Assembly: GCF_036865545.1 (NCBI RefSeq)
Contig: NZ_CP142208.1
Span: forward strand, 62,001-126,000
Length of the DNA stretch: 64,000 nucleotides
From: Erwinia sp. E_sp_B01_1
GTDB taxonomy: Bacteria; Pseudomonadota; Gammaproteobacteria; Enterobacterales; Enterobacteriaceae
Direction: 5' to 3'
Shown here: piece by piece, positions 1 through 64,000 of the stretch
Numbering within the stretch: position 1 is the stretch's first letter
How the letters are laid out: every line of letters begins with the position of its first letter
Made by a program: the position numbers and the translations under genes
The notes under the pieces: generated by a model
The model's database searches: none
What the model saw: the letters and a program-made list of their open reading frames with translations, nothing else
Told to the model about the DNA's origin: nothing

Positions 1-599
1 CCGTGGCTCCTTTGCTGTGTGCTGGCGTCACCACCTGGTCACCGCTAAAGCACTGGAACGTTCAGCCGGGCCAGCGCGTTGGCGTTATCGGTCTTGGCGG
101 TCTGGGGCATATGGCGGTGAAACTGGCCAGTGCGCTGGGCGCTGAAGTGGTGCTGTTTACCACCTCTCCGGCGAAAGGCAGCGATGCGCTACGTTTAGGT
201 GCCAGCAAAGTTGTGGTTTCTAAAGACGCAGAGCAGATGGCGGCAGAAGCTAACAGCCTCGATTTTATTCTGGACTGCGTGGCTGCGCCGCACGATCTCG
301 ATCCTTACCTGCATACGCTGAAAACCAACGGCCATCTGGTATTAGTTGGGATCCCGGATGCGCCGCATCAGTCCCCGAACGTGACACCTATTGTATTCAA
401 GCGACTGAGCATTTCCGGCACGTCTATCGGCAGCATTCAGGAAACGCAGCAGATGCTGGATTTCTGTGGCGAGCACAATATTGTGTCGGATGTGGAAGTG
501 ATCGCTCTGGATCAGGTGGAAGTGGCGTTTGAGCGGATGCTGAAGGGCGACGTGAAGTACCGCTTTGTGATTGATATGAAGGCGTCACAGCGCGGTTAA
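1..599 (+). CDS. Zinc-type alcohol dehydrogenase, C-terminal part (5' end outside window)
   Basis: This is the C-terminal 198 residues or so of a medium-chain NAD(P)-dependent alcohol/aldehyde reductase of the cinnamyl-alcohol-dehydrogenase type, like E. coli YahK. The frame is open to the window edge, so the start and the catalytic zinc site lie outside. Visible parts are the segment APLLCAGVTTWSPL that precedes the cofactor domain, the Rossmann motif GLGGLGHMAVKLA, and the family ending (YRFVIDM). The first codon seen, GTG, is internal rather than a start, because the family has about 150 more residues upstream. It converges with glyS. The family is clear from sequence; the substrate cannot be told. 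Confidence 0.85.
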   Translation, partial: VAPLLCAGVTTWSPLKHWNVQPGQRVGVIGLGGLGHMAVKLASALGAEVVLFTTSPAKGSDALRLGASKVVVSKDAEQMAAEANSLDFILDCVAAPHDLDPYLHTLKTNGHLVLVGIPDAPHQSPNVTPIVFKRLSISGTSIGSIQETQQMLDFCGEHNIVSDVEVIALDQVEVAFERMLKGDVKYRFVIDMKASQRG

Positions 600-607
600 C
601 AGAAGTG

Positions 608-631
608 AAAAGGGCGGAATACATTCCGCCC
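608..631 (-). terminator. Rho-independent terminator of glyQS
   Basis: A 9-bp GC-rich inverted repeat (GGGCGGAAT / ATTCCGCCC, 612-631) is followed by four U on the minus strand. It sits just downstream of the glyS stop, and may also stop the converging dehydrogenase transcript. Confidence 0.7.
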
Positions 632-646
632 CTGGTTTTACCAGCG

Positions 647-2716
647 TTACTGCAGCAGTGAAATATCCGCTACCTGCAGGAACAGCTCACGCAGTTTAGC
701 CAGCAGCGTCAGGCGGTTTATCCGCACTTCGCGCTCTTCGGCATTCACCATCACCTTCTCAAAGAAGTTGTCCACGGTGGTCCGCAGCTGTGCCAGCTCA
801 ATCAGTGCATCCTGATAACGGCCCTCAGCGAAGTAAGGCTGCAGCTTGCTGCTCAGCGCTGAGACATAGGTCGCTAACTGAATCTCTTCATTCTCTTTCA
901 GCAGAGAGGCCTGAACGCTGTCGTTCAGTGGCTCGGTAGCCTTCGCCAGAATGTTGGAGACGCGCTTGTTCGCCGCTGCCAGCGTGGTGGCTTCTTCCAG
1001 CGTACGGAAGTGGGACACCGCCTTCATACGGGCATTGAAGTCTGCCGGACGGGTAGGGCGACGAGCCAGCACGGCCTGGATGGTATCCACGCTGTGGCCT
1101 TCTTCCTGATACCAGGTGCGGAAACGCCCCAGCATAAAGTCGATAACTTCGTCGACCACTTTGGCGTTGCTCAGCTTGCTGCCGTAAAGGCGCACGGCTT
1201 CTTCGGTAAGGGTTTGCAGATCAAGCGGCAGGTTCTTCTCGACGATAATACGCAGCACGCCCAGCGCAGCACGGCGCAGTGCGAACGGGTCTTTATCGCC
1301 TTTCGGATGCTGACCAATGCCGAAAATACCGGCCAGGGTATCCATCTTGTCGGCAATAGCCAGCGCACAGGCTACCGGGCTGGAAGGCAGATCGTCACCG
1401 GCAAAACGCGGCTGATACTGCTCGTTCAGCGCTACGGCCACATCTTCTGCTTCGCCATCATGACGCGCATAGTGCATGCCCATCACGCCCTGGGTGTCGG
1501 TGAACTCAAACACCATGTTGGTCATCAGGTCGCATTTGGAGAGCAGACCAGCACGGGTAGCGTGATTAACATCGGCACCCGTCTGACCGGCAATCCAGCC
1601 CGCCAGCGCCTGAATACGGTCTGTTTTATCACGCAGCGTGCCCAGCTCTTTCTGGAACAGAACGGTTTCAAGACGTGGCAGGTTATCTTCCAGACGCTTT
1701 TTGCGGTCTGCATTAAAGAAGAACTCTGCATCAGCCAGACGCGGACGAACCACTTTCTCGTTACCGGAGATAATCTGCTGCGGATCTTTCGACTCGATAT
1801 TGGTGACGAAAATAAAGTTTGGCAGCAGTTTGCCTGCCTGGTCGTAGACCGGGAAGTATTTCTGGTCGCCTTTCATGGTGTAAACCAGCGCTTCGGCTGG
1901 CACGGCCAGGAACTTCTCTTCAAACTTCGCCGTCAGCACTACCGGCCACTCCACCAGAGACGTCACCTCTTCCAGCAGACTTTCGCTGAGATCGGCAATC
2001 CCGCCGATTTCACGGGCAGCCGCTTCGGCACCGGCTTTGATGAGTGCTTTACGCGCTTCATAGTCAGCCTGAACTTTGCCACGCTCCAGCAGTATTTCAG
2101 GATACTGGTCGGCATTGTCGAGGGTGAACTCCGCTTCGCCCATAAAGCGGTGACCACGGACAGTACGGCCAGAAGCCACGCCCAGAATGGTGGCTGGCAG
2201 GCTCTCTTCACCCAGCAGCAGCGTTACGGTGTGGACCGGACGCACAAACTGCACGTCAGAATCGGCCCAGCGCATCAGTTTCGGAACAGGCAGTTTAGAC
2301 AGCGAGGTGCTGACCATGGCAGGAAGCAGCGACTGTGCGCTTTCGCCTTTCACATGGGCGCGGTACAGCAGCCATTCACCCTTATCGGTGCTCAGGCGCT
2401 CGGCCTGATCGACGGTGATACCACAGCCGCGCGCCCAGCCTTCGGCAGCTTTGGTGGCCACGCCATTCGCATCAAACGCAGCGGCAATCGCCGGGCCACG
2501 TTTTTCTACTTCGCGATCGGGCTGTGCAGCGCTGAGGTTAGCTACTTTCAGCGCCAGACGGCGTGGTGCGGCATACCAGGTCACACCACCGTGCGTCAGG
2601 CCCGCGGTGTCCAGCTCGGCAGTAAAGTTAGCGGCAAAGGATTCGGCAAGACTACGCAGTGCCTTTGGTGGCAGCTCTTCGGTGCCGATCTCCACCAGAA
2701 ATGTTTTCTCAGTCAT
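647..2716 (-). CDS. glyS: Glycine--tRNA ligase beta subunit
   Basis: Beta subunit of the tetrameric (alpha2beta2) bacterial glycyl-tRNA synthetase, which binds tRNA while GlyQ carries the aminoacylation site; cytoplasmic. The protein starts [20 protein letters not shown] and has 689 residues, the same length as E. coli GlyS. An in-frame upstream ATG at 2791 would add 25 unrelated residues inside the end of glyQ, so 2716 is chosen. That start follows the glyQ stop by 10 bp, with GGAACC-type spacing upstream. The pair forms the usual glyQS operon. Long open frames on the opposite strand are shadows of this GC-rich gene. Confidence 0.98.
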
Positions 2717-2726
2717 GGTGGGTTCC

Positions 2727-3653
2727 TTAATCATTTTCCAGTTGTGCTGGCTTTTTGCACATCGGGAAGCCCAGCGCTTCACGCGACGCATAGTAAGCTT
2801 CAGCCACGGCTTTAGTCAGGGTACGGATGCGCAGGATATAGCGCTGACGTTCGGTCACAGAGATCGCTTTACGCGCATCCAGCAGGTTAAAACAGTGACC
2901 CGCCTTCAGGATGCGTTCGTAAGCCGGCAATGGCAGTGGATTTTCCAACGCCAGCAGGCTTTGGGCTTCTTTCTCATACTGCTCGAAGCAGGAGAACAGG
3001 AAGTCGACATCCGCGTGTTCGAAGTTATAGGTAGACTGCTCAACTTCGTTCTGGTGGAACACGTCGCCGTAGGTGGTTTTGCCCAGCGGGCCATCGCTCC
3101 ACACCAGATCATAAACGCTGTCCACGCCCTGGATATACATCGCCAGACGCTCCAGACCATAAGTGATCTCACCGGTCACCGGTTTGCACTCCAGGCCGCC
3201 CACCTGCTGGAAGTAGGTGAACTGCGTCACTTCCATGCCGTTCAGCCACACTTCCCAGCCCAGACCCCAGGCACCCAGCGTGGGGTTTTCCCAGTTATCT
3301 TCTACGAAGCGGATATCGTGGATAGTCGGGTCCAGACCCAGCGCTTTCAGGGAACCAAGATAGAGCTCCTGGATGTTGTCCGGGGAAGGCTTAATGGCCA
3401 CCTGAAACTGATAATAGTGCTGAAGACGGTTAGGGTTTTCACCGTAGCGTCCATCAGTCGGACGGCGTGACGGCTGTACGTAAGCCACGGCCATCGGTTC
3501 TGGCCCGATTGCACGCAGGCAGGTCATCGGGTGAGAAGTTCCTGCACCCACTTCCATGTCCAGTGGCTGCACGATGGTGCAGCCCAGGCTGCCCCAGTAA
3601 TCCTGTAAGGTCAGGATCAAACCCTGAAAGGTTTTGGTATCAAACTTTTGCAT
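2727..3653 (-). CDS. glyQ: Glycine--tRNA ligase alpha subunit
   Basis: Catalytic alpha subunit of glycyl-tRNA synthetase, a class II enzyme that makes glycyl-adenylate and charges tRNA-Gly. The 308-residue product begins [20 protein letters not shown] and carries the highly conserved segments [15 protein letters not shown] and [20 protein letters not shown]. coli GlyQ is 303 residues; the few extra residues are at the C-terminus. First gene of the glyQS operon. In E. coli wecH lies close upstream of glyQ, whereas here about 15 kb of other genes intervene. Confidence 0.98.
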
Positions 3654-3947
3654 GTTAGATCCGCACGCGATACGAGAGGTTATAAAAAGTGGGCGTCAGT
3701 ATACCCTTTGACCGTGAGTTAGTCAGCCCGCAGTTGAGTGCGTCAATAGCTGTAAGCATGATGTTTTAGCAAAAGAAGAGGGCCTATTGCATCTGCAGGG
3801 GTTACCCGGAATGTGAAGGCAAACATCTTGCGCATAAGCGCTACAGAATGTATATCAAGGGGAGTTGATTATAAATCAGCCAGTATGGGATTTTCATTAC
3901 AGGTAGTTGATGGCAGTTAATGCTCTGCCAACAGGAAGGTCGATAAA

Positions 3948-4826
3948 ATGGATTTGCATCAATTGAAGTCATTCGTCACTGTTGCTGAAACCTCCAGCCT
4001 TACACGGGCTGCCAGCATTCTTTTCCTCAGTCAGCCAGCAGTCAGTGCACATATCAAATCACTCGAAAATGAATACAACGTTAAACTGTTCAAACGCACG
4101 CCAAGAGGAATGGAACTCACTTCTGCCGGTATCATTATGCGAGAAGAGGCGCAGATTGCACTTGCTGCAGCAAAGAATTTTGTGAATAAAGCACGGACCA
4201 TAAATGATGTTATTACCTGTTCCCTTGGAACAATATCAGTCCCGGTTATCCTGAATTTACCAACAGTTCTTTCACGACTGCGTCAACGTCATCAGAATAT
4301 TAATTTGACCATCCGGCAAAACATTTCTGGCCACATTATTGATGGTGTTATAGGTGGTGAATTAGATGCAGGATTCGTCATTGGTAAAGTTGTGGATCCT
4401 GGTTTAGGGGTAATGGAAATTTCCCCGGTATCAATCTGCATTGTGGGGCCCTGGACCTGGAAGGAAAGGCTTAATAAGGCATCCCTGAAAGATATTCCTT
4501 CATTTCCCTGGATAGCTACGCCAGAAAAGTGTTCTTTCTCTACCATCAGTCGTGAGTTTTTTTCCCAAAATAATCTGAAGGTTAGACCTTGCATGGTTGC
4601 AGATCAGGAAAAAACGCTGACAGAAATGGTCAGTATGGAAATGGGGCTGACTCTGCTCAGAGAAGATCTGGCACTATCCGCCCAGGATAATCAGCAGGTT
4701 TATATCTGGCCGGGAGAAAAAACCATCAGTCAGCTATGCTTCATCTGGTCACTAGAAAGAGAAACCTCACCGGTTATTTCAGCATTAATCGACGCGGTGA
4801 GGGAACTTTGGGATATTAATGACTAA
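3948..4826 (+). CDS. LysR-family transcriptional regulator
   Basis: A 292-residue LysR-type regulator. The N-terminal winged helix-turn-helix is clear (MDLHQLKSFVTVAETSSLTR, then AASILFLSQPAVSAHIKSLE), followed by a periplasmic-binding-protein-like effector domain. The start has a good ribosome site (AGGAAGG, about 8 bases upstream). Its stop overlaps the convergent EamA exporter gene by 4 bp. A palindrome of LysR-operator type lies just upstream of that exporter (5794-5817), so exporter control is the likely job; this is inference. Base composition is more AT-rich than the flanking core genes, suggesting transfer. The inducer is unknown. Confidence 0.9.
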   Translation: MDLHQLKSFVTVAETSSLTRAASILFLSQPAVSAHIKSLENEYNVKLFKRTPRGMELTSAGIIMREEAQIALAAAKNFVNKARTINDVITCSLGTISVPVILNLPTVLSRLRQRHQNINLTIRQNISGHIIDGVIGGELDAGFVIGKVVDPGLGVMEISPVSICIVGPWTWKERLNKASLKDIPSFPWIATPEKCSFSTISREFFSQNNLKVRPCMVADQEKTLTEMVSMEMGLTLLREDLALSAQDNQQVYIWPGEKTISQLCFIWSLERETSPVISALIDAVRELWDIND

Positions 4827-5763
4827 TTTTCTATCATTAAAATTTTTGCCTGTTTGCGTTGGTTCAGATTATTTAAAATCAATGCTGTTGCAGTAATACA
4901 GGCACCGACAATCTGCAGTTGAGATGGAACAATACCATTCATTGCCGAGATGAAGAAAGCAGTAACCGGTACAATATCCATGAACAAAACACCATTCGTG
5001 GGGGTAATGATCATATTCCCAACATTCCAGCACAGCACTGCCATCATACCAGCAACCAATGCCATATAAAGCAGATGCGGTATAACGGCAGTCACTGAAG
5101 CGCTATGAGGTACGCTGATCATTCCAGTTAGCATAAGGACAATATCGATGGCTAAGACGCTAATCATGCCCAAAAGGGTTGTCAGCGTGGTATACCGTAT
5201 CGGACTCCAGCCAGGAAAATAAGATCCGCCTATGGTATACAAAACCCAACACAATGCACCTGCAATCAGTAAAAGGTTAGCGATTATATTTACTGGCTTA
5301 TTCAGGATGTCCGCCGTACTGCCGTGGGTTATTACAAGTAACACGCCAAAAAAAGATAGCAGAATAAAACCGAAGGTACTGGCAGCAGGCCGTTTTTTTT
5401 CAATGCCCAGATACTCAAAAGACCCAGCATTGGCATGGTTGCCATCATAATTGAAGCGGTTAGCGCTCCGGATGGTCCGGCGAGATGTTGCCCCAAAAAA
5501 ACCAGAAATCCAAAACCAGCAAAACCAAATGTTCCAAATAGCCAGGCAAGTCCCCAGCGTTCACCCTTAAGGTGAAAACCTTTACTTCCTTCCATGCAGA
5601 AAAGTAAAAGCGCAAAAGCTAATCCGGCAATACCGTAGCGGAGCGTTGTGAAATTGAATGGGTCAAGATGTGCCAGCGCATCTGTCATAATTGGGAACAT
5701 CGCACCCCATGATACAGTGGCCAGTAAGCAGCAAATAATGCCTTTTGTGTGTGAGGGGATCAT
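4823..5763 (-). pseudogene. EamA/DMT-family exporter split by a frameshift at an A8 run
   Basis: Inner-membrane carrier of the drug/metabolite transporter (EamA, ten-helix) type. The first frame (5763 to 5332) gives MIPSHTKGIICCLLATVSWG up to IWALKKN and then runs into an unrelated tail and a stop. The second frame (from about 5392 to 4823) continues the family sequence with KRPAASTFGFILLSFFGV, THGSTADIL and so on to the end. The junction is a run of eight A on the minus strand (5393-5400). One more A, or a -1 slip there, joins them into about 313 residues, a normal family length. The run reads A AAA AAC in frame, a classical -1 slippery heptamer. So this may be a pseudogene, a sequence error or a slippage-decoded gene. 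Ribosome site AAGGAA precedes the start. Likely exports a product of the neighbouring enzymes, which is inference. Confidence 0.85.
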
Positions 5764-5793
5764 ACTGTTTCCTTAACGTGAAATTTAAGTCCG

Positions 5794-5817
5794 TTATACT
5801 TGATTGCATAAGTGTAA
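5794..5817. promoter_or_regulatory. Palindrome, candidate LysR operator of the exporter gene
   Basis: The imperfect palindrome TTAtACTT-(8)-AAGTgTAA lies about 30 bp upstream of the exporter start, in a 122-bp gap. Arms match at 7 of 8 positions and the spacing fits a T-N11-A type LysR box. The neighbouring LysR gene (3948-4826) is the obvious candidate ligand. Function is inferred. Confidence 0.5.
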
Positions 5818-5885
5818 CTATTATCTAAACGGAAAATAATGAATGATTATTTTCAAATTGGTCTAATATCTTACATCTGCTTTCA

Positions 5886-7382
5886 TCATGCAGCGTCAGG
5901 CCGATGGATAACCTCATAAAACCTAACCTTTCCACTGGGGCTATAAGGTATGCTTTCTACATTTTTTATTTTGAATTTTGAAACTTTATGTTCGTGAAAT
6001 ATATTTTCTATTTTATTAATAAGCGACCCTGTTTTTAACAAGGCCGTATTTTTTGTAGTATATAAACATTCAAGCGAGCATGAGGTGTTATCTATAACAG
6101 GAATTATGACAATATCATTAATGCATGGCAAGGATCTTAATTTCTCTTCAATGCTATAGACATGAAATGTGTTTTTATTATCTGCGTTTCTGTTCATCAA
6201 AAAAAGTCGATTTTGAGAATCTATGTAGCCATAATCGGCCATAAGGAAGTATGAAGAACCTTCAATTTCTACAAATGGTTTTCTTCCATCTCCGTATTCA
6301 TCCATTAACATATAGCTAGCGATAGCTACACGACCTTGAATACCTTTTTCTACCGGGTTATTTTTAGGGTCAAGAATAATAACTTTATTTCCATCAAATG
6401 CTCGTCCTACACTTTCTGGATTGCTGATTAAATCATCAGGCTCAGCCAGTATATTAATTCCCGACTCTGTACAACCGTAGTATTCATGAATAATAGCGCC
6501 CAGGGCATCAACCGCTTCAATTTTTCTTTGAGCGGAGAAGTTACAACCACCGACAAGTAACCATCTCAGGTGGGTTTTGATACCAAAAACATTCATCATT
6601 TCCACTAGATGTGAAACTAAATTGGGTGTCATAACCGATGTGGAAACATGACTTGAGGACAACGTTTTTATAATTTCTTGATCATTATTTTGATCAACCA
6701 GATACAGTATTGAACCCAGGCCCATAAACATCCTGGCCCACCCATTGCCCGCAGCATGATAAAGGGGAAGTATGAGCATGAAGCCATCAAGATGATTAAA
6801 TCCATATCGTGCCGTAAACCATGCAAATCTACGCGCATCGAAAGACTTATAACGCACTGCTATTTTAGGTTCCGAAGAGGTTCCAGATGTTAATGAAAGA
6901 GAGCGAAAAGCAACTGGTTTATGAATTTTAAGGATCTCATTAATTTTGTCTTGATGGATGATACCTAAACTTTTTACAACTGGGTCAATAGGCGCATCAA
7001 TAGCCATCAATGTAACACCCGTGGATTGTAGTTTGCTGATTTCATCAGCATTATAAAGTTTAAAGGAGATAAGTAGTAATCCTGGTTTTATTTTTTTTAA
7101 TAAATTTACCAAGGTGTTGAGTGGAAGAGAGTAGTCAAGTCCATTTATGGGTATGGACAACGTGGAAAATGCCGAAAGCCAACAAATTAATTCGAAACTA
7201 TTTTTAGATATAAAACTGGCAGATTGAAGTTGCCATGGCTGAAAGTTATTTTTTAAAAAACAAATTTTTGATTCAGTAAGCGATAGAGTTTCCTGCCATG
7301 TATAAACCTTTTCGCCACTAATCATGCAGGGAAGATTACCCTGGGCTGAAGTAATTTCTCTTAATCTTTCTAGTTTAATCAT
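5886..7382 (-). CDS. ANL-superfamily adenylate-forming enzyme
   Basis: A 498-residue AMP-binding enzyme of the acyl-CoA synthetase / NRPS adenylation / luciferase superfamily, expected to activate a carboxylate with ATP. Visible motifs: phosphate-binding loop LTSGTSSEPK (164-173), YYGCTESG (301-308), MADYGYID (381-388) with the ribose-binding Asp, and PYSPSGKVR (479-487) with the C-terminal catalytic Lys (485). The hinge motif, usually GRxxD, is degenerate (MNRNAD). The N-terminal half is weakly conserved. No carrier-protein, thioesterase or condensation domain is attached and none lies nearby, so the acceptor of the activated acid is unknown. It follows the PLP enzyme gene by 29 bp on the same strand. 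Markedly AT-rich, with many AT-ending codons, suggesting horizontal transfer. Confidence 0.85.
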   Translation of the reverse strand: MIKLERLREITSAQGNLPCMISGEKVYTWQETLSLTESKICFLKNNFQPWQLQSASFISKNSFELICWLSAFSTLSIPINGLDYSLPLNTLVNLLKKIKPGLLLISFKLYNADEISKLQSTGVTLMAIDAPIDPVVKSLGIIHQDKINEILKIHKPVAFRSLSLTSGTSSEPKIAVRYKSFDARRFAWFTARYGFNHLDGFMLILPLYHAAGNGWARMFMGLGSILYLVDQNNDQEIIKTLSSSHVSTSVMTPNLVSHLVEMMNVFGIKTHLRWLLVGGCNFSAQRKIEAVDALGAIIHEYYGCTESGINILAEPDDLISNPESVGRAFDGNKVIILDPKNNPVEKGIQGRVAIASYMLMDEYGDGRKPFVEIEGSSYFLMADYGYIDSQNRLFLMNRNADNKNTFHVYSIEEKLRSLPCINDIVIIPVIDNTSCSLECLYTTKNTALLKTGSLINKIENIFHEHKVSKFKIKNVESIPYSPSGKVRFYEVIHRPDAA

Positions 7383-7411
7383 TATGTATTTCCCGATAAT
7401 TAAATTAATTA

Positions 7412-8809
7412 CTATGCTGCAATGATCAGCATGCCTTTTTCTCGGTATTGATTAATTTTCATTCTGACTTTTTTGTCAATTACCTCTCCGGGGAAAACCA
7501 ATGGTATTCCAGGTGGGTAGGAAACAATGAATTTATCTGAGGAATTATATTCTTTCAAATCTGAACCATTACACTTAATATTTTCATTGTACAAGTCGGA
7601 TAAAGCATCGCTCAATTTTTTTGTGGCCGCTTTATTTACTCCAATATGAAAGTTAAGCAGAAGACAGTTTCCAATCGTTCTGTTTACGTAAATATTTTTA
7701 AGGAGTAATTTTGATTTTATTTCTGCTGCAGTCCCAAGAATCGAAACATCAAGCATAAACTTAGTTGGGTCAATGTGAATATGCCATTGCTTTTTATGAA
7801 ATAGTTGTCGGATGTTTTTAATTTTGAGTTCCGGTAAGTTTTCAATTGATAGAGCGAAATCATTTAACAATTTTCGACTGTAATTAGAAAGCTCTTTGCC
7901 ATATTGATCCATCTCATACCGGGACATCTCAAGTGAAGCCAATACAGGATAACTGGGTGAAGTTGTATGGATTCTATATTTCGCAATCTCAATCTTTTCA
8001 GCAAGATGTTGATCTCCTTTGCAATGTATAAGAGAAGCCTGACGCAAACAATATAATGATTTATGAGCTGATTGGGTGCAAATTATTTGAATATCAGGAA
8101 ATAAGGATACTACTTTGTCCGCATGCATGACAGTTAACTTACGGGTGTCATCACTAAAGTAATTCAAACTACCCCACGCTTCGTCAATAAAGAATTTCCG
8201 GGTTTTAACCCCATCTGAAAGAAGTCTGTATAAAATTTCTGGTATATCATAGATCATTCCATCATAAGACTGTGCTGTAAGGATTATTAAATCATATCCA
8301 TTGGTTGTTTTTTGTTTTTCCAGTATTTCATTTTTTAAATTATCATAAGACCAGGCACTGACTTCCCCGTCATCACTGCTTAAATCAGGGTGAAGGTAAC
8401 GTATATCCGCACCCAGAGATTGAGTATGAAAATGCACAGATTGATGGCAGTTTTTATCAACAAGAACAGTATCATTTTTTTCGCATATTGCTGAGATAGC
8501 TATCTGGTTTGCTACACTAGTGCCGCTAGTGATATAAAATGAAGCGTCGGAATTATAAGTTTTTGCAGTCAGGTTTTGCGACTTAAAAATTACATTCCTT
8601 GGAAAGAAAAAGTTATCAAATCTTTCACCTGTTACTGTTGATTCAAGATTTAGCCCCATAATTGAAGAGCCACCAGGCAAGATATCACTTCCTCCTAAGC
8701 TGGAAATGGGTAGTGCATGGAAGGAATAAATTCCTTTTTGACATAGTGTCTTAAGCGTAGTAAATAAAGGTAGCTCTTCTTTTTTTAAGTTTATCATCTC
8801 TTCAGTCAT
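7412..8809 (-). CDS. PLP-dependent enzyme of the Orn/Lys/Arg decarboxylase family (short form)
   Basis: A 465-residue fold-type I PLP protein related to ornithine/lysine/arginine decarboxylases. Visible motifs: ITSGTSVANQIAISA (93-107), VDKNCHQSVHF (117-127), FFIDEAWGSLNYF (206-218) with the PLP-binding Asp 209, CTQSAHKSLYCLRQASLIH (244-262) with the Schiff-base Lys 250, TTSPSYPVLASLEMSRYEM (282-300), and near the end SYPPGIPLVFPGE, typical of the family's C-terminal domain. It lacks the N-terminal wing domain of the large inducible E. coli enzymes (over 700 residues). The substrate cannot be told; a diamine or an agmatine-like product is possible. First gene of the minus-strand set and AT-rich like its partner. 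Confidence 0.85.
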   Translation of the reverse strand: MTEEMINLKKEELPLFTTLKTLCQKGIYSFHALPISSLGGSDILPGGSSIMGLNLESTVTGERFDNFFFPRNVIFKSQNLTAKTYNSDASFYITSGTSVANQIAISAICEKNDTVLVDKNCHQSVHFHTQSLGADIRYLHPDLSSDDGEVSAWSYDNLKNEILEKQKTTNGYDLIILTAQSYDGMIYDIPEILYRLLSDGVKTRKFFIDEAWGSLNYFSDDTRKLTVMHADKVVSLFPDIQIICTQSAHKSLYCLRQASLIHCKGDQHLAEKIEIAKYRIHTTSPSYPVLASLEMSRYEMDQYGKELSNYSRKLLNDFALSIENLPELKIKNIRQLFHKKQWHIHIDPTKFMLDVSILGTAAEIKSKLLLKNIYVNRTIGNCLLLNFHIGVNKAATKKLSDALSDLYNENIKCNGSDLKEYNSSDKFIVSYPPGIPLVFPGEVIDKKVRMKINQYREKGMLIIAA

Positions 8810-8997
8810 TTTATTTCCCAGGTTTATATTCCGTGGGAATTAATATGCATTAGCAGAGAATAGATTAAAATTTGTAATTTCTGATGTAGTTATCACTCTG
8901 GTTGATAGCAGCAGCACCTTTTATGAAGTTCAGGTCGGTTCATGGTGAAATCCTGCGTGCTGGCATACAAAAACAGGCCTTTAAACCCCACCATCAC

Positions 8998-9012
8998 AAA
9001 ATCGTATACTTT
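8998..9012. promoter_or_regulatory. GTATAC-centred operator candidate 1
   Basis: The sequence aaaatcgtatacttt is a partial palindrome around GTATAC. It shares the 9-mer ATCGTATAC with the site at 9179-9193, and the two lie on either side of the CRP site. Such cores are typical of operators of GntR regulators of the FadR subfamily, one of which is encoded in this operon (16754-17524). Inference. Confidence 0.4.
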
Positions 9013-9040
9013 GCCATCGCCTGAAAATCGCACGGAAAAA

Positions 9041-9060
9041 AATGTGATTTATATCACATT
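9041..9060. promoter_or_regulatory. CRP-cAMP binding site
   Basis: AATGTGAT-TTAT-ATCACATT is a perfect match to both CRP half sites (TGTGA-N6-TCACA) with symmetric flanks. It lies 167 bp upstream of the first gene (9227) of the catabolic operon, so activation when preferred carbon sources are absent is likely. The rest of the 8810-9226 gap holds the two GTATAC sites and no gene that could be supported. Confidence 0.8.
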
Positions 9061-9178
9061 TATATTACTGATTTTTCTAACTTTCCTCCCGGTTATCCGC
9101 ACGAAATTTTTCAGCTAACCCGCTGTGTCAAAGCATAAAACCTTCCATCTGGTCAAAATGCGCGCGTTGACTTTCGTC

Positions 9179-9193
9179 TGATCGTATACGAAT
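9179..9193. promoter_or_regulatory. GTATAC-centred operator candidate 2
   Basis: The sequence tgatcgtatacgaat contains the near-perfect palindrome ATCGTATACGAA, 34 bp upstream of the ridA-like start. It shares ATCGTATAC with the site at 8998-9012. The position suits repression by the operon's own GntR regulator; this is inference. Confidence 0.45.
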
Positions 9194-9226
9194 TATGAGT
9201 CATCAAACGTTCGCTGAGACACCTTA

Positions 9227-9619
9227 ATGAAAAAGGCCATTGCCTATCCTGGTATGAACGCAGAAGACCGCCCAATGGGGCCAGCGCCCCTGTCGGCAGC
9301 CGTGCTGCATGAACCCATGCTGTTTATCTCTGGTCAGGTGGCGATTGACCCTTACACCGCCACCATCGTGGGGAAAACCATTCAGGAACAAACCCACCAG
9401 GTACTGAAAAACGTCGGTGATTTGTTGAGCCAGGCAGACATGACTTTCGACAACGTGGTTCGCGTGACCATTTTCCTGACCGACCTGTCGCTTTTTTCCC
9501 AGTTGAACGAGGTGTACGCAGAGTACTTCTCCTTCCCGTTCCCGGCCCGGGCCACCGTAGGCATTCAGCTTAACCATCCTGATTTACTGGTTGAGCTGGA
9601 AGTCACGGCGATGCGCTGA
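9227..9619 (+). CDS. RidA/YjgF-family imine/enamine deaminase
   Basis: A 130-residue protein of the RidA (YjgF/YER057c/UK114) family, trimeric cytosolic proteins that hydrolyse reactive enamine/imine intermediates to ketoacids and ammonia. Family landmarks are FISGQVAIDP, QTHQVLKNVGDLL, VVRVTIFLTDL and FPFPARATVGI, which holds the conserved ligand-binding Arg. First gene of the operon running to 18676. The CRP site and GTATAC palindromes lie upstream. A RidA in a catabolic operon suggests that the pathway makes an unstable nitrogen-containing intermediate, which is inference. It is not the housekeeping ridA by context. Confidence 0.88.
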   Translation: MKKAIAYPGMNAEDRPMGPAPLSAAVLHEPMLFISGQVAIDPYTATIVGKTIQEQTHQVLKNVGDLLSQADMTFDNVVRVTIFLTDLSLFSQLNEVYAEYFSFPFPARATVGIQLNHPDLLVELEVTAMR

Positions 9620-9634
9620 AGCGCGGAGAAAAAC

Positions 9635-10612
9635 ATGCATATTCATATTGAAAACGATCCGGCTGGCCCGCAGGCGCTGCGCCTTCCCAAAGCGCTGCTC
9701 TGGCAACGTCTTGAGGCGAATCCGCTGCTGACGGGCAAATTCACCCTGTCGGAAAACAACGACCCTCAGCGACTGGCAGATTTCCTGCCGGTAGCGGATA
9801 TCGTCTGGGCCGGACGTAAATTTCCCCTGTATCAGCATATGGCTGAAGCCACAAAACTGGGTTGGGTTCAGGTGATGTCGGCAGGCGTGGAAAGCTGGCT
9901 GGAGAGATGGCCGGGCGCCGTTCAGCTCACCAACGCTTCCGGCGTCCACGGTGACAAAGGCGCTGAATTTATCCTGATGTCAGCACTGATGTTCAACTAC
10001 GGCATTCCGGGCTTTTTACAGGATCAGGCCAGTCAGCAGTGGCGTCCAGCGTTTGGCGGCTGCGCTCGCGGCAAAAAAGTCACGCTGCTGGGGCTGGGTG
10101 GCATTGGATCGGCGGCCGCAGCCCTGCTGACCCGTCAGGGTTATGAAGTCGTCGGCGTAACCCGCAGCGGAGAAACGCAGGCCGATGTGGCTCGCTGCAT
10201 CAGCCTGGCAGACATTGAGCAGGAGCTGGCGGATACCGATGTGCTGGTCTCAACCCTGCCGCTGACCCCGGAAACCAACGGATTTTTCAGCCGCGAACGT
10301 CTGGCAAAACTGCCGCCTCGTGCAGGTGTGATTATTGTTGGCCGCGCGCGGGTCTTCGATTACGACGCCCTTAGCGAGATGCTGAATCAGGAGAAGCTGG
10401 CGGGTGCGGTACTGGATGTGTTTTACGAAGAGCCGCTGCCTGAAGGTGATGCGCTCTGGCAGTGCCCGCGGTTGATTATGACCCCGCACTGTAGCCTCGA
10501 CGATCACGGCGCCTACCTTGACGGCTGCCTGACGCTATTTTTGCAGAACCTCGAACGGTATCTGGCCGGAGAGCCGCTGATAAACCGTGTAAGTAGTCAG
10601 AAAGGGTATTGA
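9635..10612 (+). CDS. D-2-hydroxyacid dehydrogenase (GhrA-like)
   Basis: A 325-residue NAD(P)-dependent D-isomer-specific 2-hydroxyacid dehydrogenase, which interconverts a 2-ketoacid and a D-2-hydroxyacid. The Rossmann motif is LLGLGGIGSAAA. The catalytic set is visible: Arg in VGRARVFDYDAL, Glu in VLDVFYEEPLP, His in TPHCSL. It resembles the hydroxypyruvate/glyoxylate reductase group. It lies 15 bp after the RidA gene with a GGAG ribosome site. Together with RidA it could reduce the ketoacid released downstream of deamination; the substrate is not determined. Confidence 0.85.
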   Translation: MHIHIENDPAGPQALRLPKALLWQRLEANPLLTGKFTLSENNDPQRLADFLPVADIVWAGRKFPLYQHMAEATKLGWVQVMSAGVESWLERWPGAVQLTNASGVHGDKGAEFILMSALMFNYGIPGFLQDQASQQWRPAFGGCARGKKVTLLGLGGIGSAAAALLTRQGYEVVGVTRSGETQADVARCISLADIEQELADTDVLVSTLPLTPETNGFFSRERLAKLPPRAGVIIVGRARVFDYDALSEMLNQEKLAGAVLDVFYEEPLPEGDALWQCPRLIMTPHCSLDDHGAYLDGCLTLFLQNLERYLAGEPLINRVSSQKGY

Positions 10613-10702
10613 TCTTACGCTAACACCCACAAAAGCAGTCGAACGTGATTCATTCCTTGCAGGTCATCGCTTCCACATTCACCAGCTCCAGGGAAATTTA
10701 TA

Positions 10703-11587
10703 ATGAAATTAGCACGCATCGCATTGTTGGTATCCGGTCTGACCGGCACCGTCTTCTCACTCTCCGCACAGGCTGCGGATACGGTAAAACCTTCCGCCTC
10801 CGACTTCGGCGCGATGGCTCAGTGTAAAACGCTACAGGCCAAATATCCTTCACTGGTCGGCAAAGACGTGGTGGTGGGCCTGGGGGGCTACACCAAAGGT
10901 TTTGAAGCCCCTTCCGCCGCCGATCCTACTGTGATTGAAGGACTGGACCCGTCGCTTTTCGATCGTATTGGCGGCTGCCTGGGCTTTAAGCACACTTACC
11001 AGAATGGTTCGTTCAACGTCCTGCTGACCTCCATCTCTAACGGTCGTGCGGATATTGGCCCGATGCTCTACGTCACCCCGGAGCGCCTGAAGCAGATCGC
11101 TTTTGTCGCCTCTGTGCAGGTGCAGGACGGTTCTGTCGTTGCCAAAGGCAACCCGAAAAAAATCATGACTGCTGACGATCTGTGCGGCAAAACTGTCGCC
11201 GCTGCTGCGGGCACTTACGAAGCCACAAAGCTGGTGCCAGAGCAAACGGCGAAGTGCAAAGCCGCAGGCAAGCCAGAAGTGAATATGCTGATGGTGCAAA
11301 ACACCGATAACAGTATTCAGGCGATCAAAAGTGGTCGTGCTGATATCTACCTGACCGAAGCGGGCTCCGCACGTGAAATCGCCAAAGCCGATCCCGCCTT
11401 CACCACCGCCTTTACTGTAGACCTGCCGATCATGGTTGGCTTCCCCATCGCCAAAGACAATACCGTGATGCGGAATGCCGTCCTGGATTCGATGAAAGTG
11501 ATTCAGGCCTCCGGCGCACAGAAAAAGCTGCTGGATTACTGGGGCCAGGGTGCAGGCGCGCAGCGTGATGCCGTAGACAAAGGCTAA
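10703..11587 (+). CDS. ABC transporter substrate-binding protein, polar amino acid type
   Basis: A 294-residue periplasmic binding protein (SBP family 3). A Sec signal peptide is evident (MKLARIALLVSGLTGTVFSL, then SAQA-ADTVKP). The body has the bilobed pattern, with GRADIGPMLYVTPERLKQI and the later GRADIYLTEAGSAREI. It precedes a permease-ATPase fusion gene, so it is the likely solute receptor of that transporter. A 10-bp hairpin between them (11638-11663) would favour more binding protein than membrane component. The solute is unknown; the family takes amino acids and similar small zwitterions. Confidence 0.88.
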   Translation: MKLARIALLVSGLTGTVFSLSAQAADTVKPSASDFGAMAQCKTLQAKYPSLVGKDVVVGLGGYTKGFEAPSAADPTVIEGLDPSLFDRIGGCLGFKHTYQNGSFNVLLTSISNGRADIGPMLYVTPERLKQIAFVASVQVQDGSVVAKGNPKKIMTADDLCGKTVAAAAGTYEATKLVPEQTAKCKAAGKPEVNMLMVQNTDNSIQAIKSGRADIYLTEAGSAREIAKADPAFTTAFTVDLPIMVGFPIAKDNTVMRNAVLDSMKVIQASGAQKKLLDYWGQGAGAQRDAVDKG

Positions 11588-11637
11588 GCGTCATCAGCAG
11601 CAGCCCATTTCGCCGGTGCCGGCAATAAGGTCACGCC

Positions 11638-11663
11638 TCCCGTTCAGAGATGACTGAACGGGA
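11638..11663 (+). other. Intercistronic hairpin after the binding-protein gene
   Basis: A perfect 10-bp inverted repeat, TCCCGTTCAG / CTGAACGGGA with a 6-nt loop, and no U-run after it. The position between binding protein and permease genes suits mRNA 3'-end stabilisation or partial attenuation. Inference. Confidence 0.5.
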
Positions 11664-11717
11664 AGTGCTGCTACCCCCTGATGGGATGAGTAAGCGTCCG
11701 AAAGCTGGAGAGAAAGC

Positions 11718-13241
11718 GTGGATGATTTTCTGAAGTATTTAACTCTGCCTTATCTGTGGCAGGGTGCTGTTATCGCTGTCCAGCTTCTGGTCGGTGCGCT
11801 GGCAGGTGGCGTGATTATTGGGTTCTTTCTGGCGCTGGCCAGCACCTCCCGCCACTGGATTATTCGTTTTCCCGTGCAGGTCTATATCTATATTCTGCGC
11901 GGCACGCCGGTGCTGTTGCAGCTGATCCTGCTCTATAACGTGCTGCCGCAGTTTGGCCTGCGCTTCAGCCCTTTTCTCAGCGCCCTGCTGGCGTTGATGA
12001 TCAACGAAACGGCTTTCTGTGCGGAAATTATCCGTGGCGGCATTCTCGCCACCGATCGCAACCAGCGCACGGCGGCCCAGGCTTTTGGTTATTCCCGTAC
12101 CAAAGAGATGATCCATGTGGTTATCCCTCAGGCACTGCGCGCTATTCTGCCCACTATGGGCAACGAAGCCGTGGGGCTGCTGAAGTCCACCTCGCTGGCC
12201 TCGGTAGTCGGCGTGAACGAACTGACCATGCGTGGGCAGACCATCGTTTCGCAAAACTTCCTGTTTATTCCGGTGCTGGTGGCTTCAGGTGGGATTTATA
12301 TGATCCTCTCTTCGCTGCTGGCTGCCGGTCAATGGTGGCTTGAGCGTCATTACAATCTTGAAGATCGCGCCCGTCGTGCCCGTCTCCGGCTGGAGAAGCT
12401 GCCGATGCCAGCCGAAGCGGAAGTGGTGCCACTGCCAAAACAGCGCTGGGAAACCAGTAAAGCCGCGCCGGTACTCGAAATTGATAATCTCTGCGTGGAG
12501 TATGGCAACAAGCCGGTGCTGAAAGATCTGTCGCTGCATATCCGTCGGGGCGAAGTGGTGGTGCTGCTGGGCCGCTCCGGTTCCGGTAAAAGTACGCTGC
12601 TGAAATCGATTCTGGCACTGACTCCGCGTTCCAGCGGCACCATTTCGACGGAAGGCCACCTTATGGGCTACGACGAAAATGGTCGCGTGCTGCCCGATCG
12701 TCTGCTGCCGCAAAACCGTGCCCGTTCCGGCATCGGCATTGTTTTCCAGCATTTCGCACTGTTCGATCATCTGACCGCGCTGGATAACGCGATGAGCATT
12801 CCTTTGCGGGTGCAGGGCATGCAGGAAGATGTAGCCCGCGCCAAAGGGCTGCGGGCATTACGTGCCGTGGGTCTGGGGGATTTTGTCGCTAACCTGCCGC
12901 ACGAACTTTCCGGCGGGCAGCAGCAGCGGGTGGGGATTGCCAGAGCGCTGGCCGCTGAGCCCCGTATCCTGCTGTTTGATGAGCCCACCTCGGCGCTGGA
13001 TCCGGAACTGGTGCGCGAAGTGAACCAGACCATCCGTAACCTCGCGCAGACCGGCATCACTCTGGTTATCAGTACCCACGATATCGCTTTCGCGGCGAGC
13101 GTGGCGGATCGGGTGGTGTTCCTGCAGGGCGGACAACTGATTGAGCAGGGGCCGCCGGCCATCCTTAAACAGCCCCAGACAGAAGCGTTCACCACCTTCC
13201 TTAAACACGAGCAGGAACATCAGGAGAGTCAGCATGGCTGA
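11718..13241 (+). CDS. ABC transporter permease-ATPase fusion, polar amino acid type
   Basis: A 507-residue fusion. Residues 1 to about 215 are a His/Glu/Gln-type permease with several membrane helices and the coupling segment EIIRGGILATDRNQRTAAQA followed by FGYS. Residues about 250-500 are an ATPase with Walker A GRSGSGKST, signature LSGGQQQRVGIARAL, Walker B ILLFDEPTSALDPE and H-loop STHD. These are separate proteins in most amino-acid transporters. Start is GTG with GGAGAG five bases upstream. It overlaps the next gene by 8 bp. With the 10703 binding protein it should form a complete importer as a dimer. Confidence 0.9.
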   Translation: MDDFLKYLTLPYLWQGAVIAVQLLVGALAGGVIIGFFLALASTSRHWIIRFPVQVYIYILRGTPVLLQLILLYNVLPQFGLRFSPFLSALLALMINETAFCAEIIRGGILATDRNQRTAAQAFGYSRTKEMIHVVIPQALRAILPTMGNEAVGLLKSTSLASVVGVNELTMRGQTIVSQNFLFIPVLVASGGIYMILSSLLAAGQWWLERHYNLEDRARRARLRLEKLPMPAEAEVVPLPKQRWETSKAAPVLEIDNLCVEYGNKPVLKDLSLHIRRGEVVVLLGRSGSGKSTLLKSILALTPRSSGTISTEGHLMGYDENGRVLPDRLLPQNRARSGIGIVFQHFALFDHLTALDNAMSIPLRVQGMQEDVARAKGLRALRAVGLGDFVANLPHELSGGQQQRVGIARALAAEPRILLFDEPTSALDPELVREVNQTIRNLAQTGITLVISTHDIAFAASVADRVVFLQGGQLIEQGPPAILKQPQTEAFTTFLKHEQEHQESQHG

Positions 13242-14301
13242 GTGCAAAAAGGCGCTGCCTTTTCAACAGGAAACGCGCGAGCGCCTGGGCGATCCGCTTT
13301 ACCGCTATATGCTGGGCCAGCCTGCTGATGCTCTGCTGGACGCGCAGGACAGCAACGGCCTGGATTTGCAGCGTTACCGTCTGCTGCCCCGCGTGATGCG
13401 GGCAAACCAGGGGATTGATACCAGCGTGACTTTCGCCGGGTCACGCTGGGCCGCCCCGCTGGGAGTGGGCGCTTTTGCAGGAGATAAGATTTTCCATCCT
13501 GAGGGGCTGTTGCCGATCGCCCGTGCCTGCAGGCGCCTGAATCTGCCGCTGGCGATTTCGGAAGAGACGGTGACGCCGCTAAATGAAATTTGCGCGGAGT
13601 ATGAAGGCTGCTGGCTGCAACTGCGGGCGGCGGGAGAGCTGACCCGTATTGAAGCGCTGATTGCCCATGCCGCCGAATGTGGCGCAAAAGGGATCATCCT
13701 GACGGTGCTGGCCCCGGTGCATCCGGTGCCTGGCCTGCAACCCGGCGGCTTTTCGATAGGTGATGCCCTGTTACAACGTGGACTGAAAACTATCGGTTCC
13801 ACCGGGCCAGGCGTTCAGGCGCTGCCTGCCTTCCCGTGCTGGGGCTGGGATCAGCTGCGTCAGGCCTGCGAGTTGGCCGCTGCCCATAAATTGCCGCTGC
13901 TGGTAAAAGGTATTCTGCATCCTGAGGATGCGACTGCCGCCCAAAACGCGGGTTGCCAGGGCATCATTGCCTCGAATATTGGTCTGCGCCAGAGCGCACG
14001 CTGGGCATCACCGGCGCAGCAACTGCCTGCGCTTCGTCAGCATTATCAGGGCAATCTGGTCCTCGATGGTGGCGTGCGCAGTGGAACAGATGCCGTGGTG
14101 GCCGCCTGTCTGGGAGCGTCCTTATCGCTGGTTGTCCGGCCGGTAATCAGTGCGCTGGTGGCGGGCGGAGAGGATGCGGTCTTCGGGCTGCTGTCGGGTT
14201 GGGTGAATGAAATCACCGCCCTGAGCCACTGGTGCGGCGTCAGCAACATGGGCGAGCTGAATACCGCGTTTCTTACCACGGAAGGAGCTGGCTGCTTATG
14301 A
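13234..14301 (+). CDS. FMN-dependent alpha-hydroxyacid oxidase-like protein lacking the active-site His
   Basis: A 355-residue TIM-barrel protein of the lactate/glycolate oxidase family. Landmarks: RVMRANQGIDTSVTF, WAAPLGVGAFAG, LPLLVKGILHPEDA with the flavin-binding Lys, and LVLDGGVRSGTDAVVAA with the phosphate-binding Arg. The active-site motif, normally SNHGGRQ, reads SNIGLRQ here, so the catalytic base His is Ile. The flavin site looks kept but ordinary hydroxyacid oxidation is doubtful. The start at ATG 13234 is chosen over an upstream in-frame start at 13141, which would lie deep within the ATPase gene. Its stop overlaps the next small frame as ATGA. Confidence 0.85.
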   Translation: MAECKKALPFQQETRERLGDPLYRYMLGQPADALLDAQDSNGLDLQRYRLLPRVMRANQGIDTSVTFAGSRWAAPLGVGAFAGDKIFHPEGLLPIARACRRLNLPLAISEETVTPLNEICAEYEGCWLQLRAAGELTRIEALIAHAAECGAKGIILTVLAPVHPVPGLQPGGFSIGDALLQRGLKTIGSTGPGVQALPAFPCWGWDQLRQACELAAAHKLPLLVKGILHPEDATAAQNAGCQGIIASNIGLRQSARWASPAQQLPALRQHYQGNLVLDGGVRSGTDAVVAACLGASLSLVVRPVISALVAGGEDAVFGLLSGWVNEITALSHWCGVSNMGELNTAFLTTEGAGCL

Positions 14302-14408
14302 AACTCTCTGCTGGTTTAGCAGGTTTAAAAAAACCTGACCTGGCTGTGGTCGTAGCTTTCCTCTTCATTCCATCAGCCTCTGTATCTGCGGGAGCAAACC
14401 TGTCATGA
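14298..14408 (+). CDS. 36-residue signal-peptide-like small ORF
   Basis: A short frame between two operon genes. It starts in an ATGA overlap with the preceding stop, 10 bases after AAGGAG, and ends in an ATGA overlap with the start of the next binding protein. The product reads as a basic N-terminus, a hydrophobic stretch (LAVVVAFLFIPSASVS) and a plausible signal-peptidase site (SVSAGA). It is in a different frame from the following binding protein, which has no signal of its own. So it may be that protein's detached signal peptide after an indel, or a genuine membrane micropeptide. Confidence 0.45.
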   Translation: MKLSAGLAGLKKPDLAVVVAFLFIPSASVSAGANLS

Positions 14409-15352
14409 CGATGTCCTTAATCCTGAATCAGGGCGATCGCAGCGAATCACGCATTTATTACTGTGCGCAGTATCTGGCTGAAAGCCTGGGGCTGTTTGCT
14501 AAGCACGGCCTCAGCGTGCAGTTCACCACCGCAGAGTCGGGCGGGAAAACGGTGCAGGGCGGTCAGGTTCCGGCAGTGATGGCTGGCGAAGCCGATCTGA
14601 CCATTGGTGGCCCGATGGTGATGATGAAAAATTATCAGGAGCAGGGCCCGGAGCTGCTCTGTTTTGCGGCGGCAGTTTCTGCTAACCCGTGGTTCCTGGC
14701 CGCAGGCAAAACTGACGACGACTTCTCGCTGACCAGTTTGCGCGGCAAACGCGTGATTGATGTCGGCAACGTCGGCACTGCCACCCTGAGTTTCAACTGG
14801 TTGCTGCGTCAACATCGCTTAGAAAGTGAAGTTGAGTTAATTGCAGGCTGCGGTGATGAAGCTGCCGATTTCGCCGCTGTCAGCCGGGGAGATGCCGACT
14901 ATGCCCTGCACTCAATGCACGCGCTGGCACCTTTCATCGTCCGTGGCGATATTTCTGCTGTTACCAGTCTGGCTCCCCTTTGCGGCGACATTCCCTGGAG
15001 TGCTTATATCGCCCGCCGTGATGTGATGGCGGCAAAACAGGCTGCCTTCAGCGCCTTTACCGCCGCGATGGCAGAAGCCCAGCAGTGGCTGCAAACGCAC
15101 AGCGCGCAGGCACTGGCAGATCGGGTGCAGCCCTGGTATCAGGATTACCCCAAAGCGGCGCTGGTTACCGGTCTTGATGCCTACCTGAAGGCGAACGTTT
15201 TTGCCGCTTCGCCGTTAATCGCCCGCGAAGATTTTGATCGCTTTGCCCGGTTGCTTACCGAAGCAGGCTGGCTCAGCCCGGCAATTCCGGTTCCTTTCGC
15301 CGCGCTGGTGGAGACTTCCCTCGCAGCCCGCGCAAACCCTTCACAGGAGTAA
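14405..15352 (+). CDS. NMT1/THI5-like substrate-binding protein without in-frame signal peptide
   Basis: A 315-residue SsuA/THI5-like (NMT1) bilobed protein, the type that serves taurine, aliphatic sulfonate and pyrimidine ABC importers. The N-lobe pattern is visible (YYCAQYLAESLGLFAKHGLS, ADLTIGGPMVMMKNY, LRGKRVIDVGNVGTATLSFN). The frame begins MTMSLILNQGDRSES, with no signal peptide, while a signal-like 36-residue frame lies immediately upstream in another frame. No cognate SsuBC-type ABC pair is nearby. It could be a cytoplasmic relative, an inactive binding protein, or an exported protein spoiled by a one-base indel. Confidence 0.75.
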   Translation: MTMSLILNQGDRSESRIYYCAQYLAESLGLFAKHGLSVQFTTAESGGKTVQGGQVPAVMAGEADLTIGGPMVMMKNYQEQGPELLCFAAAVSANPWFLAAGKTDDDFSLTSLRGKRVIDVGNVGTATLSFNWLLRQHRLESEVELIAGCGDEAADFAAVSRGDADYALHSMHALAPFIVRGDISAVTSLAPLCGDIPWSAYIARRDVMAAKQAAFSAFTAAMAEAQQWLQTHSAQALADRVQPWYQDYPKAALVTGLDAYLKANVFAASPLIAREDFDRFARLLTEAGWLSPAIPVPFAALVETSLAARANPSQE

Positions 15353-15356
15353 CGGC

Positions 15357-16733
15357 ATGAAGACGTTGATTATTAATGGCCTGGTGGTACTCGAGAGCGG
15401 AGAAGTGCAGGCGAATCTGCTGATCGAACAGGGGAAAATTGCCGGTATCCTGGCGCAGGATGCAACCCTGCCACAGGTTGATGAAATCATTGATGCCGCC
15501 GGGCTGGTGATTGTGCCAGGCGCGATTGATGTTCATACCCACTTCACCGGATCGCACGATTACCCGGAGAAGGAGCTGCTGGAAGGCACGCGGGGCGCGG
15601 CAGCCCACGGCGTTACCACTATTGTCGAAATGCCTCATTCGCTGCCTCCGGCGACCAGCCCCAAAAACTTTATCGCCAAGCGCGAGATGCTGGCCCGCAG
15701 TTGTTCAGTGGATTTTGCAATGTGGGCAGGGCTGGATGGCAACAACGTCAGCCAGCTTGCTGAGATGGATGCGCTGGGGGCTGTCGCCTTTAAAGCTTTC
15801 CTGTGCAGCGGCGCAATAAATGGCGAAGCCACCGATGAGAAAGGCCTGCCGCGTCTGAACGACGATGGGTTGCTGCGTGCGATGCGCGAGCTGAAAACCT
15901 TTGATGGCCTGATTGGCGTCCATGCGGAAAACCACGACATTCTGATTGGCGCAGGCACGGAACTGCGTCAGGCAGGCCGGAAAGATACCCGCGCCCACGC
16001 GCTGGCCGGGCCGGAAATTGCCGAAATTGAGGCGGTTGGCCGCGTATTGCAGATTGCCAAAGCCACCGGAGCCAGGGCGCATATCGTTCACGTCAGCTCG
16101 GCGAAAGCCGCCCTGCAGATTGCTGCTGCCCGCCCGGAAGTGCGTGCGACCTTTGAAACCTGTCCGCACTACTTAATCCTGGATGAAGATGATCTGGTGC
16201 GCATTGGTCCGAATGCCCGCTGCGGCCCGCCAATCCGCCCCCGTCCGGTGGTGGATGCGTTGTGGCAGGTGTTGCACAGCGGTGAGATTGACGTGCTGGC
16301 GTCCGATCACTGCCCCTATACGCCGGAGCAAAAGCTGGCCGGGTTAGAAACCATCTGGGATGCCGGAATGGGCCTGACCGGCGTGGAAACGCTGGGGCCG
16401 ATGTTCTTCAGCGAAGGCCACGTTAAGCGCGGCGTGTCGCTGCGGGATTTCGCCCGCATGACCGCTACCGGCCCGGCTAAAGCTTTCCATCTTTATCCAA
16501 AGAAAGGGGCGATCGCGCTGGGCTTTGATGCCGACCTGGCATTTTACGATCCGGCGGGTAACTGGACGGTGGAAGGGGCTAAATTCCAGGGGTTGGGCAA
16601 ATGGAGCGCCTTTGAAGGCATGGCCTGTCAGGGCAAGGTCGTCCGCACCCTGATCCGTGGGGTGACGGTGTTCTGTAACGGTGAAATGCAGATTGAGCCA
16701 GGTTTTGGTGAGTTCCAGACCCGCACCCATTAA
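15357..16733 (+). CDS. Allantoinase/dihydroorotase-type cyclic amidohydrolase
   Basis: A 458-residue metal-dependent hydrolase of the cyclic amidohydrolase family, which opens ring amides such as allantoin, hydantoins or dihydropyrimidines. Visible metal ligands: DVHTHFTGSHD near 60, the carboxylated Lys in VAFKAFLCSG near 147, VHAENHD near 187, HIVHVSS near 242 and LASDHCPYT near 316. It is close to AllB in length (453 in E. coli) and motif order. The start at ATG 15357 has AGGAG upstream; an earlier in-frame start at 15234 would lie within the preceding gene. No other allantoin genes (allA, allC, allD) are near, so the true substrate may differ. Confidence 0.88.
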   Translation: MKTLIINGLVVLESGEVQANLLIEQGKIAGILAQDATLPQVDEIIDAAGLVIVPGAIDVHTHFTGSHDYPEKELLEGTRGAAAHGVTTIVEMPHSLPPATSPKNFIAKREMLARSCSVDFAMWAGLDGNNVSQLAEMDALGAVAFKAFLCSGAINGEATDEKGLPRLNDDGLLRAMRELKTFDGLIGVHAENHDILIGAGTELRQAGRKDTRAHALAGPEIAEIEAVGRVLQIAKATGARAHIVHVSSAKAALQIAAARPEVRATFETCPHYLILDEDDLVRIGPNARCGPPIRPRPVVDALWQVLHSGEIDVLASDHCPYTPEQKLAGLETIWDAGMGLTGVETLGPMFFSEGHVKRGVSLRDFARMTATGPAKAFHLYPKKGAIALGFDADLAFYDPAGNWTVEGAKFQGLGKWSAFEGMACQGKVVRTLIRGVTVFCNGEMQIEPGFGEFQTRTH

Positions 16734-16753
16734 CGAGCTATCAGGACAAACTC

Positions 16754-17524
16754 ATGGCCGCAAAAGCCGCGACGCCCACGCGTAAAACGGGACAACATCA
16801 CGCGCCACTGCTCGACGAAGAGAACCTCGACGAGAGCTGGGCACCAGCCAGACCCCGCACCTTAGTGGATCACGCGGTGGATGCGATCCTCTCGGCCGCG
16901 TCACGCGGATTACTGCTGCCCGGTGACCGGGTGTCAGAGCCGGATCTGGTGACCCGGCTGGGCATGAGCCGGGTGCCGATTCGTGAGGCGCTGCGCATTC
17001 TGGAAAGCCAGGGCATTGTCTCCAGCGAGCCTTATAAAGGCATCCGCCTGATGGAGATTTCACATCAGCGGCTGGAGCAGATTATTGATGTCCGTATCCC
17101 GCTGGAGACGCTGGCCTGCCGCCGTGCCATTGAGGCCGGGCGCAACGGTCCGCGTGAGATCCGTATTCTGAATCAGAGCGTGGACGAGCTGGTGCTGATG
17201 CAGCAGCGCGAAGATGTGTATGGCTTTGCTTCGGCAGATACCGCTTTTCACCGGGTGTTGTGCAGCTTCGCGATGAATCCGGTGCTCAGCAATCTGTGGG
17301 AGTCGATAGCGCGCCAGCTTACGGTGATTTTTGGCCTCTCCACCATGGGCAAATCGATGGAAGCGATCATCGAAGAGCATCAGCGGCTGGTGGATGTGTT
17401 TGCCGAAGGCGATATCCGCAAAATGGCCGAAGAGATTGAACAACATATCCGCGTGCAGGCGCTGGATGTGGATTACGAAAAGATCATAGCGGAACGCCGC
17501 AGATTACTTTCTCAGGCAGAGTAA
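16754..17524 (+). CDS. GntR-family regulator, FadR/FCD subfamily
   Basis: A 256-residue regulator. The winged helix-turn-helix spans about residues 35-100 (LLPGDRVSEPDLVTRLGMSR, then VPIREALRILESQGIVS). The C-terminal all-helical FCD domain has the expected acidic/His pattern (ADTAFHRVL near 160; later EEHQRLVDVFAEGD), which usually binds a metal and a carboxylate ligand. It lies inside the catabolic operon, 20 bp after the hydrolase gene, so it is the probable local regulator. The GTATAC palindromes upstream of 9227 fit its operator class. The ligand is unknown. Confidence 0.9.
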   Translation: MAAKAATPTRKTGQHHAPLLDEENLDESWAPARPRTLVDHAVDAILSAASRGLLLPGDRVSEPDLVTRLGMSRVPIREALRILESQGIVSSEPYKGIRLMEISHQRLEQIIDVRIPLETLACRRAIEAGRNGPREIRILNQSVDELVLMQQREDVYGFASADTAFHRVLCSFAMNPVLSNLWESIARQLTVIFGLSTMGKSMEAIIEEHQRLVDVFAEGDIRKMAEEIEQHIRVQALDVDYEKIIAERRRLLSQAE

Positions 17525-17560
17525 TACCGCCTGAAGATTTTGCTACCAGGAACCGACCCG

Positions 17561-18676
17561 ATGAAAATTACTGACGTTGAAGCCTTCTATCTGAGGCTGC
17601 CGAACATTGAGAAGCGTACCGACAGTTCTCAGGATGCGCTGCTGATCAAAATCTCCACCGACGCCGGTTATGTGGGCTGGGGCGAAGTGGATGGCAGTCC
17701 GTACGTGACCAAAGCGATTATTGATGCGCCTTATTCGCACACCATGGTGACGGGGTTGAAATCGCTGCTGCTTGGCGAAAATCCGCTGGATACCAAACGC
17801 CTGTGGACCAAAATGCACCGTGCGACTATCTACTACGGACGCAATGGCGCAGTGATTCAGGCGATGGCCGGGATCGACATTGCGCTGTGGGATATCAAAG
17901 GCAAAGGGCTGGATAAGCCGATTGTGGATCTGCTGGGCGGGGCGATGCGTGACAAAATGCGCGTCTACTCTTCCAATATGTTCCAGTACAGCATTGATGA
18001 CACCGTAGCCCGCGCCCGACATGCAGTAGATACCGGCCATACCGGCGTGAAGTTTGGCTGGGAACCCTTCGGGCAGAATGAAGCGCTGGATATGCATTAT
18101 CTCGACGCTCTTCGCAACGCGATCGGCGATGATGTCGACCTGATGCTCGATGTAGGCCACGCCTGGGATGCAAAAACCACTCTACGGCGCGCAGAGCGTT
18201 TCGATCCGTTCAACCTGTTCTGGATTGAAGAGCCGCTGCATCCCGATAACTTTGCCGGGTATGGTCAGGTTTCCGCCGCCTGTAATCAGCATATCGCAGC
18301 GGGTGAGCAGGAGTGTTCGGTCAGCGGCTTCCAGCGCCTGATTGACGAAGGCGGCATCGATATCGTGCAGATCGATCTGACCCGAACCGGCTTTACTCAG
18401 GCGATTGAAATTGCCAACTATGCCCACAGCCGGGGCCGTAAAGTCTGCAACCACAACTTCACTACCGACATCAACACCGCCGCCTCTTTGCACTTCCTCT
18501 GCGCTATTGAAAACGCGCTGGTGATGGAGTATTGCGTCGAACCGGGCGAAATCAGCCGGTCGCTGGCGAAAAACCCGGTGCGCATCGAAGACGGCTACGC
18601 CTGGCTGCCTTCAGAGCCGGGTCTGGGCGTGGAGCCGCGTGAAGATATTATTGAGAAGTTTTTGGTACGGGATTGA
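17561..18676 (+). CDS. Enolase-superfamily (mandelate racemase/muconate lactonizing) enzyme
   Basis: A 371-residue member of the enolase superfamily, acid-sugar dehydratase or racemase type, which removes the proton alpha to a carboxylate using Mg2+. The three metal ligands are visible in order: LMLDVGHAW (Asp), FWIEEPL (Glu) and IAAGEQE (Glu). A general-base His sits in KVCNHNFTTD. The KxK base motif reads VKFGW. ATG 17561 (AGGAA upstream) is preferred to a TTG at 17540. It is the last gene before a strong terminator. Dehydration here could feed an enol/enamine to RidA, which is inference. Confidence 0.88.
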   Translation: MKITDVEAFYLRLPNIEKRTDSSQDALLIKISTDAGYVGWGEVDGSPYVTKAIIDAPYSHTMVTGLKSLLLGENPLDTKRLWTKMHRATIYYGRNGAVIQAMAGIDIALWDIKGKGLDKPIVDLLGGAMRDKMRVYSSNMFQYSIDDTVARARHAVDTGHTGVKFGWEPFGQNEALDMHYLDALRNAIGDDVDLMLDVGHAWDAKTTLRRAERFDPFNLFWIEEPLHPDNFAGYGQVSAACNQHIAAGEQECSVSGFQRLIDEGGIDIVQIDLTRTGFTQAIEIANYAHSRGRKVCNHNFTTDINTAASLHFLCAIENALVMEYCVEPGEISRSLAKNPVRIEDGYAWLPSEPGLGVEPREDIIEKFLVRD

Positions 18677-18754
18677 GTCCCTTACTGGATGCACTTTGGG
18701 TATGCCTGCATCAAAGCTCTGCTGGAAGGCCGCTTAACCAGGCCTGCACAAATC

Positions 18755-18778
18755 AACCGCCGTAATGGCGGTTTTTTT
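18755..18778 (+). terminator. Rho-independent terminator of the catabolic operon
   Basis: A 7-bp stem, AACCGCC / GGCGGTT, with a GTAAT loop is followed by five more T. It lies 79 bp after the last gene of the 9227-18676 operon. Confidence 0.85.
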
Positions 18779-18913
18779 GTGCCTGCGATCGGGCTGCGGC
18801 CCTGTCGTGTCTTTGCTTTCAGCCCAGTCCGATTTCTCAACGCAAGGGTTGTTGAACATTCGCCACCCGGCTACTCTCTGGTACGCATTTAAGGCACGGT
18901 GGACGAGGATGAG

Positions 18914-19906
18914 ATGAAGGAAAAGATTGGCTGGATAGACAATTTGCGTGCAGTAGCCTGCCTGATGGTGATTATGATTCATACCACCACCTGGTATGTG
19001 ACCAACAGCAAAGCCGTGGGTGAACACACCTGGGATGTCTCCAATCTGCTGAATTCCGCTTCACGCGTTTGTGTGCCGCTGTTCTTTATGATTTCGGGAT
19101 TTCTGTTCTTTGGTGAGCGCAGTGCTCAGGGCCGGCATTTCCTGCGCATCGTGCTTTGCCTGGCCTTTTACAGCCTTGTCGGGCTGGCCTACATCACCTG
19201 GCTGACGCCGATCAGCGAAGCGATTTCGATCAAACATCTGCTGCAAAAACCGGTGTTCTACCACCTGTGGTTCTTCTTCGCGATTATTCCCATCTATATG
19301 CTGTCGCCGTTGATTCAGGTGAAAGCGGTTCGCGCCGGTTATCTGGCGGTAGTCACGCTGGTGCTGGCGGTGCTGGCTAACCCGAATACAATCGATCAGT
19401 CGGTAGGGCCGTTTCACTGGTTACCGCTCAATCTCTATCTCAGCGGCGACAGCTTCTATTATGTGCTCTATGCGTTGTTCGGCCGGGCAATTGGCATGAT
19501 GAACACCGACCGGCGTGGCATAAGCTGGCTGGCGGGCGTGGTGTTTTTCGCCAGCGTGGCGGGCATTGCGATGGGGACAAAAAAGCAGATGGCAATCAAC
19601 GGGGCTTTTGCCGATACCTGGTATCTCTACTGCGGACCCGTGGTGTTTATCGCCGCCGTCAGCCTGCTGGTCTTATTCAAAAATTGCCTTAACCGGCCCT
19701 TGCCGGTGCTGACATTAATCTCGCGAAATTCCCTGCCGATTTACGGTTTTCACGCGCTGTTTATCCACTTTATGCGGACTCATCACCTCGACCATACCGA
19801 CCAACCGTTCATCGATATTCCGCTGGTATTTGTTATCACGCTCATGGGCAGCCTGCTGCTGGCGCTGGGATTGCGGCGTATCGATAAAAGGCATCTGGTG
19901 AGCTGA
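18914..19906 (+). CDS. wecH: Acetyltransferase of the acyltransferase-3 family (enterobacterial common antigen O-acetylation)
   Basis: A 330-residue inner-membrane acyltransferase-3 protein close to E. coli WecH (331), which O-acetylates GlcNAc residues of enterobacterial common antigen. Matching segments include IGWIDNLRAVACLMV, MIHTTTWYVTN, VPLFFMISGFLFFGERSAQ, LLQKPVFYHLWFFFAI and ADTWYLYCGP. The His in MIHTT is the family's conserved catalytic-region residue. The ATG at 18914 with GAGG five bases upstream is preferred to an in-frame GTG at 18899. Location next to the glyQS region agrees with E. coli order. It converges with malT, leaving a 6-bp gap and no visible terminator. Confidence 0.93.
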   Translation: MKEKIGWIDNLRAVACLMVIMIHTTTWYVTNSKAVGEHTWDVSNLLNSASRVCVPLFFMISGFLFFGERSAQGRHFLRIVLCLAFYSLVGLAYITWLTPISEAISIKHLLQKPVFYHLWFFFAIIPIYMLSPLIQVKAVRAGYLAVVTLVLAVLANPNTIDQSVGPFHWLPLNLYLSGDSFYYVLYALFGRAIGMMNTDRRGISWLAGVVFFASVAGIAMGTKKQMAINGAFADTWYLYCGPVVFIAAVSLLVLFKNCLNRPLPVLTLISRNSLPIYGFHALFIHFMRTHHLDHTDQPFIDIPLVFVITLMGSLLLALGLRRIDKRHLVS

Positions 19907-19912
19907 TACGCT

Positions 19913-22639
19913 TTACGCGCTGTATCCCATCACCTTCAGCAGATGCTGCGCCTGCTGCACCGCATCCTGACGGTGAGCGATGCCCATTTTCTGGTACAGA
20001 TTACGGATATGCGTTTTGATGGTGGTGGCGGCCACATCCAGCTCTCCGGCGATCTGCTCGTTACTGTAGCCGGAATAAATCAGCCCCAGAACCTGCCATT
20101 CGCGCTGGGTTAACGGGCTGGTGCGGATCAGCTCCGGCACCTGCGGATGCGTCAGCAATTTACTGACGAAGCCTTCGTCAAAGTGGGCAAACTTATGGCG
20201 GTGATGCTGGTTAAGTTCGCGGAGGATCTGTTGCGCCCGCCGCTGTTCCAGCTCCGGCAGCAGATTCAGCTGAATCAACTGCCTTAACTGCTGGGCCATC
20301 ATCTCGCCTTCAATCACAAAATGGCTGATAAAACCGGTGCGGTTCGCCAGGCTCAGCGCCTCAATCAACACCCGCTGCGCTTCGTTTTTGCGCCCGGTAT
20401 GCCAGTAAAGCAGATTGCTCAACAGCAGATTGCGGTTCAGATCGCTGAGCAGGCGCAGGCTGCGGGCGTTGCTGTTCAGCTCATCCAGCACCACCTCGGC
20501 CTCGTTAAACTGTTCCAGTAAAATCTGTACGCGGGCAATCGTTCGCCACTGGCCCTGCTGGAAGTGGTTATCCGCCACGCCGGGTTTGCGGGCCTGTTGG
20601 AGCCACTGGCGAGCCGCTGCTTTATTGGCGGTGAGCTGCCAGTAAATTACCCGCGTTTTGTCGGTATTGGTCAGCCAGTCGATATGATACTGGCCGGTTT
20701 TCATCAGGGTTTCGCAGCGCTGAAGATAGTGGTGGGCGTTGTCCATCTGGCCGCGAGCCAGCGCGCATTTCGCCAGCATCGCCAGGCACTGCAACTGCTG
20801 CTGTGGCTGGAAGTTAGTCAGCACGTCCAGCCCCTGCCGGGCGGCACTTTCGGCATCATCCAGCCTGGACCATGACCATAAAACCTGGGAGCGTAAGCGC
20901 AGCAAAAACTCGTGCATCGGCAGCTGTTCGAGATGCTGCTCCCGCACCAGCTCAAAGGCGCGATCCTGCATCTCAAAAGCGGCCTGCAAAAAGCCCTGGG
21001 CAATCAGGATTTCACTCTGCTGAAGCAGAGCCCACAGCGCATAGTGGTAAACCTGGTAGCGTCTGGCAATTTGCTCGGTCTGCTGCATCAGCGGCAGGGC
21101 GCGGGCTAGATCGCCCTTGCAGTGCTGGATTTCGCCGGTCACCGAGGTGGCAACAATGCGGCTGTAATAGCTCTCATGGGGCAGATAGCGCAGCGCTTCG
21201 GTGGCAAGCCTTTCGGCTTCTTCTTCACGGCCATCGTTGATCGCCACCTGCGCGCGCAGGGCGTCAAATTCGGCGGTCAGTTCCCGCGTCATTGAGATAT
21301 CGCGCTGCTGCATTTCCTGTTCTGCCCGGCAGAGCAGGGCTTCCACTTCCGCATAGCGATGCTGGCTCTGCGCCAGCCAGGCCTGTAACAGCACCAGCTT
21401 GGGATTGAGGATCATTTGATCATAGGGCAGCGCATTCAGGCACTCTTCCAGCAGCGCAAGTTCGCTCTGGTTAAACAGCGCCCAGGCATGTTGCAACATG
21501 ATGTCACGCAGCATGGAGGTGTCTTCTGCACCCAGCGCATGGTGGATCGCCTCGGCAGGAAAACCCTGTGCCAGCCAGCCTTCAGCCGCCGCCCGGTGAA
21601 TAGCCGGCAGTTCGGTTGCCAGCTCCCACTGGCACCGCTGGCGAAGAAAGGTGGCAAACAGCGGATGGAAGTTAAACCACTCGCCGGTGCCATCCATACG
21701 ATGCATAAACAGCCCCTGGCTCTCCAGCGCTTCGAGCCGCTGCTGGCCATTGTCGCTGCCGGTCAGACGCACAATCAGCCCGTCGTTCATCGAGCGCAAC
21801 AGCGAGCAGCGCAGCAGGAAATCACGCGTTGGCGCATCAACCCGATCCAGCACCTCTTCCACCAGATACTGCGATAAATGGCTGGCATTCAGACCGGCCA
21901 GTTTACGGGCGGATTGCTGAGTGGATTGCTGGGTGGAAGTGGTGGACTGATGGGCAGAGAGCGCGATCAGTTGCAGGGCGGTTGCCCAACCGGCCACGTC
22001 GTCGCACAGTCGGTTACTGTCGGCCTGCTCAATCGGCTCTTTCAGGCGGCAGTCAAAGAACTGCTGGGTTTCATTATGGGTGAAAGCCAGCTGTGAAGAG
22101 TTCAGCTCAAGTAATTGATCGCGCACGCGTAAATTAGCTATGCCCAGCGGAGGTAATGTCCGGGAGAGGATCAGCAGCGAGAGGTTTTCAGGCTGGTGGC
22201 GCAGGAAAAAACGCATCCCTTCATGAATGGCGACATTGGTGATCAGATGATAGTCATCAATCACCAGCATCAGAGGCCGATCCCAGTCGGACAACTCCAC
22301 AAAAAGCTGCGCAAACAGCGCGGGAAGGCTGGCGTACTGATGCTTCTGGCTCAGGGCTTCGCTCTTGCTACAGTGCCCGTCTGTAGCCTGCTGGACCGCC
22401 GCTATCAGGTAACTGACGAAGCGTTCCGGCTGATTGTCACTCTCATCCAGTGAGTACCAGCCCAGAAAATTTTTATCCGCTGCCCAGTGAGCCATCAGTG
22501 TAGTTTTGCCATAGCCTGCCGGGCTGTTGACCAGCGTCAGGCGATAATTAGGCGCAGAGCTGAGCCTCGTCAGCAAACGCTCGCGCACCACCGTATTTTG
22601 CAACCGCACCGGGCGGCTGAGTTTCGAAGGGATTAGCAT
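19913..22639 (-). CDS. malT: Maltose regulon transcriptional activator
   Basis: A 908-residue STAND-class activator (E. coli MalT 901), which binds ATP and maltotriose and activates the mal promoters. The N-terminal nucleotide-binding domain has the P-loop [10 protein letters not shown] (about 38-47) and LMLVIDDYH as Walker B. A winged-helix and TPR-like helical region follow, then a C-terminal LuxR-type helix-turn-helix ([20 protein letters not shown] onward). A Ser/Thr/Gln-rich stretch near residues 228-242 accounts for the extra length. Transcribed divergently from malPQ. Confidence 0.97.
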
Positions 22640-22848
22640 AGTTTCGTTTCTTATGACGGAGGCCAGAGAGAAGATGAATTATTTTACTGTGCGTATTAAT
22701 TCTTTTTCATAAAGTCTGCCTTCAAGCTGTTGATTGCAAGAATGTTAAGGTTTTATGTTTCGTTTAGTCGCAGTTCGTCACATTTTTGAAAATAGGAGTT
22801 TCCGGTTGTTAATGAGCCGGTGCAGTCAGCCTGCCTACGCCCCGTTTC

Positions 22849-22877
22849 TCCTCCCTGTCTAATCCCTGGCGGGAGGA
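22849..22877. promoter_or_regulatory. MalT boxes upstream of malPQ
   Basis: Two sites match the MalT consensus GGGGA(T/G)GA at 7 of 8 positions: AGGGAGGA on the minus strand (22849-22856) and CGGGAGGA on the plus strand (22870-22877), 61 bp before malP. The 22640-22937 gap otherwise holds only the malT and malP promoters. Confidence 0.6.
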
Positions 22878-22937
22878 TGCTGAGCGGGGGCTGAAGTTGC
22901 AGCATGGTGAAAAATTTACCGAATGAGAGGAAAAGTG

Positions 22938-25340
22938 ATGCAGGTTCAGTTTGATAAGTCGCTGTTTCTGGCCGCGCTGCAACGTCAGTGGCAGGGTTTT
23001 GGTTTACGCCAGGCGCAGCAGATGACGCCCCATCAGTGGTGGCAGGCAACCAGTGCGGCGCTGTCCGGCCAGCTTACCGCTCACCCGGCCCCACCGGTGA
23101 CCAGACAGCCGCAGCGGCACGTTAACTATATTTCGATGGAGTTTTTGGTCGGGCGACTCACCGCCAATAATCTGATCAACCTCGGCTGGATGGAATCGGT
23201 CAGCGACACGCTGAAAGAGCAGGGCGTTAACCTGACTGACGTGCTGGAGCAGGAAGTAGACCCTGCACTGGGTAACGGCGGGCTGGGCAGACTGGCGGCC
23301 TGTTTCCTCGATTCAATGGCCACCGTGGGCCAGCCCGCTACCGGGTATGGTCTGAATTATCAATATGGCCTGTTTCGCCAGACCTTCAGCAAAGGCGCAC
23401 AACAGGAAGCCCCGGACAACTGGCATCGCGAAAGCTACAAGTGGTTTACCCACAACAGCGCGCTGTCAGTTTCGGTAGGTTTTGGTGGCTCGCTGACAAA
23501 AGATTCACAGGGCCGCGAACAGTGGCTGCCCGCTTTTTCCCTGCGTGGAGAAGCCTGGGATCTGCCGGTTGTCGGCTATCAGAATGGCGTTACGCAGCCG
23601 CTGCGACTTTGGCAGGCAGGAGCCGAGCAGCCGTTCGATCTGGGGCTGTTTAACGACGGCAAATTCCTGCAGGCGGAACAGCAGGGGATTGAGGCGGCAA
23701 AACTGACCAAGGTGCTCTATCCCAATGATAACCATCAGGCCGGTAAGCGCCTGCGCCTGATGCAGCAATATTTCCAGTGCGCCTGCTCGGTGGCGGATAT
23801 CCTGCGTCGTCACCATCTGCAGGGAAGGAAAATTGAAGAATTACCCCGTTACGAGGTGATCCAGCTTAATGATACCCATCCAACCATCGCCATCCCGGAA
23901 CTGCTGCGCATCCTGCTGGATGAACATCAACTGGAGTGGGATGCGGCCTGGGCCATCGTCAGCCAGACCTTTGCCTACACCAACCACACGCTGATGCCGG
24001 AAGCGCTGGAGTGCTGGGATGAAAAACTGGTACGCAGCCTGCTGCCGCGCCACTTCTCACTGATCAAACAGATCAACGCCCGGTTCAAAAAACAGGTAGA
24101 GCAGCGCTGGCCGGGGGATAAAGCGGTCTGGGAGAAGCTTTCCATTCATCAGAACAAACAGGTACGGATGGCCAATCTGTGTGTGGTCAGCGGGTTTGCC
24201 GTCAATGGGGTGGCCGCGTTGCACTCCGATCTGGTGGTGAAAGATCTGTTCCCGGAATATCACCAGCTTTGGCCGACTAAATTTCATAACGTCACCAATG
24301 GCATCACGCCGCGCCGCTGGCTGAAACAGTGTAATCCTGCGCTGTCGGCGCTGATCGACAGCAAGCTCAACGCCGACTGGGTCACCGATCTGGATGCGCT
24401 GAAAGGTCTGGAAGCTTTTGCCGACGATAAAGAATTCCAGCAGCGTTTTCAGCAGATCAAACAGCAAAACAAAATCAACCTGGCGGAATATGTTCAGCGC
24501 ACCATGGGCATTACCCTTAATCCTGAGGCGATTTTCGACGTGCAGATTAAACGCCTGCATGAATATAAGCGCCAGCACCTGAACCTGCTGCACATCCTCT
24601 CGCTTTATCGCCAGTTACGGGACAATCCTGAAATGGCCTGCGTGCCGCGCGTGTTTCTGTTTGGCGCAAAAGCCGCACCGGGCTACTACCTGGCAAAAAA
24701 TATTATTCACGCCATCAACAAAGTGGCTGAAAAAATCAATCACGACCCGCTGGTCGCCGATCGCCTGAAAGTGGTGTTTATCCCGGATTATAAGGTTTCG
24801 GTGGCGGAGCTGATGATCCCGGCGGCGGATGTCTCTGAGCAGATTTCCACCGCAGGAAAAGAGGCTTCAGGCACCGGCAATATGAAGCTGGCGCTGAACG
24901 GCGCGTTGACCGTGGGCACGCTGGATGGGGCCAACGTGGAGATTGCTGAACAGGTCGGCGAGGAGAATATCTTTATCTTCGGCCATACCGTGGATGAGGT
25001 AAAGGCGCAGCTGAGCAACGGCTACGATCCGATCAAACTGCGCAAGAAAGATAAACATCTCAACACGTTGCTGACCGAGCTGGAAAACGGCTTCTTCAGC
25101 GAAGGCGATAAAGAAGCGTTCAAACCGATGCTGGACAGCCTGCTGTCAGGTGGCGATCCGTACCTGGTACTGGCTGATTTTGCCGGATACTGCGTGGCTC
25201 AGCAAAAGGTTGAAGCGCTTTACCGTGACGTGCCGCAGTGGACGCGCAGCACCATCCTCAACACGGCCAGAGTAGGGATGTTCAGCTCTGATCGCTCGAT
25301 CCGTGATTACCAGCAGCGGATCTGGCAGGCGAAGCGCTGA
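22938..25340 (+). CDS. malP: Maltodextrin phosphorylase
   Basis: Cytoplasmic PLP enzyme that releases glucose-1-phosphate from maltodextrins. The product has 800 residues (E. coli 797), beginning [20 protein letters not shown]. The PLP-binding segment is [14 protein letters not shown], and the N-terminal half carries the conserved [20 protein letters not shown]. The start at 22938 follows GAGG by 8 bases; five residues upstream an in-frame ATG at 22923 lacks a ribosome site. malQ follows after 9 bp. Expression should be MalT-dependent through the boxes at 22849-22877. Confidence 0.97.
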
Positions 25341-25349
25341 GGAGGCTAT

Positions 25350-27437
25350 ATGGAAAATAACGCGCTGGAGCAGGCGGCTATGGAAGCGGGTATTGCTTCC
25401 GGATTTATCAATGCGCACGGCAAGCAGCAGGCGATCGCCGCAGAAACCAAACGCGATCTGTTGCAGGCGATGGGCTGGAGTCATGAACGCCTGAGCCTGG
25501 TCAGGCCGGTTCCCGTGGTGAAAGTGTTTATCAAAGGCAGCCGCTTTGCGCTGCCCGTCAGCGGGGAAGGGGAATTTAGCTGGCATCTGCGGCAGGAAGG
25601 CGGGGCCACGCATCAGGGCAGGGTCAAGGGTAAAATGACGCTGGCCCTGCCGGAACACCTGGCGCCCGGTTATCACCGTCTGATGCTGACTCAGGCGACA
25701 CAAAGCTGGGAGTGCCGGGTGATTATTGCTCCCCGGCGCTGTTACGAACCGGATGCGCTGCTGGCGGGAAAAAAACTCTGGGGAACCTGCGTACAGCTCT
25801 ACACGCTGCGTTCGGAGACTAACTGGGGCATCGGTGATTTTGGCGATCTCTCCGTACTGGTGAAGAACATTGCTGCACGGGGCGGAGCCTTTGTCGGCCT
25901 TAATCCGATCCACGCGCTCTGCCCTGGCGATCCAGAAGCCGCCAGCCCATACAGCCCCTCCTCACGCCGCTGGCTGAATGTCATCTATATCGACGTTGCT
26001 GCGGTGGAGGATTTCAGGCTGAGCGAGGTCGCCCGGCAATGGTGGCAGAGCTCAGCTACGCAGCTGGCTTTGCAGGTGGTGAAGGCCACTGAATGGGTGG
26101 ATTATGCTCAGGTGATGGCGCTTAAGCTCCAGGGGCTGCGCCTGGCCTTTACTCAGTTCCTCACCCGCACGCAGAAAGATCCTCAGCGGCAGGCCTTCGC
26201 GCTGTTTGTGAAGCAGGGGGGCGAAAGCCTCTACCTTCAGGCGGCCTATGATGCGTTATTCGGGCATCTGGCCCGTGAAACCGGCACGGCACAGGGCTGG
26301 AACGCCTGGCCGGAGGCGTATCGCAACGCGCGTGGGCCGATGGTCAGGGCGTTCTGCGAGCAGCAGGCTCCGGAGGTGGAATTCTGGCTGTGGCTACAGT
26401 GGCTGGCCGAAATCCAGTTCAAAGAGTGCAACCTGGTCTGCCAGCAGCAGGCGATGCCGATCGGCCTCTACCGCGATCTGGCCGTGGGCGTGGTGGAAGG
26501 CGGGGCTGAAACCTGGGGTGACGGCGAACTTTATTGCCTGAAAGCGTCGGTCGGTGCGCCGCCAGATATCCTCGGCCCGCAGGGGCAAAACTGGGATCTG
26601 CGGCCAATGGATCCCTGGGCGATGGTCAGCCGCGCCTATCAGCCTTTCATCGATCTGCTGCGATCAAATATGATCCACTGCGGCGCGTTACGCATCGATC
26701 ATGTGATGGCGCTGCTGCGTTTGTGGTGGATCCCGGCGGGCGGATCGGCGGATAAAGGGGCTTACGTCCAGTATCCGGTGGACGATCTGCTGGCGATTCT
26801 GGCACTGGAAAGCCAGCGTCATCGCTGCATGGTGATTGGCGAAGACCTGGGTACCGTCCCGGTTGAGATCGTCAGCAAGCTGCGGGAAGGCGGCGTTTAC
26901 TCCTACAAAGTGCTCTATTTCGAACGTGAGACGGCGAACAGCTTCCGCGCGCCGCAATCCTGGCCCGTACAGGCAATGGCGACGTTAACCACGCACGATC
27001 TCCCGACGCTACGCAGCTACTGGCAAAGTGACGATTTGAAGCTGGGTAAAATGCTGGGGTTGTATCGCGATCCGACCGTGCTTGAAGGGCTGTATGCCGA
27101 CCGGGACAAGGCCCGTCAGGGATTACTTGATGGTCTGCATCAGTATGGCTGCGTGCCGAAGAGAACGCTGCGTCTGGCCTCCTCTACGGACCTGAGCCTG
27201 GCGATCCGTCGTGGATTACAGCGTTACGTGGCGAGCAGCGCCTGCGCCCTGCTGGGGATGCAGCCGGAAGACTGGCTGGATATGCAGACGCCGGTCAACG
27301 TGCCGGGCACCAGTGATGAATACCCTAACTGGCGTCGCAAGCTTTCCCACACGCTGGAAGCGATGTTTGCCAGCCCGGAAGTCAACGGCCTGATCAAAGA
27401 TCTCGATCAGCGCCGCCGGAAAGTCTCAGTAAGTTAA
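25350..27437 (+). CDS. malQ: 4-alpha-glucanotransferase (amylomaltase)
   Basis: A 695-residue GH77 amylomaltase that transfers glucan chains between maltodextrins and frees glucose, supplying MalP with longer substrates. Catalytic segments are visible: ALRIDHVMALLRLWW (nucleophile Asp), MVIGEDLGTVP (acid/base Glu) and LTTHDLPTLRSYW (third Asp). An N-terminal extension of about 140 residues is as in E. coli MalQ (694). Ribosome site GAGGAGG lies just before ATG. Second gene of malPQ; converges with malG. Confidence 0.97.
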   Translation: MENNALEQAAMEAGIASGFINAHGKQQAIAAETKRDLLQAMGWSHERLSLVRPVPVVKVFIKGSRFALPVSGEGEFSWHLRQEGGATHQGRVKGKMTLALPEHLAPGYHRLMLTQATQSWECRVIIAPRRCYEPDALLAGKKLWGTCVQLYTLRSETNWGIGDFGDLSVLVKNIAARGGAFVGLNPIHALCPGDPEAASPYSPSSRRWLNVIYIDVAAVEDFRLSEVARQWWQSSATQLALQVVKATEWVDYAQVMALKLQGLRLAFTQFLTRTQKDPQRQAFALFVKQGGESLYLQAAYDALFGHLARETGTAQGWNAWPEAYRNARGPMVRAFCEQQAPEVEFWLWLQWLAEIQFKECNLVCQQQAMPIGLYRDLAVGVVEGGAETWGDGELYCLKASVGAPPDILGPQGQNWDLRPMDPWAMVSRAYQPFIDLLRSNMIHCGALRIDHVMALLRLWWIPAGGSADKGAYVQYPVDDLLAILALESQRHRCMVIGEDLGTVPVEIVSKLREGGVYSYKVLYFERETANSFRAPQSWPVQAMATLTTHDLPTLRSYWQSDDLKLGKMLGLYRDPTVLEGLYADRDKARQGLLDGLHQYGCVPKRTLRLASSTDLSLAIRRGLQRYVASSACALLGMQPEDWLDMQTPVNVPGTSDEYPNWRRKLSHTLEAMFASPEVNGLIKDLDQRRRKVSVS

Positions 27438-27478
27438 CACCCGCCAAAATTTCTCCGCGATACCACAAGGCCACCGCC

Positions 27479-27506
27479 AAAAAAGGGGTGGCCTTTCAGG
27501 CCACCC
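27479..27506 (-). terminator. Rho-independent terminator of malEFG
   Basis: The stem GGGTGGCC / GGCCACCC (27486-27506) is followed on the minus strand by six U (27479-27484). It lies between the convergent malQ and malG ends and may act on both. Confidence 0.8.
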
Positions 27507-27561
27507 AGGACACAGGACATACTGCAATAGCCCACGGGGCAAAAACCCAGAGGGCAAAAAC

Positions 27562-28452
27562 CTATCCCTTCACACCCCCTGCCGTGAGTCCCCCCACTAA
27601 CCAGCGTTGCGCAATCAGGAATACGGCTGTAATCGGAATGGCTGACAGAATGGCGGCTGCGGCAAAATCGCCCCACAAATAGTTCTGTGGATTGAGATAC
27701 TGCTGCATCCCTACGGCCAGCGTGTAGCTGTTCACATCACGCAGCAGCAGAGAAGCCACCGGCACCTCGGTAATGGCGGCAATAAACGACAGAATAAACA
27801 CCACCGCCAGAATCGGCACGGACAGCGGCAGCAGCACCAGACGGAAGGCCTGCCACGGGGTGGCCCCATCCAGCGCGGCGGCTTCTTCCAGCGAGTTGTC
27901 GATGGTTTCGAAATAGCCTTTGATCGTCCAGACATGCAGCGCGATGCCGCCCATATAGGCAAAAATCACCCCGCCATGCGTGTTCAGCCCCAGGAAAGGA
28001 ACATAAACGCCTAAGCGGTCAAACAGCGCATAGAGGGCGACCAGCGACAATACTGCCGGGAACATCTGGAAAATCAGCATGCCTTTCAGCAGCGAACTTT
28101 TGCCACGAAACTTCATACGGGCGAAGGCATAGGCGCAGGTGGTGGAAAGGGTGACGATGCCGATGGCGGTGATCGCCGCAATCTTGATCGAATTCCACAG
28201 CCACAGCATCACCGGGAACGGCGGCGGCGTGATGCTGCCATCGCTGTTAGTCACCGCAATACCCAGCGCCAGCTTCCAGTGATCCCAGGAGACAGTCTCC
28301 GGGATCAGACTGCCGGTGGCAAAGTTGCCGGGCCGCAGCGAGATAGCAATCACCATCAGCAGCGGGAACAGGATCAGCGCAACAAAACTCAACAATAATA
28401 AGTGGGTGACCAGCAGCCTGACGCGCTGCGATTTCGGTTTTACCATCGGCAT
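27562..28452 (-). CDS. malG: Maltose/maltodextrin ABC permease MalG
   Basis: A 296-residue inner-membrane permease, the same length as E. coli MalG. It has six predicted membrane helices and the EAA coupling loop ([20 protein letters not shown]), which docks on MalK. The C-terminus ends [10 protein letters not shown]. Partner of MalF in the MalFGK2 importer. Starts 9 bp after the malF stop; last gene of malEFG. Confidence 0.97.
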
Positions 28453-28461
28453 AACGCTTCC

Positions 28462-30060
28462 TTAGTCGAATTTCATACGTGAGGCTTTTAAGTTGATGAC
28501 CGCCAGTGCGCCAACCAGCAGGAAAATCAGCGTGGCGATGGCGGCAGCCAGACCAAAGTCCTGCCCGCCGCCGCCTTCAAAGGCGATACGCCAGGTGTAG
28601 CTGACCAGCAGGTCCGTATGGCCCGCTGGGGTGGTGGTGCCCAGCCGATCCGGGCCGCCGTTGGTCAGCAACTGGATCAGCACAAAGTTATTAAAGTTAA
28701 AGGCAAAGCTGGCGATCATCAGCGGCATCAGCGGCTTAATCAGCATCGGCAGGGTGATGCGTAAAAAGTTCTGCACCGGCGTGGCACCGTCCATCGCCGA
28801 GGCTTCGTACAGGTCATCCGGAATGGCTTTCAGCAGGCCCATACACAGGATCATCATGTAGGGATAACCCAGCCAGGTGTTGACGATAATCAGCATGGTT
28901 TTCGCCGTCAGCGGATCGCTGAACCACGCGGGCTTGATACCGAACAGCGTGCCCAGCACCAGGTTGATTTCACCAAAGCTCTGGTTGAATAACCCTTTGA
29001 AAATCAGAATCGAAATAAAGGCCGGTACCGCATAGGGCAGGATCAGCAGCAGGCGATAAACCGCTTTGCCTTTCAGTTCATCCCACTGGACCACGCAGGC
29101 CAGCACCATGCCCACCGCCGTAGTGAAGATCACCGTCAGCAGGGAGAAAATTACCGTCCAGACAAAAATCGACAGGAAGGGTTTCTGGATGCCGTCATCC
29201 TGGATCACCCGCAGGAAGTTTTTCCAGCCAATGCCCACCGTAAAGCCGGGGCTGAGCACCTCCTCCTGCCAGGCGCCTTTTGCATCAACCAGCTGATAAA
29301 AGCCGGTGGTCATGTTCGGGCGATAAATTTTGCCGTTCTGGCTACTGGTCAGTTGCCCGCTCTGTTCATCCAGTTTGTAAAGCGGCTGCGTACCGGAAAA
29401 CTGCCGTAGCGAACTCATGCGCAGGCCGGAGCCATCCGGCATTTTTGCGGTTAACTGGGTCAGCGCCTGGCGGTTCTGCGTGATGGTTCGCAGCCCGGCT
29501 TTTTCGGTCGCCGGAAGGGACTGGGCCGTCATCTCCAGCGATTGGGGGGCAGAAGGCGAGAAGCTGAAAGGCTTTGATACCAGCACCGCACCGTTATCCG
29601 GCGAGGTCAGCGCCAGCACCCACTGTTGGCCCGTTGGGTACAAACCAAAAGCCCAGGCTTTGTCGGCGCGGAACTGCCTGTCCATCAGCACGCTCTGGGC
29701 GCGCTCGAAGGTCAGCTGGTGGACGCTGCTGTAGTTAGTGAAGGCAATAGCGATGGTACAAACCAGCGGAAACAGGACAAACAGCCCCATTCCTGCCAGG
29801 CCAGGATAGACGTAGCGCCAGGAATAGGCGCGGCGGTTGCCATAAATAAACAGCCCGAGGCTGGAGAGGATCAGCGTCAGGATGGCAAAAAGGTACTCTC
29901 CCTGCGCATACATCAACACAATCAAATACCCGGCCAGCAGGGCGAAAAAGCCGATGAAAAGCCAGGCGAGCACAGGGGCGAACGGGCTTTTTTTCTGACG
30001 GGCTGGCTGGTGTGGGTCACGGACATGGAGGCGATCCTTTTCGGCACGGGGCAGCACCAT
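28462..30060 (-). CDS. malF: Maltose/maltodextrin ABC permease MalF
   Basis: Inner-membrane permease (E. coli 514 residues) with the large periplasmic P2 loop between helices 3 and 4 and the EAA loop LYEASAMDGATPVQNFLRITLP. The open frame from ATG 30060 gives 532 residues, but the first 22 or so look unrelated and the start lacks a good ribosome site. In another frame, ATG 30026 has AAGG nine bases upstream and encodes MSVTHTSQPVRKK, which would join SPFAPVLAWLF if the A7 run at 29988-29994 had one more A. That would give 521 residues. The N-terminus is therefore uncertain; the rest is firm. Confidence 0.95.
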   Translation of the reverse strand: MVLPRAEKDRLHVRDPHQPARQKKSPFAPVLAWLFIGFFALLAGYLIVLMYAQGEYLFAILTLILSSLGLFIYGNRRAYSWRYVYPGLAGMGLFVLFPLVCTIAIAFTNYSSVHQLTFERAQSVLMDRQFRADKAWAFGLYPTGQQWVLALTSPDNGAVLVSKPFSFSPSAPQSLEMTAQSLPATEKAGLRTITQNRQALTQLTAKMPDGSGLRMSSLRQFSGTQPLYKLDEQSGQLTSSQNGKIYRPNMTTGFYQLVDAKGAWQEEVLSPGFTVGIGWKNFLRVIQDDGIQKPFLSIFVWTVIFSLLTVIFTTAVGMVLACVVQWDELKGKAVYRLLLILPYAVPAFISILIFKGLFNQSFGEINLVLGTLFGIKPAWFSDPLTAKTMLIIVNTWLGYPYMMILCMGLLKAIPDDLYEASAMDGATPVQNFLRITLPMLIKPLMPLMIASFAFNFNNFVLIQLLTNGGPDRLGTTTPAGHTDLLVSYTWRIAFEGGGGQDFGLAAAIATLIFLLVGALAVINLKASRMKFD

Positions 30061-30093
30061 CAGCGCCGCCCCGTAATTCAGCTAAGACAGGAG

Positions 30094-31299
30094 TTACTTA
30101 GTCACGCGGGTTTCGACATCTTTTAACGCCTGGGGTACGGTCTGACGGCCATCCACCGCGTTAATAATCGCGTTGCGTTCGGCGTACCAGAAGGCGCTCA
30201 TTTGCGGGATGTTCGGCATAATTTCGCCGTTTTTCGAGTTCGCCATAGTGGCGGCGATGCGCGGATCGTTTTCCAGTTTTGCCTGGTAGGATTTCAGCGC
30301 CACGGCACCCAAAGGTTTATCTTTGTTGACCACGGCCAGGCCGTCATCGGTGATCAGGTAATTTTCCAGGAACTCTTTTGCCAGCTCTTTATTCGGGCTG
30401 GCGGCGTTGATGCCTGCGGTCAGCACGCCAACAAAGGGTTTGGAAGGTTTACCGTGGAAAGTCGGCAGCGGGGCGACGCCGTAGTTGATCTTACTCTTAT
30501 CGAGGTTGGACCAGGACCAGGGACCATCGATGGTCAGCGCCGTCTGGCCTTTGTTGAAGGCCGCTTCGGAGATGGAGTAGTCGGTGTCGGCGCTGATATG
30601 TTTGTTTTTCACCAGATCAACGATGAACTGCAGGCCGGCATTCGATCCCGCGTTATTTACGCCGGTGTCTTTGATGTCATATTTGCCGTCGACATATTTA
30701 AAGGCATAGCCGCCATCCGCTGCAATAATCGGCCAGGTGAAGTAGGGTTCCTGGAGATTCCACATGATGGCGCTTTTGTCTTTGTCTTTCGCCCGCAGGG
30801 ATTTATCCAGCGCCGGGATCTCTTCCCAGGTTTTTGGTGGGGTTTTCACCAGGTCTTTGTTGTAAATCAGCGACAGGGATTCCACGGCGACCGGATAGCC
30901 GATCAGCTTGCCATCAAAGGTCACTGCGTCCCAGGTAAAGGGGAACAGCTTGTCTTTGAATGCCTGGTCCGGGCTGACTTCAGCCACCAGACCAGACTGC
31001 GCGTAGCCGCCAAAACGGTCGTGCGCCCAGAAGATAATGTCCGGGCCGTCGCCTGTCGCGGCAACCTGAGGATATTTCTCTTCCAGTTTGTCAGGGTGCT
31101 CAACAGTGACCTTAATCCCGGTGTCCTTTTCGAACTTCTTACCGACCTCGGCCAGGCCATTGTAACCTTTGTCACCATTGATCCAGATGACCAGCTTGCC
31201 TTCTTCAATTTTGGCAAACGCGGCAGAGGACAACACCAGCGTAGCCAGCGCAGAAAGCGCGACGGTGCGTTTGACGATGTTCTTGATGCTGAGGGTCAT
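30094..31299 (-). CDS. malE: Maltose/maltodextrin-binding periplasmic protein
   Basis: A 401-residue periplasmic binding protein (E. coli MalE 396) that hands maltodextrins to MalFGK2. Signal peptide: [20 protein letters not shown], cleaved near [12 protein letters not shown]. The mature N-terminus [20 protein letters not shown] is nearly identical to E. coli. Ligand-binding segments such as [18 protein letters not shown] and [20 protein letters not shown] are present. First gene of malEFG, divergent from malK across a 363-bp control region. Confidence 0.98.
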
Positions 31300-31662
31300 A
31301 ATCCAGTCCTTTATAGTCCAGGCTCACGCCTGAGACGGTAATGAGAGGGTACGCAGCCAGTGTGGAGTTAACCCCTCATGCCTTCATCATCCCCCCGCCT
31401 ACGCCCCCACCTCTCAGAATGTGACCCCGGTAGCACTGTGCTCAGTTATGCGCCCTCGCAGGCAAAATCATCCGTCATTTTTTGCAGTGCAGATCACGAA
31501 AATGTCTTTTCGCGTGAGCGTTTCGCCGCGATTCGCTGTCGCCTGTCCTCCCCACCTCTCCACCATCAAAAACCCGCGCCCGGAGGATTACGCCTGCGGA
31601 GGTAAACGGCATGCTTCCGAACATTCAGTTTCCCTTGCTGACGGCAACTACAGGAGTTCAGG
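31300..31662. promoter_or_regulatory. malE-malK divergent control region with MalT boxes
   Basis: This 363-bp gap holds two perfect MalT-box octamers on the minus strand, GGGGATGA (31387-31394) and GGGGAGGA (31546-31553), plus a weaker plus-strand site CCGGAGGA (31580-31587). The arrangement resembles the E. coli malEp/malKp regulatory complex, where MalT and CRP act together. Only weak CRP-like half sites were seen. No gene is supported here. Confidence 0.65.
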
Positions 31663-34096
<2,434 letters not shown>

Positions 34097-34133
34097 GTCT
34101 CTGACGATCTTCCGTGAGACGAAGGCGCTGACC

Positions 34134-34215
34134 GGCCTTAGCTCCCCTGGGAAGTGACGATGATTTCCCAGGGATAAGGTCAGTTTTCGCCTTGCCGCTT
34201 CGCGTAAGAAGCGGC
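34134..34215 (+). other. Two hairpins between lamB and malM
   Basis: The first is an imperfect long stem pairing CCTTAgctCCCCTGGGAA with TTTCCCAGGGataAGG. The second (34194-34215) pairs GCCGCTTC with GAAGCGGC around a 6-nt loop. Neither has a strong U-run, so they probably stabilise lamB mRNA or reduce read-through into malM, as is common after porin genes. Confidence 0.5.
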
Positions 34216-34309
34216 GAAGGTTTGCGCTGTAAACTGCTTTTCAAAGTTGTGCTGGCTGGCGGAAAGTAACAGGTCGCCAGCCTTCATGGTGATTCAAAAG
34301 GAAACGATA

Positions 34310-35209
34310 ATGAGAAAAAATCTGCTGTCACTGTGCCTGACGCTGAGCCTGATGGCTGCTGCTCCTGCGGGAGTGTATGCCGCTCAGCAGGATGCTTCCA
34401 CGGCTCCGGAGATCGCCAGCAAGACCCTACGCTCCCTCTCCTGGACACCGCTGGTGCCGCCAGTGACGCAGGATGTGCAGCTCAGCACGGCGGGTGCACA
34501 GATTAATCAGGGTGATATTCAGGGCGCCGTCGGGGCTTTTTCTCTGCCAGCCGATCGCGGGTCACTGGAAATCGTTCTGACCAGCGTAGTGACCGGTAAA
34601 ACGGTGTATGCCCCTAACGTCCTGGTTCTGGATGAGCAGATGCGCCCGGCGGCATTCTATCCTTCCAGCTATTTCCCCTATGAGAAGCCTGGTATTGTCT
34701 CCAGCGATCGTCTGGAAGGCACGCTGAAACTGACCCCGGCCCTGGGGCAGAAGCAAATTTATCTGCTGGTTTACACCACCCGCAAAGATCTGGATACCAC
34801 CACGCAAATGGTTAACCCGGCCAAAGCCTATGCGGCTGGCGTGGGCAATGCCGTACCGGATATTCCCGATCCCGTGGCCCGCCATACGGCAACGGGCACC
34901 ATCAGCCTGAAAGTCACCGCCGAGCAGAAAACCGGTAATGTGATGATTGGCCAGCTCTTCCCGTCTTCCGGCAATGCAGCCGCCACGCCAGTGGTTGTGG
35001 GCAACACACAACCTCAACCAGCCGCTGCCGCTGCGCCAGCCAAACCTTCAGAGCCGATGCTGGATGATTCCGATGCCTGGTTTAACGAGTCGATCAAAAA
35101 GGCCGTGAAGGCCGGAGATGTGGATAAAGCGCTGAAATTACTGGATGAAGCCGAACGTCTGGGATCGAAAACCGCCCGGAAGACCTTTATCGAGAGCGTG
35201 AAGCAGTAA
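34310..35209 (+). CDS. malM: Maltose operon periplasmic protein
   Basis: A 299-residue periplasmic protein of the maltose operon (E. coli MalM 306; precise role unknown). Signal peptide: MRKNLLSLCLTLSLMAAAPA, then GVYA-AQQDA. The family segments SWTPLVPPVTQDVQL, DRGSLEIVLTSVV and the C-terminal IKKAVKAGDVDKALKLLDEA are visible, with an Ala/Pro-rich linker near residue 240. The start at 34310 has AAAGGA upstream; an in-frame ATG at 34247 adds non-signal residues. Last gene of malK-lamB-malM. Confidence 0.95.
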   Translation: MRKNLLSLCLTLSLMAAAPAGVYAAQQDASTAPEIASKTLRSLSWTPLVPPVTQDVQLSTAGAQINQGDIQGAVGAFSLPADRGSLEIVLTSVVTGKTVYAPNVLVLDEQMRPAAFYPSSYFPYEKPGIVSSDRLEGTLKLTPALGQKQIYLLVYTTRKDLDTTTQMVNPAKAYAAGVGNAVPDIPDPVARHTATGTISLKVTAEQKTGNVMIGQLFPSSGNAAATPVVVGNTQPQPAAAAAPAKPSEPMLDDSDAWFNESIKKAVKAGDVDKALKLLDEAERLGSKTARKTFIESVKQ

Positions 35210-35278
35210 CGGGCTGTAGCGCTTTCTTATGAAGACCACCGACTGCAACTGGTGGTCGGATTTGTGCAGGAATAAAAA

Positions 35279-35301
35279 AAGCCCCGTTCCGGGGCTTATT
35301 T
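35279..35301. terminator. Terminator between malM and the antitoxin gene
   Basis: The stem AAGCCCCG / CGGGGCTT with a TTC loop has A7 before it and TTATTTT after it, so it can terminate on both strands. It separates the maltose operon from the convergent toxin-antitoxin pair. Confidence 0.85.
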
Positions 35302-35624
35302 TAGCATTCCAGAGCTGCAACGCCTTTCTTGTCGATCAGTTCAAGGAAGGCAAGCGCCGCGCCTCTCGGTTGGGTAACACCCCGTTCCCACTTCTGAACC
35401 GCATTAGCACTGATATACATGCGATTTGCAAGCTGCGCCTGGCTAAGGTGCTCACGCGCACGTAGCGCACGAATGCGATCCCCTGTCATTACTACGGGGG
35501 TAGCTTTTCCTCGCGCTTCCGCAACGATTGAATTGATATCGGCCAGAGCCTCGTCAGAAGCAGTTCCGCGCTCGTGCTGGCGTTTAATGCTTTCCTGAAT
35601 GCGAAGTATGCGTTTATCAATCAT
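35301..35624 (-). CDS. HTH antitoxin, HigA/NadS-like
   Basis: A 107-residue protein with a C-terminal Xre-type helix-turn-helix (RALRAREHLSQAQLANRMYI, then SANAVQKWERG). The N-terminal half is charged and helical. Its start overlaps the stop of the upstream toxin-like gene by 8 bp, giving the toxin-first order of HigBA-type pairs. It should neutralise the toxin and repress the pair. No matching antitoxin name can be given from sequence alone. Confidence 0.85.
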   Translation of the reverse strand: MIDKRILRIQESIKRQHERGTASDEALADINSIVAEARGKATPVVMTGDRIRALRAREHLSQAQLANRMYISANAVQKWERGVTQPRGAALAFLELIDKKGVAALEC

Positions 35625-36033
35625 CTGTATTCTCCGGGTCTGCTGAAGGTATTTCTACCAAATCTCTACTCATCAGTTCGGCTTTAAGCTGTGCATTTGT
35701 CAGGGCTTTATAAACCTTTGATTGCACCTTATAAGCCTTGAGTAGATCGGGCGGGATTTCAGGGCCACTCTTAGGAACATCCTTCTTTTCCCACCCATCA
35801 TTAAAATAAAACTTGTTGCCCTGGTGGTAGAACACGATAGTGCGCGCACCGCCACTTGTACCACTGGCATCCAGGCCAACGCGTTTCTTGTAAACCCCGC
35901 CACCTAATGATCCATCGGCAGGTTTGGCTAACACATCGGCCACAATCTCACGTAAATCTTCATCCGTTATGCCGGATTTTTTGCGATCTTTGTTGTAATG
36001 CTTTTCTATAAATATTCGTGTTTTCCCTTTCAT
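35617..36033 (-). CDS. RelE/HigB-like type II toxin
   Basis: A 138-residue protein with the features of a RelE-superfamily mRNA interferase: basic N-terminus (MKGKTRIFIEKHYNKDRKKS), GGGVYKKRVGLDASGTSGGA and RTIVFYHQGNKFYFNDGWEK. The ATG at 36033 is preferred because GGTGAG lies about 8 bases upstream; an in-frame ATG at 36093 would add 20 residues. It is longer than most RelE toxins owing to a C-terminal extension. It overlaps the antitoxin gene. Such pairs are commonly mobile and here sit just after the maltose operon. Confidence 0.82.
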   Translation of the reverse strand: MKGKTRIFIEKHYNKDRKKSGITDEDLREIVADVLAKPADGSLGGGVYKKRVGLDASGTSGGARTIVFYHQGNKFYFNDGWEKKDVPKSGPEIPPDLLKAYKVQSKVYKALTNAQLKAELMSRDLVEIPSADPENTDD

Positions 36034-36236
36034 ATCATAACTCACCAGTCCTATGGTAAATATTACTATAGTATCGCAGGGTTTTTGATTCAAGCAAGGC
36101 TGTAGACCAGGTGCAACTTTCCCTAAAATGGATGCCTGCGCCCTTTATGGAACTCCCTGTGCAAGAACGCTACGAAGATTTCACCCTACATTTTGAGCAG
36201 AACCGTCAAATGAAGCAGTGAGGATGTATGTATCCG

Positions 36237-37154
36237 CTATGTCTGCCAGCGCTGAAGCGCCCGGCGGAGCTGGCGCGAAGAAGAGAATCCCGCTGAGAGT
36301 GCCGCTTTCTCCGCTCCTTCTCCCTGTTGCAGCCGCTGCTGTGCAATCGCAATCCGCAACTGCTCGTGATAATCCCGCACGCTGATCCCCAGATGCTGCC
36401 TGAACAATCGGGTCAGATGCCGTGGGCTGACGTGTACCCGCCCGGCAATCTCATCCAGCTGCCATTCCTGTTCCGGATTCACCACCAGTAAATCCTGAGT
36501 GCGATGGATTGCCGGATGCATATGGTTGCGGTAACGCAGCCAGGGGGAAAGTTGGGGGTCTTCACCGGAGCGACGAAAATAGATCACCATTTCCCGCGCC
36601 ACATTCAGCGCCATCTGCGAGCCGCAAAGCTGGTGGATGAGATGCAGCGACAAATCAATTCCAGCCGTAATCCCTGCACTGGTCCAGATGCCACGATCTT
36701 CTACGAAGATGCGGTTTTCTTTCACAATAGCAGCAGGATCGGCATTTTTCAGGCGGGTGATCACTTCATGATGGCTGGTACATTGCACGCCGTGCAGCAG
36801 GCCTGCTTTTGCAGCCAGGATTGCGCCGGAACAGATGCAGACCAGAGAAATGCGGCGGGCATGGATATCGGGCTGCTGGCGCATCAGCCAGTTGCGGGCG
36901 GCCACACCCTGCGGGGTATCAAACTGAGTGCCGGAATCCTGCACGCCAGGCACGATCAGTAAACTCCCGGCGGGCAGACGATCGGGCATCGGCGCAATGC
37001 GGCTCACGGTCATATCGGTGGAGGTCATGATGCTCTCCTCCGGGCCGATATAACGCAGATCAAAGGCATTGGCCAGCTTCAGCGTTTCCGCCGGGCCGGT
37101 CACATCCAGCGACACAATGCCGGGCACCATCAAAAACCACACCGGGATAGCCAT
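36237..37154 (-). CDS. GlxA-family AraC regulator with DJ-1/PfpI domain
   Basis: A 305-residue regulator. Residues 1 to about 180 form a DJ-1/PfpI (glutamine-amidotransferase-like) domain with the nucleophile-elbow sequence SLVCICSGAILAAKAGLL. The C-terminal AraC helix-turn-helix pair includes IAGRVHVSPRHLTRLFRQHL and AALSAGFSSSRQLRRAL. The protein starts MAIPVWFLMVPGIVSLDVTG. Its start is one base after the stop of the isochorismatase gene, so they form an operon. The regulator probably controls a small-molecule hydrolysis step; the ligand is unknown. Confidence 0.9.
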   Translation of the reverse strand: MAIPVWFLMVPGIVSLDVTGPAETLKLANAFDLRYIGPEESIMTSTDMTVSRIAPMPDRLPAGSLLIVPGVQDSGTQFDTPQGVAARNWLMRQQPDIHARRISLVCICSGAILAAKAGLLHGVQCTSHHEVITRLKNADPAAIVKENRIFVEDRGIWTSAGITAGIDLSLHLIHQLCGSQMALNVAREMVIYFRRSGEDPQLSPWLRYRNHMHPAIHRTQDLLVVNPEQEWQLDEIAGRVHVSPRHLTRLFRQHLGISVRDYHEQLRIAIAQQRLQQGEGAEKAALSAGFSSSRQLRRALQRWQT

Positions 37155-37155
37155 C

Positions 37156-37698
37156 TTATTCGAGCTCCAGCAGACACTCCTCCACGGTACGGATGGAGGC
37201 GAAACGGTTGATCAGCACGGCTTCAGTATGGTGACGGAGGTCAGCGATACTCAGCGTGATACGGTTATGGCAAATCGGGAAAGTCAGCGTGGCTTCGGTG
37301 ACAAAGGTCACCTTAAATCCCATATCAGAGGCGACACGCGCTGTAGTCTCACAGCACTGCTCGGTGCGCAGGCCAGAGACAATCAGATGATCCACCTCCT
37401 GCTCGCGCAGCCACTGTTCCAGCCCGGATTCGGTTAGCGCGTTATGAACGCGTTTATGCACCGTTTTCACCGCTTTATGATTCAAAAACGGCAGTCTTGT
37501 TACCAGCCCGGAATCCAGCGAGAAGGGACCTTCTTCTTCCACATGAAACACATCCACCACAGGAATACCGCGAACATGGCAGCCGCCAATCAGTGCGCTG
37601 ATACTGCGCTCGAAAGCGGGCATCTCGACGGTATCCTGATAGCCACGATGATAGAAGGACTGCTGCGCGTCAATCACTAAAAGCACTGTTCTGGACAT
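37156..37698 (-). CDS. Isochorismatase-family cysteine hydrolase
   Basis: A 180-residue hydrolase of the isochorismatase/nicotinamidase fold. Catalytic triad elements are visible: Asp in LLVIDAQQSFY, Lys in KAVKTVHKRVHNALTES and Cys in LRTEQCCETTARVASDMG. ATG 37698 has AGGAG 7 bases upstream; the frame is open further upstream but without a ribosome site. First gene of a two-gene operon with the GlxA-like regulator. The substrate is unknown; the family hydrolyses amides, esters or enol ethers. Confidence 0.9.
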   Translation of the reverse strand: MSRTVLLVIDAQQSFYHRGYQDTVEMPAFERSISALIGGCHVRGIPVVDVFHVEEEGPFSLDSGLVTRLPFLNHKAVKTVHKRVHNALTESGLEQWLREQEVDHLIVSGLRTEQCCETTARVASDMGFKVTFVTEATLTFPICHNRITLSIADLRHHTEAVLINRFASIRTVEECLLELE

Positions 37699-37995
37699 TT
37701 CTGGACTCCTGTTAAAAAGGGTATAGCCCAATGATGGCGGGAAGTGCGGCATCAAAGAAGGCCAGAAACGGACATGATCCTGCCGGGATGAGACCACAGG
37801 GCGAGGACTTACAGAAAACGCAGGGAAAGTAGCACAAGACAAACCTGCATTACCCGAATTTCAAATTTTTTGATTGATATAAAGCTTTTTATGAACATAC
37901 ATTTTCAGGTAAGTGTCAGAAATGAATTTATAAGTTTGAATAATGAAAAATAAGCCTGATCCATACAATGTAATCTTAAATGCACACCCCTTTTT

Positions 37996-38070
37996 TGATC
38001 GGTTTAACTGATCACCTGACGCTTTGTGATAGATGCAATCTATCATATTAAAGAATTTGATCGTTTTAAT
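37996..38070. promoter_or_regulatory. Operator-like palindromes upstream of the RHH gene
   Basis: Within the AT-rich 37699-38174 gap lie an imperfect palindrome TGATCgGTTTAACtGATCA (37996-38014), a perfect one TGATAGAT-GCA-ATCTATCA (38027-38045), and a partial copy of the first, TGATCGTTTTAAT (38058-38070). The 9-mer GTTTAACTG recurs inverted at 38153-38161. Such spaced repeats suit autoregulation by the adjacent ribbon-helix-helix protein. The rest of the gap shows no gene. Confidence 0.45.
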
Positions 38071-38174
38071 GAGTTTGTTTTTGCTTTCAAACCATTATAA
38101 AAAGGAAAAGATTTTTAGAATGATAATAATTTCTAATGGCAATGATGCTAACCAGTTAAACAGGGAGAGGCTTT

Positions 38175-38471
38175 ATGAAGAACATTAATACCGATACAGA
38201 AAGTCCGGTTGCGCGTAATCTTTACATTCTGGGTATCCGCACTGATAAAGAAAGTAAGCGGCTGATTGATGAAATCTGTAAAACTGAAAAATGTTCACGA
38301 AGCGACCTGGTATTGAAAAGTATTCGTATCTATGCCGAACTGACCGCTAATTATGTGGATGTCCCTCTACCTGCGGGCAGAGAAAATTTATTAAAACTTC
38401 TTAATTTAAAAGATGCCTGTAAAACAATTAATATGATCCTTGACGATATCGTTCCAGACGATCGGGAGTAA
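38175..38471 (+). CDS. Ribbon-helix-helix-like small regulator
   Basis: A 98-residue protein. Residues about 14-60 fit a ribbon-helix-helix fold: a beta strand (ARNLYILGIRTD), helix A (KESKRLIDEICKTEKCS) and helix B (RSDLVLKSIRIYAELTANY). The C-terminal 40 residues are helical and acidic. Ribosome site GGGAGAGG lies 8 bases before ATG. It is AT-rich, stands alone upstream of the fimbrial genes on the same strand, and has palindromes upstream. A regulator of the fimbrial operon is the natural guess but unproven. It does not resemble PapI/FaeA or AggR. Confidence 0.7.
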   Translation: MKNINTDTESPVARNLYILGIRTDKESKRLIDEICKTEKCSRSDLVLKSIRIYAELTANYVDVPLPAGRENLLKLLNLKDACKTINMILDDIVPDDRE

Positions 38472-39150
38472 ATGCGAAGCATAAATAGTATCGATTCTGA
38501 AAAATTAAGGGTTTTTTAATTAATCTTTTACTGCTTCTTTAATTAATCTTTTACTGCTTCATGTAACTCTGTTTACTATTTCCCCATAAGGGATTCTCAT
38601 GGGGTGCCGATGTGGTCAACTTTTCTTTGATGCCTTCCAAATTCGCGAAAAAGAGTGTTATTCCTGTCTGAGAATGAAAAATATAATTTATCTATATGAT
38701 TTTTTTACAGATTATTTCTAACCCTTTCATGCGTGCCATTTTTCTATCAAAAAATCACTTAATATCATATCCCTTTTAATAACATTATAATTCATTTTAA
38801 TACACTTAAAGTGAAAGCTTGTTTGCATCGGGAGTTAATAACGGCTGGATAAGTTAAACGCAACCTAAACAAAGTAAAGCAAGGTTGTTTTCTGGAAAGT
38901 GAATTCATCTCTTTATTTCATATAAACCTGTTGGTTTTTTCACATGAACCTTATTGAATGGTCCGCAGCTTATGAATGTTTTAGTCGTTCAATAAACTGA
39001 TTTTGATTGTTGTCTGCCGGTTTTATTCTCTGCCCCGTGCGATTGACCCCCTGAAGATAATATGGAAAATACACCCCACATAAATGGCAGGAATGTCATT
39101 GGAAATTAACTCTCCATCAATGCCTTTGCTGGTTTTGATTCCAGGTGATA
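38472..39150. other. AT-rich non-coding region upstream of the fimbrial operon
   Basis: About 680 bp without a supported gene. It holds the 23-bp tandem duplication at 38515-38560, a small hairpin (CCCCAT / ATGGGG, 38582-38604), and an 8-bp inverted repeat TTATTGAA / TTCAATAA (38951-38958 and 38988-38995). The fimbrial promoter must lie here, but no confident -35/-10 pair was chosen. Confidence 0.5.
38515..38560. repeat. Two perfect tandem copies of a 23-bp unit
   Basis: The unit runs 38515-38537 and again 38538-38560 without a mismatch; it begins tttaattaatc and ends actgcttc. It lies 44 bp after the RHH gene stop. Perfect copies suggest recent duplication by slippage. Confidence 0.9.
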
Positions 39151-39963
39151 ATGACTATGTTTGGTTTTTGTAAAAACAGAAAGCCGTCTTACTTATTAAC
39201 TCTTCTGCCAGTGGTCATCTGTCTGAACACATTAGTTAATACTGCTCATGCCGCCTTACAAGAGATGACGACCAACACAAAAAATTTCGAACTCAAATTA
39301 GGGGCTACCAGATTAATTTACAACCCAGCGTCCAGCGGGGCATCCTTATCCGTGAATAACCCACAGGATTACCCGATTCTGATTCAGGGGAAAGTGTATA
39401 CCGAAGATAAAAAAACCGTGGCTCCCTTTATTGTTACACCCCCTTTGTTTCGGCTGGAAGCGGGTCAGCAAAGCCGGCTTCGTGTCATCCGCACCGGTGG
39501 CCCGGCGATCGCGGACCGTGAAACGCTGAACTGGTTATGTGTGGGCGGCATCCCTCCTAAAGATACGGACGTCTGGGCCCAGGATAAAGAGGGCAAATCT
39601 GTACTGAATCCCTCTTCGGTAAAGTTGAACCTCGAGATACAGACAAACAGCTGTATCAAGCTTTTGGTAAGACCTTCTTCGCTAAAGAGCCATCCTCTTG
39701 ATGCCGCCTCTTCACTCACCTGGCGATACGAGAAGGGCAAGTTGATCGCAATTAATCAGACCGCATTTTATATGAACCTAAAAGCTCTGAGCGTAGGTGA
39801 TAGGGAAATCAAAGGGTTGAATTATATTGCGCCGTTTTCCAGCGGTTCTTTTGATCTTCCTGAAAAACCTTCAGGCCAGGTGAAGTGGCGGGTGATCACC
39901 GATGAAGGGGTGAAAGCCGCCTCTATCAATCACCCCTTCAATAATCCGGACCCAGGAATCTAC
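39151..39963 (+). CDS. Fimbrial periplasmic chaperone, FGL type (in frame with the usher)
   Basis: Residues 1-271 of one uninterrupted frame that continues into the usher. Signal peptide near residues 10-35 (LLTLLPVVICLNTLVNTAHA). The PapD-like first domain carries FELKLGATRLIYNP and VIRTGG, with a long F1-G1 region bounded by two Cys (NWLCVGGIPPK and NSCIKLLVRP), the signature of FGL chaperones of the Afa, Agg and CS6 type. GTG 39145 or ATG 39151/39157 could start it; 39151 has AGG five bases upstream. No stop codon separates it from the usher, so either the stop was lost or the usher starts separately at 39964. Donor-strand role: it caps subunits in the periplasm. Confidence 0.9.
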
Positions 39964-42534
39964 ATGTTTAGCCAAAGGAAATCTGCACTCGTCATAGTGG
40001 TGTGCCTGGCAACGTTAACTCCAGCTGTGCTGGCAAAAGAGTACCTTTTTGAAGCAAGCCAGCTTCAGGGAGATGTCAGTAATGCAGATATCGCTTTATT
40101 TAATGAAGGAGGGCAGCTACCGGGTAATTATCATGTGGATGTTCTGGTCAATGGTGAGCAGGTTGATTCAAGAGAGATCTTTTTCCGTCAGCGCTATACA
40201 GCCAGTGGTCGGCCCGTGCTGGAACCCTGTCTGAACCGCAAACAATTAGCCCGCTACGGCGTTAAAGTTGAAGATTATCCCGCGTTGGATGACACACGTA
40301 GTGGGGAAGAAGGTTCATCGTCTGCGAAAACTGGCGTGACAATGCGTTGCGTGGATCTCTCGGTTATTCCACAAGCGTACGCTGATTTTCAGTTCAGCGC
40401 TCAGAGAGTGCTATTGAGCATTCCACAGATAGCTGTGCATGCAAAGCTCAAGGGGATTGCCCCGAACTATCTGTGGGATGACGGCATCCCGGCTTTGCTG
40501 ATGAATTACCAGTACAGCACCGTACAAACTGATTACCGTGGATATGCCAAGGGTCGGGATGAAAGTCAGTATGCGGTTCTGGAGCCAGGGATAAATCTGG
40601 GCGCATGGCGACTGCGTAATAACACCACGTGGCGCAAGAACAACGATCGGTCCGGCCGCTGGCAAAGCTCTTATACCTACGCTGAGCGAGGGCTGAATAG
40701 CTTCAAGAGCCGGCTTACGCTGGGTGAGCGCTTCACCTCTTCAGAGGTGTTCGATAACGTTCCTTTTCGTGGCGTGATGTTAGGGTCGGATGAGGCAATG
40801 GTGCCCAGCCATCTGCGGATGTTCTCCCCCGTGGTAAGGGGAATTGCCCGCACCCAGGCCAGAGTTGAGATAAAGCAAAATGGCTACACCCTCTTTAACT
40901 CTGTGGTGGCTCAGGGGCCATTTGCTCTGTCCGATTTTTCAGCTGCTGACGGGGGAGATCTTCAGGTCACAGTCTGGGAAACGGACGGTAGTCCCCAGAC
41001 ATATACCGTTCCCTATCAGACGCCGGCTATGGCCCTGCATGAGGGCTACCTGAACTACAACCTGATGGCTGGCCAGTATCGTTCGGCCGACTCATCAATT
41101 CAGGCTTCATCTGTGGCACAGGCCACAGCGATGTATGGTCTGCCCTGGGATTTAACCGTGTATGGCGGCATTCAGGGTGCGGCGCACTATCACTCTTTTT
41201 CGGCAGGGATCGGCAAGTCATTGGGAAGTTGGGGGAGTCTTTCCCTGGACAGCACGCAGGCACGAGGCGTTCGTCAGGGCAAAAAAGCTGAACAGGGCGG
41301 AACCTGGCGGCTGCGTTACAGCAAAGCGATTGAGGAGACGAATACCCACTTTATCCTCTCCAGCTATCAGTATGCCTCTTCAGGCTACAGCACGCTGTCG
41401 GAGGTGTTGGATACCTACTATAAAGGTGGCGCATCGGGTAATGAGGGCTGGTTTGAGAATAACCGGGACCGACGTAAAACCCGCAGTACGCTGACAATCA
41501 GTCAGTCTCTGAAGACGCTGGGATATCTCAATTTCAACGGCAGCCGGGAAAATTACTGGAACCGGACGGGATACAACGATTCTTTCGGTGCCAGTTATGG
41601 CGTTGGCCTGCGGGATGTGTCGTTGAGCCTGAGCTGGATGCAAAACCGCAGCAGGTACGCGTGGCAACAGAACAATGAACAGATCTTTAGCTTTATGGCC
41701 AGCATGCCCCTGGATCGCTGGATGGGGAGCGCTGTGCGGGCTAACTATCAGATGAGTTCTTCCTCGTCCGGAGGGGAAACCCAACAGGCCGGATTGAGCG
41801 GGCAGGCTTTTGATCGGCAATTGAACTGGACGGTGAACCAACAATATCGCTCTGGTATTGAAAGTGGCGACAGGAACAACAGCGCGATGCAACTGGGTTG
41901 GTATGGCGGATATGGTCAGCTTACCGGCAATTACAGTTACAGCCCTTCCATAAAGCAATTGGGAATGGGGGCTTCCGGAGGTGTGGTGATAAGTAGCGAT
42001 GGCGTCACCTTTGCCCAACCGTTGGATATGAACAACGGCATTGCATTAGTGGCGGCTCCTGGCGCTTCTGGTGTTCCGGTTGGAGGATGGCCCGGCGTAA
42101 AAACCGATTTTCGGGGCTATACCACGCTCTCTTACCTGAGCCCGTATCAGGAAAACAGTGTGAGTCTGGACCCCTCCTGGTTGCCAGCGGATGCCGAAAT
42201 CGTTCAAACCGACGTCAGGGTTGTGCCTACAAAAGGCGCGATTATACCGGCCAGATTTGTTACTCAGATTGGTGGCCGTGCATTGATAACGTTGAAAAAC
42301 CTGGAAAATCAGCCGGTACCTTTCGGTGCGCTGGCTACGCTTGAAGAGAGGCAAACAGGGATTGCTGGCGTTGTAGGGGACAGCGGTCAGGTTTATTTTT
42401 CCGGTCTGCAAGAAGAAGGAGAACTGTCAGTGAAATGGGGGCCGTCACTGAGTCAGCAATGCAGGGCGGCGTATCGCCTGCCAGAGAATAAAGAATTGAG
42501 TGGCATTTATTTACTGACTGCAGTGTGCCGCTAA
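39964..42534 (+). CDS. Outer-membrane fimbrial usher
   Basis: An 856-residue FimD/PapC-type usher if it starts at the internal ATG 39964, which has AGGA about 7 bases upstream. It has its own signal peptide, MFSQRKSALVIVVCLATLTP followed by AVLA-KEYLFEASQLQG. Family segments follow: N-terminal domain (LPGNYHVDVLVNGEQVDSRE), the barrel (YRGYAKGRDESQYAVLEPGI; SRLTLGERFTSSEVFDNVPF), the GVMLGSDEAMVP motif and C-terminal domains with two Cys. The complete frame from the chaperone start is over 1120 residues. If made as one chain, the internal signal might be cleaved to release both parts. Confidence 0.92.
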   Translation: MFSQRKSALVIVVCLATLTPAVLAKEYLFEASQLQGDVSNADIALFNEGGQLPGNYHVDVLVNGEQVDSREIFFRQRYTASGRPVLEPCLNRKQLARYGVKVEDYPALDDTRSGEEGSSSAKTGVTMRCVDLSVIPQAYADFQFSAQRVLLSIPQIAVHAKLKGIAPNYLWDDGIPALLMNYQYSTVQTDYRGYAKGRDESQYAVLEPGINLGAWRLRNNTTWRKNNDRSGRWQSSYTYAERGLNSFKSRLTLGERFTSSEVFDNVPFRGVMLGSDEAMVPSHLRMFSPVVRGIARTQARVEIKQNGYTLFNSVVAQGPFALSDFSAADGGDLQVTVWETDGSPQTYTVPYQTPAMALHEGYLNYNLMAGQYRSADSSIQASSVAQATAMYGLPWDLTVYGGIQGAAHYHSFSAGIGKSLGSWGSLSLDSTQARGVRQGKKAEQGGTWRLRYSKAIEETNTHFILSSYQYASSGYSTLSEVLDTYYKGGASGNEGWFENNRDRRKTRSTLTISQSLKTLGYLNFNGSRENYWNRTGYNDSFGASYGVGLRDVSLSLSWMQNRSRYAWQQNNEQIFSFMASMPLDRWMGSAVRANYQMSSSSSGGETQQAGLSGQAFDRQLNWTVNQQYRSGIESGDRNNSAMQLGWYGGYGQLTGNYSYSPSIKQLGMGASGGVVISSDGVTFAQPLDMNNGIALVAAPGASGVPVGGWPGVKTDFRGYTTLSYLSPYQENSVSLDPSWLPADAEIVQTDVRVVPTKGAIIPARFVTQIGGRALITLKNLENQPVPFGALATLEERQTGIAGVVGDSGQVYFSGLQEEGELSVKWGPSLSQQCRAAYRLPENKELSGIYLLTAVCR

Positions 42535-42571
42535 ATGATCACAGAGATAAACGCAGGTCATGGAGGTAATA

Positions 42572-43024
42572 ATGAATCAGTTTGTTATCAGCATGGTGAC
42601 CACCGTGATGTTAATTGGTGGGGTGATGCCGGTAATTGCACACTCCTCAGAGGCACCCCAGGTATTATTAAAAGTGAATACAGGACTCCTGGCTGGCAAC
42701 CTGAAAGATGGATCGCGGATTGGTCAGGGCACGTTTATCAGTCAGAACAATCACAAAGGGTTTCAACTCTGGAGTCAGCAGTCTGTGGGAGAAGTTTCTC
42801 AGGCTCGTTACCTGCTTACCGGGAAGCAAAATCCGACAAATTTAATTCGGGTTCGGCTGGAATCAAATCAAGGGGATGCTGGTGTTGAATTACCGGGCGT
42901 TAAAGGATTATTTTTCCCCGTGCAGGAGGAAAAGCTGACTTTCGACATCGTGGCTGATGGCAATCAATTAATCAAGGCTGACCGCTATGCCTTCAATATT
43001 GATGTGGCAGATGTCCAGCCCTGA
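42572..43024 (+). CDS. AfaD/AggB-family fimbrial tip or invasin subunit
   Basis: A 150-residue secreted protein resembling AfaD. Signal peptide MNQFVISMVTTVMLIGGVMP, then VIAHS. The match to the family includes NLKDGSRIGQGTF, HKGFQLWSQ, QEEKLTFDIVADGNQ and DRYAFNIDVADV. ATG 42572 has GGAGGT five bases upstream, preferred over ATG 42560. In Afa/Agg operons the order is chaperone, usher, AfaD-type subunit, major subunit, exactly as here. A hairpin follows it. Confidence 0.85.
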   Translation: MNQFVISMVTTVMLIGGVMPVIAHSSEAPQVLLKVNTGLLAGNLKDGSRIGQGTFISQNNHKGFQLWSQQSVGEVSQARYLLTGKQNPTNLIRVRLESNQGDAGVELPGVKGLFFPVQEEKLTFDIVADGNQLIKADRYAFNIDVADVQP

Positions 43025-43058
43025 TTTAACTTTTTTAAAAGTGGTAAAAGAAAATATT

Positions 43059-43087
43059 TTTATTTCCATACCAGGTTTGGAAATAAA
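43059..43087 (+). other. Intercistronic hairpin before the major subunit gene
   Basis: A perfect 10-bp inverted repeat TTTATTTCCA / TGGAAATAAA with a 9-nt loop and no U-run. A second imperfect one (CCCTGAAAC / GTTTCCAGGG) lies near 43151-43176. They sit between minor and major subunit genes, where mRNA processing often sets subunit ratios. Confidence 0.55.
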
Positions 43088-43199
43088 GTAAGGTAATTTC
43101 ATTAAGGAAATTACTGGTCAGGATCAATGAACATATCATTGATAATCAATTCCCTGAAACTAACGTTTCCAGGGGATACTCTAAATTTTCAGGAAGAAA

Positions 43200-43751
43200 A
43201 TGATGATGAATATGAAAAAAACTTTACTGGTGGCTCTTTTGACAGGCGCAGCGATAACAGGTGTCGCCCAGGCCGGTACCTTCATTAGCGGGGCAGCAGA
43301 AGCCTCAATTGATGTGGTTGTTGGAGAATCCAGTACCGTAACCAATACGCTGGTGTCAGAAGGCAAACATTCTGTTGAGGCATTAATTGGCAGAACGACA
43401 TTACTGGCAATGGGTACACTTGCCAGTGCTGAAGACAGTTTGTTCGCGGTGAGGATCGCCAGTGGGACTGATAGCGGTACTCTTTATGATAAAAATATTG
43501 TTTATGCTGTTCCTGGTAAAAATGATGCCAAGCATATAATGAATGTTATTATGCCTTCTGGTCGTGTAGATGCTCTGGAGCAAACATCCACCAGTGAAGT
43601 GCTGAATGGCTCTCAGTACAGGGTAACAACGGTTCCGGCTAAATCAACAATTTACAGGTTATTCGCTGTCTACAATGACAAAGACGGTGTTGCTACCGTT
43701 GCTGCCGATACCTACACCATCAAAACGGTTGCTTACCTTTATAGTGCATGA
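43200..43751 (+). CDS. Fimbrial major subunit / adhesin
   Basis: A 183-residue secreted subunit. Signal peptide within MMMNMKKTLLVALLTGAAIT, cleaved near GVAQA-GTFIS. The mature protein starts with an alternating hydrophobic strand (AEASIDVVVGESSTV), suited to donor-strand exchange, and ends in a beta strand (TYTIKTVAYLYSA). It contains no Cys pair. It is the last gene of the chaperone-usher operon, with AGGAAG upstream and a terminator after it. By position it corresponds to AggA/AfaE-type subunits, but sequence similarity is weak and the receptor is unknown. Confidence 0.8.
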   Translation: MMMNMKKTLLVALLTGAAITGVAQAGTFISGAAEASIDVVVGESSTVTNTLVSEGKHSVEALIGRTTLLAMGTLASAEDSLFAVRIASGTDSGTLYDKNIVYAVPGKNDAKHIMNVIMPSGRVDALEQTSTSEVLNGSQYRVTTVPAKSTIYRLFAVYNDKDGVATVAADTYTIKTVAYLYSA

Positions 43752-43764
43752 TTCTTTCTGATTT

Positions 43765-43801
43765 ATAAGGTGAGTGTAAGACAGCACTCGCCTTATTTTT
43801 T
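43765..43801 (+). terminator. Rho-independent terminator of the fimbrial operon
   Basis: The stem ATAAGGTGAGTG / CACTCGCCTTAT (one G-U pair, 8-nt loop) is followed by a run of T. It ends 50 bp after the major subunit stop. The remaining bases to 44041 show nothing supportable. Confidence 0.8.
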
Positions 43802-44041
43802 CAGCATACGCTGCACTTTACTTTGCTGCCAAAAATCACAAATCACATCAGATACCCTTTACCAAAGCTAACCTGATACAGACAATCGATCTGAAATGAT
43901 TTCTCAACCTGGATTTCATGATGTTGAAATAAATGAACTGTCAGAACAACCGCTGGGCACCTCTATGGATATCTTAGAGGTGCTGGATGCTTGCAAAAAT
44001 TATGCGGTTCATTGATGGATAAAGAAATTAGAAACTTGATT

Positions 44042-44476
44042 TTAAGGATTGATCATATTGATTTCATCGATTCTTTTCTTGTTCATATTGATGATGCAAC
44101 TAAGCATGCTACCCGCATAAGAATGCGTGTTTTCTGCCGCCGTGCTTGCTATTTGACAATAATCATTTCTGTAAATTTTCCATTCATTTTGGTTCTTTTT
44201 AAAAGAAGAGATCATATCCTCTTTTTGTTCCTGGGAACCCATCCACCATTTTTCATAATCAAAATTTGAAATTTGTGTAAGCTTAGAGTCAAAGGATAAG
44301 ATTAATTTTCTCTCGGTTTTTTCATTGAGGTTACTGAAGCATTCTGCATTTTCTTCGCCATATTTGCTTATACAATCCAAAACTTCACTGTTTTCAGTTA
44401 TGTTCAAATCACTTGCCAGGGAATTGCATGAAAAAAACATCCCGATGGTTGCGAGTAACGTAAAAGATAATTTCAT
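44042..44476 (-). CDS. Secreted LprI-like (DUF1311) protein
   Basis: A 144-residue protein with a signal peptide (MKLSFTLLATIGMFFSCNSL, then AS). The mature part has the Cys-rich helical pattern of the lysozyme-inhibitor LprI N-terminal family: DCISKYGEENAECFSNL, NEWKIYRNDYCQIAS and the final CIINMNKKRIDEI. Ribosome site AGGAG six bases before ATG. AT-rich. It may inhibit lysozyme or serve as an immunity-like periplasmic protein; both are inference. Confidence 0.75.
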   Translation of the reverse strand: MKLSFTLLATIGMFFSCNSLASDLNITENSEVLDCISKYGEENAECFSNLNEKTERKLILSFDSKLTQISNFDYEKWWMGSQEQKEDMISSFKKNQNEWKIYRNDYCQIASTAAENTHSYAGSMLSCIINMNKKRIDEINMINP

Positions 44477-44533
44477 TGTAAACTCCTGACTCTCATTTTG
44501 AATCTTCTGATGTCTCTTCTCTGATATATGTCA

Positions 44534-44782
44534 TCATTGAGGTACTGGATGATATCCTCGCGGGTCCCTCTGTTTGCCATAATATCTACCATTTGTACTT
44601 TGGTCACAATGGCCGTTTTCTTTGAATGTTCGCCCGGTAGCTTGCTGATAGTCGGCAGGACTTGCAGGTAAAGCAGACATAAAAAGATGCGGTTTCAGGA
44701 AGAGCGGCTTTAAAAATTTGCGCCAGGCCCCCCGGGTCCAACCCTTCTTTACAAAATTTCCGTGTCTTCCTGCTGCGAACAC
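44534..44782 (-). CDS. Hypothetical protein fragment
   Basis: A frame of 82 residues from a GTG start, open for about 36 more codons upstream without any good start. The upstream extension reads on sensibly (CQNCVNALSHNFAVEDKV), which suggests the 3' remnant of a longer gene. The C-terminus is KQRDPRGYHPVPQ. I do not recognise the family. It is followed 57 bp later on the same strand by the secreted LprI-like gene, an order reminiscent of toxin remnant plus immunity gene, but this is weak inference. Confidence 0.3.
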   Translation of the reverse strand: MFAAGRHGNFVKKGWTRGAWRKFLKPLFLKPHLFMSALPASPADYQQATGRTFKENGHCDQSTNGRYYGKQRDPRGYHPVPQ

Positions 44783-44919
44783 TTTATCTTCTACTGCAAA
44801 ATTGTGAGATAGCGCGTTTACGCAGTTCTGGCATGCAAAAAAGTCAAAACAGCGCCGGGAAATTTTGTAGAATTTACGCAGTGCGCCTCAGGGCTGACGG
44901 TGTCCCATCTGGAGAAATT

Positions 44920-45480
44920 ATGAGTAAGTCGAAGATCGTATTGTTATCCGCTGTACTGTTTGGTGCGCTGCCGGTGATGACCACCGCTTATGCAGAAGGC
45001 GAGCAAACTCAGGCTCCTGTTACTCAGGACCCTGTTACTCAGGACCCTGCTGCGCAGGCCACTGAAGCACAAGATCCAGCCGCTCAGGCTACGGATGCCC
45101 CGTCTCAGGACGGACAGGATCCTGCCGCTCAGGATCAGACTTCATCGTCTGATAATCAGGGCCTTACCACGCCAGGCCAGACGCCAGATGTGCAAACGCC
45201 TGCCGAACACAATCAGGATGCGCCAGAGAAGCCAGACCCGGCTCATCCTTATGCGGTTAAAACGTTCTTCGCTGACTTCCAGCGCTTCAACATTGGCAGC
45301 GTAATCCCGGATCGTTACCGCACGAAAAAGTATGAAATCGTGGACTGGAAAACCCGCAACCTGCCTAAACCGGCTGAAGGCACCGCATGGACCTATATGG
45401 GCGGCAACTATGTGCTGTTCACCAAAGCCGATGGCAAAATCATCCAGGCTGAATCCGGCGACATCTTCTACCACCAGTAA
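44920..45480 (+). CDS. Periplasmic RcnB-like protein with Gln/Pro/Ala repeat linker
   Basis: A 186-residue exported protein. Signal peptide MSKSKIVLLSAVLFGALPVM, then TTAYA. A low-complexity linker follows (repeats of QDPVTQDP and AAQATEAQDPAAQATDA). The C-terminal 80 residues match the RcnB family pattern: IGSVIPDRYRTKKYEIVDWK, NLPKPAEGTAWTYMGGNYVL and a final strand. RcnB in E. coli affects nickel/cobalt homeostasis; this one's role is unknown. ATG 44920 has GGAGA 7 bases upstream; the frame's earlier start at 44833 lacks a signal peptide. Confidence 0.8.
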   Translation: MSKSKIVLLSAVLFGALPVMTTAYAEGEQTQAPVTQDPVTQDPAAQATEAQDPAAQATDAPSQDGQDPAAQDQTSSSDNQGLTTPGQTPDVQTPAEHNQDAPEKPDPAHPYAVKTFFADFQRFNIGSVIPDRYRTKKYEIVDWKTRNLPKPAEGTAWTYMGGNYVLFTKADGKIIQAESGDIFYHQ

Positions 45481-45486
45481 TAAAAA

Positions 45487-45515
45487 AAACGGAAACCATA
45501 TCGTGGTTTCCGTTT
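45487..45515. terminator. Rho-independent terminator after the RcnB-like gene
   Basis: A perfect 12-bp stem AAACGGAAACCA / TGGTTTCCGTTT with a TATCG loop, flanked by an A-run before and T-rich bases after. It starts 7 bp after the stop and can work in both directions. Confidence 0.85.
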
Positions 45516-45555
45516 CTTATCGCTTTACTGTCAGCATAACTCTGTAACCATTGAC

Positions 45556-45632
45556 GCCTGATGCCTGATGCCTGATGCCTGATGCCTGATGCCTGATGCC
45601 TGATGCCTGATGCCTGATGCCTGATGCCTGAT
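45556..45632. repeat. Heptanucleotide microsatellite (GCCTGAT) x 11
   Basis: Eleven perfect copies of GCCTGAT (77 bp) followed by a broken copy. It lies between two convergent genes, after the terminator at 45487-45515 and 42 bp from the deaminase stop. No frame with a start runs through it usefully. Confidence 0.95.
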
Positions 45633-45674
45633 GCCCTGCAACGGTTTCAATTGCATCCGTTACGCCACACCTTA

Positions 45675-46148
45675 CTAAGCCGGGTTATTTAACGCTTTCC
45701 AGCGCTTATAAACCCCCAGCGCCTCTGCATCTGCCTGCTGCTTCATCGGCAGCCGTCGTTGAGGGATGGGTTTAGCAAACTCCTCATAGAAGTTCTCCAG
45801 CTCAAAGTACTGACGATCGTCGCGGTAAAAGGGCACGTACTCTTCGCGAGTGGTGATATAAATCACCTGCTTCGGGCTGCAATAGTAGAGCGATCCCAGA
45901 CACATCGGACAGGGGCTGGCGAGCACGTAAATCTCGCAGTCGGACAGATTCTCTGTACCCAGCTTTTTACAGGCTTCGCGAATAGCCAGAATCTCGGCGT
46001 GGGCCGTAGGATCGTGACTCTGCGCAGCCTGATTGGCACTTTCGGCAATGATTTCCCCGTTGCGCGTAATGACAGTGGCAAAAGGCCTGCCACCTTCTTC
46101 AACGTTTTTCATCGCCAGGGCAATCGTTCTTTTTACAAAACCCATCAT
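45675..46148 (-). CDS. Zinc nucleobase/nucleoside deaminase, guanine-deaminase-like
   Basis: A 157-residue cytidine/deoxycytidylate-deaminase-fold enzyme. The zinc site is intact: PTAHAEILAIREACKKLG (His ligand and catalytic Glu) and ASPCPMCLGSLYYC (two Cys ligands). The C-terminal portion (REEYVPFYRDDRQYFELENF) is like bacterial guanine deaminases of the small type. ATG 46148 or the adjacent 46145, which has better spacing from GAGG, could start it. It is monocistronic and ends near the heptamer repeat. Substrate is not certain. Confidence 0.85.
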   Translation of the reverse strand: MMGFVKRTIALAMKNVEEGGRPFATVITRNGEIIAESANQAAQSHDPTAHAEILAIREACKKLGTENLSDCEIYVLASPCPMCLGSLYYCSPKQVIYITTREEYVPFYRDDRQYFELENFYEEFAKPIPQRRLPMKQQADAEALGVYKRWKALNNPA

Positions 46149-46251
46149 GACCTCGTTAATCAGTTTCAGTCTGAAACAACGATAGCCTCTGGATTGCTAG
46201 CAATCAAACTAGCAATGTAAGGAGTGATGTAATTGCAGTGTTTTAAAGGCG

Positions 46252-46887
46252 TTAATGCTGCCCGCAAACAGCAGAAAGGCTCAGCTTTCCGGTGCCATAG
46301 AGATAACGGCAGGTGGAGAACAGACAGAGGCTGTAGCCCAGCAGTTCGCAGCCTTCTTCCGCCATGTTTTTTACCGTGCGGTTATAGCCATCAAGCATCA
46401 AATGCTGCCAGAGATCGTGCATCCCAAACAGCCTGGAAAAGACTAAAATGGTCAGCATCCCCGCGCACATCATTCCCCAGCCAGGATGGCGCAGATAAGA
46501 GGCCAGGCCGGAAATCACCCGGGCAGGATGACGAACCACCAAAGCCAGGCACACCACAGTGATGCTCAGAGCAATCCAGACCCAGCTGCCCTGCGGAAAA
46601 GTATCAAACACAAAATCCAGCTCACGGATTAGCATGCAACTGAAAAATCCCCCGACCAGTACAAAGACCGGACGAACGCTCGCCTGGCGATAAGCGCGGA
46701 CAAAGTAGAGCAGGGCAATCACACCCAGCATCAACTCCTGCGCCAGCTCGGTAAAGGAGGTTTCATGCACCGCATCATTCATCCAGCGAACATCAATAAA
46801 TACCAGGCCCATCATGGCACTGAGAAAAATGGCACAGCCAAGAAAAGCCAACACCCGGTTTCGGATAAAAAGTAAATCTGAATGCAC
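46252..46887 (-). CDS. Inner-membrane protein of unknown function
   Basis: A 211-residue protein with about five or six hydrophobic segments (AFLGCAIFLSAMMGLVFIDV; LMLGVIALLYFVRAY; VFVLVGGFFSCMLIRELDFV; WIALSITVVCLALVV; GMMCAGMLTILVFSRLFGM). Polar residues within helices (RELDFVFD and HDLWQHLMLDGYNRTVKN MAEEGCE region) are suggestive of a functional pocket. I do not recognise a characterised family. Monocistronic by spacing. Confidence 0.75.
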   Translation of the reverse strand: MHSDLLFIRNRVLAFLGCAIFLSAMMGLVFIDVRWMNDAVHETSFTELAQELMLGVIALLYFVRAYRQASVRPVFVLVGGFFSCMLIRELDFVFDTFPQGSWVWIALSITVVCLALVVRHPARVISGLASYLRHPGWGMMCAGMLTILVFSRLFGMHDLWQHLMLDGYNRTVKNMAEEGCELLGYSLCLFSTCRYLYGTGKLSLSAVCGQH

Positions 46888-47033
46888 AACGCCCCCCTTA
46901 TTATGATTAGGGGGGCGATTATAGGAACCGGCGGGTTAAGGTCTTACCAATTGGTGCCAGAAAACGCCTGGCAGCACGCAGGGTTCATTGAGGCTTCCCT
47001 GACAGCTTTTCACTCTGGTGCCCCACTGAGATA

Positions 47034-47642
47034 TCAGGCAGAAGGGGGGCAGTCCGCTACCGGGTATTTCTGCTGCTGACGGGTAAACCAGTCGGGCGGG
47101 ACATGATGGGGTGCCTGCGTCAGTTGCTCAATCCCTTGCTCAATAATCAGTGAGGCCTGTTGCCACAAATCCGCATGGCCGGCTGTCAGCAGACCGATTT
47201 GCACTCGTTTTTCGACCAGGTAGACGCGGGCGAAGTGCGGATCGAAATGGATAATCGACCGGGTATTATCAATGATGTCGGCAAGTTTGATGGTTTGCGC
47301 TTCCGCGCAGGCCAGTGCGGTGTGACGGAAGTGGGCAACCTTACGCGCCGCCCGGTTTTTGGCTTCGGCGGGAGAGCTGTCGGTCAGCATCTCCACCAGT
47401 CGGGCAACCTCTTCCCCAAAATAGCTGCAAATGTCATTCAGCGTGCTGGGGGTATCTTCCACCGTGTCATGCAGCCATGCGGCTGCCAGCATCGCCTCAT
47501 TATGGGTAACGCTTCTTACCAGTTCGACTACCGCCGCAGGATGAACAATATAGGGCTCATTGGTGTATTTCCGCCGCTGGCCCGCTTCGGCATGGGCTTT
47601 GGTCGCATAACGTCGTGCCTGTTCTTCCAGTGAATCCCTCAT
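47034..47642 (-). CDS. HD-domain phosphohydrolase, Mesh1/SpoT-hydrolase-like
   Basis: A 202-residue protein matching the (p)ppGpp-hydrolase HD domain of RelA/SpoT and the small alarmone hydrolase Mesh1. Motifs: RKYTNEPYIVHPAAVVELV, AAWLHDTVEDTPSTLNDI (the HD pair), FGEEVARLVEMLTDSSP and KLADIIDNTRSI. There is no synthetase or TGS domain. It may hydrolyse ppGpp or another nucleotide such as NADPH. Divergent from ohrR with a 63-bp gap. Confidence 0.85.
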   Translation of the reverse strand: MRDSLEEQARRYATKAHAEAGQRRKYTNEPYIVHPAAVVELVRSVTHNEAMLAAAWLHDTVEDTPSTLNDICSYFGEEVARLVEMLTDSSPAEAKNRAARKVAHFRHTALACAEAQTIKLADIIDNTRSIIHFDPHFARVYLVEKRVQIGLLTAGHADLWQQASLIIEQGIEQLTQAPHHVPPDWFTRQQQKYPVADCPPSA

Positions 47643-47705
47643 CGCCTTCTCCCCTGCTGATAAAATTCGCTTGCAATTATATCGTGCGCTATTTATATTC
47701 TATTC

Positions 47706-48164
47706 ATGACTACCGTAAAAGATGACAAAAAAGCCCAGGACGCGCCACTGTTGCTTGATCAACAGCTCTGCTTTTCGCTCTACTCCGCGAACCTGGCCAT
47801 GCACAAACTCTACCGTAAGTTGTTAACTCAGCTTGGGGTGACCTACCCACAGTACCTGGTTTTGCTGGTACTTTGGGAACGTGATGATGTGACTGTCTCT
47901 GAAATCGGTGAACGTCTTTATCTGGATTCGGCAACCTTAACCCCGCTGCTGAAAAGGCTTGAAGCCGCAGGCCTGCTGCAGCGTCAGCGCTCACGAAAAG
48001 ATGAGCGTCAGGTGGTGGTTACCCTGACGGAGCAGGGACGTGAACTCCGCAGCAAAGCGGTCAATATTCCAGAAACTGTTTTTTGTAGAACAGCGTGTGA
48101 TGGTGAAACGCTATCCACGTTGAAAAGTGAGCTCGAAACACTGCGTGATAACCTTAACGGGTAA
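47706..48164 (+). CDS. ohrR: Organic-hydroperoxide-sensing MarR regulator OhrR
   Basis: A 152-residue MarR-family repressor. The reactive Cys is in [20 protein letters not shown], as in OhrR, where its oxidation by organic hydroperoxides releases DNA. The winged helix includes [20 protein letters not shown] and the wing [16 protein letters not shown]. ohr follows on the same strand after 97 bp, the usual partnership. Two further Cys are in the C-terminal helix. Confidence 0.93.
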
Positions 48165-48261
48165 GCGCAGGCTGCCGACACCGGGAAAATAGCACCAACA
48201 TTATAATTAGATAAATAGCACGCGATTAAATCGCACAAGCAAACATAATTCAGGAGTTTAT

Positions 48262-48690
48262 ATGTCTTTAGAAAAAGTCGTTTATACCGCAAAAGCTAAA
48301 GCCACCGGCGGCCGTGATGGTCGTGCAACCTCTTCCGATAACGTACTGGACGTCAAGCTGGGCGTACCCAAAGAGATGGGCGGCGCAGGCGGCGAAGTGA
48401 CCAACCCGGAACAACTTTTTGCTGCGGGTTACTCAGCCTGCTTCCTGGGCGCAATGAAATTCGTGGCTGGCCGCGACAAATTCACTCTGCCTAAAGAGGC
48501 CTTTATTGAAGGTGAAGTGGGTATCGGCCCAATCCCGGACGGTTTTGGTATCGAAGCTAAGCTGAATATTCACCTGGAAGGTATGGACCCGGCAGAAGCG
48601 AAAAAGCTGGTCGATGCAGCGCATATCGTTTGCCCTTACTCCAACGCTACCCGTAACAACATTGATGTGACGTTGAACATCATCAACTAA
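48262..48690 (+). CDS. ohr: Organic hydroperoxide resistance protein
   Basis: A 142-residue Ohr/OsmC-family thiol peroxidase. Two catalytic Cys are visible in [15 protein letters not shown] and [15 protein letters not shown], with the conserved Arg in [13 protein letters not shown] and Glu in [15 protein letters not shown] precedes ATG. The gene forms the classic ohrR-ohr unit. The 48165-48261 gap is AT-rich at its 3' end and should hold the OhrR operator, but no clear palindrome was picked. Confidence 0.95.
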
Positions 48691-48934
48691 GTTTTCATGC
48701 TGCAGGTGTTATGGAGGCGCGAGGTTGTCCGTGAGTATTTTCCCGGATGACTTCGCGCCTCTGATTTCTGCATGCGCGAGAGAAACCTGTGGCCCGCAAC
48801 CGCTTAAAAATTTTTATAGTTACTTTTTCATACACAATTATTCTGTTTTTCAACTCCTATTATCGCCTTCGCCGGTTACGCTTACTTAGCAAGCTAATCA
48901 CCGAAAAAACCAAAAAAATTCTCAGGAGAGAAAT

Positions 48935-49546
48935 ATGATGAAGTCCCGTATTGCAGCGCTGCTGCTCGGATCGCTGCTGGTCAGCGGCAGCACTTTCGCT
49001 GCTGATACCACCATCAAACCGACCCGTGGCACCATCGATTCTGTCAGCGATTCAGCGGTGCAGATTACCACCCGTCAGGGCGATAAGCTGGATGTGAAAA
49101 TCACCGATCAGACCAAAGTGAACAGCATCAGCGAAGCTAAAATGAGCGATATCAAGCCCGACAGCTTTATCGGCACGGCTGCCGTGCCAATGGCTAACGG
49201 TGAGCTGAAAGCGCTGGAAGTTCACGTCTTCGCGCCAAGCCTGCGCGGCAGCGGTGAGGGCTTTAACCCGTTTGAATCTGCGGACGGTAAAATCAATACC
49301 ATGACCAACGGCACCGTCGGCAAGCTGGTGAACAGCAATGGCCGCACCCTGACCGTGAAAGTGCACGATATGGAAAAAACCGTGATCGTCCCTGACGATG
49401 TGCCCGTGGTGCTGATCGAACCAGGCAACCGCAGCCTGCTGAAAGCCGGGACCAAAGTGGTGCTGTTTGGCACGAAAGATGCGCAGGGTAACATCGTTGC
49501 TCGCGGTATCTCTGCCGGTAAAGATGGTCTGACCCCACCGATGTAA
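48935..49546 (+). CDS. Periplasmic DUF5666-like beta-rich protein
   Basis: A 203-residue exported protein. Signal peptide MMKSRIAALLLGSLLVSGST, then FAA-DTTIK. The mature part contains two similar beta-rich modules (TRGTIDSVSDSAVQITTRQG and TNGTVGKLVNSNGRTLTVKV), the pattern of DUF5666/OB-fold repeats. AGGAG precedes ATG. It begins a three-gene operon with a b-type cytochrome 12 bp later and a molybdoenzyme. It may assist electron transfer or metal binding; unknown. Confidence 0.75.
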   Translation: MMKSRIAALLLGSLLVSGSTFAADTTIKPTRGTIDSVSDSAVQITTRQGDKLDVKITDQTKVNSISEAKMSDIKPDSFIGTAAVPMANGELKALEVHVFAPSLRGSGEGFNPFESADGKINTMTNGTVGKLVNSNGRTLTVKVHDMEKTVIVPDDVPVVLIEPGNRSLLKAGTKVVLFGTKDAQGNIVARGISAGKDGLTPPM

Positions 49547-49558
49547 CCCGGAGTCACC

Positions 49559-50179
49559 ATGCCAGCTTCCCTTAAAAAACGGGTTCATCCCTGGCCCGTC
49601 CGGTTATGTCACTGGCTGAACGTGCTGGTGATGGTTGGCATGGTGATGAGCGGGTGGGGCATCTATAACGCCTCACCGTTGTTCTCTTTTACTTTCCCTC
49701 AAATAGTGACCCTCGGGGGATGGCTGGGCGGCAATATCGCCTGGCATCTGGCCGTGATGTGGCTGCTGTTTGTTAACGCGTTGATTTACCTGGTTTGGGG
49801 CCTGTTCAGCGGGCATTTCCGTCGCCGCTTTTTCCCTTTCAGCCCGAAGTCAGTGCTCCGCGATACCGGACTGGCGCTGCGGTTTAAACTGCCGCATAAC
49901 CACAGCAACTACAATGCCGTGCAAAAGCTGCTTTATGTCGGCGTGCTGATCCTCGGCGCGCTGTTGGTGCTTTCCGGGTTATCCATCTGGAAACCTGTGC
50001 AGTTCAGCCTGTTAGTCGCGCTGTTCGGGGGATTTGATATCGCCCGTTATGTCCATTTCTTCGCCATGAGCGGCATGATGCTGTTTGTGGTGGTGCACGT
50101 GGTGATGGTGCTGCTGGTGCCGAAAACGCTGCCTGCGATGATCACCGGTGGCCGCAAAGAGACCTCCGCCGATGAGTGA
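49559..50179 (+). CDS. Cytochrome b561-type membrane subunit
   Basis: A 206-residue four-helix di-haem membrane protein of the Ni/Fe-hydrogenase/thiosulfate-reductase cytochrome b family. Candidate haem ligands: His in VRLCHWLNVLVMVG, NIAWHLAVMW, ARYVHFFAMSG and FVVVHVVMVLLVP. It overlaps the next gene (a molybdoenzyme) by 8 bp. By analogy with MsrQ-MsrP it should pass quinol electrons to that periplasmic enzyme, though it is a different cytochrome family. Confidence 0.88.
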   Translation: MPASLKKRVHPWPVRLCHWLNVLVMVGMVMSGWGIYNASPLFSFTFPQIVTLGGWLGGNIAWHLAVMWLLFVNALIYLVWGLFSGHFRRRFFPFSPKSVLRDTGLALRFKLPHNHSNYNAVQKLLYVGVLILGALLVLSGLSIWKPVQFSLLVALFGGFDIARYVHFFAMSGMMLFVVVHVVMVLLVPKTLPAMITGGRKETSADE

Positions 50180-50927
50180 GAAACCAAAGATTATTCTGGA
50201 GCCGGATCAGCGTAAAAAGCTGGTGAATCTTGAGCGACGTCTGTTATTGCGATCGGGCCTGACGCTGGGTGCGGTAACCCTGCTGACCGGCTGCAATCTG
50301 CAGGATGGCGATCGGGTGGATAAAGTCCTGTGGGCGATGTCCCGCTGGAACGATCGCGTTCAGGCCTGGCTGTTTAACGGTAGCAGGCTGGCGCAGACTT
50401 ACGATGAATCGCAGATTACACGGCCCTTCCGCTTTAATGCTTATTACCCTGAATACAATGTTCCGGAGATTGACCTGGGTGATTACCGGCTGGAAGTCTC
50501 AGGTAAAGTTGAGAAAAAAACGCCCTGGACTCTGGAGCAGTTAAAGCAACTGCCGCAGAACGAACAGATCACCCGGCTGATCTGTATTGAAGGCTGGAGC
50601 GCCATCGGCCAGTGGAGCGGCGTACCGCTGAAAACTTTCCTGCAGCATGTGGGCGCAGACCTGACCGCAAAATATGTCGGATTCAAGTGTGACGATCGCT
50701 ACTATTCCAGCCTGGATATGCCGACCGCCCTCCATCCGCAAACCATCCTCGCGCTGGATTTCGATAAAAAACCTCTGCCGCCAGACTTTGGTTATCCGCT
50801 CCGCCTGCGGGTCCCCACGAAACTGGGCTTCAAAAATGCCAAGCATATCGGCGCCATTTTCGTGACCAACGAAAACCCCGGCGGTTACTGGGAGGATCAG
50901 GGTTACAACTGGTTCAGTGGAATCTGA
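50172..50927 (+). CDS. Sulfite-oxidase-family molybdopterin enzyme, Tat-exported
   Basis: A 251-residue protein of the sulfite oxidase/MsrP molybdopterin fold. The Mo-ligand Cys is in RLICIEGWSAIGQWSGVPL. Other family segments are DYRLEVSGKVEKK, PWTLEQLKQLP and GYPLRLRVPTKLGFKNAKHI. The N-terminus has a Tat-like motif (ERRLLLRSG) and then a lipobox-like LLTGC, so it may be a Tat-exported lipoprotein. ATG 50172 overlaps the cytochrome gene, preferred over 50148. The substrate is unknown; methionine sulfoxide or another S- or N-oxide is possible. Confidence 0.88.
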   Translation: MSEKPKIILEPDQRKKLVNLERRLLLRSGLTLGAVTLLTGCNLQDGDRVDKVLWAMSRWNDRVQAWLFNGSRLAQTYDESQITRPFRFNAYYPEYNVPEIDLGDYRLEVSGKVEKKTPWTLEQLKQLPQNEQITRLICIEGWSAIGQWSGVPLKTFLQHVGADLTAKYVGFKCDDRYYSSLDMPTALHPQTILALDFDKKPLPPDFGYPLRLRVPTKLGFKNAKHIGAIFVTNENPGGYWEDQGYNWFSGI

Positions 50928-51154
50928 TTCTGGTCAATTTTTAATCTTTTTTTGCCTTATTCGGCCGATTGATCTGTTTATTTGCGCGTAATGTGGTTAA
51001 CTACGCCGCTTGTGCTAAGGGGTTCTCCCTGAGCCTCTGCATCTTCCGGTATCGTCTCGCCGGGAGTAATCGACCTGCTTTCCGAACTCTGGCGCAACGG
51101 TACGGTCTGATTAGCGTTTAAGAACCGTTTAAGTTACGCCGGGAATAAGGTTGA

Positions 51155-52852
51155 ATGAATTATATTAAATCTCTGACTCAGCAAAAGCTGTCGCTTATGC
51201 TGGCATTTTACATCGGTATTTTCCTGAATATTCCTGTATTTTACCGACGTTTTGATCCTTTCCTCACCCATTTCAAAGCTTCACAGTGGTTCTCCGCTGT
51301 GGCAGAAGTCATGGCTATCGTGCTGCTGACTTTCTTCCTGATGCGCTTGTTGTCGCTGGGTGGAAAAGTGTTCTGGCGCATCGCGGCCACCGCACTGGTG
51401 CTGATCTCTGTAGCCGCCAGCTATTATATGAGCTTCTTCAACGTAGTGATTGGCTACGGCATTGTCGCCTCGGTGATGACTACCGATACCGACCTGTCGA
51501 AAGAAGTGATCGGCTACCACTTTGTGCTGTGGATGGTGCTGGTCAGCGCGGTACCTTTATTGCTGATCTGGCGTAACTCGCTGCGTATGACGCTGATTGA
51601 ACAGTTGAAAACCCCAGGTCATCGTATCAAGCCGCTGTTTATTTTGCTGCTGGCCGTGGCGCTGGTCTGGCTGCCGATCCGTTACTTTGATAAGCAGCAG
51701 AACATCAATGAGAAGCTGACCAACGTTGACCTGCCAAGCTATGGCGGCGTGGTGGCACACTCCTATCTGCCCTCCAACTGGCTCTCTGCGCTGGGGCTGT
51801 TTGCCTATACCAGCTATGACGAGAAGATGGACAGCAAAGACCTGCTGGATCCGGCGAAGAAGTTCAGTTACACCGCGCCAGCCGGGCTGGATGATACCTA
51901 TGTAGTCTTTGTGATTGGTGAAACCACCCGCTGGGATCATATGGGTCTGCTGGGCTACGAACGCGATACCACCCCGAAACTCTCTCAGGAGAAAAATCTG
52001 GTGGCGTTCCGTGGTGAGTCCTGCGATACCGCCACCAAACTTTCACTGCGCTGCATGTTTGTTCGCGAAGGCGGAACTGATGAAGGCCCGGGCCGCACGC
52101 TGAAAGAGCAGAACGTATTTTCCGTGCTGAAAGAGCTGGGCTTCAGTTCTGAGCTGTTTGCGATGCAAAGTGAGGTCTGGTTCTATAACAACACTAACGC
52201 CGATAACTTTGCCTTCCGTGAGCAGATTGGATCTGAGCAGCAGAACCAGGGCAAATCGGTCGATGATATGCTGCTGGTGCCGGAGCTGAAAAAGTCGTTA
52301 GACCGTCATCCGCAGGGCAAGCATCTGGTGATCCTGCATACCAAAGGTTCACACTACCTTTATTCTCAGCGCTACCCTCGTGAGTTCGCACGTTATCAGC
52401 CGGAATGTATGGGCGTGGATGACAAGTGCAGCAAAGAGATGCTGATTAACGCCTTCGACAACTCGGTGCTTTATACCGATACGGTGCTGGATAAAGTGTT
52501 CGACCAGCTACGTGATAAGAAAGCCATCGTATTTTACGCTTCCGATCACGGCGAATCGATCAGCGAGAACATGCACCTGCACGGCACGCCGCGCAATATG
52601 GCCCCGCCTGAGCAGTTCCGTGTGCCAATGATCGTCTGGGCATCCGATAAGTATCTGGCTGACCCTCAGCATCAGAACGCTTTTGACCGGCTGAAAGCGC
52701 AGCAGCGTGTGGGCACCACCCATCGTCACGTTGAGCTGTTTGATACCATCCTGGGCTGTCTGGGCTACACCTCGCCGGATGGCGGTATCAACGATAAAAA
52801 TAACTGGTGTGCCGATCCCACTAAGGCCAAAGCGACAGACGATAAAGCCTGA
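51155..52852 (+). CDS. eptB: Kdo2-lipid A phosphoethanolamine 7''-transferase
   Basis: A 565-residue inner-membrane phosphoethanolamine transferase (E. coli EptB 563). Five N-terminal membrane helices precede a periplasmic alkaline-phosphatase-like domain with the nucleophile segment FVIGETTRWDHMGLLGY, several Cys pairs and ASDHGESISENMHLHG. EptB modifies the outer Kdo of LPS. Assignment to EptB rather than EptA rests on length and the dpp neighbour: in E. coli eptB also lies beside dppA. Followed by its own terminator. Confidence 0.92.
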   Translation: MNYIKSLTQQKLSLMLAFYIGIFLNIPVFYRRFDPFLTHFKASQWFSAVAEVMAIVLLTFFLMRLLSLGGKVFWRIAATALVLISVAASYYMSFFNVVIGYGIVASVMTTDTDLSKEVIGYHFVLWMVLVSAVPLLLIWRNSLRMTLIEQLKTPGHRIKPLFILLLAVALVWLPIRYFDKQQNINEKLTNVDLPSYGGVVAHSYLPSNWLSALGLFAYTSYDEKMDSKDLLDPAKKFSYTAPAGLDDTYVVFVIGETTRWDHMGLLGYERDTTPKLSQEKNLVAFRGESCDTATKLSLRCMFVREGGTDEGPGRTLKEQNVFSVLKELGFSSELFAMQSEVWFYNNTNADNFAFREQIGSEQQNQGKSVDDMLLVPELKKSLDRHPQGKHLVILHTKGSHYLYSQRYPREFARYQPECMGVDDKCSKEMLINAFDNSVLYTDTVLDKVFDQLRDKKAIVFYASDHGESISENMHLHGTPRNMAPPEQFRVPMIVWASDKYLADPQHQNAFDRLKAQQRVGTTHRHVELFDTILGCLGYTSPDGGINDKNNWCADPTKAKATDDKA

Positions 52853-52870
52853 TTGCCTTACACCGCCCTC

Positions 52871-52896
52871 AAGCCCGGAATCTTCCGGGCTTTTTT
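52871..52896 (+). terminator. Rho-independent terminator of eptB
   Basis: A 10-bp stem AAGCCCGGAA / TTCCGGGCTT with a two-base separation is followed by four more T, 18 bp after the eptB stop. Confidence 0.9.
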
Positions 52897-53516
52897 ATGC
52901 CTGTCATTCCTCAGCGAAACGGCAGCATAATATTCTGCGCTCAGAAAATGACTCTTCCAAAAATTAATCCATTTTTAACGACAAATTACCGGCCAAACCC
53001 CTTCTCCCGTCTGGGATTGAGTGCTTAATTCGCGTCGCGTTTCGCTTATGACCGTTATCGGGTTGTTGATGATTTCTTATACCTGTGTTGCAGCATATTT
53101 AGCTGGATTTCATGACATAAGCAAAGCGTATCGTTCAGAAATAAGGCACTTAATGGATTATATTTATCGTTTTTTTTCAGAGCAAATTGCCATGATAAAA
53201 GGTGTGGGCATTGTGTTTGTGCGGTGAAACGGCCAGTGAATAAACGTTTCAACCAAAAATGTTATGAATTGGTTTTTTTTATGTTTGCTTGCTGTTTCTC
53301 ACACTCTGTGTAAATACCTGACAGTTGTATTGACGTTCATTGCAACTGTTGACAAATTGATGCCTCAACGAGAAAGGAAGCGGATTAGTCTGATGGTTTC
53401 TCCAGTACGCCGTTTCCCCTCTCTGCTGCCGTAAGGCACGACGCAAAGACCGCATTAAAAAAATACAGGGTCTTGCAGATGCACACACAACACCACATCA
53501 CAATTGGAGCAGAAGC
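52897..53516. promoter_or_regulatory. dppA upstream region, no tRNA gene
   Basis: About 620 bp between eptB and dppA. E. coli carries the proK tRNA in this interval; no tRNA cloverleaf sequence was found here. A 68-codon open frame (53021-53227) lacks a ribosome site and is not called. The 3' part should hold the dppA promoter and the CA-rich leader. Confidence 0.5.
53481..53503 (+). promoter_or_regulatory. CA-rich GcvB sRNA target in the dppA leader
   Basis: The leader just upstream of the dppA ribosome site contains the stretch CACACACAACACCACATCAC. In E. coli and Salmonella the GU-rich R1 region of GcvB pairs with such CA-rich sequence in dppA mRNA and represses it. The site is seen; regulation here is inferred. 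Confidence 0.65.
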
Positions 53517-55121
53517 ATGAGTATTTCTAAAACAGGGATGCTGAAGGTAGGTCTGAGCCTGATCGCTCTTACCGTTGCCGCTGGCGTCCAGGCTAAAACC
53601 CTCGTTTACTGTTCAGAAGGGTCGCCAGAAGGGTTTAACCCGCAGTTGTTCACTTCCGGCACCACTTACGATGCCAGTTCTGTGCCGATCTATAACCGCC
53701 TGGTAGAGTTCAAAACCGGCACCACGGAGCTGCAGCCGGGTCTGGCAGAAAAGTGGGACGTGAGCGAAGACGGCAAGACTTATACCTTCCATCTGCGCAA
53801 AGGCGTGAAGTGGCAGACGACAAAAGACTTCAAGCCAACTCGTGACTTCAATGCCGATGACGTGGTCTTCTCCTTCGAACGTCAGCTGGATAAGAACAAC
53901 AAATTCCACGGTGTCTCTGGCGGCAGCTATGAGTACTTCGAAGGCATGGACATGCCTAAACTGATCAGCAAAATCGAGAAAGTGGACGAGAATACCGTGC
54001 GCTTCGTGCTGACCCGTTCTGAGGCGCCGTTCGTGGCTGACCTGGGCATGGACTTCGCCTCCATTCTGTCTGCGGAATATGCCGATAACATGCTGAAAGC
54101 CGGCACTCCGGAAAAGATCGACCTGAACCCGGTCGGTACCGGTCCGTTCCAGCTGCTTCAGTACCAGAAAGACTCCCGTATTCTGTACAAAGCTTTTGAC
54201 CAGTTCTGGGGCACCAAGCCAAAAATAGATCGTCTGGTGTTCTCCATTACTCCGGATGCCTCCGTGCGTTACGCCAAGCTGCAGAAAGGCGAATGCCAGG
54301 TTATGCCGTACCCGAACCCGGCTGATATTGCCCGCATGAAGGAAGATAAAAATATCAACCTGATGCAGATGCCTGGTCTGAACGTCGGCTACCTGTCGTT
54401 CAACACCGAGAAAAAACCGCTGGATAACCTGAAAGTGCGCCAGGCGCTGACCATGGCGGTGAACAAGCAGGCGATCATCAACGCGGTTTACCAGGGTGCG
54501 GGCCAGGCGGCTAAAAACCTGATCCCACCGACCATGTGGAGCTACAACGACGCGGTACAGGATTACGCTTACGATCCGGCTAAAGCCAAAGCGCTGCTGA
54601 AAGAAGCAGGCATGGCGGACGGTTTCTCCATCGACCTGTGGGCCATGCCTGTTCAGCGTCCGTACAACCCGAACGCACGTCGTATGGCTGAAATGATCCA
54701 GTCTGACTGGGCGAAAATTGGCGTGAAAGCCAAAATCGTCACTTACGAGTGGGGCGAGTACCTGAAGCGCGCTAAAGCCGGTGAACACCAGACCGTAATG
54801 ATGGGCTGGACCGGTGACAATGGGGATCCGGATAACTTCTTCGCCACCCTGTTCAGCTGCGCTGCGGCCAAAGACGGTTCCAACTACTCACGCTGGTGTT
54901 ACAAGCCGTTTGAAGATCAGATTCAGCCAGCCCGTGCTGAAGCCGATCACAACAAGCGTATTGAATACTACAAACAGGCTCAGGTTGTGATGCATGACCA
55001 GGCGCCTGCGCTGATTATCGCGCACTCTACGGTGTACGAACCTGTCAGCAAGAAAGTGACTGGCTATGTGGTTGACCCGTTAGGTAAACATCACTTCGAG
55101 AACGTTGATATTCAGGAATAA
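53517..55121 (+). CDS. dppA: Dipeptide-binding periplasmic protein
   Basis: A 534-residue SBP family 5 protein (E. coli DppA 535). Signal peptide MSISKTGMLKVGLSLIALTV, then AAGVQA-KTLVYCSEGSPEGF. The mature N-terminus KTLVYCSEGSPEGFNPQ is near-identical to E. coli. Other landmarks: NPVGTGPFQLLQYQKDSRI and GWTGDNGDPDNFFATLFSC. Binds dipeptides for DppBCDF and in E. coli also haem. GGAGC ribosome site; first gene of dppABCDF. Confidence 0.98.
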   Translation: MSISKTGMLKVGLSLIALTVAAGVQAKTLVYCSEGSPEGFNPQLFTSGTTYDASSVPIYNRLVEFKTGTTELQPGLAEKWDVSEDGKTYTFHLRKGVKWQTTKDFKPTRDFNADDVVFSFERQLDKNNKFHGVSGGSYEYFEGMDMPKLISKIEKVDENTVRFVLTRSEAPFVADLGMDFASILSAEYADNMLKAGTPEKIDLNPVGTGPFQLLQYQKDSRILYKAFDQFWGTKPKIDRLVFSITPDASVRYAKLQKGECQVMPYPNPADIARMKEDKNINLMQMPGLNVGYLSFNTEKKPLDNLKVRQALTMAVNKQAIINAVYQGAGQAAKNLIPPTMWSYNDAVQDYAYDPAKAKALLKEAGMADGFSIDLWAMPVQRPYNPNARRMAEMIQSDWAKIGVKAKIVTYEWGEYLKRAKAGEHQTVMMGWTGDNGDPDNFFATLFSCAAAKDGSNYSRWCYKPFEDQIQPARAEADHNKRIEYYKQAQVVMHDQAPALIIAHSTVYEPVSKKVTGYVVDPLGKHHFENVDIQE

Positions 55122-55158
55122 CAGTCGGGGCCGGTAGCTGGCCCCTTCTTACCCCCTG

Positions 55159-55182
55159 TTGGGCCGGACGTTTCCGGCCCAA
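55159..55182 (+). other. Hairpin after dppA
   Basis: A perfect 10-bp stem TTGGGCCGGA / TCCGGCCCAA with a CGTT loop, preceded by a smaller GGGGCC / GGCCCC stem. No U-run, so it likely protects dppA mRNA and lets some transcripts continue into dppB. Confidence 0.6.
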
Positions 55183-55318
55183 GCCTGTACCGCTCGGAAG
55201 CAAAAAAATGGTCAAGGCGCCCTTAAAGGCGTCGCGAGGGAGAATATCCGTCGCAAGATGTGAGCAAATATAATCTCTCAGGCATAGATCCTGCGGGAAC
55301 CAAAAGAGAATCCGGAAT

Positions 55319-56338
55319 ATGCTGCAGTTCATACTCCGACGTCTGGGACTTGTCATCCCGACGTTTATTGGTATTACCCTGTTAACCTTCGCGTTTGTCC
55401 ATATGATCCCCGGCGACCCGGTGCTGATTATGGCTGGCGAACGCGGTATCTCTCCTGAACGTCACGCGCAGTTGCTGGCCCAGATGGGTCTGGATAAGCC
55501 GCTGTGGCAACAATATGTCTCCTATGTCTATGGCGTGCTTCATGGCGATCTGGGCATCTCACTGAAAAGCCGTATCCCGGTCTGGCAGGAATTCGTTCCC
55601 CGCTTCAAAGCCACGCTGGAGCTGGGTATCTGCGCGATGATGTTTGCCGTCGCCGTAGGCATTCCTGTCGGCGTTCTTGCTGCGGTTAAACGCGGCTCCG
55701 TTTTCGATCACACTGCGGTAGGCATCTCGCTGACCGGCTACTCCATGCCGATTTTCTGGTGGGGAATGATGCTGATCATGCTGGTCTCCGTGCAGTGGAA
55801 CCTGACCCCGGTTTCCGGGCGAATAGGCGATACGGTATTCCTTGATGACAGCCAGCCGCTGACCGGTTTTATGCTGATCGACACCCTGATCTGGGGCGAG
55901 CCGGGCGACTTTAAAGACGCCGTAATGCATATGATCCTGCCAGCCATCGTGCTGGGCACCATCCCGCTGGCGGTAATCGTACGTATGACCCGTTCCGCAA
56001 TGCTGGAAGTGTTAGGGGAAGATTATATTCGTACCGCGCGCGCCAAGGGCCTGACGCGGATGCGGGTGATTGTGGTACATGCGCTGCGTAACGCCATGCT
56101 GCCTGTGGTGACCGTTATCGGTCTGCAGGTGGGAACGTTACTGGCCGGTGCCATTCTGACCGAGACAATCTTCTCCTGGCCTGGTCTGGGTCGCTGGCTG
56201 ATCGATGCGCTTCAGCGTCGTGACTATCCGGTGGTGCAGGGTGGCGTGCTGATGGTGGCCATTCTGATTATCGCGGTCAACCTGTTGGTTGATGTGCTCT
56301 ACGGCGTGGTTAACCCGCGCATTCGCCACAAGAAATAA
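55319..56338 (+). CDS. dppB: Dipeptide ABC permease DppB
   Basis: A 339-residue inner-membrane permease, the same length as E. coli DppB. Six helices; conserved N-terminus MLQFILRRLGLVIPTFIGIT and the EAA-type loop RTARAKGLTRMRVIVVHALR. Partner of DppC. It starts 197 bp after dppA, across hairpins; dppC follows after 10 bp. Confidence 0.97.
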   Translation: MLQFILRRLGLVIPTFIGITLLTFAFVHMIPGDPVLIMAGERGISPERHAQLLAQMGLDKPLWQQYVSYVYGVLHGDLGISLKSRIPVWQEFVPRFKATLELGICAMMFAVAVGIPVGVLAAVKRGSVFDHTAVGISLTGYSMPIFWWGMMLIMLVSVQWNLTPVSGRIGDTVFLDDSQPLTGFMLIDTLIWGEPGDFKDAVMHMILPAIVLGTIPLAVIVRMTRSAMLEVLGEDYIRTARAKGLTRMRVIVVHALRNAMLPVVTVIGLQVGTLLAGAILTETIFSWPGLGRWLIDALQRRDYPVVQGGVLMVAILIIAVNLLVDVLYGVVNPRIRHKK

Positions 56339-56348
56339 GGGGGCCAGG

Positions 56349-57251
56349 ATGTCTTTAATCGATCCAGGCAGCGTGACCGCTGCACCCAAGCCCATGACCC
56401 CTCTGCAGGAGTTCTGGCACTATTTTAAGCGTAACAAAGGCGCCGTTATCGGCCTGGTCTACGTGGTTCTGATGTTCCTTATCGCGATTTTCGCCAACGT
56501 TATCGCCCCGCATGCTCCGGCAGAGCAGTTCCGTGATGCGTTGCTGCATCCTCCGGTCTGGCAGGAGGGTGGGAGCTGGAGTTATCTCCTCGGCACCGAT
56601 GACGTCGGGCGCGATGTGCTTTCCCGCCTGATGTACGGTGCGCGCCTGTCGCTGCTGGTCGGCTGTCTGGTGGTGGTGCTGTCGCTGATCCTTGGCGTGA
56701 TTTTTGGTCTGATCGCAGGCTATGTCGGCGGGGCGGTGGATGCCATCATCATGCGTCTGGTGGATATCATGCTGGCTCTGCCAAGCCTGCTGCTGGCACT
56801 GGTGCTGGTGGCGATTTTCGGGCCGTCGATCGTTAACGCCTCGATTGCGCTGACCTTCGTGGCCCTGCCGCACTACATCCGACTGACCCGCGCTGCGGTG
56901 CTGGTGGAAGTGCACCGGGACTACGTTACCGCCTCCAATGTGGCGGGTGCGGGTGCTCTGCGTCAGATGTTCGTCAATATTTTACCAAACTGCCTGGCAC
57001 CGTTAATCGTGCAGGCGTCTCTGGGCTTCTCCAATGCGATCCTTGATATGGCCGCGCTGGGCTTCCTGGGTATGGGTGCGCAACCGCCAACGCCGGAGTG
57101 GGGCACCATGCTCTCCGACGTGTTGCAGTATGCGCAAAGTGCCTGGTGGGTAGTGACCTTCCCCGGTGTGGCGATCCTGCTTACCGTGCTGGCATTTAAC
57201 CTGATGGGCGACGGTTTACGCGACGCACTCGACCCGAAACTCAAGCAGTAA
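56349..57251 (+). CDS. dppC: Dipeptide ABC permease DppC
   Basis: A 300-residue permease (E. coli 300). It begins [20 protein letters not shown], with GGFRLGTDD-like segment here as [20 protein letters not shown] and the coupling loop [23 protein letters not shown] 56349 has AGG upstream; an in-frame ATG at 56289 lies inside dppB. dppD starts 10 bp after its stop. Confidence 0.97.
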
Positions 57252-57261
57252 GAGGCACCAG

Positions 57262-58248
57262 ATGGCACTATTAAATGTAGACAAACTGTCGGTGCATTTC
57301 GGCGACGAAAAGGCACCGTTCCGCGCGGTAGACCGCATCAGCTATCAGGTCGAACAGGGCCAGGTAGTGGGCATTGTGGGAGAATCCGGCTCCGGGAAAT
57401 CTGTCAGCTCGCTGGCGATTATGGGGCTGATTGATTACCCTGGCCGCGTGATGGCCGACAAGCTGGAGTTCAACCAGCGCGACCTGAAACGTATCTCCGA
57501 AAAAGAGCGTCGCCAGCTGGTGGGCTCGGAAGTGGCGATGATTTTCCAGGATCCGATGACCAGCCTGAACCCCTGCTACACCGTGGGCTTTCAGATTATG
57601 GAAGCGATCAAGGTGCATCAGGGCGGCAACAAGAAAACCCGCCGTCAGCGCGCGATTGACCTGCTTGATCAGGTCGGTATTCCCGACCCGGCATCACGTC
57701 TTGATGTCTATCCGCATCAGCTTTCCGGAGGAATGAGCCAGCGCGTGATGATCGCGATGGCGATTGCCTGCCGGCCAAAATTGCTGATTGCCGATGAGCC
57801 TACCACCGCCCTGGACGTGACCATTCAGGCGCAGATCATCGAACTGCTGCTCGATCTGCAACGCCAGGAGAACATGGCGCTGATCCTGATCACCCACGAC
57901 CTGGCGCTGGTCGCCGAGGCCGCGCAGCACATCATCGTGATGTACGCCGGGCAGGTGGTGGAAACCGGCAAGGCCGTGGATATCTTCAAGGCTCCCCGTC
58001 ATCCCTACACTCAGGCAATGCTTCGCGCGCTGCCCGAGTTTGCGGCTGACAAGGCGCGCCTTGCTTCACTGCCGGGCGTGGTACCGGGCAAATACGATCG
58101 CCCGAACGGCTGTCTGCTGAACCCGCGCTGCCCGTATGCCAACGACCGCTGCCGCGCAGAAGAACCTGAATTACGTGATATTCCGGGCCGTCAGTCCAAA
58201 TGTCATTACCCGCTGGATGATGCCGGGAGACCAACTTATGAAGCCTGA
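57262..58248 (+). CDS. dppD: Dipeptide ABC ATPase DppD
   Basis: A 328-residue ATPase (E. coli 327). Walker [12 protein letters not shown], signature [16 protein letters not shown], Walker [15 protein letters not shown] and the oligopeptide-transporter C-terminal Cys cluster ([20 protein letters not shown]), which in the family can bind an iron-sulfur cluster. Its end overlaps dppF by 11 bp. Confidence 0.97.
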
Positions 58249-59242
58249 AGAAAATTCTGCTCTGCTGATGCAGGCGATAGATTTGAAAAAGCACTACCCG
58301 GTGAAGAAAGGCCTGTTTGGTCAGGAACGCCTGGTGAAGGCGCTGGACGGCGTCTCCTTTAATCTGGAACGCGGTAAAACGCTGGCAGTAGTGGGGGAAT
58401 CTGGCTGCGGTAAATCGACGCTTGGACGCCTGCTGACCATGATCGAAACGCCGACCGAGGGCCAGCTGTTTTATCAGGGACAGGATCTGTTAAAGCACGA
58501 TCCTGCAGCCCAGAAGCTGCGTCGCCAGAAAATCCAGATCGTGTTTCAGAACCCCTATGGTTCTCTGAACCCGCGCAAAAAGGTCAGCCAGATCCTGGAA
58601 GAGCCGCTGCTGATTAACACCAGCCTGAGCAAGGCGGAGCGCCGCGAAAAAACGCTGGCGATGATGGCAAAGGTCGGCCTGAAAACCGAACATTACGATC
58701 GCTATCCGCATATGTTCTCCGGCGGCCAGCGTCAGCGTATTGCTATTGCCCGTGGTCTGATGCTGGATCCGGACGTGCTGATTGCTGATGAACCTGTTTC
58801 CGCACTCGACGTTTCCGTACGCGCGCAGGTGCTGAACCTGATGATGGATTTGCAGCAGGAGCTGGGGCTGTCCTACGTCTTTATCTCTCACGACCTGTCG
58901 GTGGTTGAACACATCGCTGATGAGGTGATGGTGATGTACCTGGGACGGTGTGTAGAGCGGGGCACTAAGGAAGCGATTTTTGCTAACCCACGTCATCCTT
59001 ATACTCAGGCTTTGCTGTCCGCCACGCCGCGTCTGAACCCGGACGATCGCCGCGAGCGCATTAAACTGACCGGCGAACTGCCAAGCCCGCTGAACCCGCC
59101 GCCAGGATGCGCGTTCAATGCGCGCTGCCGTCGCCGTTTTGGCCCTTGTACGCAAATTCAGCCTCAGCTAAAGCAGTACGGTGACCAGCAGATCGCCTGC
59201 TTTGCAGTGGATCAGGATGAAGGTCAGCCTGTCGGCAAGTGA
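58238..59242 (+). CDS. dppF: Dipeptide ABC ATPase DppF
   Basis: A 334-residue ATPase, equal to E. coli DppF. Walker [12 protein letters not shown], signature [15 protein letters not shown], Walker [15 protein letters not shown] and a C-terminal Cys segment ([19 protein letters not shown]). ATG 58238 overlaps the end of dppD, preferred to an upstream in-frame start at 58136. Last gene of the operon. Confidence 0.97.
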
Positions 59243-59256
59243 CAACAATAACGTTC

Positions 59257-59285
59257 AAAGGCGAATCTCAGATTCGCCTTTTTTT
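59257..59285 (+). terminator. Rho-independent terminator of dppABCDF
   Basis: An 11-bp stem AAAGGCGAATC / GATTCGCCTTT with a three-base loop and further T, 14 bp after dppF. Confidence 0.92.
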
Positions 59286-59751
59286 GGCTGAAACAGAGGC
59301 TTATTTATTAGGAAAACAGGTGTATTGTGAACTGGATCACAGCATTGTACTTATGCGCCCCGTTCACCTCACGCTTGAGTGAAAAACAGGCCCACCGGAT
59401 AAAATAGGGGGGCAGGGCCAGTGAAAAGTGACTTATGTCAAATTTATGCCGCCATCAGGAGATTATTTGATAACTACAACTAAAGTATTGCTGACCTATC
59501 TGTGAAAACGTATTTTTCGTAACCAGCCATTTTCTTTTCATTTACGGATTATTTAATTAACCTGGCGAAATTATTTAATTAAGGCAAATAATAACAAAGT
59601 TGACTGATAGTCTGCGTAGCCATTTATTTTATTTATCCTGAAGAGTTAATTATTCACTAACCGTTATAAACAGGCTTAAGAATAATCTCAGGGAAATAAA
59701 AATAGTGTGTTATATTGCCGCAAAATTCCTCTACTCTCCGCGATCATTCCC
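59286..59751. promoter_or_regulatory. Upstream region of the cellulose operon
   Basis: About 465 bp without a supported gene; in E. coli yhjV follows dppF, but it is absent here. The 3' half is very AT-rich and contains a 13-bp direct repeat ATTATTTAATTAA at 59548-59560 and 59570-59582, spaced 22 bp start to start. The bcs promoter should lie here. Confidence 0.5.
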
Positions 59752-60543
59752 ATGAAAAGTTATGATGACCTGCAGCGTTTTAAAGAAAAAACGCAAACAA
59801 ACCATATCGAATTCAAGGACATGTCTGAACAGACGAAGAATTCAGACAATACCAACTGGGCGATCATTAAACAGTTGATGACGGATGACGCGGAGCCGAC
59901 ATTAGGCAACGGGCAGCGTATTGATGTGGCTGCTCCGCAGCCCGTTGGCGAAGATGTTTTCAAGGCAGTACACGTACAGCCTGAGGCAGTCTTGCAGACC
60001 CAGCCGCATTCATTGCGGCCCGTGGCTCAGCAGCACAGCGTGGCAGCGTTTGTCGCCAGGCCGGTGGGTGCTCAGGTGGGCGGTTCGCTGCTGGACAGCA
60101 TTTCCGCTTCGCTGAAACCCGCCGCTGAACCTGCTCCTGCCGCCGCTGAAACTCTGCTGGCTGCCGCGCAGCCGGATGCTTTTGCCGCGGCCGCACAGCC
60201 CGCTCAGGCACCGAACCCGCTTGCCGCGGCTCAGGTGCAGAGCCCGCAGCTGACCGCGCAGCCGGATGCTTTTGCCGCGGCCGCAGAGCCCGCTCAGGCA
60301 CCGAACCCGCTTGCCGCGGCTCAGGTGCAAAGCTCGCCGCTGACCGCGCAGCCGGGCGCCGTTTCGCAGCCCGCATCTTTACTCTCGTCGCTGCCAGCCG
60401 CGCCGCCGGCCCGCACCCCTGTGCAGGCTGAGCTGCCGCGCTTTAAACAGCTGTTCAGCACGGCGCCGGAGCCGTCCATCGTTGCCCAGTCCAAAGATAC
60501 TTTGCTGCAACCTCTGCTGGAGAGAATTGCCTCATGCCGTTAG
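59752..60543 (+). CDS. bcsO: Cellulose biosynthesis protein BcsO
   Basis: A 263-residue Ala/Pro/Gln-rich protein. The N-terminus MKSYDDLQRFKEKTQTNHIE, then SSDNTNWAIIKQLM-like SDNTNWAIIKQLM, matches the BcsO family found at the head of some enterobacterial bcs operons; the role is poorly defined. The middle holds two 30-residue repeats (see 60164-60343). ATG 59752 begins the conserved part; the frame is open 15 codons further without a ribosome site. Overlaps bcsQ by 10 bp. Confidence 0.87.
   Translation: MKSYDDLQRFKEKTQTNHIEFKDMSEQTKNSDNTNWAIIKQLMTDDAEPTLGNGQRIDVAAPQPVGEDVFKAVHVQPEAVLQTQPHSLRPVAQQHSVAAFVARPVGAQVGGSLLDSISASLKPAAEPAPAAAETLLAAAQPDAFAAAAQPAQAPNPLAAAQVQSPQLTAQPDAFAAAAEPAQAPNPLAAAQVQSSPLTAQPGAVSQPASLLSSLPAAPPARTPVQAELPRFKQLFSTAPEPSIVAQSKDTLLQPLLERIASCR
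60164..60343 (+). repeat. Two 90-bp tandem repeats within bcsO
   Basis: Copies at 60164-60253 and 60254-60343 differ at only a few bases; a third copy begins and stops after about 12 bp. Each encodes 30 residues around QPDAFAAAA and APNPLAAAQVQS. In-frame, so copy number changes would only lengthen the disordered linker. Confidence 0.9.
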
Positions 60544-61331
60544 TTTGTATTTGTTCTCCCAAAGGTGGCGTAGGTAAAACCACCGTAGCTGCCAATCTGG
60601 CTTACACCCTCGCCCGCGGCGGCAGCAAAGTGCTGGCGATTGATTTCGACGTGCAAAACGCCCTGCGTCTGCACTTCGGTGTGCCGCTTTCTGATGGCCG
60701 TGGCTATGTGGCAAAGTCCTCAGAATCACCGGACTGGAGTCAGTCTATCCTGACCACCGGCGGCAATATCTTCGTGATGCCTTACGGAGAGGTTACCGAA
60801 GAGCAGCGCGTTGAATTTGAAGATAATTTAATCCGTGACCCGAACTTCCTTGCCCGCGGTCTGCACACCGTTCTGAACTATCCGGGCCTGGTGATTGTGG
60901 CGGATTTCCCGCCAGGTCCGGGCCCGGCATTAAAGGCAATGGCTGCGCTTGCCGATTTACACCTTGTAGTGATGCTGGCGGATACCGCTTCGCTGTCACT
61001 GCTGCCGCAAATCGAAAACGAAAAGATGACTGGCGCCGCGCTGAATCAGCGTGCAGGACACTACTTTGTCCTGAACCAGAGCGACAGCCGTCGCAATATC
61101 AGTCGTGACGTAACGGCCTTTATGCAACAGCGACTGGGAGACCGGTTGCTGGGTGTGGTGAATCGCGATGAGAGCGTGGCGGAAGCCAATGCCTCGCAGC
61201 AATCCATCTTTGATTTCAGCCCTGTATCGGCTGCGGCCTTTGACATAGAGATTGTAGGCAAACGCGTTGCTGCCCTGCTCGATATCAAGGTCGGTGACGG
61301 CGAGATGCAGGCACCGCTGAGATCGCGTTAG
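60534..61331 (+). CDS. bcsQ: Cellulose biosynthesis ParA-like ATPase BcsQ
   Basis: A 265-residue MinD/ParA-family ATPase. The deviant Walker A is CSPKGGVGKTTVAANLAYTL, followed by VLAIDFDVQNALRLHFGV and VIVADFPPGPGPAL. In E. coli BcsQ (250 residues) localises the synthase at the pole and is needed for cellulose output; defects in it silence cellulose in some strains. Here it looks intact. It overlaps bcsO and precedes bcsA by 91 bp. Confidence 0.95.
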   Translation: MPLVCICSPKGGVGKTTVAANLAYTLARGGSKVLAIDFDVQNALRLHFGVPLSDGRGYVAKSSESPDWSQSILTTGGNIFVMPYGEVTEEQRVEFEDNLIRDPNFLARGLHTVLNYPGLVIVADFPPGPGPALKAMAALADLHLVVMLADTASLSLLPQIENEKMTGAALNQRAGHYFVLNQSDSRRNISRDVTAFMQQRLGDRLLGVVNRDESVAEANASQQSIFDFSPVSAAAFDIEIVGKRVAALLDIKVGDGEMQAPLRSR

Positions 61332-61422
61332 TCGGCGGCTAAGCCGTCGGGTATGGATGCCTGAATCACCGTAGCGCGCCCGTGCTGCGGTAAAAATAAT
61401 AGTCTCGCTTTCAGGATGACTT

Positions 61423-63417
61423 ATGAAAAAAGTCCTGTATTACCTGCTGCTGCTGGTATTATTCCCGCTCGCCGCAGTGATTATCATCACCCCTATGGAC
61501 AGCCAGAAACAGTATATTTTTGGTCTGATTTCCATCGCCATTCTTTTTATCCTGGGCATCAATAAAAGCCGCAAGATTTCTATGGTGATGGTGTTCCTTT
61601 CGGCATTAATGTCGACTCGTTATATTTTCTGGCGCGCCACGGAAACGCTCTCTTTTAATTCCGAAGTGGAAGCAATCCTGGGGATCGGGCTATTTATTGC
61701 CGAGATTTATGTCTGGGCGATCCTGATCCTCGGCTACCTGCAAACATCATGGCCGCTTAAGAGAACCATCGAGCCGATGCCCGATGACATCAACTTATGG
61801 CCGACCGTTGATATCTACGTGCCGAGCTATAACGAAAGCCTTGATGTGGTCCGTGATACGGTGCTTGCCGCACAGTGTATCGACTACCCGCGCGACAAAA
61901 TCAAAATCTATCTGCTGGATGACGGCAAGCGCAGCGAGTTTGCGGTGTTTGCCGCCGATGCAGGCGTGGGCTACATCACCCGCGACGACAACCGCCACGC
62001 TAAAGCCGGTAACCTGAACCACGCGATGCGCATCACCAAAGGCGAGCTGATTACCGTCTTTGACTGTGACCACGTAGCCACCCGTGCCTTCCTGCAGGCT
62101 ACCGTCGCGCCGTTCCTGAAAGATCCCAAACTGGCCCTGTTACAGACGCCGCACTATTTCTATTCGCCGGATCCGTTTGAACGTAACCTCAAGGCCGCGC
62201 GCGACATCCCTAACGAAGGCGCGCTGTTCTACGGCCCTGTTCAGCAGGGTAACGATAACTGGAATGCCACCTTCTTCTGCGGCTCCTGTGCGGTAATTCG
62301 CCGATCGGCGCTGGAAGAAATTGGTGGCTTCGCCACAGAAACCGTGACCGAAGATGCCCACACCGCGCTGAAAATGCAGCGTCTGGGCTGGAAATCTGCC
62401 TTCCTGGCCCTGCCGCTGGCGGCGGGTCTGGCTACAGAGCGTCTGGGTCTGCATATCGTTCAGCGTACCCGCTGGGCGCGTGGCATGACGCAGATTTTCC
62501 GCGTGGATAATCCCCTGCTGGGTCGCGGCCTGAAGTGGCAGCAACGCCTGTGCTATCTCAACGCCATGCTGCACTTCCAGTTTGGCCTGCCGCGCGTGAT
62601 CTTCCTGACGGCGCCGCTGGCTTATTTGCTGTTTAACCTGAACATCATTCACTCGTCAGCCAGCCTGATTTTCGCCTATGTGCTGCCGCACCTGGTGATG
62701 TCGCTGTATGTGAACTCCCGTATGAATGGGCGCTTCCGCGCCACCTTCTGGGGTGAAATTTACGAAACGGTGATGGCGTTCCACCTGGTTATCCCGACGT
62801 TCCTCACCATGATTTCGCCTAAACACGGCAAGTTTAACGTGACGGATAAGGGCGGCCTGCTGGATGTCGGCTTCTTCGATTTCAACATCGTGCGTCCTCA
62901 TGTGATTTGTGCGGCACTGCTGCTGATTGGTGTGGTCAGCGGCATCGTGCGTGCTGTGGCGCATGACTATTTTGGTGTGGACCCTTACGTTATCGCGCTG
63001 AACGTTGGCTGGGCGCTGTTCAGTCTGATCATCCTGATGGCGGCCATTGCCGTGGCGCGGGAAACCAAACAGACCCGCAAAACTATCCGCATCGAAGTGG
63101 ACATTCCGGTAGTGCTGCATTACGCCAGCGGCATCTCTTCACGTACCACCACTGTCGATCTGTCGATGGGTGGAGCGCGGGTAAATGCACCCGATGATCG
63201 GCATGAAACGGACCAGATCGAAGCGATCGACCTGATGCTGCAATCCGGTGCTATCACCATTCCTGTTGGCACCATCGGTGCTGAAGAGGGGGTGATCCGT
63301 CTGAAGTTCGACGAGATCCCCCTGTCACGCCGCCGCGAGCTGGTGCGTGTGGTGTTATCCCGTGCTGATGCCTGGATTAAACCAGAAGGGGGAAAGACCG
63401 ACCTTTCCGCTCCCTGA
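61423..63417 (+). CDS. bcsA: Cellulose synthase catalytic subunit BcsA (C-terminus probably frameshifted)
   Basis: Inner-membrane GT2 synthase that polymerises UDP-glucose and threads the chain across the membrane. Motifs: LLDDGKR, VFDCDHV, TVTEDAHT and the QRTRWARG gate; then a C-terminal PilZ domain with RKTIR and DLSMGGARV that binds c-di-GMP. The frame as read has 664 residues and ends GGKTDLSAP. In the next frame the sequence continues sensibly (DRPFRSLITIIRTVFELFWL, then TWKDRR) to a TGA at 63516-63518 that overlaps the bcsB ATG. One extra G in the G5 run (63388-63392) would join them into 698 residues. It is shorter than E. coli BcsA (872) because it lacks the long N-terminal extension. 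Confidence 0.95.
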   Translation: MKKVLYYLLLLVLFPLAAVIIITPMDSQKQYIFGLISIAILFILGINKSRKISMVMVFLSALMSTRYIFWRATETLSFNSEVEAILGIGLFIAEIYVWAILILGYLQTSWPLKRTIEPMPDDINLWPTVDIYVPSYNESLDVVRDTVLAAQCIDYPRDKIKIYLLDDGKRSEFAVFAADAGVGYITRDDNRHAKAGNLNHAMRITKGELITVFDCDHVATRAFLQATVAPFLKDPKLALLQTPHYFYSPDPFERNLKAARDIPNEGALFYGPVQQGNDNWNATFFCGSCAVIRRSALEEIGGFATETVTEDAHTALKMQRLGWKSAFLALPLAAGLATERLGLHIVQRTRWARGMTQIFRVDNPLLGRGLKWQQRLCYLNAMLHFQFGLPRVIFLTAPLAYLLFNLNIIHSSASLIFAYVLPHLVMSLYVNSRMNGRFRATFWGEIYETVMAFHLVIPTFLTMISPKHGKFNVTDKGGLLDVGFFDFNIVRPHVICAALLLIGVVSGIVRAVAHDYFGVDPYVIALNVGWALFSLIILMAAIAVARETKQTRKTIRIEVDIPVVLHYASGISSRTTTVDLSMGGARVNAPDDRHETDQIEAIDLMLQSGAITIPVGTIGAEEGVIRLKFDEIPLSRRRELVRVVLSRADAWIKPEGGKTDLSAP

Positions 63418-63514
63418 TAACCATTATCCGTACCGTATTTGAATTGTTCTGGCTGACCTGGAAAGACCGTCGTGCAAAACGTCAGACCCTGAAGGCTGAA
63501 GAGGATGGCGTGGC

Positions 63515-64000
63515 ATGAAGCGACTGATTTTCCCGGCGATCTGTTTTACCAGCGTTCTGACTTTGAGCAGCGTCTGGGCCGCACCGGAAAGCGTGACTCA
63601 GGACAGCTCTGCGCTGTCGCAGATCCCGCCTCCGGCCGGTCTCTCTTCTGCGGCTCAAACCGGGAGCGAGAGCTATGCTACCCAGATGAATCAGGCAACC
63701 AGTGATTCTTCGGCTGAGCAACCTTCAGCAGCGGATACCACTCAGGAACAGCCCGACCCGGCTATGAGCCTGCCAGCAGGTTTGCCGCCGTTGCCTGCGC
63801 CGGTCACTGAAGCTCCGGCTGGGGTTCCCCATGTGATGCTGAACCAGCCGCTCTCCACCACTATTTCGGTCGGCGAGATGGGCCAGACCAGCGGCATCCT
63901 GTTAACCGGCGGTCAGCTCCAGTCAGGGATTGTCTTTACGCTCCCCGGCGATGAAGTGATCACCAACGCCCGCCTGAACCTGTCACTGAAAGTGTCACAG
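63515..64000 (+). CDS. bcsB: Cellulose synthase periplasmic subunit BcsB, N-terminal part
   Basis: The first 162 residues of BcsB, cut by the window end. ATG 63515 forms an ATGA overlap with the expected true end of bcsA and has GAGG 9 bases upstream. Signal peptide MKRLIFPAICFTSVLTLSSV, then WA-APESV. A long Ser/Gln/Pro-rich linker follows, then the start of the carbohydrate-binding domain (VMLNQPLSTTISVGEMGQTS, GILLTGGQLQSGIVFTLPGD). BcsB guides the cellulose chain through the periplasm and is tethered to BcsA. Confidence 0.92.
   Translation, partial: MKRLIFPAICFTSVLTLSSVWAAPESVTQDSSALSQIPPPAGLSSAAQTGSESYATQMNQATSDSSAEQPSAADTTQEQPDPAMSLPAGLPPLPAPVTEAPAGVPHVMLNQPLSTTISVGEMGQTSGILLTGGQLQSGIVFTLPGDEVITNARLNLSLKVSQ

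Follow-up and report, generated by a model that had tools for sequence, protein, structure and literature searches.

The window, by which we mean the whole 64,000-nucleotide stretch of Erwinia sp. E_sp_B01_1 that was analyzed (contig NZ_CP142208.1), carries between glyQ and ridA a cassette of four genes: those for a LysR-type regulator, an EamA exporter, an ANL (adenylate-forming) ligase and a short PLP enzyme of the OKR_DC_1 decarboxylase type (Table 1). A preliminary description had identified the LysR, ligase and PLP genes, the 29 bp that separate the two enzyme genes, the convergent orientation of the LysR gene relative to the enzymes and exporter, and the AT richness of the module, all of which are borne out by coordinates, Pfam matches and base composition; its account of the exporter as one intact gene, however, does not hold. 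In 1-kb steps, the G+C content is 0.34 to 0.37 over the two enzyme genes (5501 to 9000) and 0.43 to 0.46 over the regulator and exporter (3501 to 6000), compared with 0.52 to 0.62 in the flanks out to 20 kb.

Table 1. Features of the cassette and its surroundings, in window coordinates
Feature	Position	Strand	Basis
AT-rich insert containing the cassette, between glyQ and ridA	3731..9149	.	Homology breaks against G022 and G029; G+C shift
LysR-type regulator, convergent to the operon	3948..4826	+	Pfam HTH_1 and LysR_substrate
EamA exporter, C-terminal half, second frame	4823..5344	-	PF00892, E 2.3e-9
EamA exporter, N-terminal half, first frame	5332..5763	-	PF00892, E 7.1e-14
8-base homopolymer (A-run) by the exporter frame change	5393..5400	-	Sequence
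Region upstream of the exporter, without the operator (closest match within 200 nt has 3 mismatches)	5764..5885	-	
ANL adenylate-forming ligase, 498 aa	5886..7382	-	PF00501, invariant motifs, fold
Short OKR_DC_1 PLP enzyme, 465 aa, putative amino acid decarboxylase	7412..8809	-	PF01276, aligned CadA residues, fold
Candidate LysR-type operator, TATCA-N7-TGATA (ATC-N9-GAT), center 90 bp before the decarboxylase start	8891..8907	-	Upstream alignment

Insertion site and exporter reading frame

The edges of the insert were placed by comparison with two relatives. Against G022 (locus L095), a cassette-free site in which glyQ adjoins ridA, homology breaks at about 3731 and returns at about 9150; against G029 (L072), the closest relative by glyQ (98%), it breaks at about 3730 and returns at about 9145, and G029 has a gap of about 1.2 kb without homology that holds small ORFs. 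A glyQ match is present in 36 of 37 same-genus genomes, and of the 30 glyQ loci examined, one belongs to the window itself, ridA lies within 1.5 kb in two others, and the remaining 27 have no ridA that close. The other four carriers within the genus are 94 to 95% identical to the window in glyQ but only 55 to 57% in the PLP enzyme, so the cassettes were hardly inherited together with the chromosome.

The exporter is split over two overlapping frames, each of which matches EamA by itself, a break that had been overlooked. Its N-terminal half is 78 to 85% and its C-terminal half 71 to 75% identical to the exporters of six other enterobacterial cassettes. Eight relatives (G024, G002, G013, G019, Cedecea colo, G121, G577 and G1086) encode it in a single frame of 317 to 327 aa, that of G1086 being intact at 317 aa, and in these standalone exporters tblastn places both halves in one frame; the ligase-EamA fusions described below also contain two EamA stretches, whereas the halves in the window match in separate frames. 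The A-run by the frame change resembles a slippery sequence, such that a low level of full-length exporter may be possible.

Recurrence of the gene set

A search of 98 genomes of relatives, the window's included, recovered four others with a full PLP orthologue, all from the same genus, and in all four the ligase gene adjoins the PLP gene and is followed by EamA and a convergent LysR gene. A scan of named genomes returned four loci with the full set, namely, those of G024, G019 and G013 and a new one from Cedecea colo. With the PLP profile, which was the only profile used for the family and class samples, hits were obtained in 4 of 392 family genomes (G000, G002, G121 and G387) and 2 of 369 class genomes (G000 and G577); in the phylum sample, it found 7 of 398, of which two are cassettes (G000 and G1086) and five are longer decarboxylases (L056 to L060, open frames of 667 to 711 aa) that lie outside any cassette and were set aside. 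The full gene order in G121 and G1086 brings to eight the cassettes with PLP enzyme, ligase, EamA and convergent LysR.

Other arrangements are found at greater distance. Four Azospirillum plasmids carry the PLP and ligase genes side by side, and the two that we viewed have a divergent LysR gene as well as a fusion of ligase and EamA, which in one of them is 845 aa long. In G387, from the same family as the window, ligase and EamA are fused into a protein of 832 aa, the PLP gene is spread over two frames, and the LysR is unrelated. G577 has the PLP enzyme, ligase and EamA, with no such LysR detected at 1e-30. Next to the cassette, G577 and the two viewed Azospirillum records also encode an isochorismatase-fold hydrolase.

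The preliminary description had proposed that recurrent adjacency of the two enzymes with the exporter would support a pathway and that rare co-occurrence would count against one. The ligase gene adjoins the decarboxylase gene in 14 of 14 cassette-type records, a class that comprises hits at an E value of ≤1e-45 or stricter (1e-40 in the genus search), minus the five longer decarboxylases and together with the Cedecea colo and Azospirillum records, and that is partly defined by this result, as the PLP enzyme of G387 (30% identity) is no closer to the window's than are some excluded homologues. Among close homologues, co-occurrence is not rare: at 1e-60, the ligase profile picks out 5 of the 37 genus genomes, exactly those found with the PLP profile, and in the phylum it detects 2 of 398, the same two cassette carriers. 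Because genes that are carried together do not count as independent observations, this reciprocal match shows linkage; the functional evidence for a unit comes from the fusions that occur in nature and from the conservation of the operators. The gene set is more than a chance neighborhood. More distant PLP homologues occur elsewhere: a PLP match was obtained in 36 plasmid records, in 32 of which no ligase was detected at 1e-30, and the plasmid homologues at 26 to 30% identity were set aside, those viewed coming from Rhizobium (two records), Cupriavidus and Sinorhizobium. Short homologues of about 28% identity are thus found on plasmids without the ligase, and the two viewed belong to Rhizobium NRPS operons.

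Operator-like sites

The LysR of the window is 64 to 72% identical to those of six other enterobacterial cassettes, 43% to those of two Azospirillum plasmids and 38 to 39% to that of G1086. In five genomes searched at an E value of ≤1e-30, the sole LysR match, where there was any (G000, G121 and G1086), is the cassette gene. Alignment of the upstream regions of the cassettes disclosed a shared block, TATCA-N7-TGATA. With at most one mismatch allowed, all 7 enterobacterial cassettes have it centered at -90 to -99 relative to the PLP start, and 6 of the 7, all but that of the window, also have it centered at -86 to -116 relative to the exporter start (the motif occurs in 42 of 7911 background segments of 50 nt, true sites included). 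The block contains ATC-N9-GAT, a classic arrangement of a LysR site, and an operator-like sequence of this form is present at the decarboxylase promoter of the window.

Beyond the enterobacterial cassettes, the full block is absent upstream of the G1086 genes (best matches with 3 to 4 mismatches), and the two Azospirillum records viewed have just ATC-N9-GAT, in the gap between LysR and PLP genes, 160 bp before the latter. A motif match before the G577 exporter may be due to chance or to another regulator, given that this locus has no such LysR at 1e-30 and contains 5 matches in 17.7 kb. A perfect match in a Pantoea plasmid locus (L042) was rejected, as it falls inside an annotated EamA gene. 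Judged by the conservation of their sequences and order, the PLP enzyme, ligase, EamA exporter and, in most cases, LysR constitute one conserved unit with shared operator-like sites.

Probable transfer, divergence and probable decay

In FastTree phylogenies, the PLP enzymes and ligases of the seven enterobacterial cassettes branch identically, and those of Cedecea and G121, which belong to other genera, are nested among cassettes from the genus of the window, a pattern that fits transfer of the whole unit. Support for the node of the window is 0.91 in the PLP tree and 0.64 in the ligase tree; the exporter tree instead groups the window with G024 and G002. With the window's cassette set aside, pairwise identities across the remaining six enterobacterial cassettes are 55 to 76% for the PLP enzyme and 56 to 75% for the ligase, compared with 72 to 85% for the exporter and 64 to 82% for the regulator (these divergence and tree comparisons disregard the exporter rows of the two Azospirillum records).

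At least 3 of the 14 records contain a broken frame, affecting one exporter, one ligase (in G019, near the C terminus) and one PLP gene (in G387), a count over the records that were read, which include two of the four from Azospirillum. Since other records retain intact copies, the distribution fits a conditionally useful trait that is gained and lost. In the window, the coincidence of a frame break and the loss of the operator makes real decay of the exporter more plausible than sequencing error alone, and export through this protein is probably gone. One might go further and regard the whole cassette of the window as a decaying remnant without present function, a serious contender to which we assign somewhat less than an even chance: the exporter is broken, its operator is absent, and a single gene is broken in each of two other cassettes, but the reading frames of LysR, ligase and decarboxylase are uninterrupted and the two enzymes keep their catalytic residues, the A-run may allow frameshifting or reflect an assembly error, and another exporter could serve.

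Properties of the two enzymes

The PLP enzyme matches PF01276 (OKR_DC_1) with an E value of 9.7e-43 (146.9 bits, against a curated cutoff of 27). Its residues H122, D209 and K250 align with H245, D330 and K367 of CadA, its PLP-site residues, and are invariant in an 11-row cassette alignment and matched in AdiA as well. Despite this shared site, CadA and AdiA (the Escherichia coli lysine and arginine decarboxylases) are only 27% and 23% identical to the cassette enzyme, which is devoid of the wing and of most of the C-terminal domain. Its architecture is not that of an acid-stress decarboxylase of the CadA/AdiA type: the alignment begins near CadA residue 130, and the wing domain is given as residues 1 to 129 (PMC4832331). 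In structural comparisons, the cassette enzyme comes closest to Rv2531c of Mycobacterium tuberculosis (PDB 9n0n, 9n0o and 9n0p), which is the best PDB match by sequence also, and to ornithine/lysine decarboxylases (the G387 row was omitted from the fold alignment). Rv2531c differs in its length of 933 to 947 aa and in its additional N-terminal part; more similar in length are two short OKR_DC_1 proteins that align over the full length, SAR0482 (PDB 2x3l, 446 aa; about 20% identity) and Bacillus YaaO (27%), and the record of the latter has no ligase match at 1e-30. The basic amino acid substrate that had been proposed for the cassette enzyme is not supported, as alignment with CadA and AdiA gives no assignment, and the literature on substrate recognition by decarboxylases yielded nothing usable for this enzyme.

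The ligase matches the AMP-binding family (PF00501) with an E value of 6.5e-25 and possesses the ANL motifs TSGT..PK and EYYG.TE.G and the A10 lysine K485, with T165 to T168, P172, K173, E300 to G303, T305, E306 and K485 invariant in 11 cassette rows (its fold alignment left out the G019 and G387 rows). The earlier judgment that motifs in both enzymes look catalytic stands at the level of sequence, the catalytic residues being retained. The cassette ligase has no counterpart of the A8 glycine of 4-coumarate:CoA ligase, and neither has the amide bond synthetase McbA. Through the P-[LMI]-YH motif common to both, we equate D201 of McbA with H209 of the cassette ligase; all 11 rows have this His, and the Asp of McbA is not found. 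In the literature on the standalone amide bond synthetases McbA and ShABS (PMC6282839 and PMC10804368), 4-chlorobenzoyl-CoA ligase is reported to have a His at the McbA D201 position. McbA and ShABS resemble the cassette ligase in being two-domain ANL enzymes of about 500 aa and give high structural matches, but at 16 to 18% identity, and CoA ligases match equally well or better: they tie with McbA in the structural ranking, such that the Foldseek order is not decisive, and lead in the sequence ranking.

Proposed pathway and alternatives

We favor, with a probability of about one-half, the interpretation that the cassette is a laterally transferred, self-contained system for biosynthesis and export, which makes an amine from an amino acid, joins it in an amide with an adenylated acid, and exports the product. 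Its chemistry (substrates, coupling and product) is what we infer from the gene content. LysR would control the cassette; the PLP enzyme would convert an amino acid to an amine by decarboxylation; the ligase would adenylate a carboxylic acid and pass the acyl-adenylate directly to the amine, with neither carrier protein nor condensation enzyme; and EamA would export the resulting N-acyl amine. The preliminary description had arrived at decarboxylation, activation and amide export, and its decarboxylase-type and adenylating chemistry agrees with the retained residues; the basic substrate is the part that is not supported.

Its further statement that no characterized pathway has this pair of enzymes is too strong in one respect, as the fungal E-64 clusters cp1 and cp2 pair both types (PMC12568646). 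These clusters offer the closest known logic, with an amine-supplying PLP decarboxylase beside an ANL amide bond synthetase and, likewise, no association with NRPS, and they show that such enzymes can be partnered in this way. They differ in being fungal and in encoding four proteins each, which include an oxygenase and the ATP-grasp enzyme of the first amide step, with no exporter among the four as described (PMC12568646). The four-gene unit has only the decarboxylase and ANL enzyme of the E-64 set (further neighbors were read by eye and, in part, by profile) and does not belong to the E-64 type. Within the open-licence literature, we found no paper joining the terms of the cassette.

Catabolic and detoxifying modules often contain LysR regulators and EamA carriers, and the cassette could be one such module, with LysR sensing a compound, the two enzymes modifying or degrading it, and EamA expelling the residue. 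The hydrolase beside the cassette in G577 and the two Azospirillum records would suit such a role, but neighbors read by eye across the cassettes include no recurring oxidoreductase or ring-cleavage partner, and the ligase-exporter fusion suggests that the ligase product itself is exported; we regard this explanation as unlikely. Improbable, too, is that the ligase is an acyl-CoA synthetase and that the PLP enzyme, by the logic of CqsA and other alpha-oxoamine synthases, condenses the acyl-CoA with an amino acid and releases CO2, yielding an exported amino ketone: the standing of CoA ligases in both rankings and the His at position 209 speak for it, but the PLP enzyme is OKR_DC_1 by profile, with Rv2531c and ornithine/lysine decarboxylases as its best structures, and the ligase does not have the A8 glycine of 4-coumarate:CoA ligase. 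An acid-stress or amine-export pair resembling CadA-CadB, with the ligase peripheral, is very unlikely even though the PLP enzyme core aligns with lysine and arginine decarboxylases. Every one of the 14 cassette-type records includes a ligase gene (with a broken frame in G019), two lineages have it fused to the exporter, the PLP enzyme does not possess the wing domain found in the acid-stress decamers, and EamA is not known as a family of amino acid:amine antiporters.

A tentative and rather doubtful extension of the N-acyl amine interpretation is that these cassettes form a mobile, minimal make-and-export family, in which, as the ligase-exporter fusions suggest, the adenylating enzyme passes its product directly to its own membrane exporter. 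With the two enzymes diverging faster than exporter and regulator, each lineage would then produce a variant of one class of exported N-acyl amine, a signal or an antimetabolite. If the amide reading is true, the cassette, comprising an amine-making enzyme, a ligase, an exporter and a regulator, would be among the smallest complete natural product systems, and, having no carrier protein, could be missed by cluster finders that rely on NRPS or PKS genes. The ligase-exporter fusion would then provide a direct handle on the coupling of synthesis to export, and the ligases would widen the choice of candidate biocatalysts for amide formation. The isochorismatase-fold hydrolases beside two of the cassette types could conceivably cut such an amide.

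Genomic surroundings of the cassette and its relatives

Accessory genes may tend to collect at the glyQ-ridA site, a possible insertion hotspot, since in genome G029 the gap at this same position contains small, unrelated ORFs instead. In G387, whose cassette has a ligase-EamA fusion, pieces that, read by eye, resemble an IS630-type transposase directly adjoin the cassette. Past the cassette of G577, a genome of 1.8 Mb, one protein carries the autoinducer-binding domain PF03472 and another is of the Acetyltransf_5 type (PF13444); read by eye, one monooxygenase-like gene and one alpha/beta-hydrolase-like gene lie there too.

Coordinates of the loci described
Feature	Locus	Positions
glyQ-ridA gap, G029	L072	2480-3698
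Transposase-like pieces, G387	L040	5-1078
Genes past the G577 cassette	L041	11878-15794
EamA with LysR, tautomerase and hydrolase, Pantoea alhagi plasmid	L042	5383-7643
Short PLP homologue amid NRPS genes, Rhizobium plasmid	L045	8977-10461
Short PLP homologue amid NRPS genes, Rhizobium plasmid	L046	9007-10488

A related EamA (52-62%) and a divergent LysR occur on a Pantoea alhagi plasmid, where an alpha/beta hydrolase and 4-oxalocrotonate tautomerase accompany them; ligase and PLP matches are absent from this stretch. On Rhizobium plasmids, short PLP homologues (27-28% identity) are flanked by NRPS genes, and this enzyme type is therefore found in NRPS operons too. The five longer decarboxylases sampled across the phylum (L056-L060), which lack the cassette, have open frames of 667-711 aa, spread over four families (f7, f133, f209, and f218), and their N-terminal part, read by eye, resembles a response-regulator receiver domain.
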